Shown piece by piece: positions 1-46,833 of a DNA stretch of 46,833 bases; the first letter of the stretch is position 1; every line of letters begins with the position of its first letter. Source of the stretch: Acidobacteriota bacterium. Lineage in GTDB: Bacteria > Acidobacteriota > Vicinamibacteria > Vicinamibacterales > 2-12-FULL-66-21. Where the stretch lies: assembly GCA_003222675.1 (NCBI GenBank), contig QHWT01000073.1, positions 1 through 46,833 of the forward strand, written 5' to 3'. The position numbers and the translations under genes were made by a program. The notes under the pieces were generated by a model. That model did no database searches. It worked only from the letters and a program-made list of their open reading frames with translations, and was not told where the DNA came from.

Positions 1-314
1 CGGGAACTATCGAGAACGGCGCGGACGGTGGAATACGACAGGCCTGAGAGTGCGGCGATGCGCCGCAGCCCGACGCGCGGCTTCTGGCCCTCCCGGCAGC
101 GCAGGCGCTCGAGATGCGCCCGCGCCGGTCTGGCATCGACCCATCCGGGTACCAGCCCCTTCGCATACCGCGCGTGATACGCCGCTTCCGCGGCGACGCA
201 CGGCCGACAACGGCACCCGTCGTACTGGTAGGCGACACGCGTGCCGTGATCGACCGACCGCCGCCCGCCGAGTCCTTGCGAGCGGCGGTCTTTCCCGGAG
301 CGGCGATCAAGCAT
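1..314 (-). CDS. Cys-motif HTH protein, C-terminus cut by window edge
   Basis: The minus strand from an ATG at 314 stays open to base 1 (104 codons), so the protein is partial. After a basic N-terminus comes HGTRVAYQYDGCRCRPCVAA, a CxCxxC cluster, then a second part VDARPARAHLERLR followed by IAALSGLSYSTVRAVLD, a good helix-turn-helix. From memory, proteins with an HGT...C.C..C segment followed by a 'VDA.PAR.HL..L' HTH are frequent in actinobacterial phages and mobile elements; this resemblance was not tested. The ATG overlaps the TGA of the upstream gene (ATGCTTGA), so it is probably translationally coupled and the last visible gene of the HUH-protein operon. It probably binds DNA and may hold a metal through the cysteines (inference). 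Confidence 0.65.
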   Translation of the reverse strand, partial: MLDRRSGKDRRSQGLGGRRSVDHGTRVAYQYDGCRCRPCVAAEAAYHARYAKGLVPGWVDARPARAHLERLRCREGQKPRVGLRRIAALSGLSYSTVRAVLDSS

Positions 315-537
315 GAATCGCAGGGAGAGCCGACGAATCTTCTTGAACGTACGTGATCAGAACTCGCCCACACGATGAGCAGAGCGCTGGCGGCTTCAGA
401 TCGCAGTCACGAGGCATATCGATGAACACATGCCGCACCTCCAGCTGCCCGTCGCAGATGCAGCGCCGAGCCGCTCTGGTTTGTGTGGCAGCCATCCGTT
501 CGACGCGCGCCCGAAGGCGTGAGAGCGAGTTACGCAA
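307..537 (-). CDS. Small cysteine-rich protein, tandem paralog 3
   Basis: A 76-residue protein from a TTG start at 537. The N-terminus RNSLSRLRARVERMA repeats, with few changes, the N-termini of the two genes directly upstream (735 and 966). After this basic helix come CIC near residue 27 and CSSC near residue 54, two CxC/CxxC pairs spaced like a small zinc ribbon. No homologous family is recognised. The gene follows the previous stop by 42 bases and overlaps the next ATG, fitting one transcript with the HUH and HTH genes. The paralogy and in-line arrangement support real coding despite its size. The TTG start is chosen because it begins the conserved N-terminal block. Confidence 0.6.
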   Translation of the reverse strand: MRNSLSRLRARVERMAATQTRAARRCICDGQLEVRHVFIDMPRDCDLKPPALCSSCGRVLITYVQEDSSALPAIHA

Positions 538-579
538 CGGGCACCTCGTCGAGTTCGAGCCGAATCAGGAGGGTAGGCG

Positions 580-735
580 CTATCGTCCGTCCGACTCAGG
601 CGGTTCGTATCTGACACCGTCCAATTCGCAAACGATGACGATCTGGTCGCGACATATCCGGCAGCCATCACCGACGTGCATCTCTGAGGCGATCCGTTCC
701 ACGCGTGCACGCAGCGCAGCGAGAGACTTCCGCAT
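580..735 (-). CDS. Very small cysteine protein, tandem paralog 2
   Basis: A 51-residue frame beginning MRKSLAALRARVERIA, nearly identical to the start of the gene just upstream (MRKSLASVRARVERLV). It continues with CRIC near residue 25 and a third Cys at 36, then ends in an acidic, proline-containing tail. Its ATG follows the upstream TAG with no base between them (TAG|ATG at 738-733), a typical coupled arrangement. It is shorter than its two paralogs and keeps only one CxxC pair, so it may be a shortened copy. Function is unknown; a metal-binding or DNA/RNA-associated role is only a guess from cysteines and the basic N-terminus. Confidence 0.55.
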   Translation of the reverse strand: MRKSLAALRARVERIASEMHVGDGCRICRDQIVIVCELDGVRYEPPESDGR

Positions 736-966
736 CTATGCCCCCATCCACCTGAACACGTGCACCGGAACGTCATACGTCCGGCCGCACTGGGTACAGG
801 TGACCGGGCCAGCGGCAGCGACAGCATCTTGCTGCTGCTGTCGGTCCTGGACCCACACGAACCGTGACAGCGTGTCGGCTCGACACGTCGCGCACCCTTC
901 CATCGTTCCAAGGCTGGATACCAGCCGCTCCACGCGCGCCCGAACGCTTGCCAGAGACTTTCGCAC
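736..966 (-). CDS. Small cysteine-rich protein, tandem paralog 1
   Basis: A 76-residue protein. The basic N-terminal helix MRKSLASVRARVERLVSSLG is followed by CATC at about residue 25 and CTQC at about residue 57, with a hydrophobic end (YDVPVHVFRWMG). Two CxxC knuckles about 30 residues apart suggest a zinc ribbon (inference from spacing). It starts 9 bases after the stop of the HTH gene and its own stop touches the next start, so it sits inside one operon. It is paralogous to the genes at 580-735 and 307-537. No family recognised. Confidence 0.6.
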   Translation of the reverse strand: MRKSLASVRARVERLVSSLGTMEGCATCRADTLSRFVWVQDRQQQQDAVAAAGPVTCTQCGRTYDVPVHVFRWMGA

Positions 967-975
967 TGAGGCCTC

Positions 976-1443
976 CTATCGACGGTTGTCCTGCTCTCGC
1001 TGAAACGCCTCGATCTGTTCGAGCTTCTCGAGGATCGTCTCGGCGTCGTGTTGGTGTGTGCCGAGCTCCGCGACCGTGCGCGCCGCCCCAAGCCGGACGG
1101 CAGGCGGCATCTTCGGCCGCATCAGCGCCTCGAGCGTCTCGACGGCCTGCGCCGTCAGCGCCTGGACGCGGTGCATGCCGGCCTGGAACATCGCCCGCCG
1201 CGCGTCGGCGAGCTCGCGCTTGAAACCCTCGTCGTTGGTCATCCAGCGGCGCAGCGTCCGCTCGTTCACGCCGCAGCGCTTGGCCGCAGCCGCGATCGTC
1301 TTCTCGGAGAGCAGCGCAAGGATGGCCGTCTCGCGGACCACCTCCGGCTTGGTGCCATGGCCGCCGGCCTTCGCGGAATCGCGGGCATCTGCGGACTTCT
1401 GCGGACTTACGTCCTCGGGTCGTTTCTGGCGCTTCTGGGTCAT
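976..1443 (-). CDS. HTH protein resembling phage terminase small subunit
   Basis: A 155-residue protein. The first 30 residues are charged and probably disordered. Residues about 33-65 form a helix-turn-helix of the kind found in phage small-terminase and transposase-like proteins (ETAILALLSEKTIAAAAKRC, then GVNERTLRRWMTNDEGF). A long helical part follows, with AVRLGAARTVAELG and a charged C-terminal coiled-coil-like end. Small terminases recognise phage DNA, but no large terminase is present here, so the role may instead be as element-borne DNA-binding regulator. It begins 38 bases after the HUH gene and is followed at 9 bases by the first small Cys protein. Moderately sure of the fold, unsure of the function. 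Confidence 0.7.
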   Translation of the reverse strand: MTQKRQKRPEDVSPQKSADARDSAKAGGHGTKPEVVRETAILALLSEKTIAAAAKRCGVNERTLRRWMTNDEGFKRELADARRAMFQAGMHRVQALTAQAVETLEALMRPKMPPAVRLGAARTVAELGTHQHDAETILEKLEQIEAFQREQDNRR

Positions 1444-1481
1444 TCGCTATTGGAGGTACAGGCTGGGCCCGTGCGCGAGAG

Positions 1482-1991
1482 TCACGGATGCAGAGAGACG
1501 GTCACTTCGTCGCGAAGCGCATGCCGGTAGCGTCCGAGAGTGTCGGACCACACCACCTCCCCAGTGAGCGCGGCTGCCTTGGTGGTGTAGAGCGTGATCC
1601 GTCGGCGGCCTGTAACCGGTTGAACGTCCGTGAATCCGTTCCGAAGCCGCCAGATCGCGGCGGGGACGGTGAGGGATTCGGGCGACGTTCCCATAATCAG
1701 GGCATGAACGTGCCACTGTCCAGAGCGGGAGCGCTCAGGAGCGTAGACCCAGCCCAGCGGACATCGCAGCGTGCGAGCCGCCAAGTTGCACCATGTGAAA
1801 GCCTCCCGGCCGGCCTTGGCACAGTTCACCGGATAGACCCGCTTCGGATCGAACGTGAGCGTTACGAAGGATTGCCACGGCAGCGGGCCGAGAAAATGGA
1901 TCCAAGCGTCTTGAAGTGCTTTGCCGCGCAGTCTGTGCCGTCTCCGCACGTCGTCGCCCGGCATCATGACAGGCCATCTAGTCGTCAGCAT
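1482..1991 (-). CDS. HUH-type replication initiator-like endonuclease
   Basis: A 169-residue protein with the three motifs of rolling-circle (HUH) Rep proteins in order: FVTLTFDP (motif 1), GQWHVHALI (motif 2, His-x-His metal site) and LYTTKAA (motif 3, single catalytic Tyr with Lys three residues on). Such enzymes nick one DNA strand and stay bound through the Tyr, starting replication or transfer of plasmids, ssDNA phages and some transposons. I chose the ATG at 1991, which has GGGAG 12 bases upstream; an in-frame TTG at 2012 would add seven residues. It is the first gene of the minus-strand operon running to the window edge. It is shorter than most plasmid Reps and no helicase domain is visible. 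Family is well supported; whether the element is plasmid, phage or satellite is open. Confidence 0.75.
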   Translation of the reverse strand: MLTTRWPVMMPGDDVRRRHRLRGKALQDAWIHFLGPLPWQSFVTLTFDPKRVYPVNCAKAGREAFTWCNLAARTLRCPLGWVYAPERSRSGQWHVHALIMGTSPESLTVPAAIWRLRNGFTDVQPVTGRRRITLYTTKAAALTGEVVWSDTLGRYRHALRDEVTVSLHP

Positions 1992-2012
1992 TTGTAGACA
2001 CGTCTCCCACAA

Positions 2013-2185
2013 TCAAGTATGGCCGGTCACCGCCGCGGAGAAATCCGCTCAGCAGCGACTGACGAAGACGCCATCGTCCACGTCGGTTCCTGCACCTTCG
2101 GCCGCCGCAGCGCGTCTGCCGGACGCGCTCCTATCGGTCCCGAGTCCCAGTGGCGTGCTCGATAAAGAAGCCGTAAAGGGCCAGC
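2013..2185. other. Divergent intergenic region without recognised gene
   Basis: This space lies between the start of the HUH operon (minus) and the damaged regulator (plus). A 48-codon plus frame from 2019 is open but has no recognisable content. The AAAGGG at 2175-2180 sits five bases before the ATG at 2186 and may be the ribosome site of the regulator. I see no clear inverted repeats or replication origin hairpin here. Confidence 0.3.
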
Positions 2186-3247
2186 ATGCCATCCGACCAG
2201 GCCCCTGCTGTTGCACGCGTCATCAGCCCCGCCTTCCAACCCGCCACGGACGCGGCAGGCTCGCCGGCAGATCCACGACAAAACGCGTTCTACTAGCGCC
2301 CGATCGAGGGCGAAAGCGGATCGGGCAAGGAACTCGTCGCCCGCCACATTCACGAGCTCAGCCCGCGGCGCAACGGGCCATTCGTGCCGGTGAACTGCGC
2401 GGCAATCGTCGAGACACTGCTCGAGGCGGAGCTGTTCGGGATTGAAGACCGTACGGCGACCGGCGTGCGCGGTCGGCGCGGCAAGTTCGAGTACGCGCAC
2501 GAGGGGACGTTGTTCCTGGATGAGATCGCGGACCTCTCGTCCGGCGCGCAGGCGAAGCTGCTTCGCGCCATCCAGGAACTGTCGGTGGAACGTGTCGGTA
2601 CGACAGGGGCGCGCCGCGTCGACGTCCGAATCATCGCCGCGACGAACCAGAACCTGGCCGATCTCGTCGCCCGCGGCGCCTTCCGTCTCGATCTGTTCTA
2701 CCGCGTCCAGGGTGTCGAGATCATCGTCCCGCCGCTGAGAGAAAGGCCAGACGACGTTCTCGAGTTGACAGAGCACTTCCTCGAACGGCACAGCACCCTG
2801 CGACGGCTGCGGCTGTCGCTCGCCGCGTCGGAAGCGTTGGTGGCGCACGCCTGGCCGGGCAACGTGCGCGAGCTCGAACGTGTAATCGAGCGCGCAGTGG
2901 CGCTGGCTGAATCCGACGAGCTGCGCCTGGAGGACCTGCCGTCATCGGTGGTTGATCTCTATCGGGGAAACCTGATGTCCTCGTTCGCGCTCGGCCACAC
3001 GATGCGCGCCTGGGGAAGTCGCTATGCGCGCCTCGTGCTGAATCGCTGCGGGTATAACAAACGGAGGGCCTGTCGGGAGCTCGGCATCTCATACCACACG
3101 CTGCGCGACTATCTGAGGGTCTTGCCGGAGCACCAGTACGGGTTCACCAGCGATGTGGATCGCGTGCGCGCGCGTCAGGCCGCGTTGGCTGCGGCGTGTC
3201 CGCCGCAGGCGGAAGCGGCCTCGCGTGAGCCCCACGTCGCGCCTTAG
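2186..3247 (+). pseudogene. Sigma-54-activator-type AAA+ regulator, interrupted by amber codon
   Basis: From 2297 one frame encodes an enhancer-binding-protein AAA+ domain: Walker A GESGSGKE, FVPVNCAAI, ELFG, Walker B GTLFLDEIADL, sensor I IIAATNQNL, arginine-finger region FRLDLFYRV, then NVRELERVIERAV and a Fis-like C-terminal HTH (RRACRELGISYHTLRDYLR). The same frame upstream begins with an ATG at 2186 and reads VISPAFQ, as expected before the AAA+ domain, but is degraded and stopped by TAG at 2294-2296, just before RPIEGESGSG. A GTG restart at 2384 would lose Walker A. The GAFTGA loop that contacts sigma-54 is replaced by RTATGV, so even an intact version may not open sigma-54 promoters in the usual way. 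No receiver or GAF domain is present. Either a pseudogene or a sequence error near 2240-2296. Confidence 0.7.
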
Positions 3248-3370
3248 CAGGCTGCTGCAAGACCCGTCTGAACGGCCAAATTATCATGCCGAACGGCCGA
3301 GATTTGAATCAGTTTTCGGCATTGGACATCCAACATTTCGCATGGACATTGGCTTTTTCAACAACCTGTT
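3246..3370. repeat. MITE-like element with imperfect terminal inverted repeats
   Basis: A 125-base non-coding unit bounded by imperfect inverted ends: AGCAGGCTGCTGCAAGA at 3246-3262 and TTTTTCAACAACCTGTT at 3354-3370, matching at 12 of 17 positions when one is reverse-complemented. Similar 'CAGGCTGTTGAAAAA' ends occur at termini of insertion sequences in many bacteria (general knowledge, not searched). The left end includes the TAG stop region of the damaged regulator. There is no transposase inside, so it would be non-autonomous. Confidence 0.45.
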
Positions 3371-3390
3371 CGATCGCACGTAACTACACT

Positions 3391-3768
3391 ATGCCGATTA
3401 CATGGACGGTGGACGCTGCTAAGGGCCGGGTACACGTCACGCTGACGATCCCATCTACGCGCGATCAGGCTCGCGCCGCCGCGACGAACATTCTCTCCGC
3501 CCCAGGCTACGCGCCGACTTTCGGGTTCGTCGTCGACGCGATCGGCAAGGCCGGGCCTGAGTTTGTTCGCGACGTCGTGCACTTCTTCGCGACCCACAGA
3601 GACAAGTTCCGCGGCGTCCGCGTGGCCATCGTCATGACGCTCGGGTCGGTCCCCTGCAGCAAGTCCAAATTGGCCGAGACGCTCGCTCAGGGCCGCGATC
3701 TGCCCATGACAATTGAGACATTCCGGACATACAAGGCGGCAGAGCGCTGGCTTTCGAGCACCATTTGA
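3391..3768 (+). CDS. STAS/SpoIIAA-like protein
   Basis: A 125-residue soluble protein beginning MPITWTVDAAKGRVHVTLTI. The alternation of short strands and helices, the length and the opening (MPITW.vD) resemble SpoIIAA/STAS-like proteins, which often act as anti-sigma antagonists or bind membrane or signalling partners. A central GPEFVRDVVHFFATHRDKFR helix and VRVAIVMTL strand fit that fold. The ATG at 3391 is chosen because the in-frame upstream part falls in the MITE-like element and looks non-coding. No partner kinase or anti-sigma gene is adjacent, so a regulatory role is only inferred. It stands alone between repeat-rich spacers. Confidence 0.6.
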   Translation: MPITWTVDAAKGRVHVTLTIPSTRDQARAAATNILSAPGYAPTFGFVVDAIGKAGPEFVRDVVHFFATHRDKFRGVRVAIVMTLGSVPCSKSKLAETLAQGRDLPMTIETFRTYKAAERWLSSTI

Positions 3769-3934
3769 CTTGGCGAGGCGCTCGAGTGACCGTCGCGTCA
3801 CGTGACCCTCATGCCGCGCCGTCAGCCCACCCCCACTTTCGTGCCATTGCATTCCTGCAGGCGTGTCGATAGCGTCCGTTCATCCAGCTCAAATTCGCAG
3901 CTGTTGCTCCTGTTGGGGTGGGGCCGGATCTACG

Positions 3935-4192
3935 ATGCACAACACGGACGATCGTGCGGCGATCCTGTGGCGCCTGCGGGCTCGTCATACGACGGCTACG
4001 TGCGTGCTGCAGCCATTGGCCGTTGGCGCGCTGCTCACGCTGCTACAAGACGATGACGTCGTATTCCGCGAGGCTTTTCCGGATGCACACCTGGCAGAAG
4101 CGCGTGCCCGTGCGTTACGCGCACGTTTGCAGGGCAAAGGCTGGCATGCCGTGCCGATCGCGAACGCTGGCTGCGGCCGCCGCCGTGCCTGA
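3935..4192 (+). CDS. Small conserved-looking protein, function unknown
   Basis: An 85-residue frame starting MHNTDDRAAILWRLRARHTT. It has the pattern W-R-L-R...A.C.L.PL.VG..L..L.....F.EAF, followed by a helix and KGW near the end. I have an impression of similar small proteins of unknown role in Acidobacteriota, but cannot name a family. It converges on the frameshifted membrane gene at 4196, only 3 bases beyond its stop. No strong ribosome site is visible before the ATG. No function is proposed. Confidence 0.45.
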   Translation: MHNTDDRAAILWRLRARHTTATCVLQPLAVGALLTLLQDDDVVFREAFPDAHLAEARARALRARLQGKGWHAVPIANAGCGRRRA

Positions 4193-4195
4193 ACA

Positions 4196-4419
4196 TTACG
4201 ACAGCCGGATGTCGCCTTTGAAGACCGTGAACACCAGTGCGATATCAAGCGCTGCCACGAATGGAGCAACGAGAGCCGGGCCGTACGGAATGTATGGGAG
4301 TCCGATGTATCCGAGGAGCCAGAGCATCAAGTAGATAGCTCGCCGAGCAACAATCCGCACCCCAGCAGTGCCCAGAACGCCGCGTGAGAGAACCATGCCG
4401 CAAGAACCGGAGATCCCAT
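4196..4419 (-). pseudogene. Small membrane protein, frameshifted
   Basis: From an ATG at 4419 the frame reads MGSPVLAAWFSHAAFWALLG, a good membrane segment, then ends at a TGA (4329-4327). A neighbouring frame continues with LMLWLLGYIGLPYIPYG and a second hydrophobic stretch, APFVAALDIALVFTVFKGDI, to a stop at 4196. Together they would make one two-helix membrane protein of about 74 residues, broken by a single shift at about 4330-4350. It may be a real pseudogene or an indel in the sequence. No family is recognised. Confidence 0.5.
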
Positions 4420-4666
4420 CTTCTAATGCACGAGTGAAGAATGCCGATTGCAGACTGCAGATTCACCGCAATGACGATTGAAGAAGGTTGACTGACGAAT
4501 CGCCACTTGAGGAATGACGAGATTGGCGATTGACGACGGCGTTCTGCCAGTCTGAGCGGGCATGGGCAGTCAATCCGCAGTCGACAGCCATGAGTCGCCA
4601 ATCTCATGTCAATTTGACAGTCGCCCATCGTCAGCCGTGAGTCGGCCATCTGCGAACGGAAAGCTG
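4420..4666. repeat. Non-coding spacer with degenerate word repeats
   Basis: No gene is seen. The spacer is built of overlapping variants of short words such as GATTGGCGATTGAC, GCAGACTGCAGATT and GAGTCGCCAATC, in both orientations, so the two halves can pair loosely. Similar but differently worded arrays occur at other gene ends in this window. Confidence 0.5.
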
Positions 4667-6487
4667 CTAACGCCCCACCCTGATCTCCTGCACCCTCTGT
4701 TCACCCTCGCTGATCGCAAGCCTCATCGACGAAGCAACAAGCTGCTGCAGGAACCGAGGGTCTGTCCACGCCCCCGGTTCGGCGTCTTCGACGGCGGCCA
4801 GGTAATACTCGCCAGCCGGGAGATTTCGGAACGAAAATGCGCCGTCCGCAGACGGACGGACGCTCTGAATGCGCCGCGACTGCGGGAGCCACAAGGATGA
4901 TGAGGCGGGAAACAGGATGAGCGAATACTCGGACGCCGGTGCGCCGCCCGCGTTCTGCAGCGCGCCTGTGAGCTGCCCCATACGATCGGTGAACGTGACG
5001 ATTGCGTCGGCCTTCTCGGCGTTCGGCGCCACGGTGAACGGCACATCCAGCGCGTCGGCGCCATTGACGATGGCGGAGCGGAGCGCCCAGCCGCCCGGCA
5101 CGCCGAGGCCGGGAAACGAAGCAGTGAGGGTATAGCGGCCGGGTATGACGCCCGACATCGTGAACCGTCCGCCTGCATCGATGGTGGCGCCGCTCGGCGC
5201 AAGCGTGGCCCCGCCGGTCTGAACGGGCAGCAGTGTGAGCCGCACGTTTTTCAAATCCACCGGTGGCATCAGCCTTGTACTGTCGAATCGCAGCTGTCCT
5301 CTAAGCGTGACCCCTGGCGCGAGCACGAGGCTCAGACCAGTCACATTGTCGCCGGCGACGAGAATGTCGGTGGAAGCCCACAGCGCCTGGGGCGCGCGCG
5401 CGGCACTTGTCTCGCTGGCGCGCGCGAAGACCGTGTACTGTCCGGGCGCGATATCGAAGAATGTGAAGCTGCCATCCGACTGAACTCCGGTGCCGCGATA
5501 GCCATCGAAAGGCACGCCCGGGAACGCCACCTGGTCCGTCGCGATTAGCGTGACGAGCGCGCCTGGCGGTGACGAACCGCCCGGCCAGGAAAGCGTCCCT
5601 TCAACGGTAGCGGTGGGAACAATCTGCAGCGTGAAATCGATGCCGGCACGCTCCTCGCCGGCGCGTACGGTGACGAGCGCGGCCTGCCGCGCCACCGTTG
5701 TGCCGGGGTAGAACGTTGACGCGAGCGCGATCGGATGCGGCAGGGGCGGGGCCGGAGAAGTCGACGACAATGCGTCGCGCACGTCCAGGTCCGTTGTGAG
5801 GTGCAGTTCGCTCCCTCCGGTCCCGAAGTACGCCGGCCGCCACGATGCGCCAATCACGTAGTCACCCGGGCCGAGACCGTAGATCCGATACACGCCCCGG
5901 TCGTCTGCGGTCGCTGACGAGCCGTTGGCGTCGAGCCGCCGCTCGCCGTTGATCATGAGGTAGGACATCGCTCGGACTGTTGTCCCCACCGCCGGCTGTC
6001 CACTTGAATCGAATACTGCGCCGGTGATAACGGCACCGCGTGGCAGCCGCACGACAATCCGCGCGGTCTGACCTGCGAGAAGCGGCACGGCGGTGCCAGG
6101 CCGAAACAGCCGCTTCGCGCCGTACGCGATCGATAGCCAACCATCCTTCGAGACCGAAACATTGAACCGTCCGGCGGGCAGTCCGCCGAACGTGAACCGG
6201 CCATCATCGCCAGTGATGGTCGTAAGACCGATCGCGGGCTCGGAACTTCCGAGCGTGACGCGGGCGTGTCGCACAGGTCGCACCTCAGCGTCGTCCGCAA
6301 CGACGATTCCCGTGATCGTCCCGGTGCCGTTCTCGTGTACCCGGACGTCGCGCGGAGGCAGCGAAGGCGTCTGCACGGCCGCCATCGTCAGGCACAAGGG
6401 GATCAGCAAGGTGACGGTAATCGTCTGCTCCCTTCCATCTACTATCGTGGCATCCGCCTTCGCGCGAAGGCGTTTCGGCGCACCCAC
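4667..6487 (-). CDS. Secreted carboxypeptidase-regulatory-like domain protein
   Basis: A 606-residue exported protein. A hydrophobic signal (ITVTLLIPLCLTMAAVQT) is followed by several beta-sandwich repeats of the CarboxypepD_reg/SpaA-like type: GTITGIVVADD...PVRHARVTL, DGRFTFGGLPAGRFNVSVSK, DDRGVYRIYGLGPGDYVIGA, DGSFTFFDIAPGQYTVFARA, GGRFTMSGVIPGRYTLTASF and DGAFSFRNLPAGEYYLAAVE near the end. Such domains give stable surface scaffolds; no TonB barrel or peptidase motif is visible. The start is uncertain: the GTG at 6487 gives the longest protein, while a strong GGAAGGGAG lies just upstream of an ATT codon and no ATG fits. It lies 48 bases downstream of a paralog with the same domain style, suggesting a duplicated pair. 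Confidence 0.75.
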   Translation of the reverse strand: MGAPKRLRAKADATIVDGREQTITVTLLIPLCLTMAAVQTPSLPPRDVRVHENGTGTITGIVVADDAEVRPVRHARVTLGSSEPAIGLTTITGDDGRFTFGGLPAGRFNVSVSKDGWLSIAYGAKRLFRPGTAVPLLAGQTARIVVRLPRGAVITGAVFDSSGQPAVGTTVRAMSYLMINGERRLDANGSSATADDRGVYRIYGLGPGDYVIGASWRPAYFGTGGSELHLTTDLDVRDALSSTSPAPPLPHPIALASTFYPGTTVARQAALVTVRAGEERAGIDFTLQIVPTATVEGTLSWPGGSSPPGALVTLIATDQVAFPGVPFDGYRGTGVQSDGSFTFFDIAPGQYTVFARASETSAARAPQALWASTDILVAGDNVTGLSLVLAPGVTLRGQLRFDSTRLMPPVDLKNVRLTLLPVQTGGATLAPSGATIDAGGRFTMSGVIPGRYTLTASFPGLGVPGGWALRSAIVNGADALDVPFTVAPNAEKADAIVTFTDRMGQLTGALQNAGGAPASEYSLILFPASSSLWLPQSRRIQSVRPSADGAFSFRNLPAGEYYLAAVEDAEPGAWTDPRFLQQLVASSMRLAISEGEQRVQEIRVGR

Positions 6488-6535
6488 GTAGCCTTGTCTT
6501 CCGGCTATAAGCCAGAAGCCACGGGAAAGCCGTTT

Positions 6536-8497
6536 CTATCGAATCGTGGTCGTGTGCAAATCCTGTGTCTTCTGCTCTCCCTCCGCGAGGTGCACCTGTT
6601 CAGCCGATCGCGCGAGGATTTCGAGGGACGCGGGATCCGCCCAGTCGTCTGACGTTTCGCGCACCGCTGCGACATAGTAATCGCCGGGTGGAAGCGCCGG
6701 GAGAAGATACGAGCCGTCAACGTTAGTGCGGGCGGTGCGCATCCGCCGCGGCGCGGTCCCGGTTGCCGTCCAGATGCTGCTGTCAACGGGAAACACGAGG
6801 ACCACGGCGCTGCCGTCCGCCGCACCTCCACGACGCACCGCTCCAGTGATGCTCGATGGCCGGTCCGTGAACGTGAGAACCACCCCCGTTGCATCGTCGG
6901 TCATCAGATCGATCGGCGTGTCCGCGAGATCGCGCCCCTCGTAGATCGCCCCTTTGAAGAACCAGTCGGATAATCCATTGACGCGAACGAAATACTTTCC
7001 TGGGGGCACTCCGTAGGTGTGGAACTGGCCGTTCTCATCGATACGCCCCGTCACGAACCCCAGGCGCTCGGGCAGTTTCGAGCCATCGGCGGGATCCAGC
7101 GTGACCCGCACGTTCGCGAGCGTTGCGATGTCCGGACGTTCTCCCGTTCCATCGAATTCGACGCGTCCGCTGACCCGTGGTCCCGCGTGCAGTGCGAGCG
7201 TCACACCAGTCAGATCAGTGTCGCCGACGGCGATCGGTGCCTCCGCGAACAGCGTCGCGTCCGCTGGAATCCCCGGCGGGATAGTGGGCGCAGGTGGTGG
7301 TGGTTCCGAGGCGGAAACTGCGATCGAACCAGAGCGAACAATCATCGCGTTCGCGTCAGCCATGTCGACCGGCGGCCTCGGTATGCGCACCAGTCTGAGC
7401 AGGTATTGACCCGGCGGGACGACGGGGAATGCGAACGCTCCGTCCGGATCGGTGATCGTGGTCGCGACATCGAGATCGACAGCACCTTCCGCCGGCGACG
7501 GAATCAAGCGAATAGGAATAGTGCCTGCATACCCGTTCGGCGCGAGGATCTGACCCGACACGCGCACCGCTCGAAATGGCTGCAACTGGATGTCGATGCC
7601 GGCGCGTTCTTCGCCGGCCTTTACGCCGACGATGGATCCCTCGGCGGCCGACGTCGATGCCGGGCAGAACGTCGTCGGATAGACGAGCCACGATCCGTCC
7701 GTGCGCTGCATCGTCGTCGCGGTGCCGGGCGTCAATGTGAGTGTGTGCGCACCAGCGATAATCGCGAAGGGAGTGCCCGACGGTGCGCCAGGCGAGCCGA
7801 TTGCCCCCACCTCGCGCGACAACTCCGCGCGTTGAACGGCGCCAGAGGCGCCTTGCCGAAGCGTGTCGATAGCGGCCGTCGGAACCGCGACCTGTGGTGA
7901 CACGACGGCGATTTCGTAGTCGTTCGGTACGAGGCTGGCGAGTCGATACATGCCGCGATCGTCAGTCATCGCTGACGCGCTCGGCGTGAGAACGACGTGT
8001 CCAGCGGCAAATCCCCGGCGATACGACTGCACGCGCGCGCCGACGACCGGTTCGCCCGCCTCATCGATCACCGTGCCGGAGATGACAGCGTGCCTCCACA
8101 TCCGCACTTCGATATCGATGATCCGCTCTCCTCCTTTGACGTCGATTCGCTGGGCGCTCCCTTCCGGACGCCACTGCGCATTCGATGCATCGACGTAGCC
8201 CCCCTTTGTGACGATGAGAAACAGGGAACCGTTGTGCAGGCCGCGCGCCACGAATTGTCCGGCGCCGTTCGTCATCAGGCGAGGAGCCGGCATGCCGCGC
8301 GGCTGACCCTCTCTTGGAACGGGTACGGCGGCGCTGCCGAAGAGTGTGACGATCGCACCCGCGATCGGTCGTCCATTGGAGGCGTCGATCACACGCCCAA
8401 CGGCAACGCCCGTACTCGGCACGGCAGACCGCTGAGAGTGCGGCGCGGCAGTGAGCGCGAGAAGAAGAGAAAGGGTGAACAGCGGCATCACGCACAT
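6536..8497 (-). CDS. Secreted carboxypeptidase-regulatory-like domain protein, paralog
   Basis: A 653-residue exported protein. I start at the ATG at 8497 (or the ATG three codons later, MPLFTLSLLLALTAAPHS) because it begins a clean signal peptide; the frame is open further upstream but there it is antisense to the gcvT region. The mature part opens with GVAVGRVIDASNGRPIAGAI, a classic CarboxypepD_reg strand. It continues with repeats ending in DDRGMYRLASLVPNDYEIAV, DGAFAFPVVPPGQYLLRLVR, NGQFHTYGVPPGKYFVRVNG and DGSYLLPALPPGDYYVAAVR. The C-terminal half parallels the 4667-6487 protein (TFTDR then G.LPPGDYYVAAV), so the two are probably a tandem duplication. Likely periplasmic or surface-exposed; enzymatic activity is not indicated. 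Confidence 0.75.
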   Translation of the reverse strand: MCVMPLFTLSLLLALTAAPHSQRSAVPSTGVAVGRVIDASNGRPIAGAIVTLFGSAAVPVPREGQPRGMPAPRLMTNGAGQFVARGLHNGSLFLIVTKGGYVDASNAQWRPEGSAQRIDVKGGERIIDIEVRMWRHAVISGTVIDEAGEPVVGARVQSYRRGFAAGHVVLTPSASAMTDDRGMYRLASLVPNDYEIAVVSPQVAVPTAAIDTLRQGASGAVQRAELSREVGAIGSPGAPSGTPFAIIAGAHTLTLTPGTATTMQRTDGSWLVYPTTFCPASTSAAEGSIVGVKAGEERAGIDIQLQPFRAVRVSGQILAPNGYAGTIPIRLIPSPAEGAVDLDVATTITDPDGAFAFPVVPPGQYLLRLVRIPRPPVDMADANAMIVRSGSIAVSASEPPPPAPTIPPGIPADATLFAEAPIAVGDTDLTGVTLALHAGPRVSGRVEFDGTGERPDIATLANVRVTLDPADGSKLPERLGFVTGRIDENGQFHTYGVPPGKYFVRVNGLSDWFFKGAIYEGRDLADTPIDLMTDDATGVVLTFTDRPSSITGAVRRGGAADGSAVVLVFPVDSSIWTATGTAPRRMRTARTNVDGSYLLPALPPGDYYVAAVRETSDDWADPASLEILARSAEQVHLAEGEQKTQDLHTTTIR

Positions 8498-8591
8498 TAT
8501 GCCCGTCTTGACCCCAGCCGAAGCGCATAGTACGTTCAGTGGATATGCGCCCGCCTGCGCGCGTTGCAAGGGCTGGCCCTTGTCAGATCTG

Positions 8592-9707
8592 ATGACACAG
8601 CCTGCCTCGGGCACTCTCAAGAAGACGCCGCTGCACGCGCGACATCGCGCGCTCGGCGCGCGCATGGTCGACTTCGCCGGCTGGGACATGCCCGTCGAAT
8701 ACACCGGCATCGTCGATGAGCACATGGCCGTTCGCACGCGTGCGGGATTGTTCGACGTCTCGCACATGGGCGAAATCGAGATTGCCGGTGCGGACGCGCT
8801 GAAGGCTGTCCAGCACATCACCACCAACGACGCCTCGCGGTTGTCGACCAACCAGGCCCAGTATTCCGCGCTGACAACCTCCACCGGGACGTTCGTCGAC
8901 GATGTGTTGACCTACCGGCTGGCAGACGATCACTTCATGCTGGTGGTCAATGCCTCGAACATCATCAAGGACTTCAACTGGATTTCGCAGAATATCCAGG
9001 GCATCGGGGACGCCGCTGCGGTCAACACGAGTTCGCGCTACGCGCTGATCGCCTTGCAGGGCCCTGTCGCTCGCGAGGTGCTGCAGACGCTGACGGGCGT
9101 CGATGTCGCGCGCATCAAGTACTACTGGTTCTCGACCGGCGAAGTTGCCGGCGTGCGCGTGACGATCTCGCGGACGGGCTACACCGGGGAGGACGGCTTC
9201 GAAGTGTTCGCGCCGCCAAGCGCCGCCGAGCGCGTGTGGGACGCAATCCTTCAAGCGGGGAAGAGCGGGGGCGTCGTGCCGGCGGGACTTGGCGCGCGCG
9301 ACACGCTCCGGCTCGAGGCCGCGATGCGGCTGTACGGAAACGACATGGACGAGACGACGACGGTGCTCGAAGCGGATCTGGGGTGGATCGTCGGCTGGAA
9401 GAAAGAGGAATTCATCGGCGCCGACGTGCTGCGCGCGCAGAAGGCGAGTGGCACGTCTCGAAAGCTGGTCGGCTTCGAAATGCTGGAGCGCGCCATCGGC
9501 CGGCACGGGTACGACGCGTATGTCGGCGGCGAGAAGGCCGGCGTCGTCACCAGCGGCACGCAGACGCCGTACTTGAAGAAGGCGATCGGGATGGCATATC
9601 TGCCATCGGATCGAACCGCGGCCGGCACGGAGTTCGAGGTGGACATCAGAGGGCGCCGAACGAAGGCGGCCGTGGTCCCGCTGCCGTTTTATAAAAGAGC
9701 GAAATGA
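8592..9707 (+). CDS. gcvT: Glycine cleavage system aminomethyltransferase (T protein)
   Basis: A 371-residue protein that transfers the methylene group from the aminomethyl-lipoyl H protein to tetrahydrofolate, releasing ammonia. The start KTPLHARHRALGARMVDFAG, DMPVEYTGIVDEH and GLFDVSHMGEI, and the middle motif ISRTGYTGEDGFEVF, are hallmark GcvT sequences; the late GLGARDTLRLEAAMRLYGND motif and C-terminal barrel are complete. The ATG at 8592 gives the family length; an upstream open extension overlaps the signal peptide of the divergent gene and is rejected. gcvH follows after 3 bases and gcvP after that, forming one operon. I saw no glycine riboswitch in the short divergent space. Confidence 0.95.
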   Translation: MTQPASGTLKKTPLHARHRALGARMVDFAGWDMPVEYTGIVDEHMAVRTRAGLFDVSHMGEIEIAGADALKAVQHITTNDASRLSTNQAQYSALTTSTGTFVDDVLTYRLADDHFMLVVNASNIIKDFNWISQNIQGIGDAAAVNTSSRYALIALQGPVAREVLQTLTGVDVARIKYYWFSTGEVAGVRVTISRTGYTGEDGFEVFAPPSAAERVWDAILQAGKSGGVVPAGLGARDTLRLEAAMRLYGNDMDETTTVLEADLGWIVGWKKEEFIGADVLRAQKASGTSRKLVGFEMLERAIGRHGYDAYVGGEKAGVVTSGTQTPYLKKAIGMAYLPSDRTAAGTEFEVDIRGRRTKAAVVPLPFYKRAK

Positions 9708-9710
9708 CGT

Positions 9711-10076
9711 ATGTATCCTGCAGATCTCAAATACACGAAGGATCACGAGTGGGTGAGGCTCGGCGGCGCCGACGCGCGCGTGGGCATCACCGAATACGCG
9801 CAGAAGCAGCTCGGCGATGTGGTGTATCTCGAATTGCCGCAGGTCGGGCGAACGTTGAAGAAGGGGGAGGTCTTCGGCACGATCGAGTCGGTGAAAGCCG
9901 TCTCCGAGCTTTACAGCCCGGTCGACGGCGAAGTGACGGAAGTCAACTCCGCGCTCGTGCAGCGCCCCGAGTCGGTCAACTCGGATCCACACGGCTCCTG
10001 GATGATTGCCGTTCGGGTCCGCGGCGAGTCGGGCGACCTGTTGAGCGCTGACCAGTACACGACGTTGACGAAATAG
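9711..10076 (+). CDS. gcvH: Glycine cleavage system H protein (lipoyl carrier)
   Basis: A 121-residue lipoyl carrier shuttling the aminomethyl group between P and T proteins. It reads [20 protein letters not shown] at the start, [19 protein letters not shown], and the lipoylation motif [20 protein letters not shown] with the attachment lysine at residue 62. Length and motif spacing are normal. It starts 3 bases after the gcvT stop and is followed by gcvP, the usual partner order. The enzyme that attaches lipoate and the L protein are not in this window. Confidence 0.96.
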
Positions 10077-10079
10077 GGC

Positions 10080-10129
10080 CGCGGATTACACGGATCATAC
10101 GGATGTACACCGATCAGGCAGTGCAACGA
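10080..10129. repeat. Short word-repeat spacer between gcvH and gcvP
   Basis: The gap contains GCGGATTACACGGATCATAC followed by GGATGTACACCGATCAGGCA, a short run of imperfect 'ACGGATCATACGGAT' words. Comparable 'GGATTACACGGAT' arrays are familiar from intergenic spaces of several bacterial phyla (memory, not searched). It may hold the ribosome site for gcvP but shows no clear Shine-Dalgarno. Confidence 0.4.
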
Positions 10130-13012
10130 ATGACTACGGACTTACAAGGATCCTTTCAGGAGCGGCACATTGGACCGGACGCGGACGCGCGCGATGAAAT
10201 GTTGCGCGCGATGGGCGTTCCGTCGCTCGACGCGCTGATCGAGCAGACCATTCCCTCGGGTATTCGACTCCAGCATCCGCTGAATCTTCCAGAGGCTGAA
10301 AGCGAAGCGGCGTATCTGCGGCGCCTGGGCAGCATCGCGGCGAAGAATCGCGTCGCGCGCTCCTATATCGGAATGGGGTACTACGATTGCCATACGCCCG
10401 CGGTCATCCTCCGGAACGTCCTGGAGAATCCCGGGTGGTACACGCCTTACACGCCGTATCAGGCAGAGATCGCGCAGGGACGCCTGGAATCGCTCCTGAA
10501 TTTCCAGACGGTCGTCCGAGACCTCACGGCGATGGAAATCGCGACCGCCTCTCTACTCGACGAGGGCACCGCGGCCGCCGAAGCCATGACGATGTTCCAC
10601 CGGGTGAATACGAAGAAAGCGCCGGCGGGACAGGAGAGCGTGTTCCTGGTGTCGGACCGCACGTTCCCGCAGACGATTGACGTGGTGCGCGGGCGCGCGG
10701 AGCCCCTGAAGATCCGAGTAGAAGCAGGCGATCCCGAGTCGCTGCCAATGGACCGCGCGTTCGGAGTGCTGTTGCAGTACCCGGATGATCGCGGCGAGGT
10801 CCGCGACCTGACGCCGATTATTGAGAAGGCGCATGCCGCGGGTCTGCTGGTTGCGGTGGCGAGCGACTTGATGGCGCTGACGCTCGTGACGCCGCCAGGG
10901 GAAATGGGCGCCGATGCTGTCGTCGGCAACTCGCAGCGGTTCGGCGTGCCGCTCGGATACGGCGGGCCACATGCCGCTTTCTTCGCAACGCGCGAGTCGT
11001 TCGTCCGCCAGTCGCCCGGGCGCATCATCGGGGTGTCGATCGACGCGCGTGGGCACCGCGCCTATCGAATGGCGCTGCAGACGCGCGAGCAGCACATCCG
11101 TCGTGAGAAGGCGACATCGAACATCTGCACTGCGCAGGCGCTCCTGGCGAACATCGCCGCGATGTATGCCGTCTTCCATGGACCGAACGGACTGCGCGCG
11201 ATCGCGGAACACATCCATGGGCTGACCCGAACGCTCGAAGAGGCGCTCACCGCCCAGGGCGTTACGCAGACCAACGCCGCGTACTTCGACACGTTGCGGA
11301 TCGTAGGGGCGAGCGTCGCAGCCATCCGGAATGCCGCTGAGGCCGCGGGCGTCAACTTCCGCTACACGAAAGACGGCGCGATCGGCATCTCGCTCGACGA
11401 GACGACGACTATCGACGACGTGAGCGAGATCGTGAAGGTCTTCACGTCCGGCAAGCGTCCCGTGTTCAAGGAGCGGTCGCCGTTTTCGCTCAAGGCTCCG
11501 GTTCCGCTGCGCCGCACGAGCGCGTACCTCACGCATCCTGTCTTCAACACGCATCATTCGGAAACCCAGATGATGCGCTACATCCGGTCGCTGGAGCGGA
11601 AGGACGTCGGGCTCGACACGTCGATGATCCCGCTCGGATCCTGCACGATGAAGCTCAATGCCGCGGCCGAGATGTTGCCGGTCACCTGGACCTCATTCAG
11701 CCGCATGCACCCGTTCGCGCCGCTGGAGCAGGCGGCCGGCTACGCGGAGGTGTGCCGGGATCTGGAGTCGGCGTTGTGCGAGATCACCGGGTTCGCGGCG
11801 GTATCGCTCCAGCCGAACTCCGGCGCCCAAGGCGAATTCGCGGGACTCATGGCGATCCGCGCGTACCACCGCGATCGCGGCGAGGCGCGCCGCGACATTG
11901 TGATGATCCCCGCGTCGGCACACGGCACGAACCCGGCGAGCGCCACGCTCGCGGGGCTGCGGGTCGTCGTTGTCGCGTGCGACAGCCACGGGTATGTCGA
12001 GGTCGACGACCTGCGCGCCAAGGCGGCGCAGCATCGTGACGCGCTGGCCGCGATCATGGTGACGTATCCGTCGACCTACGGCATTTTCGAGGAGCGCATC
12101 CGCGAGATCTGCGCGATCGTGCACGAGAACGGCGGGCAGGTCTACATGGACGGGGCGAACATGAACGCGCAGGTCGGTTTGACGAGCCCCGCGGCGATTG
12201 GCGCCGACGTCTGTCACCTGAACCTGCACAAGACCTTCGCGATTCCGCACGGCGGCGGCGGCCCCGGCATGGGGCCGATCGCCGTCGCAAAGCACCTCGC
12301 GCCGTACCTACCCGGCCATCCCCTTGTGAAGGTCGGCGGCGCGAAGGGTATTCCGGCCGTCTCCGCGGCGCCGTGGGGCAGCGCGAGCATCCTGTTGATC
12401 TCGTACGGCTATGTCCGGATGCTCGGCGCCTCGGGGATGACAGAGGCGACGCGCTACGCGATTCTCAACGCGAACTACATCAAGGCGCGGCTCGAATCGC
12501 ATTACGAAGTGCTCTATGCGAATCATAACGGCCGCGTCGCGCACGAGCTGATCTTCGATCTCCGCCCGTTCAAGCACGGCGCGGGCGCGTCGGTCGACGA
12601 GCAGGACGTCGCGAAGCGTTTGATGGACTACGGCTTCCACGCGCCGACGGTCTCGTTCCCGGTTCCCGGGACGATGATGATCGAGCCGACGGAGAGCGAA
12701 GGGAAGGACGAGCTCGATCGGTTCTGCGACGCACTTATCGCGATCCGCCGCGAAATCCAGGCGGTCATCGACGGAAAGGTCGACCCGAAGGACAACGTTC
12801 TGAAGAACGCTCCGCACACGGCGGACTGCATCGCGTCTGACGACTGGTCGCATCCGTACTCACGTGAGCAGGCGGCCTATCCGTTGCCGTTTGTCAGAAT
12901 GAACAAGATGTGGCCGGCCACATCGCGAATCGACAATCCGTATGGCGATCGCAACTTGATTTGCGCGTGCCCGCCGCTGGAAGAGTACGTCGAGGCCGGC
13001 GCCGCTTCCTGA
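10130..13012 (+). CDS. gcvP: Glycine dehydrogenase (decarboxylating), single-chain P protein
   Basis: A 960-residue PLP enzyme that decarboxylates glycine and loads the aminomethyl group onto GcvH. Both halves are fused in one chain: the N-terminal half (about residues 1-440) opens [20 protein letters not shown], and the C-terminal half starts near [17 protein letters not shown]. The PLP lysine is Lys701 in [20 protein letters not shown]. Many other bacteria use two chains (GcvPA/PB). I start at the ATG at 10130 ([15 protein letters not shown]); an ATG at 10103 in the same frame would add nine residues encoded by the degenerate GGATTACACGGATCATACGG spacer. The end is intact. Confidence 0.95.
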
Positions 13013-13039
13013 TCTCGCGGCTTCCGTCGTGGCTAATCT

Positions 13040-13140
13040 GGTGGCTTCCGCCTTCAGGTGGAAGGTCGTGGCTAATCTCGTGGCTTCCGCCCTTCAGGCG
13101 GAAGGAAAGCATTGTGTAGGCCGGGTCTTTAGACCCGGCT
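13040..13140. repeat. Three REP-like hairpins between gcvP and the aminotransferase
   Basis: Three small palindromes lie in a row: CTTCCGCCTTCAGGTGGAAG at 13045-13064, a near copy CTTCCGCCC...GGCGGAAG at 13084-13104, and GCCGGGTCTTTAGACCCGGC at 13120-13139. The first two are separated by the repeated text GGTCGTGGCTAATCTCGTGG, also seen just upstream. The third contains the TAA of the convergent aminotransferase gene. They can act as a shared transcription end for two converging genes (inference). Related hairpins recur at 21819-21890 and 37425-37469. Confidence 0.7.
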
Positions 13141-14016
13141 TCCCACCGCGCGCGTGAGCTCTTGCGCCTTGCGCTGATATCCATCGAGCAGCCTTTTCGT
13201 GATCGCGGCGGGCTTCCCTGTGCCGATCACGCGATCGTCTATCCGGGTTACCGGGCTCATCTCGCGGGTCGTGCTCGTGATGAACGCTTCATCCGCGGAG
13301 TCCAGGTCCTTCGGGAACAGCGTCTCGTCGCGGACCTCGACGCCCACTTCGCGGCCCACCTCGAACATGAACGCCCGCGTGATGCCTTCGAGCAGGCCGG
13401 CCTCGGACTTTGGCGTCAAGGCCACGCCGCCGCGCACCAGGAAGAAGTTGGACTGCGAGCACTCCGAGAGCTCGCCGCGGTAGTTGCACATCAGGGCTTC
13501 TTCACCGCCGCGTCTGTAGGCCGCCTGCATCGCGAGCGCGTTGTTGAGCAGGTTGTTCGACTTGATAATCGGATTGACCGACCCGGGGTGGTTCCGCAGA
13601 ATGTCGACGAGACAGATCTTGATCCCGTCGGTGAAGATTCGCGCCGCCGGCTCCTCGTTCGGCTTCACGATGATGACGAGCGACGACGTCGGCGTCGCCT
13701 TGATGTCGTACGTGAGCTCGCCGACGCCGCGCGTGAGGAGGATGCGGATGTAGGCCTCTCGCATTTCTCCCGCTGCGTTCATCGTCTCGCGTATCCATTC
13801 GAGCAGCGTGCGGTCGTCGAAGGGCACCGCGAGATCGAGATGCTGCGCGGACTGGCGCAGCCGGCGAATGTGGCGATCGTACAGGAAGGGTACTTTGTTG
13901 TACGTGCGCAGCGTCTCGTAAACACCTTCGCCGTACACGAACCCGTGGTCGTAGACCGGGACCACCGCCCGATCCGCGGGAGCAATTGTCCCGTTCACAT
14001 AAACCGCGCCGCGCAT
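13129..14016 (-). CDS. Class IV PLP aminotransferase, IlvE/D-amino acid transaminase type
   Basis: A 295-residue fold-type IV transaminase. It starts MRGAVYVNGTIAPADRAVVP and continues YDHGFVYGEGVYETLRTYN; the PLP lysine is Lys152 in NPIIKSNNLLNNALA, and the cofactor motif GELSECSQSNFFLV and the late TSTTREMSPVTRID segment are present. These features and the length fit branched-chain aminotransferase (ilvE), but D-amino acid transaminase and PabC share them. I lean to an IlvE-like enzyme because of the TREMSPV region, without certainty. It converges with gcvP and its stop lies inside a hairpin. No biosynthetic partner gene is adjacent. Confidence 0.85.
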   Translation of the reverse strand: MRGAVYVNGTIAPADRAVVPVYDHGFVYGEGVYETLRTYNKVPFLYDRHIRRLRQSAQHLDLAVPFDDRTLLEWIRETMNAAGEMREAYIRILLTRGVGELTYDIKATPTSSLVIIVKPNEEPAARIFTDGIKICLVDILRNHPGSVNPIIKSNNLLNNALAMQAAYRRGGEEALMCNYRGELSECSQSNFFLVRGGVALTPKSEAGLLEGITRAFMFEVGREVGVEVRDETLFPKDLDSADEAFITSTTREMSPVTRIDDRVIGTGKPAAITKRLLDGYQRKAQELTRAVGSRV

Positions 14017-14040
14017 GTTGCGAAAAGTCTAGCATACGCA

Positions 14041-14158
14041 GTACCGTAAACAGTTCGCGGTCAACGGTATGCAGTCGGGAGTGCGGGAGTCAACGTGTCT
14101 GCCGAGTGCACCCCGCGAACCGCCTGCGCCTTACTGCAGACTGCATACTGCGAACTGA
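14041..14158. repeat. Word-repeat spacer before nnr
   Basis: The space between the divergent aminotransferase and nnr genes contains imperfect words such as GGAGTGCGGGAGTCAAC and CTGCAGACTGCATACTGCGA, ending two bases before the nnr ATG. The last 25 bases are three variants of 'CTGCAxACTG'. A promoter for either gene must lie here but I cannot define one. Confidence 0.4.
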
Positions 14159-15742
14159 ATGAGAGTCCTCAACACCCAGCAGATGCGCGAGGCCGATCGG
14201 CAGACGATCGACGAGATCGGCATCCCCGACGTCGTGCTGATGGAGAACGCCGGACGCCAGGCCGTCGCTGCGATGGAGGCGGCGTTCGAAGATCTCGCGG
14301 CGAGCAGGGTGGGCGTTCTGTGCGGCCGCGGCAACAACGGCGGCGACGGCTTCGTCGTCGCGCGCACGCTCGCCCAGCGCGGCATCGACGCGATCGTGTT
14401 CCTGCTCGGGAGCGTGTCAGACGTGCGCGGCACTGCGCGCACCAATCTCGAGATTCTGGGCCGCGTGGGCCTCACCGTCGTGGAGATCACCAACGCCCAG
14501 GAGTGGGAGCTGCACTTCACCGAAGTGTCGGAGTGCGACCTGACCGTCGACGCGATCGTCGGCACGGGATTTCACGGTCAGCTGACGGGGCTCCTCGAAA
14601 CCGTCGTCGCCGACGTCAACGGCCTCGGCGCGCCGGTTGTCGCGATCGATCTGCCGACGGGGGTGTCGGCGGACTCGCACGAGCTCGGGGGGGAGGCGAT
14701 CGAAGCATCGATGACCGTGACGCTCGCAGCGCCGAAGATTCCGCTCATCCTGCCGCCGGCCGACGCCTACGGCGGCGACCTCGTGATCGCCGACATCGGC
14801 ATCCCGGCCGCGGTGATCGACGAGCTCGAAGGGCCGTGGCTCGAGCTCCTCACGCGCGAGCGGATGCGCGAGCTCGTGCCGACGCGCGCCGCGGAATCGC
14901 ACAAGGGAGACTTCGGACGCGTGCTCATCATCGCGGGCTCGTTCGGAAAAACGGGCGCCGCGCACCTCGCGGCGCTCGGCGCGCTGAAATCCGGGGCGGG
15001 ACTCGTCACGATCGCGACCGCTCGATCGTGCGTCCCGACCATTGCCGCGATGATGCCCGAATACATGACGGAGGCGCTCGAAGAAACCAATGCCGGGGCG
15101 ATCGATTTCAGTGCCGTCGAGCGCGTGCTCGAGATGAAGGCGGACGTCATCGCGATGGGCCCAGGCCTCGGGCACGATCCGTCCACGGCGGCGTTCGTGC
15201 AGGCGATCGTCGAGCGTGCAGGCGTGCCGCTGGTGCTCGACGCCGATGCGCTGAATGCCTTCGCGGGCGATCCGGAGCGGCTGACGGGACGCGACGGCGT
15301 CGACGTCATCATCACGCCGCACCCCGGCGAGATGGCGCGCCTGCTGAACGTCAGCATCGAGCAGGTGCAGTCGGATCGACTCGAGCACGCGCGCGAGTTC
15401 GCAGCGACCCACCGCGTGCACGTGGTGTTGAAGGGACATCGCACGGTCATCGCCGGACCGGAGTCGCGCGCCTTTGTCAATCTCACCGGGAACGCGGGCA
15501 TGGCTACGGGCGGTACGGGTGACCTGCTGACCGGGATGATTGCGGCGTGGTTCGCGCAGATTCTCGACGCCGAAGGGGCGTGCAAGCTCGCGGTGTATCT
15601 CCACGGAACCGCCGGCGACCTCGCGGAAGCCGATGAGGGAGAAGGCGCGTTGTTGCCGACCGACATCGCCGCGCGGCTTGGCGACGCGGTCCTCGAATTG
15701 ACGGCGCGGCGCCGGATCAAACGCCAGGCGGATGCCGGATGA
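14159..15742 (+). CDS. nnr: Bifunctional NAD(P)H-hydrate epimerase/dehydratase
   Basis: A 527-residue repair enzyme for NADHX/NADPHX, the hydrated forms of the cofactors. The N-terminal epimerase domain (about 1-215) carries MRVLNTQQMREADRQTI, CGRGNNGGDGFVVARTLAQR, GTGFHGQLTG and VVAIDLPTGVSADSHE. The C-terminal ADP/ATP-dependent dehydratase (about 225-520) carries GDFGRVLIIAGSFGKTGAAH, KSGAGLVTIATA, AMGPGLGHDPST, VLDADALNAFAG, IITPHPGEMARLL and GNAGMATGGTGDLLTGMIAA. The two-domain architecture is complete. tsaE follows 45 bases later on the same strand, the common bacterial neighbour pair. Confidence 0.95.
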   Translation: MRVLNTQQMREADRQTIDEIGIPDVVLMENAGRQAVAAMEAAFEDLAASRVGVLCGRGNNGGDGFVVARTLAQRGIDAIVFLLGSVSDVRGTARTNLEILGRVGLTVVEITNAQEWELHFTEVSECDLTVDAIVGTGFHGQLTGLLETVVADVNGLGAPVVAIDLPTGVSADSHELGGEAIEASMTVTLAAPKIPLILPPADAYGGDLVIADIGIPAAVIDELEGPWLELLTRERMRELVPTRAAESHKGDFGRVLIIAGSFGKTGAAHLAALGALKSGAGLVTIATARSCVPTIAAMMPEYMTEALEETNAGAIDFSAVERVLEMKADVIAMGPGLGHDPSTAAFVQAIVERAGVPLVLDADALNAFAGDPERLTGRDGVDVIITPHPGEMARLLNVSIEQVQSDRLEHAREFAATHRVHVVLKGHRTVIAGPESRAFVNLTGNAGMATGGTGDLLTGMIAAWFAQILDAEGACKLAVYLHGTAGDLAEADEGEGALLPTDIAARLGDAVLELTARRRIKRQADAG

Positions 15743-15787
15743 CCACGGCGCCTGCAGGCCCGACGCAGGCAGGCCGGATCTCTTCAC

Positions 15788-16228
15788 ATGAGCGCCCTCA
15801 TCACATCCACCGAACAGGAAACGACCGACGCCGGAGTCGCACTCGGCCGCACCCTACGCGCCGGCGATGTCGTTCTGCTCTATGGCGATCTGGGCGCGGG
15901 CAAAACGGCCTTCGTGCGCGGCCTCGCCCGCGGCATCGGCGCGAACCCCGACGATGTGTCGAGCCCGACGTTCACGATCGTCCAGGAATATGCCGGCGAG
16001 GCAGCGACGTTGTATCACGTCGATCTCTATCGTCTCGAACCAGCGGAGATCGACGACCTCGGACTCGAAGACCTCGTTTCCGCCGACGGCATCGTCGCAA
16101 TCGAGTGGGCCGAACGGTGGCGCGGCCGGCCCGAAGGCACGGGCGTTGTGGAGGTGATGATCCACGACGCCGGCGAAGACCACCGGCAGATCAATGTCCA
16201 ATGTTCAACGCCCAATGCTCAAAGGTGA
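15788..16228 (+). CDS. tsaE: tRNA threonylcarbamoyladenosine biosynthesis ATPase TsaE
   Basis: A 146-residue ATPase that, with TsaB and TsaD, makes the t6A modification of ANN-decoding tRNAs. Walker A is GDLGAGKT at residues 33-40; SSPTFTIVQEYAG, LYHVDLYRLE and VAIEWAERW are family hallmarks. The family part ends near residue 135. The last eleven residues (NVQCSTPNAQR) are read from the intergenic CAATGTCCAATG repeat array, so the original stop seems to have been lost or replaced by repeat insertion. It lies downstream of nnr; tsaB, often next to it, is not seen here. Confidence 0.93.
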   Translation: MSALITSTEQETTDAGVALGRTLRAGDVVLLYGDLGAGKTAFVRGLARGIGANPDDVSSPTFTIVQEYAGEAATLYHVDLYRLEPAEIDDLGLEDLVSADGIVAIEWAERWRGRPEGTGVVEVMIHDAGEDHRQINVQCSTPNAQR

Positions 16229-16265
16229 TCGCTTTGAACCATTGAGCATTGAGCATTGGCGCATG
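16190..16265. repeat. CAATGCTCAA word array with hairpin, overlapping tsaE end
   Basis: Tandem variants of 'CAATGtCCAATGTTCAACGC' run through the end of tsaE and are followed by the inverse words TTGAGCATTGAGCATTGG. CAATGCTCAA pairs perfectly with TTGAGCATTG, giving a hairpin with about 19 bases of loop. The same word (AATGCTCAATG) recurs at 45711-45740, 46381-46392 and 46471-46482 beside the pseudopilin genes. Confidence 0.65.
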
Positions 16266-16341
16266 AACACCGGATCGACGCGCGCGTCCAGCGCGACGCC
16301 GAGGATCAACGTTGTGTCGAGCGCCGTCAGTGCTTGCCTCC

Positions 16342-17106
16342 ATGTGCTGTAAGACGCCGGCCGGGCCGCGAGCGGTAGCACGCGGCGTTCGAGATGCTGG
16401 CGCAGCGCTGCTCCTCTTCGCAATCACCGCCTGCGGCGCAGGCAACGCCGGCCTGCAGCGCGACACGCGCGAATGGCGCGCGGCGCGCCGGCAGATGGTT
16501 GAAGAGCAGCTGATCGCCCGCGATATCAGCAGTCCGCGCGTGGTCGACTCAATGCTCGCCGTACCGAGGCATCTCTTTGTGCCGGAGTCCGTGAGGGCAG
16601 AGGCGTATCGCGATCGGCCGCTGCCAATCGGTCACGGCCAGACGATCTCACAGCCCTACATCGTCGCATTTATGACGCAGGCGCTCGAGATCGAACCGTC
16701 GCATCGCGTGCTCGAGATCGGCACTGGCTCGGGTTATCAGGCCGCCGTCTTGAGCACGCTGGCGGAAGAGGTCTACACGATCGAGATCATCGCGGCGCTG
16801 GCGGACCGTGCGCGGAAAACGCTGGGCGCCCTTGGCTATCGCAACGTTCAAGTGCGCACCGGGAATGGGTACCTTGGTTGGCCCGAGCATGCGCCGTACG
16901 ACCGCATCATCGTGACGGCGGCACCCGAAGACGTGCCGCCCGCACTGGTGGAGCAGTTGAAAGTCGGTGGATTGATGGCGATTCCCGTGGGGTCAGTCAC
17001 GCAGGAGCTGCGCATCCTGCGGCGTACGGCAACGGGAACCCAGACGCTCCGTACGCTTCCCGTGCGATTCGTGCCGATGACGGGGCCAACGAAGCAGACG
17101 AAGTAA
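16342..17106 (+). CDS. pcm: Protein-L-isoaspartate O-methyltransferase, lipoprotein form
   Basis: A 254-residue SAM-dependent methyltransferase that repairs isoaspartyl residues in aged proteins. Family motifs are MVEEQLIARDISSPRVVDSM, VPRHLFVPE, GHGQTISQPYIVAFMTQALE, the SAM loop VLEIGTGSGYQAAVLSTLA and YDRIIVTAAPEDVPPALVEQ. Unlike the usual cytosolic enzyme it has an N-terminal hydrophobic stretch ending in ITAC|G, a good lipobox, so it may act in the periplasm; exported Pcm-like proteins are known in Gram-negative bacteria. The ATG at 16342 is chosen to include the signal; an in-frame TTG at 16312 is less likely. It converges with guaB. Confidence 0.88.
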   Translation: MCCKTPAGPRAVARGVRDAGAALLLFAITACGAGNAGLQRDTREWRAARRQMVEEQLIARDISSPRVVDSMLAVPRHLFVPESVRAEAYRDRPLPIGHGQTISQPYIVAFMTQALEIEPSHRVLEIGTGSGYQAAVLSTLAEEVYTIEIIAALADRARKTLGALGYRNVQVRTGNGYLGWPEHAPYDRIIVTAAPEDVPPALVEQLKVGGLMAIPVGSVTQELRILRRTATGTQTLRTLPVRFVPMTGPTKQTK

Positions 17107-17254
17107 ACGGCTTCCAGAACCGAAGCAACAAAGAAAACGAACAAAGCGAAGAAAATAACAAAACGGAAGTTCGCTTCGTTGACCTCCGTTGTGTTCGTTG
17201 CTTCGTTCTTGAAATCCGTTCCCTCCGTGTTCTCCGTGTTCTCCCTGTGCGGTC
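17107..17254. repeat. Convergent spacer with inverted word repeats
   Basis: The first half is purine-rich (GAAGCAACAAAGAAAACGAA, AAAGCGAAGAAAATAAC); the second half carries the complementary words TTCGCTTCGTTGACC, GTTCGTTGCTTCGTTC and then CTCCGTGTTCTCCGTGTTCT. The two halves can fold on each other (CGAAGCAAC with GTTGCTTCG). It separates converging pcm and guaB and may act as a two-way transcription end (inference). The base composition is clearly lower in GC than neighbouring genes. Confidence 0.5.
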
Positions 17255-18787
<1,533 letters not shown>

Positions 18788-18793
18788 CTACCT

Positions 18794-18822
18794 GCAAAAA
18801 AGGCCGACATCGGTCGGCCTTG
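18794..18822 (-). terminator. Rho-independent terminator after secA
   Basis: Read on the minus strand, AAGGCCGAC pairs with GTCGGCCTT across a 4-base loop (CGAT) and is followed by a run of T (bases 18801-18796). The 9-bp perfect stem lies 3 bases past the secA stop (18825), exactly where its transcript should end, just before guaB. Confidence 0.9.
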
Positions 18823-18824
18823 TC

Positions 18825-21770
<2,946 letters not shown>

Positions 21771-21814
21771 GCGGGGCTAATCGCTTGGGTATTCAGACAA
21801 TTGTACACCAAGGG

Positions 21815-21895
21815 TCCCTTCCGCCTAAAGCCGGAAACCGCGAGGGAGGTGCGGCGGCGGTGGTCGTGTGGCTTCCGCCGGGAGGCGGAAAATCT
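21815..21895. repeat. Two REP-like hairpins upstream of secA
   Basis: TTCCGCCTAAAGCCGGAA at 21819-21836 and TTCCGCCGGGAGGCGGAA at 21873-21890 are short palindromes built on the same TTCCGCC/GGCGGAA arms as the pair at 13045-13104. They lie between the M23 peptidase stop (21905) and the secA start. Confidence 0.65.
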
Positions 21896-21904
21896 CCGGA
21901 AGGC

Positions 21905-22807
21905 CTATCGAGCAAGCAGCGTCATCGGGTTGGTCAGACGGCCGTTCATCCACACTTCGTAGTGCAGATGGGCGCCTGTCGAACGACCGGTAGATCCCAC
22001 TAAACCAATGATGTCGCCGCGTTTCACGCTCTGGCCCTCGACAACGGAGATGCGTGAGAGATGACCGTACTTCGTCGTGATGCCGAACCCGTGGTCGAGC
22101 ATCACCATGTTTCCGTAGGCGCCGTTGCGGCTCGCGGCGGTGACGGTGGCGTCGCCCGTCGCGAGCACCGGCTGTCCGTAGTCGGCCGAGATGTCGAGCC
22201 CAGGATGAAAGTCGTTCGCGTCGGTAAATGGATCCCGGCGCGTGCCGAACGAGGACGAGAGCCACCCGGCGACTGGCCACATCGACGGCGTGGCCATGGC
22301 GAGCTTGTGCCGCCGCTCGACGTTATCGCGCACCGATTCGAGGCGGCTGCCGATCACGCCGAGCAGCTCGCTCAGCACGCCGAGCGCAGTCTCCGGTGAT
22401 CCGATTGCGGTGTCCAGCAACGACGTGTGCGTCGCGGGCACCACCTCGCCGCCCATCGCGCGCGACTTCACCAACGCCGGCAGCTTGTTCATCGCGCGGC
22501 TGACCGAGGGCTCGACGACAGCGCGTTCGCCGAGCTGATTGACGGCAGCATGCAGTTCGGAAATCTGATTCGACAGTTGCCCTGTCGCTTCGCGATAGCT
22601 GGCGTTCTCGACCTGGAGCGCGACGTTGATCGATTGCAGGTCTGTAATCGTAGTCCTCGCGCTCCATCGCGCGCCGAGGCCCATGAGGATCGGCAGCGCA
22701 AGGATGCCCGCAGTCGTGCCGAGCGTTGGCCACAACGATATTGTGACGCGCCGCAGGGCGCCGGTTTGCCGATCGGCGATGACGAGGGAATAGCGTTTCG
22801 CTCGCAT
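21905..22807 (-). CDS. M23 family metallopeptidase, membrane-anchored
   Basis: A 300-residue protein with one N-terminal membrane helix (LGTTAGILALPILMGLG, about residues 29-45), then a coiled-coil-like stalk (SINVALQVENASYREATGQL). The C-terminal LytM/M23 domain starts near SSSFGTRRDPF. The zinc ligands are His201 and Asp205 in FHPGLDIS and His282 in HLHYEV; His280 is the catalytic histidine of the HxH motif. Enzymes of this fold cut peptidoglycan cross-links, and such stalked forms act in cell elongation or division. It could also be a degenerate activator, but all catalytic residues are present. It lies upstream of secA on the same strand. Confidence 0.88.
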   Translation of the reverse strand: MRAKRYSLVIADRQTGALRRVTISLWPTLGTTAGILALPILMGLGARWSARTTITDLQSINVALQVENASYREATGQLSNQISELHAAVNQLGERAVVEPSVSRAMNKLPALVKSRAMGGEVVPATHTSLLDTAIGSPETALGVLSELLGVIGSRLESVRDNVERRHKLAMATPSMWPVAGWLSSSFGTRRDPFTDANDFHPGLDISADYGQPVLATGDATVTAASRNGAYGNMVMLDHGFGITTKYGHLSRISVVEGQSVKRGDIIGLVGSTGRSTGAHLHYEVWMNGRLTNPMTLLAR

Positions 22808-23001
22808 GAATTCCGACGAACGGGTCGAACGAGTCCGGGACCTGCTGAGGAGGACGAAACTGTACCACGGGACGGGGGCTTCACGTCAAGAAAAACGGCC
22901 GGGTTTCCGAGCTGGTCGGCGCCTTGCACTGCCGGCCGCAGGCCCTGCGAAAAGCAGGTGATTGGGAAAAAACCCTCTCACTCGCGGAATCGGATCGGGA
23001 A

Positions 23002-23196
23002 ATGAAGGCAACCTTACTCCTTGTTGTGCTCGTGGTCCTGGGGTTGGCTGTGCTGGTCGGCGAGCCTGCGGCGGTAGCCGCGGGGTTCACGGCGGCTACC
23101 GGGCACGCGACACAGACGCCGGAACCGGCGTGGATGCTCCTGTCGGGCGCCACGCTGCTCGGTTTGGCGAGTGCGGTGCGCCGGCTGGTCCCGTAA
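23002..23196 (+). CDS. Minimal PEP-CTERM protein (64 residues)
   Basis: A tiny exported protein: a signal sequence from MKATLLLVVLVVLGLAVLVG, about 20 residues of mature chain, then the complete sorting signal TPEPAWMLLSGATLLGLASA and the basic end VRRLVP. It therefore looks like little more than signal peptide plus exosortase tag. It stands 44 bases before a second PEP-CTERM gene and the exosortase, which supports it being real. The ATG at 23002 is preceded by GGATCGGGA. It may be a small structural or regulatory substrate, or a remnant of a larger one. Confidence 0.7.
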   Translation: MKATLLLVVLVVLGLAVLVGEPAAVAAGFTAATGHATQTPEPAWMLLSGATLLGLASAVRRLVP

Positions 23197-23240
23197 ATAG
23201 TTTGCCGCTCTGCGCTGACGAGCTGGAATGTGGAGGTGAC

Positions 23241-23942
23241 ATGCGAGCACTGGGTGTAGCTCTGGTATGGAGCTGCGCGGCCGCGTTTATGCCTGCGGCC
23301 GCCCGCGCCGAGCCGATCACGGTCGCGCTGAACACTGCGATGAGCGGGGCCAGCGCCGCGACGAGCGGCTTCTCGACGAGTGGGTTCAACATCGACTTTG
23401 GAACCGTCATGTTGCCCACCGGCAATTCGAGCACAACGATCTTCGTTGACGGGCTGCAGGCGAACCGCAATTACACGGTGACATTTTCCGTGAAGGGCAA
23501 CCCGGCGCGCAATCCGTGGAATACGTTGACGGCGGAGATTCTGGATCCGCTTTCCGACGGATTCGACGGGAAAGATCCGGTCCAGCCCGCCTATGTCGCG
23601 CAGACTCCGGGGTACTCGACATCCACGAACTACGACGGTTTGAGCTTCGCGCAATTCAGCGGCCTCACGCGGAGCGCCACGTTCGCCAGTGGCGGGACCG
23701 CCGGTCTGTTTGTAGATGAGCTCACTGACGAACGTGATCTGCTGCGGTTTTCCGGATTCGCAGGGGGCGATACCGCGCGCGTCACGTTCGGATTGCGCGA
23801 CACGCTTGGATCGCGCGGGTTCCTGGTGCGGCTCTCCGTCTCGGGCGCGCGAGCGATCGCTAACCCAGAACCGGCGTCGTTACTGCTGCTTGGAACCGGC
23901 CTGGCCGGTCTGGTGGGGTACCGTCGGCGCATCGCGGCCTGA
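23241..23942 (+). CDS. PEP-CTERM sorting domain protein
   Basis: A 233-residue exported protein. It has a signal peptide (MRALGVALVWSCAAAFMPAA then ARAEP), a beta-rich middle (TIFVDGLQANRNYTVTFSVK, with FSGFAGGDTARVTFGL later) and the C-terminal sorting signal NPEPASLLLLGTGLAGLVGY followed by RRR. The tag is recognised by exosortase, cut, and the protein is thought to be passed to the outer surface, often with exopolysaccharide. GGAGGTG sits seven bases before the ATG. The exosortase gene starts 6 bases after its stop. The middle part matches no domain I can name. Confidence 0.85.
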   Translation: MRALGVALVWSCAAAFMPAAARAEPITVALNTAMSGASAATSGFSTSGFNIDFGTVMLPTGNSSTTIFVDGLQANRNYTVTFSVKGNPARNPWNTLTAEILDPLSDGFDGKDPVQPAYVAQTPGYSTSTNYDGLSFAQFSGLTRSATFASGGTAGLFVDELTDERDLLRFSGFAGGDTARVTFGLRDTLGSRGFLVRLSVSGARAIANPEPASLLLLGTGLAGLVGYRRRIAA

Positions 23943-23948
23943 GGCCGC

Positions 23949-24836
23949 ATGACAAAACGGACGGTCACCGCGCTCGCGCTCGTGACGCTCGCGGCGACCG
24001 CCGTCTACTTGCCCGTACTCTCGTCGCTTGTCTCGCAATGGGCGAGCGACGAGAACTATTCGCACGGCTTCCTGATCGTTCCTTTTGCTATCTATTTCGC
24101 GTGGGCGGGCCGCGAGTCCCTCGCGGCGGCGCCGCTCGGCCCATCGGCGGCCGGTCTCATCATCGTCTGCGGCAGTCTCATCCTCCTGATCGCGGGCCTC
24201 TTTGGCGCTGAGCTGTTTCTCGCGCGTATCTCGCTCATCGGTGTGCTCGCCGGCACGGTCCTCTTTCTATTCGGATCGCAGCATCTGCGTCTTCTCGCGT
24301 TTCCCATCGCACTGCTCGTGCTGATGGTGCCGCTGCCGGCGCTGGTCTTCAACCAGATCGCCTTTCCGCTGCAACTCTTCGCGTCGCGGGTCGGTGAGCT
24401 GGTCCTCACGACAGCCGGCATTCCCGTCCTCCGCGAGGGCAACATTCTCGAGCTGTCGACGACCAAGCTCGAAGTGGCGCAGGCATGCAGCGGCATCCGA
24501 TCGCTCGTGTCGCTGGTGACGCTCGGGGTGATACTCGGCAAGCTGAATGAGCCGCGACGATGGGCGCGCGCAGTGCTCGCTTTCGTCGCGATCCCGATCG
24601 CCATCGTCGAGAACGCGGCGCGCGTGGCCGGGACAGGAGTGGCGGCCCACTGGATCGGACCCGAAGCCGCTGAAGGATTCCTTCACACGTTCTCTGGCTG
24701 GGTCATGTTCGTGCTCGCGTTCGGGCTGCTGCTCTTGACGCAGCGCGCACTCGCGCGCGGATGGCCAAGGGCTGTGCACGGGCCGCGCGCGATCCAGGAA
24801 GGCAGCGGACCATCAACCATGGTGTTGCCGTCATGA
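23949..24836 (+). CDS. Exosortase
   Basis: A 295-residue polytopic membrane protein with about eight hydrophobic segments. The catalytic triad of the family is visible: Cys180 in VAQACSGIRSLVSL, Arg225 in ENAARVAG and His246 in LHTFSGW. NYSHGFLIVPFAIYFAW near the N-terminus is also typical. It is a transpeptidase-like enzyme that processes PEP-CTERM tags in the inner membrane. It lies directly after a PEP-CTERM substrate, and its stop overlaps the ATG of the EpsI-type gene (ATGA). The subtype cannot be assigned with confidence from motifs alone. Confidence 0.93.
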   Translation: MTKRTVTALALVTLAATAVYLPVLSSLVSQWASDENYSHGFLIVPFAIYFAWAGRESLAAAPLGPSAAGLIIVCGSLILLIAGLFGAELFLARISLIGVLAGTVLFLFGSQHLRLLAFPIALLVLMVPLPALVFNQIAFPLQLFASRVGELVLTTAGIPVLREGNILELSTTKLEVAQACSGIRSLVSLVTLGVILGKLNEPRRWARAVLAFVAIPIAIVENAARVAGTGVAAHWIGPEAAEGFLHTFSGWVMFVLAFGLLLLTQRALARGWPRAVHGPRAIQEGSGPSTMVLPS

Positions 24837-25438
24837 TGGGCCGCGCCGTGCTGTTGTCGGTTCTGATCGCATGCGCCGGCGTGGTCGGCGCGCGGGGGCT
24901 AGGGACCGAGCAGCCGGTGAGCCGTTCATCGTTGACAACATTCCCGCGGACCCTGGGGTCATGGACCGCGGCGGGCGATGTACCGCTCGAAGACGAGATC
25001 GTGCGCGTGCTTGGAGTGGACGATTACGTCAGTCGAACGTACGTCGACGCGAGCGGCGAGCCCGCGAACCTGTACGTCGGCTATTACGCGAGTCAGCGGC
25101 AAGGGGACACGATCCACTCGCCACAGAACTGCCTGCCAGGCGCCGGCTGGCAGCCGGTGGAGTCCGCGCGAACGTCGCTCGCGGTCGAGGGCGCCACCTT
25201 GCCGGTCAACCGCTACGTGATCGAAAAGGGACCCGAGCGCCAGGTCGTCCTGTACTGGTATCAAGGACGCGGACGCGTGGTCGCGAACGAATATGCGAAC
25301 AAGCTGTGGCTGATGGTGGACGCCGCGCGATTGCGGCGCACGAACGGATCGCTGGTTCGCATCATCGCACCAAGAGAGAGCGCTGCGGTCGACTTCGCGC
25401 GAGTGGTGTATCCACGACTGCCCGAGTATCTGCCATGA
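24833..25438 (+). CDS. EpsI family protein (exosortase-associated)
   Basis: A 201-residue exported or membrane-anchored protein that begins with a hydrophobic segment (MGRAVLLSVLIACAGVVGAR). Family hallmarks are FPRTLGSWTA, VDDYVSRTYVDASG, LYVGYYASQRQGDTIHSPQN with CLPGAGW, and VLYWYQGRGRVVANEY. EpsI-type proteins accompany or are fused to exosortases in polysaccharide loci; the exact role is not settled. The ATG overlaps the exosortase stop and its own stop overlaps the next ATG, giving strict coupling across the three genes. The protein is complete and unfused. Confidence 0.92.
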   Translation: MMGRAVLLSVLIACAGVVGARGLGTEQPVSRSSLTTFPRTLGSWTAAGDVPLEDEIVRVLGVDDYVSRTYVDASGEPANLYVGYYASQRQGDTIHSPQNCLPGAGWQPVESARTSLAVEGATLPVNRYVIEKGPERQVVLYWYQGRGRVVANEYANKLWLMVDAARLRRTNGSLVRIIAPRESAAVDFARVVYPRLPEYLP

Positions 25439-27624
25439 CGAAACGCTTGCTGACGCTCACCATGCTGCTGACATGGGTCATCTCCTGCGGGACGGACCCG
25501 AAGGTCAGGGCCGACAAGTACGTGGCGAGCGGCGATGGTTATGTCGCGAACCACAAGGTCAAGGACGCCATCATCGAATATCGCAATGCGGTGAAAGCGC
25601 AGCCGTCGCGCGCGGACGTGTACTACAAGCTCGCTCGCGCGTACACCGAAGTCGGCGATGCCGTCAGAGCCTATGGCGCGTATTCGCAGGCAGCCGATCT
25701 CGACCCCTCGAACATCGACGCGCAACTCCAGTCGGGCACGCTCCTGCTCATGGCCGGTGAGTTCGGGCAGGCGCGCACGCGCGCGGAGCTCGCGTTGAAG
25801 GCGGATCCGAACAGTGCCAAGGCGCACATTCTGTTCGGCAATGCGATGGCCGGCCTGAAGGACACCACGCAGGCGATTAACCAGATGGAGCAGGCGGTCG
25901 CCCTCGACCCGACCTATGCGCCAGCCTACGCCGCCCTTGGCGCCGTGCAGTTCATCGGCGGGGGGAGGGACGCCGCGCGGCAATCCTTCGAGAAGGCAGT
26001 GCAGCTCGATCCGCGTTCCGTTGATGCACGGCTTGCGCTCGCCAACTACGACTGGGCGGTGGGCGATGGCGCGAGTGCTGAGCGGGAGCTGAAAGCGGCG
26101 CTTGCGGTCGATGCGACGAACGCGCTGGCACATCGCGCGCTCGCGCTCTACTACCTCAGCGATCGGCGTCCCGCGGAGGCGGAGCCGCACTTCAAGGCGC
26201 TCGCGGCGATCTCGCCGGAAGGACAGCTGGCGCTCGCCGATTACTACATGGGTCTCGGCCGTTACGACCAGGCGATCAACCTCTTGCGCCCATTCGCGAC
26301 GCCGCCGTCTTCGCGTTCCGCGACGGCGCGCCAGGCACGAATGCGGATGGCGGCCATCGAGCACGCGCGCGGCAATCATGCCGACGCGATGGCGATTGTC
26401 GCGGGGCTCGTCAGGGAGAAGCCGAAGGATCCCGACGCGCACGTGCTGGCGGCGCGACTGCTCCTCGCGGAAGGGGGCGACCTGAATGTCGCAGGGCAGC
26501 ATACGCGCGATGCCGTAGCGGCCGATCCATCGTCGACGGCCGCGCACTACACCACGGGGCTCGTGTTGCTCGCCCGGCAGGACTACAAGGGCGCCGAGGC
26601 CGCATTCCAGGAGACGCTGAAACTCAATCCGAGAGCCGCCGCGCCGCAGCTCCAGCTCGCGCGCCTGCGCCTTGCCCGCGGTGACGCAGCCGGCGCCTTG
26701 AGCGCGGCGGAGGAAGCCGCCGCGGGACGGCCCGACGACCCGGAAGCCGCGGTGCTGATGGCGCGCAGTCTCAGAGCGCAGGGGAAGCTGGATCGCGCGC
26801 GCCGCGAGATCACCGACCGCCTGGCCAAGGCGCCGGACAATCCGCGGCTGCACACCGAACTGGGATGGATCGAGCTGTCGTCCGGAAAGGTTGACCTGGC
26901 GCGCGCAGCGTTCGAGCGCGCGCTCGATCGCGCCCCGGATTACGAGGATGCGCGCGTGGGCGCCGTCAGCGGCGATGTCGCGGCGCGCGACGTGCCGAAC
27001 GCGCGCGAGCGTGTCGAGCGCTGGCTGGCCGCGCGTCCGCAGGATGCGACTGCGCAGCTTCTCGCGGCGCGCCTCGATGTCCTCCAGAAGAAGCCGGCCG
27101 AGGCGGAGCGCCGTCTGCTGACGATCATCGAGCGGCAGCCGTCGCGTCTCGATGCGTACGAGATGCTCGGCGAGATCTACCTGCAGCAGGGACAGCTCGA
27201 CCCGGCGCTCCAGAAGTACCGTGAGATGGCGGCGCATGCCCCGAATGCCACGGGCCCCTCGACGATGGTCGGCATGATCCTGGAGGCCAAAGGAGACCGC
27301 GCGGGCGCACGCGCGCAGTACCAGGCAGTCCTCGCGAAGGACTCGCGGGCCGGCGTTGCCGCCAACAACCTCGCCTGGATGATGTCGGAAGACGGACAGC
27401 TCGACGAGGCGCTGAAGCTGGCGACGGTCGCGACCGAGGAACTGCGCGATCGTCCCGAGCCCCACGACACGCTCGGATCGATTTACCTGCAGAAACGACT
27501 GCCGGTCCACGCGCTGCCCGCATTTCAGCGCGCCGTCGAACTGGCCCCGCAGAACACTCTCTACAAAAAGCATCTCGAAGAAGCGCAGGCGCGCTCGGCC
27601 GACACGAGCCGCGCCGGCTCCTGA
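25435..27624 (+). CDS. TPR-repeat lipoprotein of the PEP-CTERM/exosortase system
   Basis: A 729-residue lipoprotein with signal MTKRLLTLTMLLTWVISC (lipobox VIS|C), followed by about 18 tetratricopeptide units. Examples are ADVYYKLARAYTEVGDAVRA, APAYAALGAVQFIGGGRDAA, YLQQGQLDPALQKYREMAAH and DTLGSIYLQKRLPVHALPAF near the end. Long TPR lipoproteins of this kind (PrsT type) are regular partners of exosortase loci and presumably hold an export or polysaccharide complex together. It is coupled to the EpsI-type gene by ATGA and is followed 23 bases later by a further PEP-CTERM substrate. No enzymatic motif is seen. Confidence 0.88.
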   Translation: MTKRLLTLTMLLTWVISCGTDPKVRADKYVASGDGYVANHKVKDAIIEYRNAVKAQPSRADVYYKLARAYTEVGDAVRAYGAYSQAADLDPSNIDAQLQSGTLLLMAGEFGQARTRAELALKADPNSAKAHILFGNAMAGLKDTTQAINQMEQAVALDPTYAPAYAALGAVQFIGGGRDAARQSFEKAVQLDPRSVDARLALANYDWAVGDGASAERELKAALAVDATNALAHRALALYYLSDRRPAEAEPHFKALAAISPEGQLALADYYMGLGRYDQAINLLRPFATPPSSRSATARQARMRMAAIEHARGNHADAMAIVAGLVREKPKDPDAHVLAARLLLAEGGDLNVAGQHTRDAVAADPSSTAAHYTTGLVLLARQDYKGAEAAFQETLKLNPRAAAPQLQLARLRLARGDAAGALSAAEEAAAGRPDDPEAAVLMARSLRAQGKLDRARREITDRLAKAPDNPRLHTELGWIELSSGKVDLARAAFERALDRAPDYEDARVGAVSGDVAARDVPNARERVERWLAARPQDATAQLLAARLDVLQKKPAEAERRLLTIIERQPSRLDAYEMLGEIYLQQGQLDPALQKYREMAAHAPNATGPSTMVGMILEAKGDRAGARAQYQAVLAKDSRAGVAANNLAWMMSEDGQLDEALKLATVATEELRDRPEPHDTLGSIYLQKRLPVHALPAFQRAVELAPQNTLYKKHLEEAQARSADTSRAGS

Positions 27625-27647
27625 CACAACACTCGCGAGGAGGAGAC

Positions 27648-28328
27648 ATGAGGGCTGGGTCGATGCTCTCCACGTTAGCGCTCGCCCTGGCGTGCGCCGC
27701 GCCGGCTGCCGCCGATACCATCGCAATCACTCGCGGATCCCTGATATTCAACGGGGCGTTCTTCGATCCGCTGACGATCGGCGGCGACCGCGGGTTCACC
27801 TTCGACGCGACCGTTGGAGACGGGGTCGTCGATTTCGTCCCGGGCTGTGGCGGGTTCTGCGATCCGGGAACGACCTTCAGCCTAGGGGCATTCTGGATTG
27901 GGAACGATCTCACGGGCACCGCCACCGTCGACGGACGGACGTTCGAACGCGTGGGAGACTTGAGTTCGGATACCTCGGCGCAGGCGCGGTTCAGCGGGTC
28001 GATGTTCGTACCGCTGCCTGGTGGCCGATCGGCGACCACGCGCTCGACGTTCTCGTTCGAGGGCACCTTGTTCGTATTCCATCCGGAAGGTGTGCCCGAG
28101 CAGTTCGACCTCTTCGGAGGCGGAACCGCGATCGGTACATTCGGCCGCGTCGAAGGCCAGAACGAGTGGAGCCTCGATCGCCTCGTGTTCCGGTTCGACG
28201 GAGCCGATCCGGTCCCCGAGCCCGCGACGCTCCTGCTCGTCGCCACAGTCGTCGGCGGGACGCTGGCGCGGAGGTATGCAAAAGCCGTAAGCCGTAGGCG
28301 GTATGCGGCAAGCGGCGGTAAGCAGTAG
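27648..28328 (+). CDS. PEP-CTERM sorting domain protein
   Basis: A 226-residue exported protein: signal MLSTLALALACAAPAAADT, a beta-rich middle with glycine-rich turns, and the sorting signal PVPEPATLLLVATVVGGTLA followed by RRY. After the expected basic end the frame continues for about 15 residues (AKAVSRRRYAASGGKQ), encoded by the AAGCCGTAAGCCGTAGGCGG repeat array, so the natural stop has apparently been replaced by repeat DNA. GGAGGAG stands six bases before the ATG. It ends the exosortase locus. The middle part is unassigned. Confidence 0.85.
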   Translation: MRAGSMLSTLALALACAAPAAADTIAITRGSLIFNGAFFDPLTIGGDRGFTFDATVGDGVVDFVPGCGGFCDPGTTFSLGAFWIGNDLTGTATVDGRTFERVGDLSSDTSAQARFSGSMFVPLPGGRSATTRSTFSFEGTLFVFHPEGVPEQFDLFGGGTAIGTFGRVEGQNEWSLDRLVFRFDGADPVPEPATLLLVATVVGGTLARRYAKAVSRRRYAASGGKQ

Positions 28329-28365
28329 GACGCGGAGCCGTAGGCGGGTAAGCGAAAGCGTTTAC
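28278..28365. repeat. AAGCCGTAAGCC word array at PEP-CTERM gene end
   Basis: Degenerate words of the form (A)AGCCGTAAGCCGTAGGCGGT, GCGGCAAGCGGCGGTAAGCA and GGAGCCGTAGGCGGGTAAGC follow each other from within the end of the PEP-CTERM gene into the spacer. They add the last residues of that protein. The word differs from those at all other sites in the window. Confidence 0.6.
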
Positions 28366-28391
28366 AGTGCGTGCGTGATGCACCATCAGTG

Positions 28392-28584
28392 CTACGCGCC
28401 GGTGTCGTCTTCGAACCCATGCGGCCGAAGGTTCTCCAGCATGCCAGGGAGCGTGTCGTACCCATCGCAGACCAGTGGCCCGTCCTCGCTGATCAAGGAA
28501 CACCTCGCGGGCGGGGCCTCCCGGCTGGCGGCGTTGCTCCTCCCTCAAATACTCCCCGTATTCTCGGTCGTCGCGCCTTGCCAT
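28392..28584 (-). pseudogene. Small unknown gene, apparently frameshifted
   Basis: From an ATG at 28584 the minus strand reads MARRDDREYGEYLREEQRRQ, a plausible charged N-terminus. A neighbouring frame then reads SLISEDGPLVCDGYDTLPGM, LENLRPHGFEDDTGA and a stop at 28392, which looks protein-like and acidic. Joined they would encode about 64 residues. The shift would lie near 28495-28530. It lies 49 bases downstream of comM on the same strand. No family is recognised, and the joined reading is inference. Confidence 0.35.
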
Positions 28585-28633
28585 CCAGGCGCCGCGCTCC
28601 GCGATCTGGCCCTCGTTCAACGAGGACGGGCCA

Positions 28634-30136
28634 CTAGTTCCCCCTGAACTGCAGCGCTTCCGCAACGTGATCGGCTGACACGCGCTCGACGGCATTCAGG
28701 TCGCCAATCGTACGGGCCACGCGCAGCACCCGATCGAATGCCCGTGCGGTGAGGCCCAGACGCTCAGAGGCGTGCTGGAGCAGTTGCCTGCCCTTTGCAT
28801 CCAACGCGCACGCTCGTCGCAGCGCTCGCGGCGCGAGTCGCGCGTTCAGCACGCCTCCGGTCTCTTCGCGCGCCGCCTGACGCGCCCGCGCCTGTTCGAC
28901 ACGCGACCGGATGGCCGACGTCGGCTCACCACCTTCGTCCGACGTCAGGTCTGAAGGCGGCAGCGCCGGTACGTCGACGGTGAGATCGATGCGATCGCGC
29001 AGCGGACCTGAGAGGCGCGACGCGTACCGATCCACCTGCTGCGGCGTGCAGCGGCACGCGCGCCGGGGATCGCCGACGTAGCCGCACGGGCACGGGTTCA
29101 TCGCGCCTATCAGCACGAAACTCGCAGGGAAGACTGACGCGCGCTGCGCGCGCGCGATGCGGACCAGGCCGTCCTCGAGCGGCTGGCGCAGCACCTCGAG
29201 CACCTGCCGGCTGAACTCCGGCATCTCGTCGAGGAACAGCACGCCGTGATGCGCGAGGCTGATCTCGCCAGGACGTGGAATTGGCCCGCCGCCCACGAGC
29301 GCGATGTCCGAGATCGTGTGGTGCGGTGCCCGGAACGGTCGCGCGCGCAGCAGGCCCGCGCCCGGCGGCAGAAGTCCCGCGACGGAATGGATCGAGGTGA
29401 CTTCGAGCGCTTCGTCGAACGTCAGCGGCGGTAGAATCCCCGCCGCCCGCCTCGCCATCATCGTCTTGCCGGAGCCCGGCGGTCCCGCGAGCAGCACGTT
29501 GTGCCCGCCTGCCGCGGCGATCTCGAGCGCGCGGCGCGCGGCGAATTGTCCGCGCACGTCACCGAAGTCGCCGTGCACCTGCTCGGTGACGTCTCCGTCG
29601 CGGTCAGCGGTCAGCGCGACCGGCCGCGGGTCGTTCAACGCCGCGACCGCTTCGCGCAGCGATCGCACAGGGTAGAAATCGAGACCGCTGACCACGGCTG
29701 CTTCGCGGCTGTTTGCCGCCGGAAGTACGAGGCCGCGAATCTGCCGCCGCCGTGCCGCGGCCGCAATCGGCAGCACCCCGCGCGCGGCCTGGATGCCCCC
29801 GTCCAGCGACAGCTCCCCCAGGACGAGCACCGTGTCCACGTTGCGCGTCGAGATTACGCCGCTGGCGGCAAGGACCCCGATTGCAATGGGGAGATCGAAC
29901 GAGGATCCCGCCTTGCGGACGTCCGCAGGCGCGAGGTTGACGGTGACGCGTGTAGGAGGGAATTCGTACCCGGAGTTGCGGACTGCGCTCTTGATGCGGT
30001 CTCGGCTCTCGCGGACGCTCGCATCCGGCAGACCGACAACGGTGAAGCCGGGTATCCCGAAGCTGACGTCCACTTCGATCGTGACGGGAGCGGCGTCGAT
30101 GCCGAACACCGCCGCCGAACACACGCAGGCAAGCAT
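28634..30136 (-). CDS. comM: YifB/ComM family Mg-chelatase-like AAA+ ATPase
   Basis: A 500-residue protein related to Mg-chelatase subunits. ComM proteins are hexameric helicases that promote branch migration during natural transformation. The N-terminal domain shows VTIEVDVSFGIPGFTVVGLP, SAVRNSGYEFPPTRVTVNLA and AGSSFDLPIAIGVLAASG. The AAA+ domain has Walker A GPPGSGKT (Lys224), FRAPHHTISD, GEISLAHHGVLFLDEMPEF (Walker B) and NPCPCGYVGD with ACRCTP, the cysteine pairs of the family. It ends LNAVERVSADHVAEALQFRG. All parts are intact. Together with the pilus operon further right it could serve DNA uptake, though no comEA or comEC is in the window. Confidence 0.93.
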   Translation of the reverse strand: MLACVCSAAVFGIDAAPVTIEVDVSFGIPGFTVVGLPDASVRESRDRIKSAVRNSGYEFPPTRVTVNLAPADVRKAGSSFDLPIAIGVLAASGVISTRNVDTVLVLGELSLDGGIQAARGVLPIAAAARRRQIRGLVLPAANSREAAVVSGLDFYPVRSLREAVAALNDPRPVALTADRDGDVTEQVHGDFGDVRGQFAARRALEIAAAGGHNVLLAGPPGSGKTMMARRAAGILPPLTFDEALEVTSIHSVAGLLPPGAGLLRARPFRAPHHTISDIALVGGGPIPRPGEISLAHHGVLFLDEMPEFSRQVLEVLRQPLEDGLVRIARAQRASVFPASFVLIGAMNPCPCGYVGDPRRACRCTPQQVDRYASRLSGPLRDRIDLTVDVPALPPSDLTSDEGGEPTSAIRSRVEQARARQAAREETGGVLNARLAPRALRRACALDAKGRQLLQHASERLGLTARAFDRVLRVARTIGDLNAVERVSADHVAEALQFRGN

Positions 30137-30187
30137 GCGCCGCTCGATTGCAAAGCGGCGCCCGACCTTCGGACAGCTCGAATTACA

Positions 30188-30222
30188 AAGAAAAACGGCG
30201 CCGGGATGGCCGGCGCCGTTTA
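30188..30222 (-). terminator. Rho-independent terminator after the transglycosylase gene
   Basis: On the minus strand AAACGGCGCCGG pairs perfectly over 12 bp with CCGGCGCCGTTT (30221-30210 with 30204-30193) around a 5-base loop and is followed by TTTTTCTTTG. It lies about 25 bases beyond the stop of the MltD-like gene (30247) and upstream of comM, so it separates the two. Confidence 0.9.
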
Positions 30223-30246
30223 GAACGTCGCAGTTTCTGCCGCGTA

Positions 30247-31974
30247 TCAGTGCGCGCGGCTAGCCAGAATCTTCAAACGCGCTCCCGGCGCGATCGTGTT
30301 CCCGCTCAGGCCGTTCCACGTCTTGATCCTGGCTACGGTCGTGTCGAACAACTGCGCGATCGAGAAGAGGGTGTCGCCCCGCCGGACGCGGTAAGTGATC
30401 TGCGTCACCTGCTGCGCCTTTGCCGCCGTCGGCGTTGCGGCGGACGAGGCGAGCGAGCGCGATGCTACCTCGGAAGGCACCGTGCGCTCGGTGCGTGCGG
30501 CGAGCAGGGTTGCCGGCGCGCGCGGAATGATCAGATCCTGACCCGGACGCAGCCGCGTCTTGACCGAAATGTTGTTCGCCTCGGCGACGTCGCTTCGCGA
30601 GACGGCGAATCGACGAGCAACCCCCAGCAGCGTCTCTCCCTTCCGGACGGTGTACCACTTCAGCGCCGTGAAGTCCGCGGGCGACGCTTCGGCGAGCCGG
30701 GCGTTCAGGCGTCCGGCCGTACCGACCGGCACCTTCACTTCGTACCGCGGATACTTGACGGGTGTCGTCCAGCGACGCAGTTCGGGATTGAGCGTCTGGA
30801 TCTCGTCGACCGTCGTGCCGGCCCATTCCGCGACGCGGCGCAGGTCGATCGCGCGCGGCACGTTGACCTTGTCGTACGCGATCGGATCGGTCTCGATGAC
30901 GGTGAACCCGTACTGCACCGGGTTGCGCGCGATAATCATCGCCGCGAAGATCATCGGCACGTACTCCCGTGTCTCGCGCGGCAGGAACTTCGACGTCGAC
31001 GCGAGATCCCAGAAGTCGTCGATGCCGGACCTCTTGATGGCGCGCTGCACGCGGCCGGGTCCGCCGTTATACGCGGCGAGCACCATGTTCCAGTCCCCGT
31101 CGAACATGCGGTTCAGCGTCTTCAGGTACTGGGCGGCCGCCAGCGTCGCCTTTTCCGGATCGGACCGCTCGTCGATGAACCAGTCGGTCTTCAGGCCGTG
31201 CTCCTGCGCCGTGGCTCGCATGAACTGCCATGGCCCCTTCGCGCTGGCCTTCGACAGCGCATTTGTCTTGAACGAGCTCTCGATGATCGGAATGTAGGCG
31301 AGATCCAGCGGGAGCCCTTCGGCGCGGAACACGTTCTGGATCATCGGCAGGTACTTCGCGCCGCGCTGCAGGCTGTCCTGGATGTAATCCCGCAGCCGCG
31401 TCTGGAAGACCTCGACGTACGACAGGACCTTCGAGTGCTGCGGAATGGGAATGTCGTGCGCCGTCGACTCGAGGTCTGCCGCGACCGCCGCCTTCGTCGA
31501 CGCGTCCGGCGGCAGCACCGGGAACGTGGTGGCGTTGGTCAGCAGTTCATCGATCGTAGCCGATTCGTACTTCTTCTCGGTGAACCCGTCGCCCTGCGCG
31601 AGCGCGGTGACCTCGTAAGCGTTGATCCGGTCGACGAGCCGATCGAAATGTTCGCGCAAGCGCGCATCGGTCCGAGCGCCATAAGGAGATTCGAGCAGGA
31701 CTTCCACCGCGCGATCGAACTCGACGCGGGCCGTTTCGAGGTGCCCCGCCTTCAGCTCACGCTCACCGGCCTCGAAATGCCGTTGCGAGGTGTCGATGAG
31801 CGACGCGATTGGATCGACGATCGGGACACTGCGGGCCGGCGCCGGGGCAGCGGATGGTGCGGGTCTGGTCGCCGCAACCTTGGGCTTTGAGTTCCCGCCG
31901 CACGCGGCGACGGTCACGCAAAGGCCGGCGGCAACCAGGATGGCAAACCCCGGACGCAAACTCCCATGAATCAT
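30247..31974 (-). CDS. mltD: MltD-like lytic transglycosylase lipoprotein with LysM domains
   Basis: A 575-residue lipoprotein that cleaves peptidoglycan glycan strands. The signal MIHGSLRPGFAILVAAGLCV ends in a lipobox VAA|CGG. A linker and helical part follow (HFEAGERELKAGHLETARVE). The SLT domain has ESSFKTNALSKASAKGPWQF with catalytic Glu232 and YNGGPGRVQRAIKRSG. Two LysM repeats lie at the C-terminus (YTVRKGETLLGVARRFAVSR and YRVRRGDTLFSIAQLFDTTV), for glycan binding. The ATG at 31974 follows AGGGAG at good spacing; longer open starts upstream add no signal. The gene ends in a strong terminator. Confidence 0.92.
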   Translation of the reverse strand: MIHGSLRPGFAILVAAGLCVTVAACGGNSKPKVAATRPAPSAAPAPARSVPIVDPIASLIDTSQRHFEAGERELKAGHLETARVEFDRAVEVLLESPYGARTDARLREHFDRLVDRINAYEVTALAQGDGFTEKKYESATIDELLTNATTFPVLPPDASTKAAVAADLESTAHDIPIPQHSKVLSYVEVFQTRLRDYIQDSLQRGAKYLPMIQNVFRAEGLPLDLAYIPIIESSFKTNALSKASAKGPWQFMRATAQEHGLKTDWFIDERSDPEKATLAAAQYLKTLNRMFDGDWNMVLAAYNGGPGRVQRAIKRSGIDDFWDLASTSKFLPRETREYVPMIFAAMIIARNPVQYGFTVIETDPIAYDKVNVPRAIDLRRVAEWAGTTVDEIQTLNPELRRWTTPVKYPRYEVKVPVGTAGRLNARLAEASPADFTALKWYTVRKGETLLGVARRFAVSRSDVAEANNISVKTRLRPGQDLIIPRAPATLLAARTERTVPSEVASRSLASSAATPTAAKAQQVTQITYRVRRGDTLFSIAQLFDTTVARIKTWNGLSGNTIAPGARLKILASRAH

Positions 31975-32361
31975 TCGGGGCGCTCCCTCTCTTGGGGCGG
32001 CCGTCTTATGCATGACGTCGCCGTCTTGCAAGGCCGTTGCCCTGTTGAGGTCGCCCCCCGGTACGGGGGGCGCCCATGGTCGACCTATCCAACGACTCAC
32101 CCGGGAATCGGCCGATGATCACCGCGCCAGTAGGTGGCGCTTCTTTCTGGTTGCTGGGGCAGTCAGCATAGCACCGCCGAGATCGCCGGTCAATCTAAAG
32201 GCAATAGACTCAACAATAAGATGGCTTCGGGCTGCCAGGCTTCCGGCCTTAGGAGCTTCAGGTTCAGCGCTTTGAGCCTCGGCGTTCCGAAGCCTGAAGC
32301 CCGAAGCCCGAAGCCTGAACCCCTAAGCCCGAAAGCCGGGAGCCTGAATCCCGCGAGAGGT
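31975..32361. repeat. Long spacer with GAAGCC word array
   Basis: No gene is supported here. The right part, about 32225-32352, is an array of words such as GAAGCCTGAAGCCCGAAGCC and GAAGCCTGAACCCCTAAGCC, with the related CCAGGCTTCCGGCCTTAGGA in the other sense at its left, so the array can fold on itself. The left part must contain the promoter of the transglycosylase gene (minus), but I cannot point to -10/-35 boxes. GGTCGCCCCCCGGTACGGGG holds a small palindrome (CCCCGTACCGGGG type). Confidence 0.55.
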
Positions 32362-34131
32362 TCACCGCCACGCCGCCTGCACGAACAGTCGATGCTGTTC
32401 GCCCAGGTCGCGCGCTGCAGGTGTCACGATAGAGCGCTCGCCGATTACGATTTTGCGCCCTTGTCGCATCGCTTGTCGTACGTCTTCTTCGCAAACGAAG
32501 TCCGCAGGCTTTTCAGTCGCGCCGCCATCTGGGGGGGCCGTTTTTACCTGACTCCCCGCTGGTGCCGGCGGCGCAGCGACGGGGGCTGAGGGCGCCACTG
32601 CCGCGGACGCGGCGGCCACCTTCGTCGGCCCATACCCTCGCGACGTGAGGAACTCGTCGATCCTGCGCGCGAGCGCCTCCGCGCTGATTCCGGCCGCTGC
32701 CGCGGGGCCCGCTGGCGGCCGTGGCAAGGGACGGCCCGAAGCGAGCGCCGGTTCAACCGACCGCGCGCGAACGGCCAGCGGCTTGGTTTCGTACGCAAGC
32801 CGCTTGATATTCAACAGGTGACGAGGCGAGATGTTGTCGGACGTGATGTTGCCGCCGTAGCCGCCACACCCGAGCGTCATTGCCGGATCCAGGCTCGTCG
32901 TCAATCCGATCGACCCCAGCGTCGTCGGCGTGTTGACCACGATGCGGAAGGCCGGCTTTTTCAAACCGAACTGCAGGATGATGTCGTCGTTGCGCGAGTG
33001 AATCGCCATCGTATGACCCATGCCGCCGTACCGCAGGATCTCGATGCAGCGCTGACAGCCTTCCTTCCAGTCGGCCACAACATAGAAGGAGAGCACGGGG
33101 CACAGCTTCTCGATCGACAACGGATAATCCCGCCCAACGCCTTTCAGCTCCGCGATCAGGACGCGCGTGTCTGCCGGAACGGTAATTCCGGACTGCTGCG
33201 CGACGTACGTTGCGGGCTTCCCGACGACGGCGGGGTTTGGCAGGCGCTGCGGCGTCACCAGCACGCGTGCGAGCGCTTCCTGCTCGGCGGGCGACAGGAA
33301 GTAGCCGCCGTTCTTGACGAATTCGCGCTTCACCTCCTCGACAACGGGTGCGTCCGCCACGACGGAGTTCTCCGATGAGCAGAGCAGGCCGTTGTCGAAT
33401 GTTTTTCCCGTGATGATGTCTCGCACCGCTTTCACCACGTCCGCCGACCGCTCGATAAAGGCGGGAGCGTTGCCGGGACCGACGCCGTAGGCCGGCTTAC
33501 CGGCGCTGTACGCGGCGCGGACAAGTCCCATTCCGCCAGTTGCGAGGATCACGGCGACCTCGCGCGCCTTCATCAATTCCTGTGTGCCTTCAAGCGTGAC
33601 GATCGTCATCCAGTTGATCGCGCCGTCGGGCGCCCCGGCGCGGCGCGCGGCGTCGTTCATGATTTCCGCCGAACGCGTGATGCACCGGACGGCGGACGGA
33701 TGCGGGCTGATGACGATCGGACAGCGCGCCTTCAAGGAAATGAGGATTTTGTAGATGGCGGTCGACGTCGGATTCGTCGACGGGACGATCGCGCAGACGA
33801 CCCCGAAGGGTTCCGCGATCTCGATCACCTTGCGATCCTCGAGGCGGTTCACGACGCCCACCGTCTTCATTGGCCGGATGAATTGGTAAACCGTCTCAGA
33901 CGAAAAGAGATTCTTCTGGACCTTGTCGGCGACGACGCCGAAGCCGGTCTCTTCCTGGGCAAGACGCGCGAGCGCCTCGGCATGCGGGGTCACGGCGGCA
34001 GCCATCGCGTCGACGATGGCATCGATTTGTTGCTGGGAGGATTCGGCGAGCGGGGCCGCGGCGGCTTTCGCGCGGCGCGCAAGCGCCCGCGCCTCTGCGA
34101 TCGAAGCCAGATCGCGGTCCGTCTGCGCCAT
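32362..34131 (-). CDS. Microcompartment-type acylating aldehyde dehydrogenase
   Basis: A 589-residue CoA-acylating aldehyde dehydrogenase of the EutE/PduP type, converting an aldehyde to acyl-CoA with NAD. EEGFGV-like text (QEETGFGVVADKVQKNLFSS), IAEPFGVVCAIVPSTNPTST, ATGGMGLVRAAYSAGKPAYG and DNGLLCSSENSVV with catalytic Cys251 are clear. The catalytic domain ends near residue 455 (about NIKRLAYETKPLA). An alanine/proline-rich linker and a C-terminal segment FVCEEDVRQAMRQGRKIVIG with VTPAARDLGEQ follow; this extra tail is probably for encapsulation or partner binding (inference). Its ATG follows the shell-protein stop with no gap (TAG|ATG). No alcohol dehydrogenase, phosphotransacylase or signature enzyme is nearby, so the substrate is unknown. 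Confidence 0.9.
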   Translation of the reverse strand: MAQTDRDLASIAEARALARRAKAAAAPLAESSQQQIDAIVDAMAAAVTPHAEALARLAQEETGFGVVADKVQKNLFSSETVYQFIRPMKTVGVVNRLEDRKVIEIAEPFGVVCAIVPSTNPTSTAIYKILISLKARCPIVISPHPSAVRCITRSAEIMNDAARRAGAPDGAINWMTIVTLEGTQELMKAREVAVILATGGMGLVRAAYSAGKPAYGVGPGNAPAFIERSADVVKAVRDIITGKTFDNGLLCSSENSVVADAPVVEEVKREFVKNGGYFLSPAEQEALARVLVTPQRLPNPAVVGKPATYVAQQSGITVPADTRVLIAELKGVGRDYPLSIEKLCPVLSFYVVADWKEGCQRCIEILRYGGMGHTMAIHSRNDDIILQFGLKKPAFRIVVNTPTTLGSIGLTTSLDPAMTLGCGGYGGNITSDNISPRHLLNIKRLAYETKPLAVRARSVEPALASGRPLPRPPAGPAAAAGISAEALARRIDEFLTSRGYGPTKVAAASAAVAPSAPVAAPPAPAGSQVKTAPPDGGATEKPADFVCEEDVRQAMRQGRKIVIGERSIVTPAARDLGEQHRLFVQAAWR

Positions 34132-34422
34132 CTACGCGCCCTTCGTCTCCTTCGGGGGCTTGGGCAGCACCTTCTCGACTTCCGCGTGCGGCCGCGGAAT
34201 GACGTGGACCGAGATCAACTCGCCGACGCGCCGCGCAGCGGCGGCGCCGGCGTCGGTCGCCGCCTTCACGGCGCCAACATCGCCGCGCACGAGAACCGTC
34301 ACATATCCGGCGCCGATGTATTCCTTGCCGACGAGCACCACGTTGGCCGCTTTCACCATCGCGTCGGCGGCTTCAACGGAGCCGATAAGACCCCGTGTTT
34401 CAATCATTCCGAGTGCGTCCAT
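34132..34422 (-). CDS. Bacterial microcompartment hexameric shell protein (BMC-H)
   Basis: A 96-residue single BMC-domain protein of the EutM/PduA/CsoS1 class: [60 protein letters not shown] and [18 protein letters not shown]. Six copies form a flat hexagon tile of the shell with a central pore. The ATG at 34422 is chosen over a TTG two codons upstream. It directly precedes the aldehyde dehydrogenase. No pentameric vertex protein (EutN/CcmL) or trimeric shell gene is in this window, so a closed shell would need genes elsewhere. Confidence 0.95.
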
Positions 34423-34575
34423 CGGCAATTCGTAATATGCGGTTCGCGATCTGTGGTCTGGAGTTCGGGAGCGTGCTGTTTACCGGAGACTGCCCGCTGC
34501 AGACTTCTTTGGCGCCCACGCTAACATATTGCTGTACCTGTCACAACTGCGTTACCATCACGTTTTTCGACAACT
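34423..34575. other. Divergent spacer between shell protein and lipoprotein genes
   Basis: The left part has weak word repetition (GCGGTTCGCGATCTGTGGTC, CTGGAGTTCGGGAG, CTGCCCGCTGCAGAC). It must hold promoters for the microcompartment pair (minus) and the lipoprotein gene (plus). TTGCTGTACCTGTCAC and an AT-richer stretch at 34545-34575 lie just before the plus-strand start, but I cannot define a promoter securely. Confidence 0.3.
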
Positions 34576-35445
34576 ATGAACACTTCGGTCAGGGTTCCGC
34601 TCTGCGCGGCTGTGCTCATTGCGCTCGCGTTCGCGCCTGGTTGCAGCAGGAAACGGGACAACGAGCCAGCCGTCGCCACTCCCTCGCTCTCGCTCAGTAA
34701 GGATCGCGTTCCGATCGGGAGCGCCGTCACGCTCACATATAAATTTCAGGTGGCGCCCGGCGCGTCCTTCGATAAAAACTACTACGTCTTCGCCCATGTG
34801 CTCGATCCCGAAGGGGAGCAGATGTGGACTGACGATCATATGCCGCCTACGCCGACGACCAGCTGGAAGCCGGGGCAGACGATTGAGTACAAGCGCACGG
34901 TGTTCGTGCCGAACTATCCCTACATCGGTCCGGCAGTCATGCGCCTCGGGCTCTACGATCTCGCCAACGGCCGACGCCTCGTGCTGAACGCGGAAGAAGC
35001 GTCGCGCCGCGAATACGTCGTTGCGCGCTTTCAGGTGCTGCCGACGTCGGAGAACATCTTCCTCATGTACAAGGATGGGTGGCATCCGGCCGAGGTGGAC
35101 CCGAAGAACCCGACGACCGAATGGCAGTGGACGAAGAAGACCGGAACGCTCGCGTTCCGGAATCCGAAAAAGGACTGCACGCTGTACCTCGAGTACGACG
35201 CGCGGACCGACCTCTTCAATCCACCGCAGCGGGTGACGCTCAAGATCGGGGATCAACCGTTCGCGCAGTTCGCTGCCGATGCCAAGGGCCCGACGCTGAA
35301 GACGTTTCCCCTGACCGCCACGCAGCTCGGCACGGGCGACATGGTGAATCTGTCGATCGATATTGACCGCGCGTTCGCACCAGGCGGCGGCGACCCGCGT
35401 GAGCTCGGCATCAGGGTCTTCCACGCATACGTGGAGCCGAAGTAG
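34576..35445 (+). CDS. Lipoprotein of unknown function
   Basis: A 289-residue exported lipoprotein: signal MNTSVRVPLCAAVLIALAFA ending in APG|C. The mature protein is beta-rich with two apparent halves. The first (PSLSLSKDRVPIGSAVTLTY, YVFAHVLDPEGEQMWTDDHM, YKRTVFVPNYPYIGPAVMRL) resembles an immunoglobulin-like fold. The second (LYLEYDARTDLFNPPQRVTL, KTFPLTATQLGTGDMVNLSI) looks like a galactose-binding-type sandwich. This is a reading of the pattern, not a family match. Similar text occurs in proteins attached to glycosyltransferase or dolichol-type loci (memory, weak). It precedes the methyltransferase lipoprotein by 57 bases. Confidence 0.65.
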   Translation: MNTSVRVPLCAAVLIALAFAPGCSRKRDNEPAVATPSLSLSKDRVPIGSAVTLTYKFQVAPGASFDKNYYVFAHVLDPEGEQMWTDDHMPPTPTTSWKPGQTIEYKRTVFVPNYPYIGPAVMRLGLYDLANGRRLVLNAEEASRREYVVARFQVLPTSENIFLMYKDGWHPAEVDPKNPTTEWQWTKKTGTLAFRNPKKDCTLYLEYDARTDLFNPPQRVTLKIGDQPFAQFAADAKGPTLKTFPLTATQLGTGDMVNLSIDIDRAFAPGGGDPRELGIRVFHAYVEPK

Positions 35446-35502
35446 CGGTTGTCGGTTGACGGCTGTATCGGGCAGAACACTGTACGAAAGAGGCTCCGGG
35501 CC

Positions 35503-36534
35503 GTGGCGACTCGATTAGTCAGTCTGATAATCGTAATTCTGGGGCTGACTGCTTGCTCCAACAGAATGGCACGGACGGCGGACCGCCTCGTACCCGCTCG
35601 GGTACCGGACATCGGATTTGAGCCCACGTCTTACGCCGTTGCGGACGCGATGCTCAAGCTCGCACGCGTGAAACCTTCAGACGTCGTGTACGATCTCGGA
35701 TCCGGAGATGGTCGCATCGTAAACCTGGCCGCGCAGGTATACGGTGCGCGGGGGGTCGGTGTCGAGCTGCAGCCTTACCTGGTCGACATCTCGCGACGAG
35801 CGGCCCGTGAGAGTGGAGTGTCCGGGCGTGTCAGATTCATTGAAGGCGATTTGTTCAAGGCTGATATTTCGCGTGCGACTGTTGTGGCGCTGTATCTGTG
35901 GCCGTCGGTCAACAGCGCGCTCGAGGCGAAACTGAAGCGGGAGCTTCGACCTGGTACGCGGATCGTTTCGCACTCGTTCGACTTCAGCGACTGGATTCCT
36001 CAGGAGACGATTCAGACTGCCGATGGCACGAACGTGTTCCTGTGGACGGTCCCACGACGCCCCCGCCATAAGCCAGATATCGAGTTCGTTGCGACCCCTC
36101 AGGCTGTCGTGTATCAGATGTTTGAACTCGCAAGGGTGACCGCTGACGATGTCGTATACGATCTCGGGTCTGGAGACGGTCGTATACCCGTTCTCGCGGC
36201 GCAAAGGTATGGCGCTCGCGCGGTCGGCATCGAGCTCGACCCCACCCTCGTCGACACTTCTCGCCAGATTGCTCGCGACAACGATCTAGACGGCAAGGTC
36301 GTCTTCCACGAAGCGGACCTGTTCAGCGCAGACATTTCGGCGGCTACAGTCGTCACCTTATACCTCTCTGCACCGGTCAATGCGAGACTCGAGCGAAAGC
36401 TGAAGCGCGAGCTTCCGGCCGGCGCTCGGATCGTTTCGCACGCGTTTCCCATCGGTACTTGGGCACCCGAGAAGACGATCCACGCCGACGACGGCACCCC
36501 ACTGTTTCTATGGACGGTTCCGCCCCGACCGTGA
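35503..36534 (+). CDS. Lipoprotein with two tandem SAM-methyltransferase domains
   Basis: A 343-residue protein from a GTG start at 35503, preceded by AAAGAGG at 9 bases. The signal MATRLVSLIIVILGLTAC ends in a lipobox (LTA|C). Two homologous halves follow: each has a SAM loop VVYDLGSGDGRI, YGARGVGVEL or YGARAVGIEL, a LF.ADIS.ATVV segment, LYLWPSVN or LYLSAPVN, LKREL..G.RIVSH, and VFLWTVP or LFLWTVP. Methyltransferases of this short class are usually single and cytosolic; here two are fused and sent out with a lipid anchor, where SAM is not expected. The second copy lacks no obvious SAM-loop residue. Substrate unknown. Confidence 0.8.
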   Translation: MATRLVSLIIVILGLTACSNRMARTADRLVPARVPDIGFEPTSYAVADAMLKLARVKPSDVVYDLGSGDGRIVNLAAQVYGARGVGVELQPYLVDISRRAARESGVSGRVRFIEGDLFKADISRATVVALYLWPSVNSALEAKLKRELRPGTRIVSHSFDFSDWIPQETIQTADGTNVFLWTVPRRPRHKPDIEFVATPQAVVYQMFELARVTADDVVYDLGSGDGRIPVLAAQRYGARAVGIELDPTLVDTSRQIARDNDLDGKVVFHEADLFSADISAATVVTLYLSAPVNARLERKLKRELPAGARIVSHAFPIGTWAPEKTIHADDGTPLFLWTVPPRP

Positions 36535-36728
36535 ACCGTTGGCATACCCGGTCCTAGTAGGCAATGCCTGCAGGCGATCGGCCCGGACGAACGTAAAAGC
36601 GCCATCAGTCCCAACCAAGCGCTGCTGACCTGTATCGCGCCACGACAGCCCAGCAACATCTATATATAGCTGTGTTCGTAGTGATTCTGGACGCGCACCC
36701 CGACCAGGTGGTAGGATGCTGCGTCCCA
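36535..36728. other. Spacer without gene
   Basis: I see no gene here. An AT-rich TCTATATATAGC at about 36657-36668 stands 60 bases before the next ATG and could be part of a promoter, but without a matching -35 box this is only a suggestion. Confidence 0.25.
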
Positions 36729-37412
36729 ATGAAAGTGTGTCTTCCCGTTAAGCTAGCCGTCGCTACGTGTGTCCTCGTGGGCGCGAGCGTGTCGAGCGCG
36801 TCGGCGGAGATCGTGTTTCTCACGTCCGGCCGCACGTTATCGGTCAAAGGGCACCGGCAGGAGGGGGCATCCCTCGTGCTCAGCCTGCGTGCCGGCGGCG
36901 AGGTCACGTGCGATCAGACGCTGGTCGAGAAGATCGTGCCCGACGAGGTGCCGCATCCCGAGCCTCAGCCCGAACCGGATCCGGCGGCTGCACAGGAGGC
37001 GCTGAAGAGTCCGATAATCGACGTCAGGTCTCTGCTGGACTCGACACCGTATGGGCAGATCATCTCGGCGATGTCGGAGGCGCACGGCGTCGATCCCCTG
37101 CTCGTCCGCGCGTTGATCCAGGTCGAATCGAATTACAAACCGCGCGCGAAGTCGTCGAAGGGCGCCATGGGTCTGATGCAGCTGATGCCGCAGACCGCTC
37201 GCGAATACAACGTGCAAAACCCGTACGACCCGAAGGCAAACATCGAAGCCGGGATTAAGAAGCTGAAGTCGCTGATCGACAAGTGGGGCGTCGACCTCGC
37301 GCTCGCGGCCTACAACGCGGGCGAAGGTGCCGTCCAGCGTTTCAACGGCATTCCTCCTTACCGCGAAACCCGCGACTATGTGACGCGCATCCTCTTGCTT
37401 TGGCGCCCGTAG
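36729..37412 (+). CDS. Periplasmic lytic transglycosylase (SLT domain)
   Basis: A 227-residue exported protein. Signal LAVATCVLVGASVSSASA is followed by a short beta segment (EIVFLTSGRTLSVKGHRQEG) and a proline/glutamate linker (PHPEPQPEPDPAAAQ). The SLT domain has VRALIQVESNYKPRAKSSKG with catalytic Glu133, AMGLMQLMPQTAREY, ANIEAGIKKLKSLIDKWG and LALAAYNAGEGAVQRFNGIP. It cuts peptidoglycan, possibly to let the pilus/secretion complex encoded downstream cross the wall. The ATG at 36729 begins the signal sequence; upstream in-frame codons look non-coding. Confidence 0.9.
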   Translation: MKVCLPVKLAVATCVLVGASVSSASAEIVFLTSGRTLSVKGHRQEGASLVLSLRAGGEVTCDQTLVEKIVPDEVPHPEPQPEPDPAAAQEALKSPIIDVRSLLDSTPYGQIISAMSEAHGVDPLLVRALIQVESNYKPRAKSSKGAMGLMQLMPQTAREYNVQNPYDPKANIEAGIKKLKSLIDKWGVDLALAAYNAGEGAVQRFNGIPPYRETRDYVTRILLLWRP

Positions 37413-37419
37413 GGCATTG

Positions 37420-37475
37420 ATGGAGGGCGGGTCTTTAGGCCCGCCCGACACGGCGGGCCTGAAGACCCGGCCTAC
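37420..37475. repeat. REP-like hairpin pair before the pilus operon
   Basis: GGGCGGGTCTTTAGGCCCGC with its closing arm (37425-37446) forms one palindrome, and CGGGCCTGAAGACCCG (37454-37469) is a near-perfect inverse copy of its core. The core GGGTCTTTAG.CCCG is shared with the hairpin at 13120-13139, showing a dispersed family. It lies just after the transglycosylase stop. Confidence 0.7.
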
Positions 37476-37502
37476 CCAAGCCCAGCCAATGCACCCGCAA
37501 CT

Positions 37503-37537
37503 CGGTCTAATACAAATGGTTGTGTAAAATTAGACCG
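37503..37537. promoter_or_regulatory. Perfect inverted repeat upstream of pilC
   Basis: CGGTCTAAT and ATTAGACCG, 9 bases each and fully complementary, flank a 17-base AT-rich centre (ACAAATGGTTGTGTAAA). The unit ends 16 bases before the pilC ATG at 37554. Its place and symmetry suit an operator for a dimeric regulator or a hairpin in the leader of the pilus operon; both readings are inference. Confidence 0.5.
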
Positions 37538-37553
37538 GAGCCGTTCCCCCACA

Positions 37554-38762
37554 ATGGAATATCGCTGCAGGCTCGGGACCCCGGGTGGAGACATCATCGA
37601 GGGCATATACGTCGCCGAGAACGAGACGCGACTGCGCCGGGAGTTCGAGGAAAAGGGCCTCCTGGTCCTCGCGATCCACGCGGCCGGCCGGCGCGCGGTC
37701 GCCGGCATCGCGCTCCCGCGCCGGCGAAACGTGTCGACGCGCGAGTTTCTCGTCTTCAACCAGGAGCTCGCGACGCTGCTCAAGGCGGGCATGCCGCTCG
37801 TGCAGTCGCTCGATATTCTTCGCCGCCGCGTCAGCAACCCCGTTTTCAAAGGCGTGCTCGATGATGTGTATGAGCGCGTCCGAGCGGGCAGCGCGCTGTC
37901 TGAGGCGTTCGAAGCGCACGGGACGATGTTTCCCGGCGTGTACACGGCATCGCTCCTCGCGGGTGAAAAGTCCGGCAACCTGGAGCAGGTGCTCCGGCGT
38001 TATGTGAGCTACGTGAAGGTCGTCAGCAGCGTCCGGCGCAAGACGATCTCCGCGCTCGTCTATCCGGCGATCCTTCTCCTGCTTTCGCTCGTCGTCGTCA
38101 CGATCATCGTGGTGCGCGTTGTGCCGGAGTTCGGATCCTTCTACAACCAGTTCGGGCACGAGCTTCCCTGGTCGACGCGCTTCATCGTCGGCCTCTCGAA
38201 CGTCGTCACGACTTACTTCCTGTTGATCGTGGGCGTGATTGCGATTGCGGCGGGAAGCGTGTGGTGGTGGGTGAAACAGCCCGGCCAGCGCCGCCGTCTG
38301 GATCGTCTCATTCTCAAGCTGCCGGCGCTCGGAGGAATCGCGCAGAAGTTCTCGACGTCACAGGCGGCCCGTACACTGGCGACGCTGCTCGGCGGCGGCA
38401 TTCCGCTCGTCAACGCGCTCGAGGTATCAGCGCGTTCGCTGAGCAATCAGTACATGGCCGGTGAGCTCTTCAGCGCGGCGCAGCACGTGCGCGAAGGGCG
38501 CGCGCTCGCGACTGCGATGCAGGACAGCGGCGCATTTCCGGACGTCTCGATCAAGATGGTGGAAGTAGGCGAGTCGACCGGCGCACTGCAGGAGATGCTG
38601 AACAGTCTCGCCGACTTCTACGACGAGGAAATCGAGACGAACCTCGGACGCTTCGTGACGCTCGTCGAGCCGATCCTGCTCGTGATCATGGGCCTTGTCA
38701 TTGCCGGTCTGCTGCTGGCGTTGTATCTACCGCTCTTCAATCTTTCCTCAGCGTTGAGTTAG
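37554..38762 (+). CDS. pilC: Inner-membrane platform protein, type IV pilus/type II secretion
   Basis: A 402-residue PilC/GspF protein that forms the inner-membrane base of the pilus or pseudopilus machine. Two T2SSF domains are present: the first has VSTREFLVFNQELATLLKAG then MPLVQSLDILRRRV, the second has FSTSQAARTLATLLGGGIPL then VNALEVSAR. Three membrane segments lie at about 170-195, 222-245 and 375-397. The family length is normal. It opens the operon, 8 bases before the pilB start, and an inverted repeat lies just upstream. Confidence 0.92.
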   Translation: MEYRCRLGTPGGDIIEGIYVAENETRLRREFEEKGLLVLAIHAAGRRAVAGIALPRRRNVSTREFLVFNQELATLLKAGMPLVQSLDILRRRVSNPVFKGVLDDVYERVRAGSALSEAFEAHGTMFPGVYTASLLAGEKSGNLEQVLRRYVSYVKVVSSVRRKTISALVYPAILLLLSLVVVTIIVVRVVPEFGSFYNQFGHELPWSTRFIVGLSNVVTTYFLLIVGVIAIAAGSVWWWVKQPGQRRRLDRLILKLPALGGIAQKFSTSQAARTLATLLGGGIPLVNALEVSARSLSNQYMAGELFSAAQHVREGRALATAMQDSGAFPDVSIKMVEVGESTGALQEMLNSLADFYDEEIETNLGRFVTLVEPILLVIMGLVIAGLLLALYLPLFNLSSALS

Positions 38763-38769
38763 GTCTTCT

Positions 38770-39360
38770 ATGGATGTGAATCTCTACGCGGGCGCACCGG
38801 AGCAGACGGCGGCGGAACACGCCGAAGAGGTCGCCCATGCCAGGCGCCTCGCTGAACGTTACCGGCTGCCGTATCTCGATTCGGCGCACTTCAACATCGA
38901 TCACGATCTGTTCCGGACGATCCCGGCGGAGCTGATGTTGCGCTATGGTTTCGTCCCCTTCCGCCGCGAAGGGCAGGCTCTCGTCATCGTCGTGTCGGAT
39001 CCGACCGACCTGCCGATGATCGACGAGCTGGCGGTGCTCCTCGGAATGCCGATCAAGGTCATGGTCGCGGCACCCTCGGCGATCCAGTCGATCCTCAAGA
39101 AGAGCGAGAGCTCGACGCGCGTCCTCGAAGAAGCGACAGAGAGCTTCCAGCTGCAGATTCTCCGCGAGGACGAGCAGGGCGACGAGCAGCTGACCGTCGA
39201 GAAGCTGACGACCGACGCGAGTCCGGTGATCCGCCTCGTCGACACGACGGTCTACACCGCGATCCAGCGGAGGGCGAGCGACATCGGATCGACGGCGTGC
39301 TGCAGCCCGCGATGCGGCCGATCGACAAGCGCTTTCACAGTACGATCATCTCCCGCGTGA
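38770..39360 (+). CDS. Assembly ATPase PilB/GspE, N-terminal fragment
   Basis: This frame encodes the N-terminal regulatory domain of a PilB/GspE ATPase: RLAERYRLPYLDSAHFNIDH, RTIPAELMLRYGFVPFRREG, QALVIVVSDPTDLPMIDELA and then IRLVDTTVYTAIQRRASDI. That last sequence should continue with H.E...... RIDGVLQP. Instead ATC at 39283-39285 is followed at once by GGATCGACGGC, which encodes RIDG only in another frame. About 13 codons plus one base (about 40 bases) seem to be missing. The frame then runs out of register to a stop at 39360 (GSTACCSPRC, meaningless). The remainder of the protein is in the next frame. Confidence 0.8.
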   Translation: MDVNLYAGAPEQTAAEHAEEVAHARRLAERYRLPYLDSAHFNIDHDLFRTIPAELMLRYGFVPFRREGQALVIVVSDPTDLPMIDELAVLLGMPIKVMVAAPSAIQSILKKSESSTRVLEEATESFQLQILREDEQGDEQLTVEKLTTDASPVIRLVDTTVYTAIQRRASDIGSTACCSPRCGRSTSAFTVRSSPA

Positions 39361-40358
39361 AGGTCATGGCGGAGCTCGACATCGCCGAGAAGCGCATCCC
39401 GCAGGACGGCCGCTTCAAGCTGCGGCTGCCGGGAAAGACAATCGACTTCCGCGTATCGGTGATGCCGAGCGTGCACGGCGAAGACGCGGTCATCCGTATT
39501 CTCGACAAGGAATCGATCAGCGAGCAGTTCACCGAGCTGCGGCTCGACATCCTGGGCTTCCCCGAGGACGAGCTGAGACGCTTCCGCAAGTACATCCGTG
39601 AACCCTACGGCATGGTGCTCGTGACGGGACCGACGGGCAGCGGCAAGACGACGACGCTTTATGCGGGGTTGTCGGAAATCAAGACGATCGAAGACAAGAT
39701 CATCACGATCGAAGACCCCGTCGAGTATCAGCTCAAAGGAATCACGCAGATCCCGATCAACGAGAAGAAGGGGCTGACGTTTGCCCGCGGACTGCGGTCG
39801 ATCCTCCGTCACGATCCCGACAAGATCATGGTGGGAGAGATCCGCGACAACGAGACGGCGCAAATCGCCATCAACTCGGCGCTGACCGGCCACCTGGTGT
39901 TCACAACGGTGCACGCGAACAACGTCGTCGACGTCCTGGGCCGGTTCCTCAACATGGGCGTCGAGCCGTACCAGTTCGTATCCGCGCTCAACTGCGTCCT
40001 GGCGCAGCGGCTCGTGCGGAACATCTGCCTCCACTGCAAGCGCCCGGCGCACATCACGCGCGAGCAGTTGATTGAATCGGCGATGGATCCGGGGCTCGCG
40101 GACAGCGGCCTGTTTTTCGAAGGCGCGGGCTGCATCGAATGTGGCGGCACGGGCTACAAGGGCCGCACGGCCATCTGCGAGTTGCTGGATCTGACCGATA
40201 ACATTCGTGAGATCATCCTCGCGCGCCGTCCCACATCCGAAGTGAAGAAGGCCGCCCGCGAAGAAGGCATGCGGTCGCTGCGCGAGTCTGCTGTCGAGCG
40301 GGTGCTGGCTGGAATTACGACGCTGCGCGAAGTCAACAAGGTCACGTTCGTCGAATGA
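39297..40358 (+). CDS. Assembly ATPase PilB/GspE, C-terminal fragment
   Basis: A 353-residue frame with the whole motor domain: LQPAMRPIDKRFHSTIISRV, DIAEKRIPQDGRFKLRL, VMPSVHGEDAVIRILD, Walker A GPTGSGKTTTLYAGL, IITIEDPVEYQL (Asp box), ILRHDPDKIMVGEIRDNETA (Walker B), HLVFTTVHANN, and the zinc tetracysteine site CLHCKRP...CIECGGTGYKGR. It powers pilin polymerisation by ATP hydrolysis. The frame opens at a GTG that is really the middle of the protein. It is separated from the N-terminal fragment by the deletion at 39285/39286, so as sequenced the gene is broken although the catalytic core is intact. Its stop overlaps the pilM start (ATGA). Confidence 0.85.
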   Translation: MLQPAMRPIDKRFHSTIISRVKVMAELDIAEKRIPQDGRFKLRLPGKTIDFRVSVMPSVHGEDAVIRILDKESISEQFTELRLDILGFPEDELRRFRKYIREPYGMVLVTGPTGSGKTTTLYAGLSEIKTIEDKIITIEDPVEYQLKGITQIPINEKKGLTFARGLRSILRHDPDKIMVGEIRDNETAQIAINSALTGHLVFTTVHANNVVDVLGRFLNMGVEPYQFVSALNCVLAQRLVRNICLHCKRPAHITREQLIESAMDPGLADSGLFFEGAGCIECGGTGYKGRTAICELLDLTDNIREIILARRPTSEVKKAAREEGMRSLRESAVERVLAGITTLREVNKVTFVE

Positions 40359-41308
40359 AGCTGCCAGGGATTCTCGCCAGTCGGCCCCCGTCCGTGGGGG
40401 TGGAAATCGCGTCGGATCGTGTGACCGGCGTGTCCCTCTCGGGACCGCCGTCGGCATGGACCGTGGCCGCGCACGCGACCGAACGCTTGCCGGCCGGCGC
40501 CGTCACGCCGGCGCTGAACGCGGTGAACATTCACGACGCGCGCACCGTGACGGCCGCGATCCGATCGGTGTTCGACCGGATGGGAACGAAACCTCGCCGT
40601 GTGGCGCTGGTGATTCCGGACACGTCGGCGAAGTTGTCGCTGCTGCGGTTCGAGAAGGTGCCGTCCGCCGCGGACCTCGACCAGCTGATTCGGTGGCAGG
40701 TGCGCAAGGCGGCCCCCTTCAAACCTGAAGAGGCGCAGATTTCCTGGGTACCTGCCGCAGTGCTGCCGGACGGAGGACGCGAGTTTCTCGTCACGCTCGC
40801 GCGGCGCGACATCATCGAGAGCTACGAGCACGCCTGTGCGGAGGCCGGAGCGAGCGCGGGAGTCGTGGATCTCGCGTCGCTGAACCTGATCAACGCCGCG
40901 CTCGCATCGAGCGGCCAGGCGTCCGCCGGGGATTGGCTCGTTGTCAACGTCGCGCAGTATTACGCCACGCTGGCGATCGTGCGCGGCACGGACCTGATCT
41001 TCTTCCGCACCCGTCAGCTCGAAGCCGATGGGGATCTCGCGGATCTCGTGCACCAGACCTCGATGTATCACGAGGACCGCTTGTCGGGCGGCCGCTTCGG
41101 ACGAGTGGTGTTGTCGGGCGCGTCCGGGCGCGCGGTCGATTCGGTAGAGCGGCTGCGCCGCGGTCTCGAGGAAAGGCTCGGCACGCGGGTCGAGCCGCTC
41201 GATTTCCGCGGCACGGCGACGATGCGCGATCGCATCAGCGCGGGCGCGGACCTGCTCGACACGCTCGCGCCCGCGGTGGGCGTCGTGCTGAGGGAACGGG
41301 TCGCGTAG
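40355..41308 (+). CDS. pilM: PilM-like inner-membrane complex protein
   Basis: A 317-residue actin-fold protein of the PilM/GspL-cytoplasmic type that links the ATPase to PilN. It shows PPSVGVEIASDRVTGVSLSG at the start, VALVIPDTSAKLSLLRFEKV, DQLIRWQVRKAAPFKPEEAQ, YEHACAEAGASAGVVDLASL and a final TLAPAVGVVLRE. It carries no membrane helix, as expected. The ATG overlaps the pilB stop and the following pilN start GTG overlaps its TAG. Sequence identity to classical PilM is probably low; position in the operon supports the call. Confidence 0.85.
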   Translation: MKLPGILASRPPSVGVEIASDRVTGVSLSGPPSAWTVAAHATERLPAGAVTPALNAVNIHDARTVTAAIRSVFDRMGTKPRRVALVIPDTSAKLSLLRFEKVPSAADLDQLIRWQVRKAAPFKPEEAQISWVPAAVLPDGGREFLVTLARRDIIESYEHACAEAGASAGVVDLASLNLINAALASSGQASAGDWLVVNVAQYYATLAIVRGTDLIFFRTRQLEADGDLADLVHQTSMYHEDRLSGGRFGRVVLSGASGRAVDSVERLRRGLEERLGTRVEPLDFRGTATMRDRISAGADLLDTLAPAVGVVLRERVA

Positions 41309-41766
41309 TGCTTCGGACGAATCTCTCGACCCGGCCGTTCTACAACGAGCGAGGCGTTCACGCGGTAATCGCCGTGCTTGCGGCGATGCTGATCGCGGTG
41401 ACCGCGTGGCAGGTGCTGCGAATCGTACGTCTGTCGCGCCACAAGACCGAGCTCGCCGCCACCATCCACGGGGACCGCGACGAATCGGAGAAGCTGACGC
41501 GCGAGGCGGGGGAGGTCCGGCGCGGCATCAACCAGCAGGAGCTCGCGGTGGTGACGACCGCCGCGCGGGAGGCGAACGATCTGATCGAACAGCGGACGTT
41601 CTCGTGGACGGCGCTCTTCAATCAGCTCGAGGCCACGCTGCCGGAGGACGTGATGCTCATGGCGGTGCGGCCGGCGTTCAAGGAAAGCACCACCGTCGTC
41701 AACCTCGAGCTGCAGGGGAAGCGCACGGAAGACGTCGACACGTTCATGGACAATCTCGGAACGTGA
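41308..41766 (+). CDS. pilN: PilN-like protein, C-terminus lost by frameshift
   Basis: From GTG at 41308 the protein reads LRTNLSTRPFYNERG, the typical PilN opening, a membrane helix (VIAVLAAMLIAVTAWQVLRI) and a coiled coil, then TFSWTALFNQLEATLPEDVM, LMAVRPAF and EDVDTFMDNLGT before a stop at 41766 (152 residues). Directly after, another frame (41760-41894) reads NVTEEGLHRVSMQADYTPPA and a proline/alanine tail, ending with a TGA that overlaps the pilO ATG. That is where a normal PilN would end, so the original gene probably ran to 41894 and lost bases near 41758. PilN anchors PilM to the inner membrane with PilO. Confidence 0.8.
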   Translation: MLRTNLSTRPFYNERGVHAVIAVLAAMLIAVTAWQVLRIVRLSRHKTELAATIHGDRDESEKLTREAGEVRRGINQQELAVVTTAAREANDLIEQRTFSWTALFNQLEATLPEDVMLMAVRPAFKESTTVVNLELQGKRTEDVDTFMDNLGT

Positions 41767-41890
41767 CCGAAGAAGGGCTGCATCGGGTCAGCATGCAGGC
41801 GGACTACACGCCGCCCGCGCCGGCAGTTCGACCCGCGTCGACGGCCTCGGCCCACGTGCCAGCGAAGCCTCGGGCGCCAGGAGTGAAGCG

Positions 41891-42466
41891 ATGACGCGCG
41901 TGCGACGCATCCTCTCGGAGAAGCGCCATCTCATCGTCCCGCTCGTGATTGCGGCTCTCGCGAGCGCGCTGCTGTATGTCGTCGTCGTGTTTCCGCTCGG
42001 CCGGCAAGTGTCGGCCGCAGAGCAGCAGGCGGAGCAGCAACGCGACCTCGTCGTGCGCGCGCGGCAGGACCACCAGGCCGCGAAGGCGATGGTCCAGGGC
42101 AAGCAGCTCGCCGACGCCTCGCTCCAGAAATTCTATCAGGAGGTGCTGCCGGCGAACGCGAGCGTCGCGCGGAGGCTGACGTACCTGAAGCTGTCGCAGC
42201 TCGCGCGCGCCGCGAACGTGCGACTGGAGAGCGGCACCAATACGTACTCGCACGAAAAGGGCAGCCACCTGTCCAAGGTCACGACGACCTATACGCTGTC
42301 GGGGGATTATCGCGACGTGCGCCGGTTCATCTACTCGCTCGAGACAGCGCCGGAGTTCATGGTGCTCGAGAACATCGCGCTCTCGAGCCTCGAGCAGCAG
42401 ACGCGCACGGGCCTCGCCGTGAGACTGGACGTGGCCACCTATTTCCGGACGGAAAATGTCGACTGA
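41891..42466 (+). CDS. pilO: PilO-like inner-membrane protein
   Basis: A 191-residue bitopic protein: short cytoplasmic start, membrane helix (LIVPLVIAALASALLYVVVV at about 17-36), coiled coil (SAAEQQAEQQRDLVVRARQD), and a ferredoxin-like periplasmic domain with TYTLSGDYRDVRRFIYSLET, APEFMVLENIALSSLE and AVRLDVATYFRT. PilO pairs with PilN in the periplasm. Length and order fit. The ATG overlaps the TGA of the second pilN frame, and the next gene begins within its own end. Confidence 0.85.
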   Translation: MTRVRRILSEKRHLIVPLVIAALASALLYVVVVFPLGRQVSAAEQQAEQQRDLVVRARQDHQAAKAMVQGKQLADASLQKFYQEVLPANASVARRLTYLKLSQLARAANVRLESGTNTYSHEKGSHLSKVTTTYTLSGDYRDVRRFIYSLETAPEFMVLENIALSSLEQQTRTGLAVRLDVATYFRTENVD

Positions 42467-43037
42467 GGCGCCGCCGCCGTCACAGCGGCCTCGCCCGTGG
42501 TTTCTCGCTATGCTTGGAATTCTCGTTGTCGTCGGTCTCGTCTACTGGCAATGGCCGGCGGCCAGCCCCGCGGCCGGGCCGTCTAATCAACCGAGGCAAC
42601 GGCAGGCGCAGCAGCAGTCCGCCAACGCCCAGGGATCGCTCGATGTTCGGCTCGACGCGTTGAAGCAGCCGCCGCCGGAACCGACCGAAGCGGACAGGAA
42701 TCCGTTCCGGTTCCAGCCGAAGCCGCCGCCTGCGCCAGCGCCGACCGTCGTGCAACAGCCGCCGCCGATGGTGGCGCCGCAGCCGACGGGTCCGCCGCCG
42801 CCTCCGCCCGGACCGCCACCGCCTCCCCCGATTCCGCTGAAGTTCATCGGGACGCTGGAAGGCAAGGGGCCCGGCAAGGTGGCGATCTTCTCGGATGGCC
42901 AGGGCAGGCCGCAGTTCGGTCACGAAGGAGAACTGATCCTCGGTCAGTATCGTGTCGTGAAGATCGGCGTGGAGTCGGTCGTGATGGAATATGCGGATGG
43001 ACGCGGAAGACAGACGATTCCGCTGCGCGGACAATGA
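42456..43037 (+). CDS. PilP-like proline-rich inner-membrane protein
   Basis: A 193-residue protein with one N-terminal membrane helix (WFLAMLGILVVVGLVYWQW), a low-complexity Gln/Pro linker (QPPPPPP-type runs around residues 85-125) and a small C-terminal beta domain: IPLKFIGTLEGKGPGKVAIF, GHEGELILGQYRVVKIGVES and VVMEYADGRGRQTIPLR. This layout matches PilP/GspC proteins, which bridge PilNO to the secretin. There is no lipobox, unlike classical PilP, so it is nearer to GspC in topology. It overlaps the pilO end by 11 bases. Confidence 0.75.
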   Translation: MSTEAPPPSQRPRPWFLAMLGILVVVGLVYWQWPAASPAAGPSNQPRQRQAQQQSANAQGSLDVRLDALKQPPPEPTEADRNPFRFQPKPPPAPAPTVVQQPPPMVAPQPTGPPPPPPGPPPPPPIPLKFIGTLEGKGPGKVAIFSDGQGRPQFGHEGELILGQYRVVKIGVESVVMEYADGRGRQTIPLRGQ

Positions 43038-43194
43038 AGTTGCCAGCTGCCAGCCTCCCGCTGCCAGCTGAAACAGAAGTTACCAGCTGCCAGCCTCCCG
43101 CTGCCAGCTGAGAAAACGAAGATCAACGTAGCGGATCGCGGGTAGCTAGTCGCTGATCGCCGGTGGCTGATGGCTGGTAGCTGGTAGCTGACTT
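43037..43194. repeat. GCCAGCTGCCAGC array before the secretin gene
   Basis: Two almost identical 40-base units begin at about 43037 and 43077, each holding CCAGCTGCCAGCCTCCCGCT and GCCAGCTGA. The second half has the complementary words GGTGGCTGATGGCTGGTAGC and TGGTAGCTGACTTATG, so the spacer can form a long imperfect hairpin. The array starts at the stop of the PilP-like gene and ends at the secretin ATG, so it splits the operon and would hold the secretin ribosome site. Confidence 0.75.
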
Positions 43195-45702
43195 ATGACA
43201 CGTAGAATCGCAGTTCTGCTGCTGATTGCGGCGCTCGCAAGCGGGTGCGCCGCCGGTCGCGCGTTCCGGCGCGGACAGGAAGCCGTGCGAATGGGCGACT
43301 GGGACGCCGCGGTCACCTATTTCACGAACGCGGTTCAGGCCAACCCCGATAATCCCGAGTACAAGATCAACCTGCAGCGCGCGCGGGAAGAAGCCGCGCG
43401 CGTGCACATCGAGAAGGGGCGCGAGCTGGAAAAGCGCGATCAGCTCGAAGGCGCGCTGGCGGAATACCGCCGCGCGATGGAGCTCGATAGCAAGAACCGG
43501 CTCATCGCCACGCGTGTGGCGGACCTCGAGAAAACGATTCGTGAAAAGCTCGAAGCGTCGCGTCCGTCGCCGCGCATCGAGGTGCTCCGGCAGCAGGCCC
43601 GCACCACATCAGGGCCGCCGCTGCTGAATCCGGCGTCGCGCCAGCCTCTCAGCATGAACTTCAACAATGCGAGCCTGCGCGACGTCCTGAATTTCATCGG
43701 CACCAGCGCCGGCATCAACATCACCTACGATCAGCAGTTCGTCGACAAACCGTACACAATCAATCTGGAAGGCGTCACGCTCGAGGAAGCGCTGCAGCAG
43801 ATCCTCTCGGCGAACCAGTATTACTACAAGGTCGTCAACCCCCGGACGATCATCGTCATCCCGGACCAGCCCGCGAAGCACGCGCAGTACGACGAGCTGG
43901 TCGTCCGCGTGTTCTACATCTCGCACGCGGACGCGACCGAGCTCGCGCAGCTCGTGAACAGCATCATGCGCATTCCGCAGATGACGATCCAGCCGATGGT
44001 GATGCCGAATAAGACGGCGAACACCATCACGGTGCGCGCAACGGGCCCGGTGGTCGATGTCATCGAGCGCGTGATCCGCGCGAACGACAAGCCGCGCGCC
44101 GAAGTGGTGCTCGACGTCGAGATCCTCGAAGTCAGTCGTTCGCGCCTCAAGCGATACGGCTTGAATCTCAGCTCATACACCCTGAACCTTCTCTTCTCGC
44201 CGGAGCTTGCGCCGCCGAACACGTCGGGTGGTGTGACCGCGCCACCCCCGTTCAACCTGAACACCATCAGTCAGGGAATCAGCACTGCGGATTTCTACCT
44301 CGGCGTCCCGACCGCGCTAGTGAATTTCCTCGAGAGCGACAACCGCACGAAAACGCTCGCCAAGCCGCAGTTACGCGGCCAGGAAGGGCAGAAGCTCACG
44401 CTGAATCTCGGTCAGGACATCCCCGTTGTGTCGACGGTGTTCGGCGCCGCGGCGGCCGGCGGGTTCGCGACCATCCCGCAGTCGTCGTTCAGCTATCGCA
44501 CGGTGGGCGTGAACATGGAAATCACTCCCCGCGTGACGTACGAGGGCGAGGTCGTGCTGACGCTCGCGGTCGACAACAGCGCACTCGGCGTCAGCATCGA
44601 CGTCGCGGGCCAGAGCATTCCGTCGTTCACCACGCGCAAGGTGTCAACGACGCTGCGGCTGCGCGAGGGGGAATCGAACCTGCTCGCGGGGATGATTCGC
44701 CAGGACAGCATTCACAACCTGAGCGGCCTGCCCGGGCTGCTCAAGGTTCCTGGCATCCGGCAGTTGCTGTCGGGCAACGACAACACCGATCAGGACAGCG
44801 ACATCGTCATGCTCATCACGCCGCACATCGTGCGGACACAGGAGCTGACGGCGCAAGATCTCGGCTCGATCTACATCGGCACGCAGTCCAACGTCGGCCT
44901 GTCCGGTCCGCCGCCGCTCATCGCGCCGCAGCCCGAAGCGCCACAGGCGGCCGCACAGCCCGCGCAGCCCGCGAATCCAAGCGGCGGCGCCGTGGCGATC
45001 AATCAACCGCCCCCAGGCGTGCCACGTGCGCCGACCGCAGGGCAGTTTGGCGTGCCGAACCCGAATCCGCCGGCGCCTCCGGGAACGTCGCCGGTACCGA
45101 CGCCACTGGCGCCCGTGCCACCGCCGCCGACGCCGCCCGCGGGCACGCCGCCGGCCGGAGCGACGCCGCCTGCTGCTCCCGGAACGACGCCTCCCGAGGC
45201 GACGCCTCCGGCGACGGCGCCGACCACGCCCCCGAATCCCACAGGTGAAGGGCCGGCGACGGGCCGCGGCGCGCCGCCGCCGTCCACGCCGGCGCAGATC
45301 ATCATCACGCCCGCCGGGACGACGTTCCAGGTCGCGGGCGGGCCCTATACGACGCCGATCTCGATCAACAACGCGTCGCGGATCTCGGTCATCACGGTGA
45401 CGATCACCTATAACCCCGCGGTGCTGCGCGTGCGGACCGTGCAGGACGGCACGTTCATGCGGCAGGGTGGCGTGACGGCCGCGTTCACGCCGCGAATCGA
45501 CGCCGCCGCGGGGCGCGTCGACATCGCGATCTCCCGCGCCGGCGATCAGACGGGCGCGTCAGGATCGGGTCTGCTCGCCGCGCTGCTGTTCGACGCGGTC
45601 GCGTCCGGGTCGTCGCAGATTGCCGTCACGAGCGTCGCGAACACGCCGGAAGGGACGCCGGTGCAGGTGACCTCGGCACCGGTGACGGTGACGGTGCGGT
45701 AA
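43195..45702 (+). CDS. Secretin (PilQ/GspD type) with TPR and cohesin-like domains
   Basis: An 835-residue outer-membrane channel. Lipoprotein signal MTRRIAVLLLIAALASGC; TPR-like repeats (DWDAAVTYFTNAVQANPDNP, DQLEGALAEYRRAMELDSKN) at about 30-105; a secretin N-domain (MNFNNASLRDVLNFIGTSAG) near 150-215; an N1-type domain (VFYISHADATELAQLVNSIM). The secretin core is at about 300-560, with LAKPQLRGQEGQKLTLNLGQ, FSYRTVGVNMEITPRVTYEG, LAGMIRQDS and the end DSDIVMLITPHIVRTQE. A Pro/Ala/Thr-rich linker (about 575-700) then leads to a beta domain (GGPYTTPISINNASRISVIT, LRVRTVQDGTFMRQGG) that resembles a cohesin fold. The cohesin-like tail is unusual for secretins in general, although I recall it from Acidobacteriota. 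Confidence 0.9.
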   Translation: MTRRIAVLLLIAALASGCAAGRAFRRGQEAVRMGDWDAAVTYFTNAVQANPDNPEYKINLQRAREEAARVHIEKGRELEKRDQLEGALAEYRRAMELDSKNRLIATRVADLEKTIREKLEASRPSPRIEVLRQQARTTSGPPLLNPASRQPLSMNFNNASLRDVLNFIGTSAGINITYDQQFVDKPYTINLEGVTLEEALQQILSANQYYYKVVNPRTIIVIPDQPAKHAQYDELVVRVFYISHADATELAQLVNSIMRIPQMTIQPMVMPNKTANTITVRATGPVVDVIERVIRANDKPRAEVVLDVEILEVSRSRLKRYGLNLSSYTLNLLFSPELAPPNTSGGVTAPPPFNLNTISQGISTADFYLGVPTALVNFLESDNRTKTLAKPQLRGQEGQKLTLNLGQDIPVVSTVFGAAAAGGFATIPQSSFSYRTVGVNMEITPRVTYEGEVVLTLAVDNSALGVSIDVAGQSIPSFTTRKVSTTLRLREGESNLLAGMIRQDSIHNLSGLPGLLKVPGIRQLLSGNDNTDQDSDIVMLITPHIVRTQELTAQDLGSIYIGTQSNVGLSGPPPLIAPQPEAPQAAAQPAQPANPSGGAVAINQPPPGVPRAPTAGQFGVPNPNPPAPPGTSPVPTPLAPVPPPPTPPAGTPPAGATPPAAPGTTPPEATPPATAPTTPPNPTGEGPATGRGAPPPSTPAQIIITPAGTTFQVAGGPYTTPISINNASRISVITVTITYNPAVLRVRTVQDGTFMRQGGVTAAFTPRIDAAAGRVDIAISRAGDQTGASGSGLLAALLFDAVASGSSQIAVTSVANTPEGTPVQVTSAPVTVTVR

Positions 45703-45710
45703 CACGACAA

Positions 45711-45740
45711 TGCTCAATGCCCAATGTTCAATGTTCAACG
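45711..45740. repeat. AATGCTCAATG word array after the secretin gene
   Basis: GACAATGCTCAATGCCCAAT and GTTCAATGTTCAACG are tandem variants of the same word as at 16190-16265. They follow the secretin stop by 7 bases and are joined at about 45768 by the inverse word GCATTGAACATTC. Confidence 0.65.
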
Positions 45741-45767
45741 GAGACCGCCCTCGCCGGCGCTGGCACG

Positions 45768-45863
45768 TGTGTGCATTGAACATTCGCGCCTCCGCCGCGA
45801 AGCGGCTACGGCGTGGCCTCGCCGTAGCCCGCGTGAATCTCACCACGGGCGGAGGCGGGAAGC
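45768..45863. repeat. Repeat element flanking pseudopilin gene, copy 1
   Basis: About 80-95 bases from GCATTGAACATTCGCGCCTC to CACGGGCGGAGGCGGGAA, with internal GGCTACGGCGTGGCCTCGCC palindromic core. It is an inverted copy of the element at 46393-46484: the left half here, reverse-complemented, reads GGCGGAGGCGCGAATGTTCA, matching GGCGGAGGCGGGAATGCTCA there. Its right end supplies a GGAGGCGGGA that can serve as ribosome site for the pseudopilin gene. Confidence 0.7.
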
Positions 45864-45871
45864 ATGGATCA

Positions 45872-46366
45872 TTGACACGTTCAATCCTCTTGCGACGCGA
45901 GCGCAGCGAGGGAGGGTTCACCTTCGTCGAACTGCTCGTCGTCTGCACGATCATGTTGATCCTCGCGGCGGCGGTGATGCCGCTGGCGCGCGTCACGGTG
46001 CAGCGGCAGCGCGAGGCGGAGTTGCGGCGCGCGCTGCGCGAGATGCGCACGGCCATCGACAAGTTCAAGGACGCCGCGGACGCGGGGATGATTGCACCGC
46101 AGGACCTGCGCGCCGGCGCCGAGAATTATCCGCCCGACCTCAACACTCTGATCGAAGGCGTCTCGATCAACAACGATGCAACCGGCCGGAAGCTGAAGTT
46201 CCTGCGGCGCGTCCCGATGGATCCCATCACCCACTCGACCGAGTGGGGCCTGCGCGCGTATCAGGACAAACCCGACTCGACGTCCTGGGCCGGTGGCAAT
46301 ATCTTCGACGTATACACGAAATCAGACGGGAAGGCCCTCGATGGCACCAAATACAAAGATTGGTGA
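45872..46366 (+). CDS. Type II secretion/type IV pilus pseudopilin, GspG-like
   Basis: A 164-residue prepilin-like protein. A short basic leader ends in SEGG|FTFVELLVVCTIMLILAA, the class III signal: cleavage after Gly, then Phe, and Glu at +5. A membrane helix and an alpha stem follow (QREAELRRALREMRTAIDKF), then a C-terminal domain with YPPDLNTLIEGVS and VPMDPITHSTEWGLRAYQDK, typical of GspG. The start is uncertain: the TTG at 45872 is chosen because the open frame upstream lies in repeat DNA. It follows the secretin and precedes a second pseudopilin gene. Confidence 0.85.
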   Translation: MTRSILLRRERSEGGFTFVELLVVCTIMLILAAAVMPLARVTVQRQREAELRRALREMRTAIDKFKDAADAGMIAPQDLRAGAENYPPDLNTLIEGVSINNDATGRKLKFLRRVPMDPITHSTEWGLRAYQDKPDSTSWAGGNIFDVYTKSDGKALDGTKYKDW

Positions 46367-46374
46367 TGACACTG

Positions 46375-46484
46375 AGCAGTCAATGCTCAATGTTCCCCGC
46401 CTTCGCCTGCGGCGTCATCCGCGCGGGCTATGGCGAGGCCTCGCCGTAGCCGTTTCGCGGCGGAGGCGGGAATGCTCAATGCCG
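46375..46484. repeat. Repeat element flanking pseudopilin gene, copy 2 (inverted)
   Basis: AGTCAATGCTCAATGTTCCC opens the spacer, followed by the inverted copy of the 45768-45863 element (GCGCGGGCTATGGCGAGGCC, CCGTAGCCGTTTCGCGGCGG) and a further AATGCTCAATG at its right end. That last word contains the ATG start of the next pseudopilin gene. The two copies thus face each other around the first pseudopilin gene. Confidence 0.7.
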
Positions 46485-46833
46485 AACCGCGGCCGAGGCG
46501 CGCGCGGATTCACGCTCGTGGAACTCCTTGTCGTCATCTCCCTCATCTCGATCCTCGCCGCGATGGGGCTCGTGCAGTACAAGAATTCCATCGTGCGCGC
46601 GGGTGAAGCCACGCTCAAGACGGACCTCTTCCGCATGCGGGACGCGATCGATCAGTACTATGCGGACAAGGGGAAATACCCCGCATCGCTCGACGCGCTG
46701 GTCAGCGACGGGTATCTCCGGAAGATGCCGGAAGATCCGATCACGAAGTCTACCGACACCTGGCAGACGGTTCCTGCGGAGCCCGATCCGAGCAGTCCCA
46801 ATACCGAGCCGGGCGTGTACGACGTGAAGAGCG
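46479..46833 (+). CDS. Second pseudopilin, GspG-like, cut by window edge
   Basis: From the ATG at 46479, 118 codons are open to the window end. The leader MPNRGRGARG|FTLVELLVVI is a classic prepilin signal with Gly-Phe cleavage site and Glu5, followed by the hydrophobic stretch SLISILAAMGLVQY. The alpha stem ATLKTDLFRMRDAIDQYYAD, KGKYPASLDALVSDGYLRKM and PEDPITKSTDTW are hallmark GspG text. The start codon lies in the AATGCTCAATG repeat word, with GGAGGCGGGA eight bases upstream. It is paralogous to the pseudopilin just upstream. Confidence 0.9.
   Translation, partial: MPNRGRGARGFTLVELLVVISLISILAAMGLVQYKNSIVRAGEATLKTDLFRMRDAIDQYYADKGKYPASLDALVSDGYLRKMPEDPITKSTDTWQTVPAEPDPSSPNTEPGVYDVKS

Follow-up and report, generated by a model that had tools for sequence, protein, structure and literature searches.

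Six short genes crowd against one end of an acidobacterial contig, and the question that they raise is whether together they form a single mobile unit. The window, by which is meant the whole stretch of 46,833 nucleotides that was analysed, comprises bases 1-46833 of contig C62 (76,326 bases), and its first base is therefore also the end of the contig. A sequence-only reading had placed six minus-strand genes in a tight run in the left 2 kb, spaced by 38, 9, 0 and 42 bases and then overlapping by 8, and the open reading frames and all five spacings are as it listed them. It had also seen no capsid, integrase or mobilisation gene, and none is present among the eight proteins scanned between window positions 3 and 3768; a search around the six-gene run at the contig edge for an integrase, an excisionase or a tRNA fragment likewise found none.

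All six genes lie on the minus strand. The first (positions 1482-2012, 176 aa) encodes an HUH rolling-circle replication initiator (Rep) of the REP_ORF2-G2P type; its frame opens with the TTG start listed previously, and the first in-frame ATG is at 1991. A junction of 38 bases (1444-1481, minus strand) separates it from the gene for a terminase-small-subunit-like helix-turn-helix (HTH) protein (976-1443, 155 aa). There follow three small proteins: A (736-966, 76 aa), a zinc ribbon with a CxxC...CxxC pattern; B (580-735, 51 aa); and C (307-537, 76 aa), a diverged zinc ribbon with a TTG start. A Cys-motif HTH protein (Cys-HTH; 3-314, 104 aa) is cut short where the contig stops. The N-terminus that the three small proteins were said to share can be seen, but protein B lacks the second Cys pair, looks truncated and has probably decayed. 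The window genes are coding beyond chance and their protein sequences are under selection, as dN/dS in the scored pairs shows. Between C62 and contig C107 of the same genome, dN/dS is 0.18 for HTH and 0.27 for Cys-HTH, and it is 0.24 between the two C107 copies of Cys-HTH. The zinc ribbon gives 0.25 between C107 and C57 and 0.57, on few changes, between C62 and the nearest C107 copy; for one more zinc-ribbon pair, saturation precluded a value. For the HUH gene, the value is 0.35 between C62 and G012, at a near-saturated dS of 1.7, and 0.20 between G012 and L036.

The first protein contains the FVTLTF, HVH and YTTK motifs that had been read from it, and these HUH motifs hold up in profile comparison. 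Pfam REP_ORF2-G2P matches residues 48-145 (E 6.3e-6), scoring 26.8 bits against a curated cut-off of 27.8; H101 and H103 are conserved in all six aligned proteins, and Y142 and K145 in five of the six. Among the relatives described below, L039, L041 and L042 score above the cut-off for this family and L021 and L036 below it, while L022 has no REP_ORF2-G2P match at E 0.01. In tblastn searches (E up to 1), Rep retrieved 19 phage records, all of Microviridae type (best E 1e-6, coverage below 80%), and 27 small plasmids of staphylococcal type (best E 3e-3). Microviridae-type initiators and small rolling-circle plasmids are thus alike to the present proteins in Rep family and motifs, but the relatives found here differ from them in being chromosomally integrated, with integrases and no capsid gene. 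Fold comparison supports the assignment more weakly: with a structure model built from six sequences (mean pLDDT 64.8), the sole Foldseek match at E ≤0.001 was SIRV1 ORF119, an HUH Rep, and lower rows hold geminivirus, AAV and circovirus Rep domains amid unrelated ferredoxin-like proteins. The gene is single-copy in its own genome. A candidate origin hairpin 5′ of Rep is not convincing, since its 8-bp stem was equalled by 23 of 300 shuffles, and a stem of at least 7 bp is absent upstream of Rep in all four relatives tested.

Across all searches, seven distinct Rep loci other than the window were recovered. The HUH Rep occurs in two of 148 other relatives (E 1e-5), in three of 395 others of a phylum-wide draw (E 1e-8), one of them already found in the former set, and at five loci of a named genome collection, two of which, going by the length of the contig and the position of the match, had already been counted. 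With Rep alone as query, that collection gave 101 stretches and no relative, and an alignment query did better; viral contigs, also searched with Rep alone, gave three stretches that fit the pattern and no relative. At five of the seven loci, a tyrosine integrase (Int) lies within 3 kb of Rep. It was recognised by Pfam PF00589 in G041, L036, L039 and L041 and by identity in G012, where its two pieces are 84% and 82% identical to the L036 integrase and the insertion that splits it looks, by reading, IS21-like; the stretches examined of L040 and L042 contain no integrase. Rep is followed by a small, excisionase-like HTH protein (Xis) and then by Int at four of the seven loci (G012, G041, L036 and L039), and the integrase end of each is flanked by a tRNA or tmRNA gene, although in L039 two cargo genes separate the integrase from tRNA-Arg. 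The small protein belongs to HTH_17 in three of these loci (under the cut-off in G041) and to DUF4224 in L039; the xis reading frame of L021 lies within L021:2109-2585. The window Rep is 45-49% identical to the Reps of these Rep-Xis-Int elements.

Three of the four Rep-Xis-Int loci are bounded by exact direct repeats (att), one copy of each pair being the 3′ end of a tmRNA or tRNA. These repeats measure 26 bp at a spacing of 18,778 in G012 (tmRNA), 26 bp at a spacing of 6,977 in L036 (tmRNA) and 53 bp at a spacing of 6,558 in L039 (tRNA-Arg). A second copy is absent in 12 kb at G041, where its contig begins, in 12 kb for the tRNA-Leu of L021, and in the stretches examined for the tRNAs of L030, L011 and L032. 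Between the repeats lie, as cargo, an HsdM-type methylase in G012, an N6/N4 methylase in L036 and NOV_C, AAA_21 and DUF4276 proteins in L039. The Rep family, the gene order and the exact att repeats of the relatives are established. Related serine resolvases are present in G012 and L036 and also in C57 and C114. The L039 element (L039:5344-11978) is a bounded 6.6-kb unit of Thioalkalivibrio sp. XN8 comprising Rep, the DUF4224 protein, the integrase, AAA_21 and DUF4276. The 18.8-kb G012 element includes a terminase-large-like gene (L043:748-2753; phrog_2, E 1.4e-18), and its 170-aa partner has no PHROG match. Among the open-access papers searched, no title describes this family of Rep elements; with subscription journals largely missing from that set, absence is not thereby established.

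The second protein of the run resembles the small terminase subunits of phages. Terminase-small families are the best PHROG for all four homologues scanned (window, C107, L029 and L030), the top three matches of a PDB profile search are phage "Gene 1 protein"/terminase-small chains (E 0.007-0.015), and a single-sequence model (pLDDT 76.6) predicts two long helices after an HTH. In a phage collection, seven of the eight records matched by HTH belong to satellite phages of Streptococcus (E 2e-6 to 3e-9), among them Javan292, in which the match falls late in a 13.5-kb element with the integrase at the opposite end. These likenesses could point to a phage-satellite-like element in which Rep would copy the circle, HTH would steer the packaging motor of a helper phage, and the zinc ribbons would have accessory or interference roles. 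Such a combination of rolling-circle Rep and terminase-small protein is possible but weak as an explanation, and we consider it unlikely. Foldseek with the HTH model returned nothing below E 0.001, the leading match being the phage protein phBC6A51 (0.08), closely followed by TetR proteins; the best PHROG of one satellite protein is a family of unknown function rather than a terminase; Rep and HTH are paired in the window only; and none of the three bounded Rep elements has a counterpart of HTH, one of them carrying the terminase-large-like gene instead. It is also unlikely that the run represents a lineage joining a Microviridae-like HUH initiator to a terminase-small protein as a helper-packaged, rolling-circle satellite with zinc ribbons as interference or packaging adaptors. 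Phage-inducible chromosomal islands (PICIs) and satellites have an integrase, a small HTH regulator or excisionase, a replication gene, att sites and sometimes a terminase-small gene (PMC6092414). Agreement of the window with that description is only partial. HTH is a terminase-small homologue by PHROG and PDB profile, with a fold search that is not significant, whereas no integrase with att is in view, the replication gene is an HUH Rep rather than a primase-Rep, and the bounded relatives lack the terminase-small-like protein.

Homologues of HTH occur in three of the 148 other relatives (E 1e-8) and in two of the 395 others of the phylum-wide draw (E 1e-15); plasmids searched with HTH gave no match, and viral contigs searched with an HTH alignment gave 46 stretches that fit the pattern and no relative. 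Several of the copies stand beside tRNA genes. In the same genome as the window, the C107 copy, 88% identical, has its start roughly 150 bp away from a half-copy of tRNA-Lys(CTT) in which 45 of 47 bases are as in the intact gene on C141, itself near a contig end and adjoined by an integrase gene. A third half-copy lies at C24:298, and the 3′ half of tRNA-Lys(CTT) is present three times in this genome, G000 (C141:58327-59490, L057; C107:1-8155, L009; C24:1-342, L056); these probably mark a single island, or two in tandem, at tRNA-Lys that the assembly has split. The order HTH, zinc ribbons, Cys-HTH recurs in C107. Window positions 1-348 have a 96% identical stretch there, the DNA match between the two ends at window 1406, and the alignment of the two HTH proteins extends as far as the start codon. 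Rep in the window occupies the place of the att side of C107, which has the tRNA-Lys half-copy and a regulatory region where the window has the 38-base junction. The zinc ribbons were found in their own genome only, on C62, C107 and C57 (none in the 148 other relatives or in the 395 others of the phylum-wide draw), and that on C57 lies beside tRNA-Thr with an integrase remnant and a resolvase. In other genomes, G025:C27 has an integrase remnant, a tRNA-Lys half and HTH in the order of the C107 island; on G025:C8, HTH comes after tRNA-Pro, and the small gene past it has, by reading, a similar N-terminus and no Cys pairs. A weaker homologue with an internal stop lies less than 4 kb from tRNA-Ser and an integrase in G108, another is near a gene that reads as tape-measure-like in G411, and G005 holds a broken piece at a contig end.

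The proposal that the run is one mobile unit can therefore be upheld in part. A mobile origin is supported, because the HUH relatives lie in elements bounded by tRNA or tmRNA repeats and further copies of the HTH and zinc-ribbon genes occupy tRNA-Lys and tRNA-Thr islands of this genome; the six genes as one conserved, coupled unit are not. Since the Rep family in relatives adjoins integration genes in small, sharply bounded elements, the run probably represents part of a mobile island that has integrated into the chromosome. On balance, we take the leftmost 2 kb of the window for the margin of a mosaic integrative island of the tRNA type, whose Xis, Int and att have either been deleted or are situated beyond the contig end. 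Against this stand the stop of the contig at base 1 and the other side of the run, where no island boundary is defined in the unstranded region between Rep and a divergent sigma-54 activator gene (2013-2185) and neither a tRNA fragment nor a convincing origin hairpin is present.

Every biochemical step of the cycle that can be proposed for such an element is extrapolated from known families. In the intact relatives, the integrase would recombine the tRNA or tmRNA 3′ end with the element's own copy, and Xis would aid excision. Rep would nick the excised circle through Tyr142, with the metal held by His101 and His103, and the circle would be copied as a rolling circle and then re-insert. In the window copy, loss of Xis, Int and att has probably fused Rep across 38 bases to a second module, composed of the terminase-small-like HTH, the zinc ribbons and Cys-HTH, that elsewhere in the genome lies just inside one att of the tRNA-Lys island. 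Should the full circle run Rep, Xis, Int, att, HTH, zinc ribbons and Cys-HTH, the window would be the same minus Xis, Int and att. Because the single copies of the zinc ribbon and of HTH that lie near tRNAs are in part remnants, the order Rep-Xis-Int-att-HTH combines evidence from separate loci. A DNA-binding protein is the probable product of the second module, with a role in controlling the element or in marking its DNA.

The idea with which the earlier reading began, that the run is a complete native unit, an autonomous replicon or mobile element whose Rep and HTH module have belonged to each other from the start, draws on the single strand, the tight spacing and the purifying selection on the genes. 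It predicted that the genes would co-occur elsewhere, but Rep and HTH never share a genome among the 148 relatives and the 395 phylum-wide others, and the Rep-HTH fusion is thus a single case; moreover, the HTH module stands without Rep at the att sites of C107, and Rep without HTH in the four Rep-Xis-Int elements. We regard this explanation as improbable. Also improbable is a stranded, decaying chromosomal relic, now immobile, in which scattered genes are kept: the truncated look of protein B, the lack of an integrase in view and the integrase remnants among the C57 and C107 neighbours speak for it, the low dN/dS of HTH and Cys-HTH and the intact Rep motif residues speak against it, and for the window copy it is compatible with the island reading.

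The earlier reading could name no plasmid or phage type that the set matches. A partial name can be given: Rep fits pSAM2-like Rep-Xis-Int elements and HTH fits phage terminase small subunits. pSAM2 has a replicase-excisionase-integrase operon and a RepSA with described motifs (PMC3218068). Actinomycete integrative elements of this type (AICEs) share with the Rep relatives a Rep, an excisionase and an integrase in one run, in an element at a tRNA, and a rolling-circle HUH Rep; two diverged relatives, L041 (E 6e-6) and L042 (E 3e-5), also score against the RepSA (pSAM2) profile, though under the cut-off. They differ in that the Rep here is of the REP_ORF2-G2P family, that the relatives' records are from Acidobacteria and Thioalkalivibrio, and that the window copy lacks the Rep-Xis-Int run found at four of the seven other Rep loci. 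Repeats at a tRNA, exact in G012, L036 and L039, were not found near the window genes, which end at the contig edge. No FtsK/SpoIIIE-type transfer protein is present among the four L036 proteins, the eight L039 proteins and the few from G012 that were scanned, the last covering part of its 18.8-kb element, and the window island is itself truncated by the contig end. These comparisons indicate that pSAM2-like replicate-excise-integrate modules exist outside the actinomycetes, with another Rep family. The DNA methylases or AAA/DUF4276 genes found in the elements with exact ends probably serve in defence, and excision and replication can be tested directly in these three, one of them in a named Thioalkalivibrio strain. 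We read the window itself as a mosaic fragment of a mobile island rather than a novel type of system; what it contributes is a lead, the terminase-small-like partner, and greater interest attaches to the bounded relatives.

Beyond the undefined boundary, window positions 2186-3247 (plus strand) hold a short gene for a sigma-54 activator, in which an in-frame TAG immediately precedes the Walker A motif. This gene (2384-3247) was considered as the site of island insertion, cut before Walker A, and rejected: the sigma-54 frame of G012 is also short (382 aa versus 316 in the window), and the same YYRPIEGESG-like junction peptide is common to both, so the gene is not taken as cut by the island. In 12 of the 14 best matches from other genomes, the sigma-54 frames measure 488-801 aa, and the junction peptide occurs in one of seven other-genome sigma-54 loci examined.

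At the opposite edge, C62 and C107 overlap C114 exactly, by 72 bases (window 1-72) and 128 bases (L010:1-128, L009:1-128), respectively. As both run into C114, that contig, with its resolvase, may follow both, and the exact ends common to the three suggest a repeat collapsed or broken in assembly. Beside Cys-HTH genes lie two proteins that are HEPN-like by eye, L009:4432-4989 and L010:318-1028. PADLOC, with three weak matches in all over nine proteins, gave none for the latter and RTasHEPN (E 0.0048) for the former; they may represent a toxin or defence pair.
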